Assembly: GCA_946539475.1 (NCBI GenBank)
Contig: CAMNHM010000100.1
Coordinates: forward strand, 1-9,595
Direction: 5' to 3'
DNA from: an uncultured Prevotellaceae bacterium
GTDB taxonomy: Bacteria; Bacteroidota; Bacteroidia; Bacteroidales; Bacteroidaceae
DNA length: 9,595 bases
In this document: positions 1-9,595 of the stretch, piece by piece
Numbering within the stretch: the first letter of the stretch is position 1
Layout of the letters: each line of letters opens with the position of its first letter
The notes under the pieces: generated by a model
The model's input: only the letters and a program-made list of their open reading frames with translations
Databases searched by the model: none
What the model was told of the DNA's origin: nothing
Position numbers and translations under genes: made by a program

Positions 1-442
1 CCTTGATGAACGTGGCGACGTTCTTGTTGGAGATGACGGTGCACTCGTACTCCTTGACGCCGAGTATGGACTCGTCGACGTGGATCTTGAGGTCGCCCTT
101 GACCTTGCACTGACAGCCCAGGCGCCAGTGGTTCTTGATCTCCTTACGGGTGAAATGGGACTTCTCTGAGTCGAGGATCTCTCCCCCACCCTCGAGCACC
201 TGCACCTTGCACTGTCCGCAGCTGGCCTTTCCGCCGCATGCCGACGGCAGGAAGATGCCGTTCTGGTTGAGCGTTGCCATGAGGTTGTTGCCCTGTGGCA
301 CGTTGAGCACGCGGTCGCCGTTGACGGTGATATTGACATTGCCCGACGGCGAGAGATACTTACGTGCTACGAGTAGTACGACGACGATGGCGAGGATCGT
401 CACGAGGAATACTAGGATGCTGTAAAGAATAAACTGTACCAT
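1..442 (-). CDS. nqrF: Na+-translocating NADH:quinone reductase subunit F, N-terminal part (cut by window edge)
   Basis: NqrF is the NADH-oxidising entry subunit of the Na+-pumping NADH:quinone oxidoreductase; it passes electrons from NADH through FAD to a 2Fe-2S centre on the cytoplasmic side. Translating the minus strand from ATG at 442 gives 147 codons and no stop before the edge. Residues 3-26 form one hydrophobic helix, the usual NqrF membrane anchor. Residues 35-127 form a plant-type ferredoxin domain with C69, C75, C78 and C110 as likely cluster ligands (motif CGGKASCGQC, then a distal C); C112 is a nearby extra cysteine. The numbering is within one residue of the Vibrio cholerae protein. 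The FAD- and NADH-binding domains, roughly 260 further residues by family length, lie outside the window. The gene is last of the visible operon, 21 nt after nqrE, with a good ribosome binding site. Identity is very secure; completeness cannot be judged. Confidence 0.96.
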   Translation of the reverse strand, partial: MVQFILYSILVFLVTILAIVVVLLVARKYLSPSGNVNITVNGDRVLNVPQGNNLMATLNQNGIFLPSACGGKASCGQCKVQVLEGGGEILDSEKSHFTRKEIKNHWRLGCQCKVKGDLKIHVDESILGVKEYECTVISNKNVATFIK

Positions 443-453
443 ATTGCGTGAGT

Positions 454-460
454 CCTCCTT
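454..460 (-). promoter_or_regulatory. Shine-Dalgarno site of nqrF
   Basis: The minus strand reads AAGGAGG, 11 nt before the ATG at 442. It is a near-perfect anti-16S match and supports this start. Such sites are not the rule in Bacteroidota, and in this operon only nqrC, nqrE and nqrF have one. Confidence 0.7.
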
Positions 461-463
461 TAT

Positions 464-1090
464 TTAGATGTTAAGACCCGAGAAGCACATCATGGCCATT
501 GCCATGAGTCCTACGGTGATAAAGGTGATGCCGAGTCCCTGCAGAGGCTTGGGCACGTCGCAGTACTGCATCTTCTCGCGGATGGCTCCCAGCGAGACGA
601 TGGCCAGCGTCCACCCGATGCCCGAACCGAGCGCATAGACCATAGCGTCCCAGACGCTGGTGATGGCCTGCGTGTTGGAGGGATCGAGTAGTATGCGCTG
701 CTGCATGAAGAGCGATGCTCCCATGATGGCGCAGTTGACGGCGATGAGTGGCAGGAAGATGCCCAGTGCGGCATAGAGCGACGGTGAATATTTCTCGACG
801 ACCATCTCCACGAGCTGCACGATGCCGGCAATGACGGCGATGAAGAGTATGAACGACAGGTAGCTCAGGTCGACGCCCTGGATGAGGCAGTCGGGGCCCA
901 GCACCTTTGTCTGCAGCAGATAGTCGACGGGGACGGTGACGAAGAGCACGAACGTCACGGCCATACCCAGCCCGAGCGATGTCTTCACGGTCTTCGACAC
1001 TGCCAGATAGGAGCACATGCCGAGGAAGAAGGCGAAAATCATGTTGTCGACGAAGATCGACCTGAAAAATAGACTTATTGCGTGTTCCAT
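464..1090 (-). CDS. nqrE: Na+-translocating NADH:quinone reductase subunit E
   Basis: NqrE is an integral membrane subunit of Na+-NQR that, with its inverted-topology paralogue NqrD, holds a 2Fe-2S cluster in the middle of the membrane and passes electrons from NqrF towards the FMN of NqrC. The 208 residues match the family length and are almost entirely hydrophobic, consistent with six membrane helices. Two cysteines sit exactly where the Vibrio cholerae cluster ligands are: C26 (in [12 protein letters not shown]) and C120 (in [10 protein letters not shown]). The ATG at 1090 lies 3 nt after the nqrD stop, and its AAGGAG site (1100-1105) is inside the last codons of nqrD, so the two are probably translationally coupled. 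Identity is secure; RnfA/RsxA is the paralogous alternative, excluded by the surrounding nqr genes. Confidence 0.97.
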
Positions 1091-1093
1091 AAC

Positions 1094-1717
1094 TTATTTC
1101 TCCTTATAAAAGTATGCACGATGTACCCAAATCACAATACCTACGAGGATGAGGGCCATAGCGGGCATGGTCATCATACCATTGTTGAGGTAGCCGGCTT
1201 CGTAGGCTCCGTCGGGAATGATCTGGAAGCCCAGGAGTGAGCCGCGCCCTAAGAATTCGCGGACTGCTCCCACGATGACCAGGATCATGGCGTAGCCCAG
1301 GCCGTTGCCTATTCCGTCGAGGAACGAGGGCCACGGCTTGTTCTGCATGGCGAACGCCTCCAGGCGTCCCATCAGGATGCAGTTGGTGATGATCAGTCCG
1401 ACGTAGACCGACAGCTGCACGCTGACGTCGTAGACGTAGGCCTTGAGCACCTGGGAGACGATGGTGACGAGCGCTGCCACTACCACCAGCTGTACGACGA
1501 TGCGTATGCGGTTGGGGATGGTGTTGCGCAGGATGGAAATGATCACGTTGGAGAAGGCGGTGATGACCGTCACTGCCAGTCCCATAACGATGGCAGGCTT
1601 CAGCTGGCTGGTGACAGCGAGTGCCGAGCAGATGCCAAGCACCTGCACGAGGATGGGATGGTCGAGGTTGAGCGGATTGGTCAGTACCTCTTTGTTCTGT
1701 TTACTAAATAATGCCAT
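1094..1717 (-). CDS. nqrD: Na+-translocating NADH:quinone reductase subunit D
   Basis: NqrD is the partner of NqrE in the membrane core of Na+-NQR; together they bind the intramembrane 2Fe-2S cluster and are part of the Na+ path. The 207-residue product is of normal length with about six hydrophobic segments. C30 (in LGICSALAV) and C113 (in TNCILMGRLE) match the cluster cysteines known from Vibrio cholerae (29 and 112), offset by one residue. The family stretch around residues 131-160 (FLDGIGNGLGYAMILVIVG, then the REFLG motif) is intact. The ATG at 1717 is the natural start; no Shine-Dalgarno sequence precedes it. Instead an array of AT-rich heptamers begins 5 nt upstream, which may keep the initiation region unstructured (inference). 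RnfE is the paralogous alternative, ruled out by context. Confidence 0.97.
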   Translation of the reverse strand: MALFSKQNKEVLTNPLNLDHPILVQVLGICSALAVTSQLKPAIVMGLAVTVITAFSNVIISILRNTIPNRIRIVVQLVVVAALVTIVSQVLKAYVYDVSVQLSVYVGLIITNCILMGRLEAFAMQNKPWPSFLDGIGNGLGYAMILVIVGAVREFLGRGSLLGFQIIPDGAYEAGYLNNGMMTMPAMALILVGIVIWVHRAYFYKEK

Positions 1718-1722
1718 ATTCT

Positions 1723-1757
1723 TAATTAGTAATTAGTAATGAGTAATTAGTAATTAT
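1723..1757. repeat. AT-rich heptamer tandem array in the nqrC-nqrD spacer
   Basis: Five 7-bp units lie head to tail on the plus strand: TAATTAG, TAATTAG, TAATGAG, TAATTAG and TAATTAT, with two units changed at one base. The array fills nearly the whole spacer between the nqrC stop (1760) and the nqrD start (1717), ending 5 nt before the nqrD ATG. On the coding strand it reads as CTAATTA repeats. TAATTA is its own reverse complement, so hairpins between units are possible but would be weak. Origin by slippage is likely; any regulatory effect is conjecture. Confidence 0.85.
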
Positions 1758-1759
1758 GA

Positions 1760-2599
1760 TTACTCTGCTAACGGCTTGTCGTCGCAGCAGCTGGCGGCTG
1801 TCTTCTCACCTTCGCAGCAGTCGGGGGCAGCTTTCTCACCTTCGCAGCAGTCGGGGGCAGCTTTCTCACCTTCGCAGCAGTCGGAGGCCGTCTTCTCACC
1901 TTCGCAGCAGTCGGAGGCAGCTTTCTCACCTTCGCAGCAGTCGGAGGCATGTCCATCACAACAGGAGTCTGATGTGGAGGAAGACTTAAAATAGGTGATG
2001 GCTGCTGCTTTCAGGCCAACCTTCAGCATGTCGTTAACGCCATTGGAAGTCAGCGTGGCACCCGTCACGCAGTCGACCTGCGTCTCGGGGTCCTCCACTT
2101 TCTTCACGACCGAAAGTGCCACATCGCCATTGGCAAAGACCTTCTTGCCAATAAATTTCTCCTGCCAAGCCTGAGAATCCTTAATCTCAGCACCCAGGCC
2201 AGCCGTCTCACTCTCATGGTTGAAATAGGCACCATAGACTGTGGGCGTGTCTTCACCATGAATAGCGATAAAGCCACTGATTCCGCCCCAGAGACCCATA
2301 CCCTTGAGGCTAAACACCATGATCTCCTCGTCATTGACAAGACAGGCATAGGCTTTCTGACCTTCGAGGTCGATCTCGGCTTTCACCACTTCGGCATATT
2401 TAGCCTCGGCAGCAGCATCGTCCAGACCGCGGAGATTGAGCGAGTTCAGGATCTGCTTCTTCACGTCGAGCTCTACGTTAGCCTCCTGCCTGCTCTTGAG
2501 AGCCGACGACACGAAAGCCAGCAGAAACGCTACGACGACAACCAGTATCGCGCTATATATAATAATGTACGCGTTAGAATTCGTATTTAGCTTACTCAT
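1760..2599 (-). CDS. nqrC: Na+-translocating NADH:quinone reductase subunit C with a repetitive Cys-Cys tail
   Basis: NqrC carries a covalently bound FMN and relays electrons from the NqrD/NqrE iron-sulphur cluster to NqrB; its flavin domain lies on the periplasmic side, anchored by an N-terminal helix. Here residues 11-31 are that helix. Residues about 95-202 form the FMN-binding domain, including WGGISGF (104-110), ETAGLGAEI (131-139) and the flavinylation motif D176-C-V-T-G-A-T182, in which T182 is the expected phosphoester-linked residue. The odd part is residues 206-279: a Ser-rich joint (SSSTSDS) and then seven CC pairs at 213, 221, 231, 241, 251, 261 and 271. The middle five are in decapeptide repeats of the form (S/P)DCCEGEK(A/T)A; the first and last are diverged. 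The tail has 14 of the protein's 16 cysteines and is acidic. The family normally ends soon after the FMN domain. The ATG at 2599 overlaps the nqrB stop by 4 nt (ATGA) and has AGGAGGT 5-6 nt upstream. Identity is secure; the role of the tail is unknown. Confidence 0.96.
   Translation of the reverse strand: MSKLNTNSNAYIIIYSAILVVVVAFLLAFVSSALKSRQEANVELDVKKQILNSLNLRGLDDAAAEAKYAEVVKAEIDLEGQKAYACLVNDEEIMVFSLKGMGLWGGISGFIAIHGEDTPTVYGAYFNHESETAGLGAEIKDSQAWQEKFIGKKVFANGDVALSVVKKVEDPETQVDCVTGATLTSNGVNDMLKVGLKAAAITYFKSSSTSDSCCDGHASDCCEGEKAASDCCEGEKTASDCCEGEKAAPDCCEGEKAAPDCCEGEKTAASCCDDKPLAE
1801..1950. repeat. Five-copy 30-bp in-frame tandem repeat encoding the NqrC Cys-Cys decapeptides
   Basis: Five consecutive 30-bp units start at 1801, 1831, 1861, 1891 and 1921. 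Each holds the invariant plus-strand core TTCTCACCTTCGCAGCAGTC. Units differ only at a few positions: one G/A change that turns Pro into Ser, and a linked block giving Lys-Ala (AAA GCT) or Lys-Thr (AAG ACG). Diverged partial units flank the array on both sides (about 1774-1800 and 1951-1974); the one encoding the first CC pair uses TGT TGT, while the perfect units use TGC TGC. Thirty is a multiple of three, so gain or loss of a unit keeps the nqrC frame open. The near identity suggests recent expansion or homogenisation. Confidence 0.95.
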
Positions 2600-3753
2600 T
2601 TTGTACCTCCTCTCTTCATTCGTTTCGATACATTGCGCTCCACGACGAAATGGTCGATCGTGGGAGCAAACATATTCATCAGCAGGATGGCGAGCATCAT
2701 ACCCTCAGGATAACCCGGATTGAGAACGCGGATGACGATGGCCATCACGCCAATCAGGGCTCCGTAGATCCACTTGCCAGTCTCGGTGCGAGCCGATGTC
2801 ACGGGATCGGTAGCCATGAAAACGGCACCAAAGGCAAAGCCGCCGAGCAGGAGATGCTCGTACCAGGGGATGGGCGTCTGGCCAAGGGCTGCAAAGAGTG
2901 CTGCCGTCAGGGCTCCTCCTGCGAAGACGCTCAGCATCGTCTTCCAGGAAGCGATACCCATCACGAGCAGGATCAGGGCTCCGATAGCAATGGCAACGAC
3001 CGACGTCTCGCCTATCGATCCGGGTATGAAACCTGTGATCATCTGGCAGAGCGAGACGTCAGGCAGCGCACCCTGACCGACAACAGCCAGCGGTGTTGCC
3101 TGCGTGAAGCCGTCGACGAGGGTGTTGCCCAGTCCACATATCTGCTCGTCGGCCACCCAAACCTTGTCGCCGCTCATCATCGAGGGATAGGCAAAGAAGA
3201 GGAAGGCACGACATACGAGTGCGGGATTGAAGATATTCATGCCTGTACCGCCGAAGATCTCTTTGCCGATAATCACAGCGAAAGCCACGGCGATGGCAAG
3301 TATCCACAACGGGCAGTTGACGGGAATAATCATCGGGATGATGATGCCCGATACGAGGAATCCTTCCTGAATCTCCTCACCCTTCCACTGCGCCCAGGCA
3401 AACTCGATGCCCAGACCTACTATATAGCTGACCAGGATCTTGGGCAGCACAGCCAGGAAACCGTAGAAGAAGATGCTTAGGAAGGAGGCCGACTCCAACG
3501 TTCCTGCTGCCAGGTAGTTCTGATAGCCAACGTTGTACATACCAAAAAGCAATGCAGGCATCAATGCCAGCACCACCATCGACATGATGCGCTTCGAATC
3601 GATGGCATCATGGATGTGCACACCTGTCTGCGACGTCCGGTTCGGGACGAAGAGGAAGGTATCGAAGCCGTCGAAGAGGGAGTGCAGGGCGTGGAGCTTG
3701 CCATCCTTCTCGAAGTTCGGCTTTATCTTGTTGAGGTAATTTCTTAAAAACAT
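2596..3753 (-). CDS. nqrB: Na+-translocating NADH:quinone reductase subunit B
   Basis: NqrB is the largest membrane subunit of Na+-NQR. It holds a covalent FMN and a riboflavin, takes electrons from NqrC, and is central to quinone reduction and Na+ translocation. The product is 385 residues with many hydrophobic segments after residue 55. Family marks visible are GGTGMNIFNPAL (168-179), the flavin attachment motif D214-G-F-T-Q-A-T220 with T220 as expected FMN-bearing residue, FMATDPVTSA (312-321), and GYPEGMMLAILLMN (347-360) close to the C-terminus. RnfD shares several of these but lacks the long cytoplasmic N-terminal stretch seen here (residues 1-55). The length is a little below that of Vibrio cholerae NqrB. 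ATG at 3753 follows nqrA by 41 nt and has no Shine-Dalgarno site, only the AT-rich leader common in Bacteroidota. The stop overlaps the nqrC start as ATGA. Confidence 0.97.
   Translation of the reverse strand: MFLRNYLNKIKPNFEKDGKLHALHSLFDGFDTFLFVPNRTSQTGVHIHDAIDSKRIMSMVVLALMPALLFGMYNVGYQNYLAAGTLESASFLSIFFYGFLAVLPKILVSYIVGLGIEFAWAQWKGEEIQEGFLVSGIIIPMIIPVNCPLWILAIAVAFAVIIGKEIFGGTGMNIFNPALVCRAFLFFAYPSMMSGDKVWVADEQICGLGNTLVDGFTQATPLAVVGQGALPDVSLCQMITGFIPGSIGETSVVAIAIGALILLVMGIASWKTMLSVFAGGALTAALFAALGQTPIPWYEHLLLGGFAFGAVFMATDPVTSARTETGKWIYGALIGVMAIVIRVLNPGYPEGMMLAILLMNMFAPTIDHFVVERNVSKRMKRGGTK
2605..2611 (-). promoter_or_regulatory. Shine-Dalgarno site of nqrC
   Basis: The minus strand reads AGGAGGT with 5 nt before the nqrC ATG at 2599. 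It lies within the last codons of nqrB (RGGTK), so nqrC translation is probably coupled to that of nqrB through the ATGA overlap. Confidence 0.7.
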
Positions 3754-3794
3754 AGTTCTTATTTACTAATGGACGATTGCATGATTGGACGGAG

Positions 3795-5159
3795 TTACGA
3801 ATTCTCCTTTCGCAGATTGTCGAGTCCCTCCCTGACGATGCGCTGTAGCTCGAGCTTTGAAGAGTCGACGAACTCTGCCAGCGCAAAATCCTCGGGGCTG
3901 ACCTCGTAGATGCCCAGTTGCTCCATACGGTCGATATCGCCCGTGATGATAGCCTTGATAAGGTATTCGCCGTAGATATCCATGGGCAGCACACGATCGT
4001 ACTCGCCACTCATGATCATGTGGCGCTCGCCGCCCTTGATACGGGCGTCGAGGGCATAGCGACGCTTGCCCTGCAACCAGGAAAAATAGCTGCGACTGAC
4101 GGAGAACTGTTTCAGGCGAGGCATGATCCAGCCTGCCAACTCGTCGACATCATCGCCCTCGGGAATAACGGTCAGCTCAGAGCTGTGAGCACCGAGGTAG
4201 CCGTCCTTCGTCGTCTGGCGCCCAGTCAGCACGTTGCCGTTGATGATGCGCACGTGGTGCGACTCGTCGTAGCTATTGGCAAGCAGCGTCTGTAGCTCCT
4301 GTCCAACGAGCATCTCGACGTGGCAGGGCTTTTTCAGCTCGCTGCCGCAGAAGGCCACAAGTCGGCGCAGGTCTACACGACCCGTGTTAAACAGGCGACC
4401 GATGAAAAGCACTACCGTCGGGTCGCCGACGGTCCACACCACTTCACCCTTGTTCACAGCGTCAGTGTGGTTCACCTGTACGCCGACATTGCCGGCAGGA
4501 CACTTGCCGTCGTAGATGGTCAGATCGACAAACTGCTCTACGCCGCGCTGTTGCAGCACCGCCTGGAAATCGGGCTGTATGCCCAGTCCGAGATGCACCT
4601 TCGCAATCTTCGACAACGCCAGCAGGCCCGTCACGAAGTCTTCCTCCTGCCCCTTCACCTCGAACTCGAAGCGACAAGCGAGTGGCTTATCCCTCAGCGC
4701 AGAGACGAAGATAGCCTTAGGAAGCACAGAAGGATTGGTAGAGACAGCGTATGGCAACTGATTGATGTATCCGAAGATACCGGCATCAAGCAACGACTGA
4801 AGGACCGCCTTCCCGTCCATTGCCGACACATCACGCTTGCCATAGTCCACATACGTCTGCTGCTGGTCGGCCTCAACCTTCACGCAGAGCACTTTCCTGC
4901 GTTCACCGCGCTCAACTGCTGTCACACGACCGCTGACGGGCGAGGCAAACTTCACTTCGGGATACTGCTTGTTCACAAACAGCGCATCCCCCGCTTTGAC
5001 CACATCGCCCTCCTTGACCACGACCTTCGGAGTCACTCCCTCGAAATCGTCGGGCACTAAAGCATAATGCCCACTCGATTTAAGGCTGATACGCTCCTCG
5101 GAAGCACTGCCCTTCAGGCGAATGTCTAAGCCCTTGTGTAGCTTTACTAGATTTGCCAT
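3795..5159 (-). CDS. nqrA: Na+-translocating NADH:quinone reductase subunit A
   Basis: NqrA is the largest soluble subunit of Na+-NQR, attached on the cytoplasmic face, and is linked to the ubiquinone and inhibitor site together with NqrB; it carries no iron-sulphur or covalent flavin centre. The 454 residues match the family length. Residues about 1-95 form a biotinyl/lipoyl-like barrel (GDVVKAGDALFVN at 51-63, FASPVSGRVTAV at 71-82). The conserved core CPAGNVGVQVNH (220-231), TVGDPTVVLFIGRLFNTG (243-260) and the C-terminal SPEDFALAEFVD (421-432) are typical of NqrA. RnfC is related but would have ferredoxin-type cysteine clusters, which are absent. This is the first gene of the operon: the ATG at 5159 lies about 43 nt downstream of a good promoter -7 box. 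No Shine-Dalgarno sequence is seen; the leader is AT-rich. Confidence 0.97.
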   Translation of the reverse strand: MANLVKLHKGLDIRLKGSASEERISLKSSGHYALVPDDFEGVTPKVVVKEGDVVKAGDALFVNKQYPEVKFASPVSGRVTAVERGERRKVLCVKVEADQQQTYVDYGKRDVSAMDGKAVLQSLLDAGIFGYINQLPYAVSTNPSVLPKAIFVSALRDKPLACRFEFEVKGQEEDFVTGLLALSKIAKVHLGLGIQPDFQAVLQQRGVEQFVDLTIYDGKCPAGNVGVQVNHTDAVNKGEVVWTVGDPTVVLFIGRLFNTGRVDLRRLVAFCGSELKKPCHVEMLVGQELQTLLANSYDESHHVRIINGNVLTGRQTTKDGYLGAHSSELTVIPEGDDVDELAGWIMPRLKQFSVSRSYFSWLQGKRRYALDARIKGGERHMIMSGEYDRVLPMDIYGEYLIKAIITGDIDRMEQLGIYEVSPEDFALAEFVDSSKLELQRIVREGLDNLRKENS

Positions 5160-5201
5160 TATGATGTTTTATTAATAAGATGTACACGCTTATATGGGCT
5201 G

Positions 5202-5232
5202 CAAAGTTATAAAAAAAAGTGAGAAATACAAA
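5202..5232 (-). promoter_or_regulatory. Promoter of the nqr operon (Bacteroidota sigma-ABfr type)
   Basis: On the minus strand a TTTG (5229-5232) is followed after 19 nt by TAACTTTG (5202-5209). The second fits the Bacteroidota -7 consensus TAnnTTTG exactly, and the first is a perfect -33 core at the expected distance. Transcription would start near 5195, giving a leader of roughly 36 nt before nqrA. This is the only strong match in the intergenic region facing left. Confidence 0.75.
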
Positions 5233-5280
5233 AAGAAACGCGAGAAAAGGTTAATTTCAGCCTCCTTTTTATACGCTTTC

Positions 5281-5312
5281 CTTGCCTATGTCAATTTTTT
5301 CTTGTACTTTTG
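5281..5312 (+). promoter_or_regulatory. Promoter of the tamB-family gene (Bacteroidota type)
   Basis: CTTG (5281-5284), one mismatch from the -33 box TTTG, is followed after 20 nt by TACTTTTG (5305-5312), an exact fit to TAnnTTTG. The start of transcription would be near 5319, leaving a leader of about 24 nt. It lies back to back with the nqr promoter; 48 bp separate the two -33 boxes, and I see no clear operator-like palindrome between them. Confidence 0.75.
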
Positions 5313-5333
5313 CACATCAAACAAAGAACTCCC

Positions 5334-5340
5334 AGGGAGG
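5334..5340 (+). promoter_or_regulatory. Shine-Dalgarno-like site of the tamB-family gene
   Basis: AGGGAGG lies only 2 nt before the ATG at 5343, closer than the usual 5-9 nt. It still marks this ATG as the likely start, because the frame encodes a basic N-terminus and membrane anchor immediately after it and there is no nearby alternative ATG in frame. Confidence 0.5.
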
Positions 5341-5342
5341 CG

Positions 5343-8300
5343 ATGAAAAAACTGAAGCACATCATCAATTGGACGATCTGGAGCCTGCTGGCACTCTACC
5401 TGCTACTCATCGTCCTCATCCACGTGCCTGCCGTTCAGGGGTGGCTCGGTGGAATCATTGCTGATGCGGTAGGCAGGAAGCTGGGCACGGAGGCCAGTGT
5501 AGGACGCGTCGACCTGGGCATGTTTAACCGTCTGATTATCGACGACGTAGCAATCCTCGACCACCGCCAGCAGACGATGCTCGAGGCGGATCGGCTGGCA
5601 GTGAAGGTGGAGCTGATGCCGCTCTTCGACGGGAAGGTGCACATCTCTTCAGCACAGCTCTTCGGAGCCCGGCTCAGGCTGTCTCGCGACAGTGCACTGG
5701 CAACGCCGAACTATCAGTTCGTCTTGGACGCCCTCTCCTCAGGCGACAACGACGACAGCTCTCCCCTTGACCTACGTATCGGCTCCCTTATCGTCCGGCG
5801 CCTGTCAATGACCTATGACCAGCAGGACGCCCCCAAGACGCCCGGCAGGCTGAATATGCGACACCTGAGCGTCAGCGACGTCAGCGCTCATGTCTTACTT
5901 CGCACTTTAACGAATGACTCATTGAATATCAACGTAAAACGCATCTCGTTAAAGGAGCATTCAGGACTCCTGCTCCGACAGCTGTCGTTCAAGCTTGAAG
6001 CCAATCGCCACGAAGCGACGCTGAACAGCCTCGCCCTTCAGATGCCCCACTCTACCCTTGATGTCGACACACTCGCCGTCAACTTCCAGCTCGACAGCCT
6101 GGCAAATTCGCTCACCTATAGCTTGCCTGCTGTTCGAGCCCGTGTGGACTTGACCGACCTACGCCCAATATTGCCAGAGCATTTCCCCACCAGTCAGACC
6201 CTCGACCTCCAGACGTCACTCAGCGGAAACGCGCGACAGCTGCGATGCCCCGCACTTTCTGTAGCAACCACCGACCAGGCGCTCGTGCTGCGGGGCTCAG
6301 GCGACTACGACGCCGACGGCACGTGGAAGGTATCCGTCAGTCAGCTGGACGTTGCGCCAAGCCTCATCAGCGTCGTGCTACAGACGATGCCCGAACTGCC
6401 CGAGCAAATCGCCCGACTAGGAGGCATCTCGTTTGTAGGCCAGGCAGAAGGACTCCCCGACGGTCCCCAGATAGCGGCTAAGGGAACCCTACATACGGGA
6501 ATAGGTACCATCGACCTACAGGGGCAACGGTCAACAGACGCTGACAGGTGGATGGCTCATGTCGAAACAGACAGCCTCGACCTGAAGGCCCTCACCACGA
6601 ACAACATCCTGGGGCTTATTGAGGCACGCCTCGACCTTAGTGCACTCGATGGTGCCGTCAGCGTGCAAGGTGAGGTGCCCAGAATCGACGTCAACGGATA
6701 CACCTACAGCGGAATCTCACTCGACGGCACCTACAGGACAACAGACATCGCAGGAAAGCTACACGTCAACGATCCCGCCCTGCAGGCAGACCTCGAAGGC
6801 AGCTATGGCAAGAATATCCGCCTGACGGGCGTCATCAGCCACATAGCCCCTCAGGCGCTCTACCTCAGCGACCGCTGGGGGCCCGCCACCTTTGCAGCCA
6901 TCGTCGATGCCGACCTGACGGCCACCTCACTCGACGATGCCCAAGGCACGATCGACCTCGACGACTTCTACATGAGCGTCAACGACTCGACACGCTATCA
7001 CCTCGACAACCTACACCTGCGGTCGGGCTATGAAGACCAGCGCCACTACCTGCGACTGAGCAGCGACTTCGGCGAGATTCAGCTAAAGGGGCGCTTCGAT
7101 TGGGTCACGCTGCCACAGAGCTTCACCGCCATCCTGCCTCAGGCAGAGAGTAAGCCGCAGCGACATGGCGACAACGACTTCTCACTCTCGATGCAGCTCA
7201 ACGACAGCCAATGGATGCAGCACCTACTGGGTATCGACCTCGACCTAAGCGGGCAGCTCGATCTAGAAGCCGACGTCGACGACAACGAACGGACAATCGA
7301 CGTCCATGCCTCGATTCCTTCGTTCAGCTATGGCGACAATAACTTCCGTGATGCCTCACTACAGCTCTCCACACTTGGCGACAGCACCTTGTGCGACGCT
7401 CGGCTGACACGCCTCTCCGACAACGGGCGCCCACTCCATGTGAAGCTCAACGCCCAAGTGGCCGACAACGAGATCCAGTCGGCAATCACCTTCTCCAACG
7501 ACGGGCGCGACGGAGGGGCCATCAATGCCATCACGAAGACATACCGCAACGATGAGGGACAGCGCGAGACGCACGTACGACTGATGCCCTCCACCATCGT
7601 TCTGCGCGATGCCGTCTGGGAGCTGGAGCCATGCGACATCATCTATGGCGACAAGCGGTTGATGGTCGACCAGTTCACCCTCCATCACGCCGACGAACAC
7701 CTTATCATCGACGGACTGGCATCCACATTGATGCGCGACACACTCTTAGTCGACATACAGGGCATCGACGTACAATCGGTGCTCGAACTGGTCAACTTCC
7801 ACGCCGTAGACTTCGACGGGAAGGCATCCGGACGCGCCTATGTGACGCATGCATTCAGCACCCCCGAGGCATGGGCCGACATCGCCGTCGACCATTTCCG
7901 CTTCCAACAGGCACCGATGGGCACCCTTGAGGCACACGCCACGTGGAACAACGATGAGGGCCAGATCGACCTTGATGCAGCCATCGACGACGGCGCAGAA
8001 GCACAGACCTTCGTCGACGGATTTATCTCGCCACGCAGGAAAGAGATCGACCTGGGAATCCGGGCAAGGGGGACGAGCATCGGTTTCGTACACGATTTCA
8101 CCGAGAGTTTCGTCAGCCATATCAGCGGACATGCCTACGGCGACGTCAGGCTCTTCGGTCCGCTGAGCCATATCGACCTTGAGGGCACCCCTATCGTCGT
8201 CGGACAGGCAACGATAGCGCCACTGGGCACGACCTACAGCATTCAGGGCGACACCATACACCTCTCGGAGGGCTCCATCGCCTTCAGGGACTTCCACGTC

Positions 8301-9595
8301 TACGACCGAGAAGAGCATCCTGCTACGCTCAACGGAGCACTCCACCACTACAACTTCAAGAACTTCACATTCGACATCGTGGCACAAGCCGAGGGGCTGC
8401 TGGCCTACGACTTCCCCGAGCTCGAAGACGGCAGCACCATCGGAGGAACCGTATGGGCAAACGGACAGGCGGTGATGACCGGCAGGCCAGGCGAAGTAAC
8501 CTTCGACTGCGACGTGACGCCAGCACCAGGCTCTTTCTTTGTCTATAATGCCGCCAACCCCGATGCCATCAGCCAGCAGCACTTTATCACCTGGGGAACG
8601 GCAAAGGACGACGCCGACGTCGAAGAGGCAGCGCCTCAGACACCCCCCAACAGCACGGCAACACGCAGCGACCTAAGACTCAACCTGCGCATCAACGCCA
8701 CCACCGACGCCACGCTGCGCCTACTCATGGACCAGCACTCGGGCGACTATATCACCCTCAACGGAACAGGAACACTGCGCGCCTCCTACTACAACAAAGG
8801 CCCCTTCCAGATGTTCGGGACATACGCCGTGGAGCGAGGCACCTACAGCATGACCATACAGAATATCCTGAAGAAGAACTTCCTCTTCCAACCCGGCAGC
8901 TCGCTCGTCTTCGGAGGCGCCCCCCTACAGGCAGCACTCAACCTGAAGGCACAATACACCGTCAACGGAGTGTCGCTATCCGACCTAGGACTGGGCAATT
9001 CCTTCACGAGTAACACCATACGCGTAAACTGCCTGATGAACATCCTCGGGACGGCAGGCGAGCCACGCGTGGAGTTCGACCTTGAGATGCCTACCGTCAA
9101 CAGCGAGGAACAGCAGATGATACGCTCCATCATCGCCAGTGAGCAAGAGCTGAACCAACAGGTCGTCTACCTCCTGGGTATCGGGCGCTTCTACACACAA
9201 GGTGCCAACAACGCCACGACGCAGCCTTACGGGCAGACGGAGCTAGCTATGCAGAGCCTGCTCTCAGGCACGGTTTCCTCGCAGATCAACGGGCTGCTCT
9301 CGCAAGTCATCAAGAACGACGACTGGAACTTCGGCGCCAACATCTCGACAGGCAACGAAGGATGGCACAACGCTGAGTACGAAGGACTTGTAAGCGGGCG
9401 AATGCTCAACAACAGGCTCCTCATCAACGGACAGTTCGGCTACCGTGACAACGCCACGCAAGCAACGCCCTCGTTCATCGGCGACTTCGACATCAGCTAC
9501 CTACTCACACCTAACGGAAGCCTTGCGCTGAAAGCCTACAACCAGACCAACGACCGCTACTTCACCCGCTCATCGCTCAACACGCAGGGCATCGG
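5343..9595 (+). CDS. tamB: TamB-family (DUF490) translocation and assembly module / envelope lipid-transfer protein, C-terminus cut by window edge
   Basis: TamB proteins are very long inner-membrane-anchored proteins that span the periplasm as a hydrophobic-grooved beta structure. They are linked to outer-membrane protein assembly with TamA-like partners and, in newer work, to phospholipid transport to the outer membrane. The frame stays open for 1417 codons to the edge. Residues 1-8 are basic (MKKLKHII) and 9-29 form one membrane helix. The bulk is rich in Asp, Leu, Ser and alternating beta-strand patterns, as in this family (AsmA/TamB-like repeats). The C-terminal TamB domain covers about residue 1000 onwards, with GDYITLNGTG (1134-1143), the QNILKKNFLFQPGSS segment (about 1169-1183) and NDDWNFGANISTG (1325-1337), followed by a YRDN...FIGDFDISYLL pattern typical of Bacteroidota homologues. 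An acidic, Pro/Thr-rich loop at about 1089-1110 looks like a linker. By family length only a few tens of residues are missing. The partner gene is not in the window. Confidence 0.92.
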   Translation, partial: MKKLKHIINWTIWSLLALYLLLIVLIHVPAVQGWLGGIIADAVGRKLGTEASVGRVDLGMFNRLIIDDVAILDHRQQTMLEADRLAVKVELMPLFDGKVHISSAQLFGARLRLSRDSALATPNYQFVLDALSSGDNDDSSPLDLRIGSLIVRRLSMTYDQQDAPKTPGRLNMRHLSVSDVSAHVLLRTLTNDSLNINVKRISLKEHSGLLLRQLSFKLEANRHEATLNSLALQMPHSTLDVDTLAVNFQLDSLANSLTYSLPAVRARVDLTDLRPILPEHFPTSQTLDLQTSLSGNARQLRCPALSVATTDQALVLRGSGDYDADGTWKVSVSQLDVAPSLISVVLQTMPELPEQIARLGGISFVGQAEGLPDGPQIAAKGTLHTGIGTIDLQGQRSTDADRWMAHVETDSLDLKALTTNNILGLIEARLDLSALDGAVSVQGEVPRIDVNGYTYSGISLDGTYRTTDIAGKLHVNDPALQADLEGSYGKNIRLTGVISHIAPQALYLSDRWGPATFAAIVDADLTATSLDDAQGTIDLDDFYMSVNDSTRYHLDNLHLRSGYEDQRHYLRLSSDFGEIQLKGRFDWVTLPQSFTAILPQAESKPQRHGDNDFSLSMQLNDSQWMQHLLGIDLDLSGQLDLEADVDDNERTIDVHASIPSFSYGDNNFRDASLQLSTLGDSTLCDARLTRLSDNGRPLHVKLNAQVADNEIQSAITFSNDGRDGGAINAITKTYRNDEGQRETHVRLMPSTIVLRDAVWELEPCDIIYGDKRLMVDQFTLHHADEHLIIDGLASTLMRDTLLVDIQGIDVQSVLELVNFHAVDFDGKASGRAYVTHAFSTPEAWADIAVDHFRFQQAPMGTLEAHATWNNDEGQIDLDAAIDDGAEAQTFVDGFISPRRKEIDLGIRARGTSIGFVHDFTESFVSHISGHAYGDVRLFGPLSHIDLEGTPIVVGQATIAPLGTTYSIQGDTIHLSEGSIAFRDFHVYDREEHPATLNGALHHYNFKNFTFDIVAQAEGLLAYDFPELEDGSTIGGTVWANGQAVMTGRPGEVTFDCDVTPAPGSFFVYNAANPDAISQQHFITWGTAKDDADVEEAAPQTPPNSTATRSDLRLNLRINATTDATLRLLMDQHSGDYITLNGTGTLRASYYNKGPFQMFGTYAVERGTYSMTIQNILKKNFLFQPGSSLVFGGAPLQAALNLKAQYTVNGVSLSDLGLGNSFTSNTIRVNCLMNILGTAGEPRVEFDLEMPTVNSEEQQMIRSIIASEQELNQQVVYLLGIGRFYTQGANNATTQPYGQTELAMQSLLSGTVSSQINGLLSQVIKNDDWNFGANISTGNEGWHNAEYEGLVSGRMLNNRLLINGQFGYRDNATQATPSFIGDFDISYLLTPNGSLALKAYNQTNDRYFTRSSLNTQGI

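Follow-up and report, generated by a model that had tools for sequence, protein, structure and literature searches.

The stretch of DNA analysed here, referred to as the window, spans 9,595 nucleotides of a contig from an uncultured Prevotellaceae bacterium (CAMNHM010000100.1, assembly GCA_946539475.1). It holds nqrA to nqrF, all encoded on the minus strand and each with an NCBIfam match: nqrA (3795..5159; TIGR01936, 438.7 bits), nqrB (2596..3753; TIGR01937, 478 bits), nqrC (1760..2599), nqrD (1094..1717; TIGR01939, 293.4 bits), nqrE (464..1090; TIGR01940, 278 bits) and the N-terminal part of nqrF (2..442; TIGR01941 over residues 6-147, 186.1 bits), which is cut at the window end. The nqrC gene encodes subunit C of the Na+-NQR, a protein of 279 amino acids with a TM helix, an FMN domain and a Cys-Cys tail, and is identified by TIGR01938, by PF04205 and by its closest solved relatives, which are NqrC chains; its place in the nqrABCDEF operon is that of NqrC. 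The gap between nqrC and nqrD measures 42 nt in the window and 3 nt in loci L001, L003 and L009. Within it, a 7-bp AT repeat (TAATTAG) is present in about five copies at 1723-1756 (TRF score 61), and AT-rich spacers resembling this gap are also found in L002 and L007. Positions 5310-9593 encode a very large protein (1428 aa, open) divergent from nqrA, which we take to be probably TamB-like. Relatives of this large gene, forming one cluster, are located upstream of nqrA in 17 of the 19 loci compared, the same place as in the window.

The core of the protein is that of a regular NqrC. It passes the curated TIGR01938 cut-off (148.7 bits against 144), and FMN_bind (PF04205, 53.9 bits) is the sole Pfam family above its cut-off. 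The fold also agrees, with model residues 8-209 aligning to residues 7-254/255 of the 257-residue V. cholerae NqrC. The flavinylation motif DCVTGAT (residues 176-182; 2054..2074, minus strand, from the translation) lies in the segment DCVTGATLTS (residues 176-185) and includes the FMN threonine, bearing out the intact FMN domain described in the initial annotation. The homologous threonine carries the FMN in V. cholerae NqrC, and NqrC shifts between NqrD/E and NqrB, according to excerpts from PMC10739449. That NqrC lies on the periplasmic side is established. Outside the tail the window protein has two cysteines, Cys86 and Cys177. In this group the usual form of the motif is DCVTGAT: the site of Cys177 (2069-2071), which precedes the FMN threonine by five residues, holds Cys in 193 of the 216 NqrC rows described below and Val or Ala in the others, and 25 more distant NqrC-like proteins have SGGT, SGAT or SGST at the flavinylation site.

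Past the conserved fold, as delimited by the alignment to V. cholerae NqrC and by pLDDT, the window protein continues with a C-terminal tail of residues 210-279 (1763..1972, minus strand) containing seven CC pairs (14 Cys). The expectation that NqrC normally ends soon after the flavin domain holds for V. cholerae, whose chain stops where this tail starts. Translation of 1760-2599 on the minus strand (279 aa) places the pairs at residues 213, 221, 231, 241, 251, 261 and 271, exactly as initially annotated. The bounds first given for the tail need correction, since residue 206, its supposed first residue, begins at 1984 and the interval 1760-1974 encodes residues 210-279 plus the stop. Similarly, the last six pairs are indeed 10 residues apart in the window, but the first interval is 8 and spacings elsewhere are mostly 7-9. 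Five 10-residue units of the form DCCEGEK[A/T]A[S/P/A] make up residues 220-269 (1793..1942, minus strand; translation and TRF) and correspond to a 30-bp DNA repeat, which TRF reports as a tandem array at 1782-1949 with a score of 259, a period of 30 and 90% matches. The tail is predicted to be disordered, with mean pLDDT values of 40-54 in 10-residue blocks from residue 211, and homology supports a periplasmic location for it. Its description as acidic applies to the window protein and to 46 of the 55 tails compared below, but the mean net charge is merely -3.6. Across tails, CC pairs are separated mostly by 5-7 hydrophilic residues (8 in the window protein). A close relative, P0002 (95% identity), has the same seven pairs.

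Tails of this kind recur among NqrC relatives. A protein search gave 7601 matches among 8000 scored candidates, of which the best 120 were examined, and a contig search matched 314 stretches, of which the best 80 loci were examined. Pooling and deduplication produced 216 NqrC rows, in which the tail has at least two CC pairs in 100 cases, a single pair in 4 and no pair in 112; both source lists are biased towards tailed proteins because the query was tailed. Collecting homologues and counting CC pairs after the flavin domain, which the initial annotation had proposed as a check, thus found at least two pairs in 100 of 216 rows. Tailed proteins carry 2-11 pairs, and their repeat units are highly dissimilar. 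The frequency is lower in broader samples. Among 398 genomes of the same genus there were 217 NqrC matches at E<=1e-50, and of the 93 examined, mostly the best-scoring, 16 have at least two tail CC pairs (14 of 33 loci returned by the genome search and 2 of 60 additionally retrieved). An even draw of 198 genomes across the order gave 42 NqrC matches at E<=1e-20, one being the tailed genome G001 itself, and no tail CC was seen in the 25 readable of the 29 other loci given. A single-strain oddity is rejected by the 100 tailed rows and their unlike units. An assembly artefact is unlikely, as the tails appear in MAG records titled from several projects; every tailed record named in the contig listing, however, is a MAG or 'uncultured' entry, and L015 and L017, its two NZ_ entries, are tailless. 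A second, divergent nqr operon in genome G014 (L097) encodes an NqrC with 58% identity and no Cys tail, and G014 has another tailless NqrC. Taken together, the tail is a real, lineage-labile and apparently selected add-on to a known enzyme subunit.

The arrangement of the cysteines was analysed in the 55 of 100 tails that remained after removal of those more than 75% alike. These tails contain 243 CC pairs, compared with 81.9 expected (maximum 102) when whole tails are shuffled and 75.8 expected (maximum 99) when residues are shuffled within the array regions, although such shuffles overstate independence, as the units of one tail are duplicates and the tails share ancestry. In the 55 array regions, CCC occurs 0 times (19.4 in shuffled sequences), CxC 0 times (92.1), CxxC 12 times (71.6) and single Cys 63 times (335). 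Nor does CCC occur in any array region when the full set of 100 tails is considered, on which ground trinucleotide slippage was rejected as the origin of the array. The distance from pair to pair is 7, 8 or 9 residues in 145 of 188 intervals. The 10-residue spacing pointed out in the initial annotation accounts for just 9 of the 188, five of them from the window protein, and is a feature of this lineage. The residue before the pair is Asp in 130 of 243 cases, and the one after it is Lys in 104 of 243. Since CC is kept, CCC and CxC are absent, and units and spacing vary, the conserved element, judged from these sequences, is the CC pair and neither the spacing nor the unit. The same grammar, an excess of CC with no CCC or CxC and few CxxC, suggests that each dithiol is a discrete unit.

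The cysteines are also better preserved than the residues around them. In 34 disjoint alignable tail pairs, 311 of 402 aligned Cys positions agree, against 891 of 1524 for other residues, a difference for which the Fisher value of 1e-12 treats positions as independent, which they are not, and to which about one-third of the pairs contribute poor alignments at <=50% identity. At the codon level, six locus pairs show amino-acid changes in 5 of 59 Cys columns and 37 of 271 other columns, a small set in which three pairs are built from the same three loci. Between L003 and L004, all six Cys codons are unchanged and the amino acid is altered at 17 of 36 other codons. In 14 of 19 arrays both Cys codons are in use, so not all of these 14 are fresh copies. 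The paired cysteines are apparently kept by selection.

The history of gain and loss was followed on a FastTree phylogeny of the NqrC core with the tail excluded. The label of at least two CC pairs requires 28 changes on this tree, and at least 10 are unavoidable given the well-supported branches. When L005 is compared with L052, five blocks in the middle of nqrC are 62-77% alike, one tail block, which holds the length difference, is 58% alike, the final two tail blocks are 97 and 96% alike, and the first ten blocks after the tail are 75-97% alike. Gain and loss probably proceed in part through recombination, and chimeras in short contigs may add to the apparent number of events (P0065 and P0054 are odd-looking). 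The tail is clearly labile by this comparison; because of recombination and possible chimeras, the number of independent inventions is uncertain.

The array appears largely, though not exclusively, in NqrC. Tail-only searches were performed against 5.8 billion proteins, with sight of proteins of similar total length and within E-value cut-offs. The tail of P0074, with 11 CC pairs, returned 10 matches, nine NqrC proteins and one snail membrane protein that is probably convergent, and its top match in 16 genomes was the NqrC of G009. The tail of the window protein (P0001) returned P0001 and P0002, the only two proteins matched by the complete DCCEGEK array. Neither tail matched another bacterial protein type among the similar-length proteins searched, and a general tag common to many proteins was rejected for this reason. 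A screen of the retrieved loci for CC pairs, however, identified two non-NqrC proteins with similar CC stretches, contrary to a restriction to NqrC. One, on the reverse strand of L101 (G009) at about 1516, is a small protein with a signal-like N-terminus whose mature part opens with CC units like those of NqrC tails (KCCDKEKKECCKAEKKEK). The other, on the reverse strand of L122 (G006, which has a tailed NqrC) in a frame from base 1, has three CC pairs eight and nine residues apart (LCCDSGPLCCDSDSLCCDT) and is presumably a cysteine-desulphurase-like protein. The remaining CC-bearing frames look like frames across repeats or on the wrong strand. A further low-complexity array in a similar genome, a tandem AKDSTATEK-type repeat without Cys, is located on the reverse strand of L100 at about 676 in a protein that we assume to be amidase-like.

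Related subunits and neighbouring genes were compared in the same way. A check of 18 loci gave eight RnfG-like and two short FMN-binding proteins, with an RnfD-like neighbour from five loci and nothing from three, and three short proteins came from elsewhere; CC is absent from these eight RnfG-like and five short FMN-binding proteins of the same genomes, and the same tail on RnfG was rejected on the eight. Among 11 tailed and 8 tailless loci, in some of which single nqr genes were missed or miscalled, no partner gene recurs exclusively next to tailed operons. Upstream of nqrABCDEF, the large divergent gene is present at 9 of 11 tailed loci and at 8 of 8 tailless ones; what lies downstream varies in both groups.

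In composition the arrays are 23.8% Cys, rich in Lys, Asp, Glu, Ser and Ala, and contain one aromatic residue (Phe) in 2308. His shows no enrichment next to Cys (15 of 53, with 16.9 expected), an argument against a specific mixed Cys/His site, and no Met adjoins a Cys (0 of 20, with 6.1 expected). Cys replacements in 20 disjoint close pairs (Ala 5, Ser 5, Gly 4, Arg 3, His 2, Glu 2, and Asp, Thr and Asn 1 each) show no strong preference for another ligand. The likely oxidation state of the thiols was approached by searching for VKOR, DsbA and DsbB in panels of relatives that are for the most part incomplete MAGs. VKOR gave no match in any of 47 genomes (18 tailed, 29 tailless); in a panel of 30 (18 tailed and 12 tailless), DsbB gave one partial match at 22.2 bits against a cut-off of 22.1, and DsbA had no match above the cut-off and one below it. 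In 14 control genomes VKOR was positive in 3, DsbB in 6 and DsbA in 8. The Bacteroides control was negative, so the lack of these enzymes is probably general in the order. As no clear DsbA, DsbB or VKOR was detected in these panels, the tail thiols are probably reduced and not oxidised by the usual route, and the stable disulphides suggested at first are less likely.

The reading that we prefer, while giving it rather less than an even chance, is that the tail provides dithiol clamps that bind soft metals and guard the pump. The tail would then form a flexible array in the periplasm, made of separate vicinal dithiol clamps attached to the FMN subunit of a Na+ pump, in which each CC pair would bind one thiophilic ion through two thiolates. 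Cu(I) would be the first choice, with Zn, Ag, Cd, Hg or As(III) possible. Tethered near the periplasmic NqrC FMN, the array could act as a local metal sink that shields exposed pump cofactors and thiols. The number of clamps may be tuned through tandem duplication, and the tail may be gained or lost as metal exposure changes, a link to exposure that is a guess. This reading draws on the strict pair grammar, the better-kept Cys, the Cys-rich array nearly devoid of aromatics and the likely free thiols, and a metal sink is in keeping with the pair grammar, with thiols that are probably reduced, with the disorder and with a pair number that varies freely. Metallothioneins, the yardstick here, have CxC motifs, high Cys content and few aromatics. 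By this analogy the composition of the arrays would be as expected for a thiolate metal-binding peptide. The NQR is itself metal sensitive, with an IC50 in V. alginolyticus of 20 nM for Ag+ and 1 uM for Zn2+ and NqrF cysteines as the targets (excerpts from PMC12682751), and Ag+ lowers NADH-driven succinate formation in P. bryantii by at least 80% (PMC8516057). Lack of oxygen makes copper more toxic to E. coli, and proteins aggregated by Cu(I) are enriched in Cys and His (both from PMC9040851). Against the guard, the usual mixed Cu/Zn ligands are missing (no His enrichment, Met never adjacent), and the Ag+-sensitive thiol lies in NqrF (PMC12682751), a cytoplasmic subunit (PMC10739449) away from the tail. 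The heavy-metal RND marker TIGR00914 gave no separation of tailed from tailless genomes, being above its cut-off in 3 of 47 (two tailed and one tailless). Most examined relatives are tailless (16 of 93 with at least two CC pairs), and metal guarding alone does not explain this tailless majority.

An unlikely alternative is a redox device, in which the dithiols exchange electrons with the NqrC FMN and hand them on to thiol partners in the periplasm or to metals or oxidants. Insect thioredoxin reductase, with its C-terminal vicinal cysteines, is an analogue of such an arm. The tether to the flavin domain and the preservation of vicinal pairs in place of single Cys agree with this role, as do MerA, whose carboxy-terminal vicinal Cys pair is essential (excerpt from PMC3466566), and the movement of NqrC between NqrD/E and NqrB (PMC10739449). 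On the other hand, up to 11 pairs without fixed spacing exceed the needs of a relay, no gene recurs beside tailed operons only, and clear DsbA/VKOR-type partners were not detected. The earlier proposal of a relay gains no specific support from Cys177, beside the FMN threonine: Cys at this position is about equally common in tailed (94 of 100) and tailless rows (95 of 112), and a relay through it was rejected for lack of association. In the form of a multi-site arm that takes electrons off the NqrC FMN to soft metals or periplasmic thiol partners, the idea is highly doubtful; if true, it would make the tailed Prevotella Na+ pump a tunable metal reductase or source of reductant, in which the copy number of the repeat would fix how many clamps there are.

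Repeat expansion of a disordered C-terminus by neutral or nearly neutral change, its exact content being irrelevant, was also raised in the initial annotation and is unlikely, at least alone. The tail is absent in most examined relatives and often lost or gained, its length and spacing are free, and the window has a plain tandem 30-bp duplication, all as such drift would predict. It does not account for the zero CCC, zero CxC and threefold excess of CC in the 55 array regions, for Cys being better kept than neighbouring residues, as between L003 and L004, or for the same pair in dissimilar unit sequences. Quite unlikely is a thiol buffer or oxygen/electrophile trap, whose reduced dithiols would consume oxidants when the anaerobe meets air. 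The anaerobic host group, the probably reduced thiols and the charged residues flanking CC (the Asp and Lys preferences given above) favour it, whereas a sacrificial role needs no pair grammar, CxC being absent and CxxC rare though equally suitable.

It is very improbable that the tail supplies metal or iron on the spot when the intramembrane [2Fe-2S] cluster of NqrD/E matures or is repaired. That cluster adjoins NqrC in the electron path (PMC10739449) and a tethered store would be close to it. Against this, Fe-S clusters are assembled in the cytoplasm, the eight RnfG-like subunits examined have no such tail and most examined NqrC are tailless. Regulatory codons, whereby the Cys-rich end of nqrC slows ribosomes at low cysteine and couples nqrD translation to sulphur supply while the peptide is inert, are very improbable as well: cysteine-dependent leader peptides exist and the Cys codon pairs lie just upstream of nqrD (42 nt in the window; 3 nt in L001, L003 and L009), but a brake should favour CCC runs, which are never present, the gap varies in length and sequence, and the arrays retain a soluble charged design.

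A recurring, apparently selected dithiol array on the periplasmic subunit of the NQR would connect energy conversion in respiration with metal stress or thiol stress, in a family that makes up about 40% of the rumen microbiota and in which the NQR of P. bryantii drives NADH-to-fumarate respiration (excerpts from PMC8516057). The natural series of 0 to 11 clamps on a near-identical pump would offer a test of whether a protein can carry its own metal guard.

Compared with known systems, the window protein shares its fold, TM helix and flavinylation motif with the solved NqrC of V. cholerae, V. harveyi and Parabacteroides distasonis, and differs from the V. cholerae chain, which ends at the tail start (model residue 209 corresponding to 254/255 of 257). 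P. bryantii likewise has a Prevotella NQR, one working with fumarate reductase, but its NqrC, given as 23.2 kDa in the same excerpts (PMC8516057), is too small for a long tail, as judged from that mass alone. The literature searched, with subscription journals mostly outside it, yielded no description of a cysteine-rich or vicinal-Cys NqrC; the tail makes this form of NqrC new, and the enzyme subunit itself is known. The arrays resemble metallothioneins in their high Cys content (24%), few aromatics and hydrophilic character, and differ in that CxC never occurs (0 against 92 expected) and in being anchored to a membrane pump. Identity with metallothioneins was rejected by motif, with 0 CxC in the 55 array regions, and no metallothionein family is among the Pfam matches of the window NqrC up to E=1. 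Identity with mercuric reductase was rejected as well, FMN_bind being the sole Pfam family over its cut-off, and MerA is a flavoprotein of a different fold. It nevertheless has, like the NqrC tail, a vicinal dithiol at the C-terminus of a flavoprotein (PMC3466566), which in MerA is one pair, whereas in NqrC it is an array.
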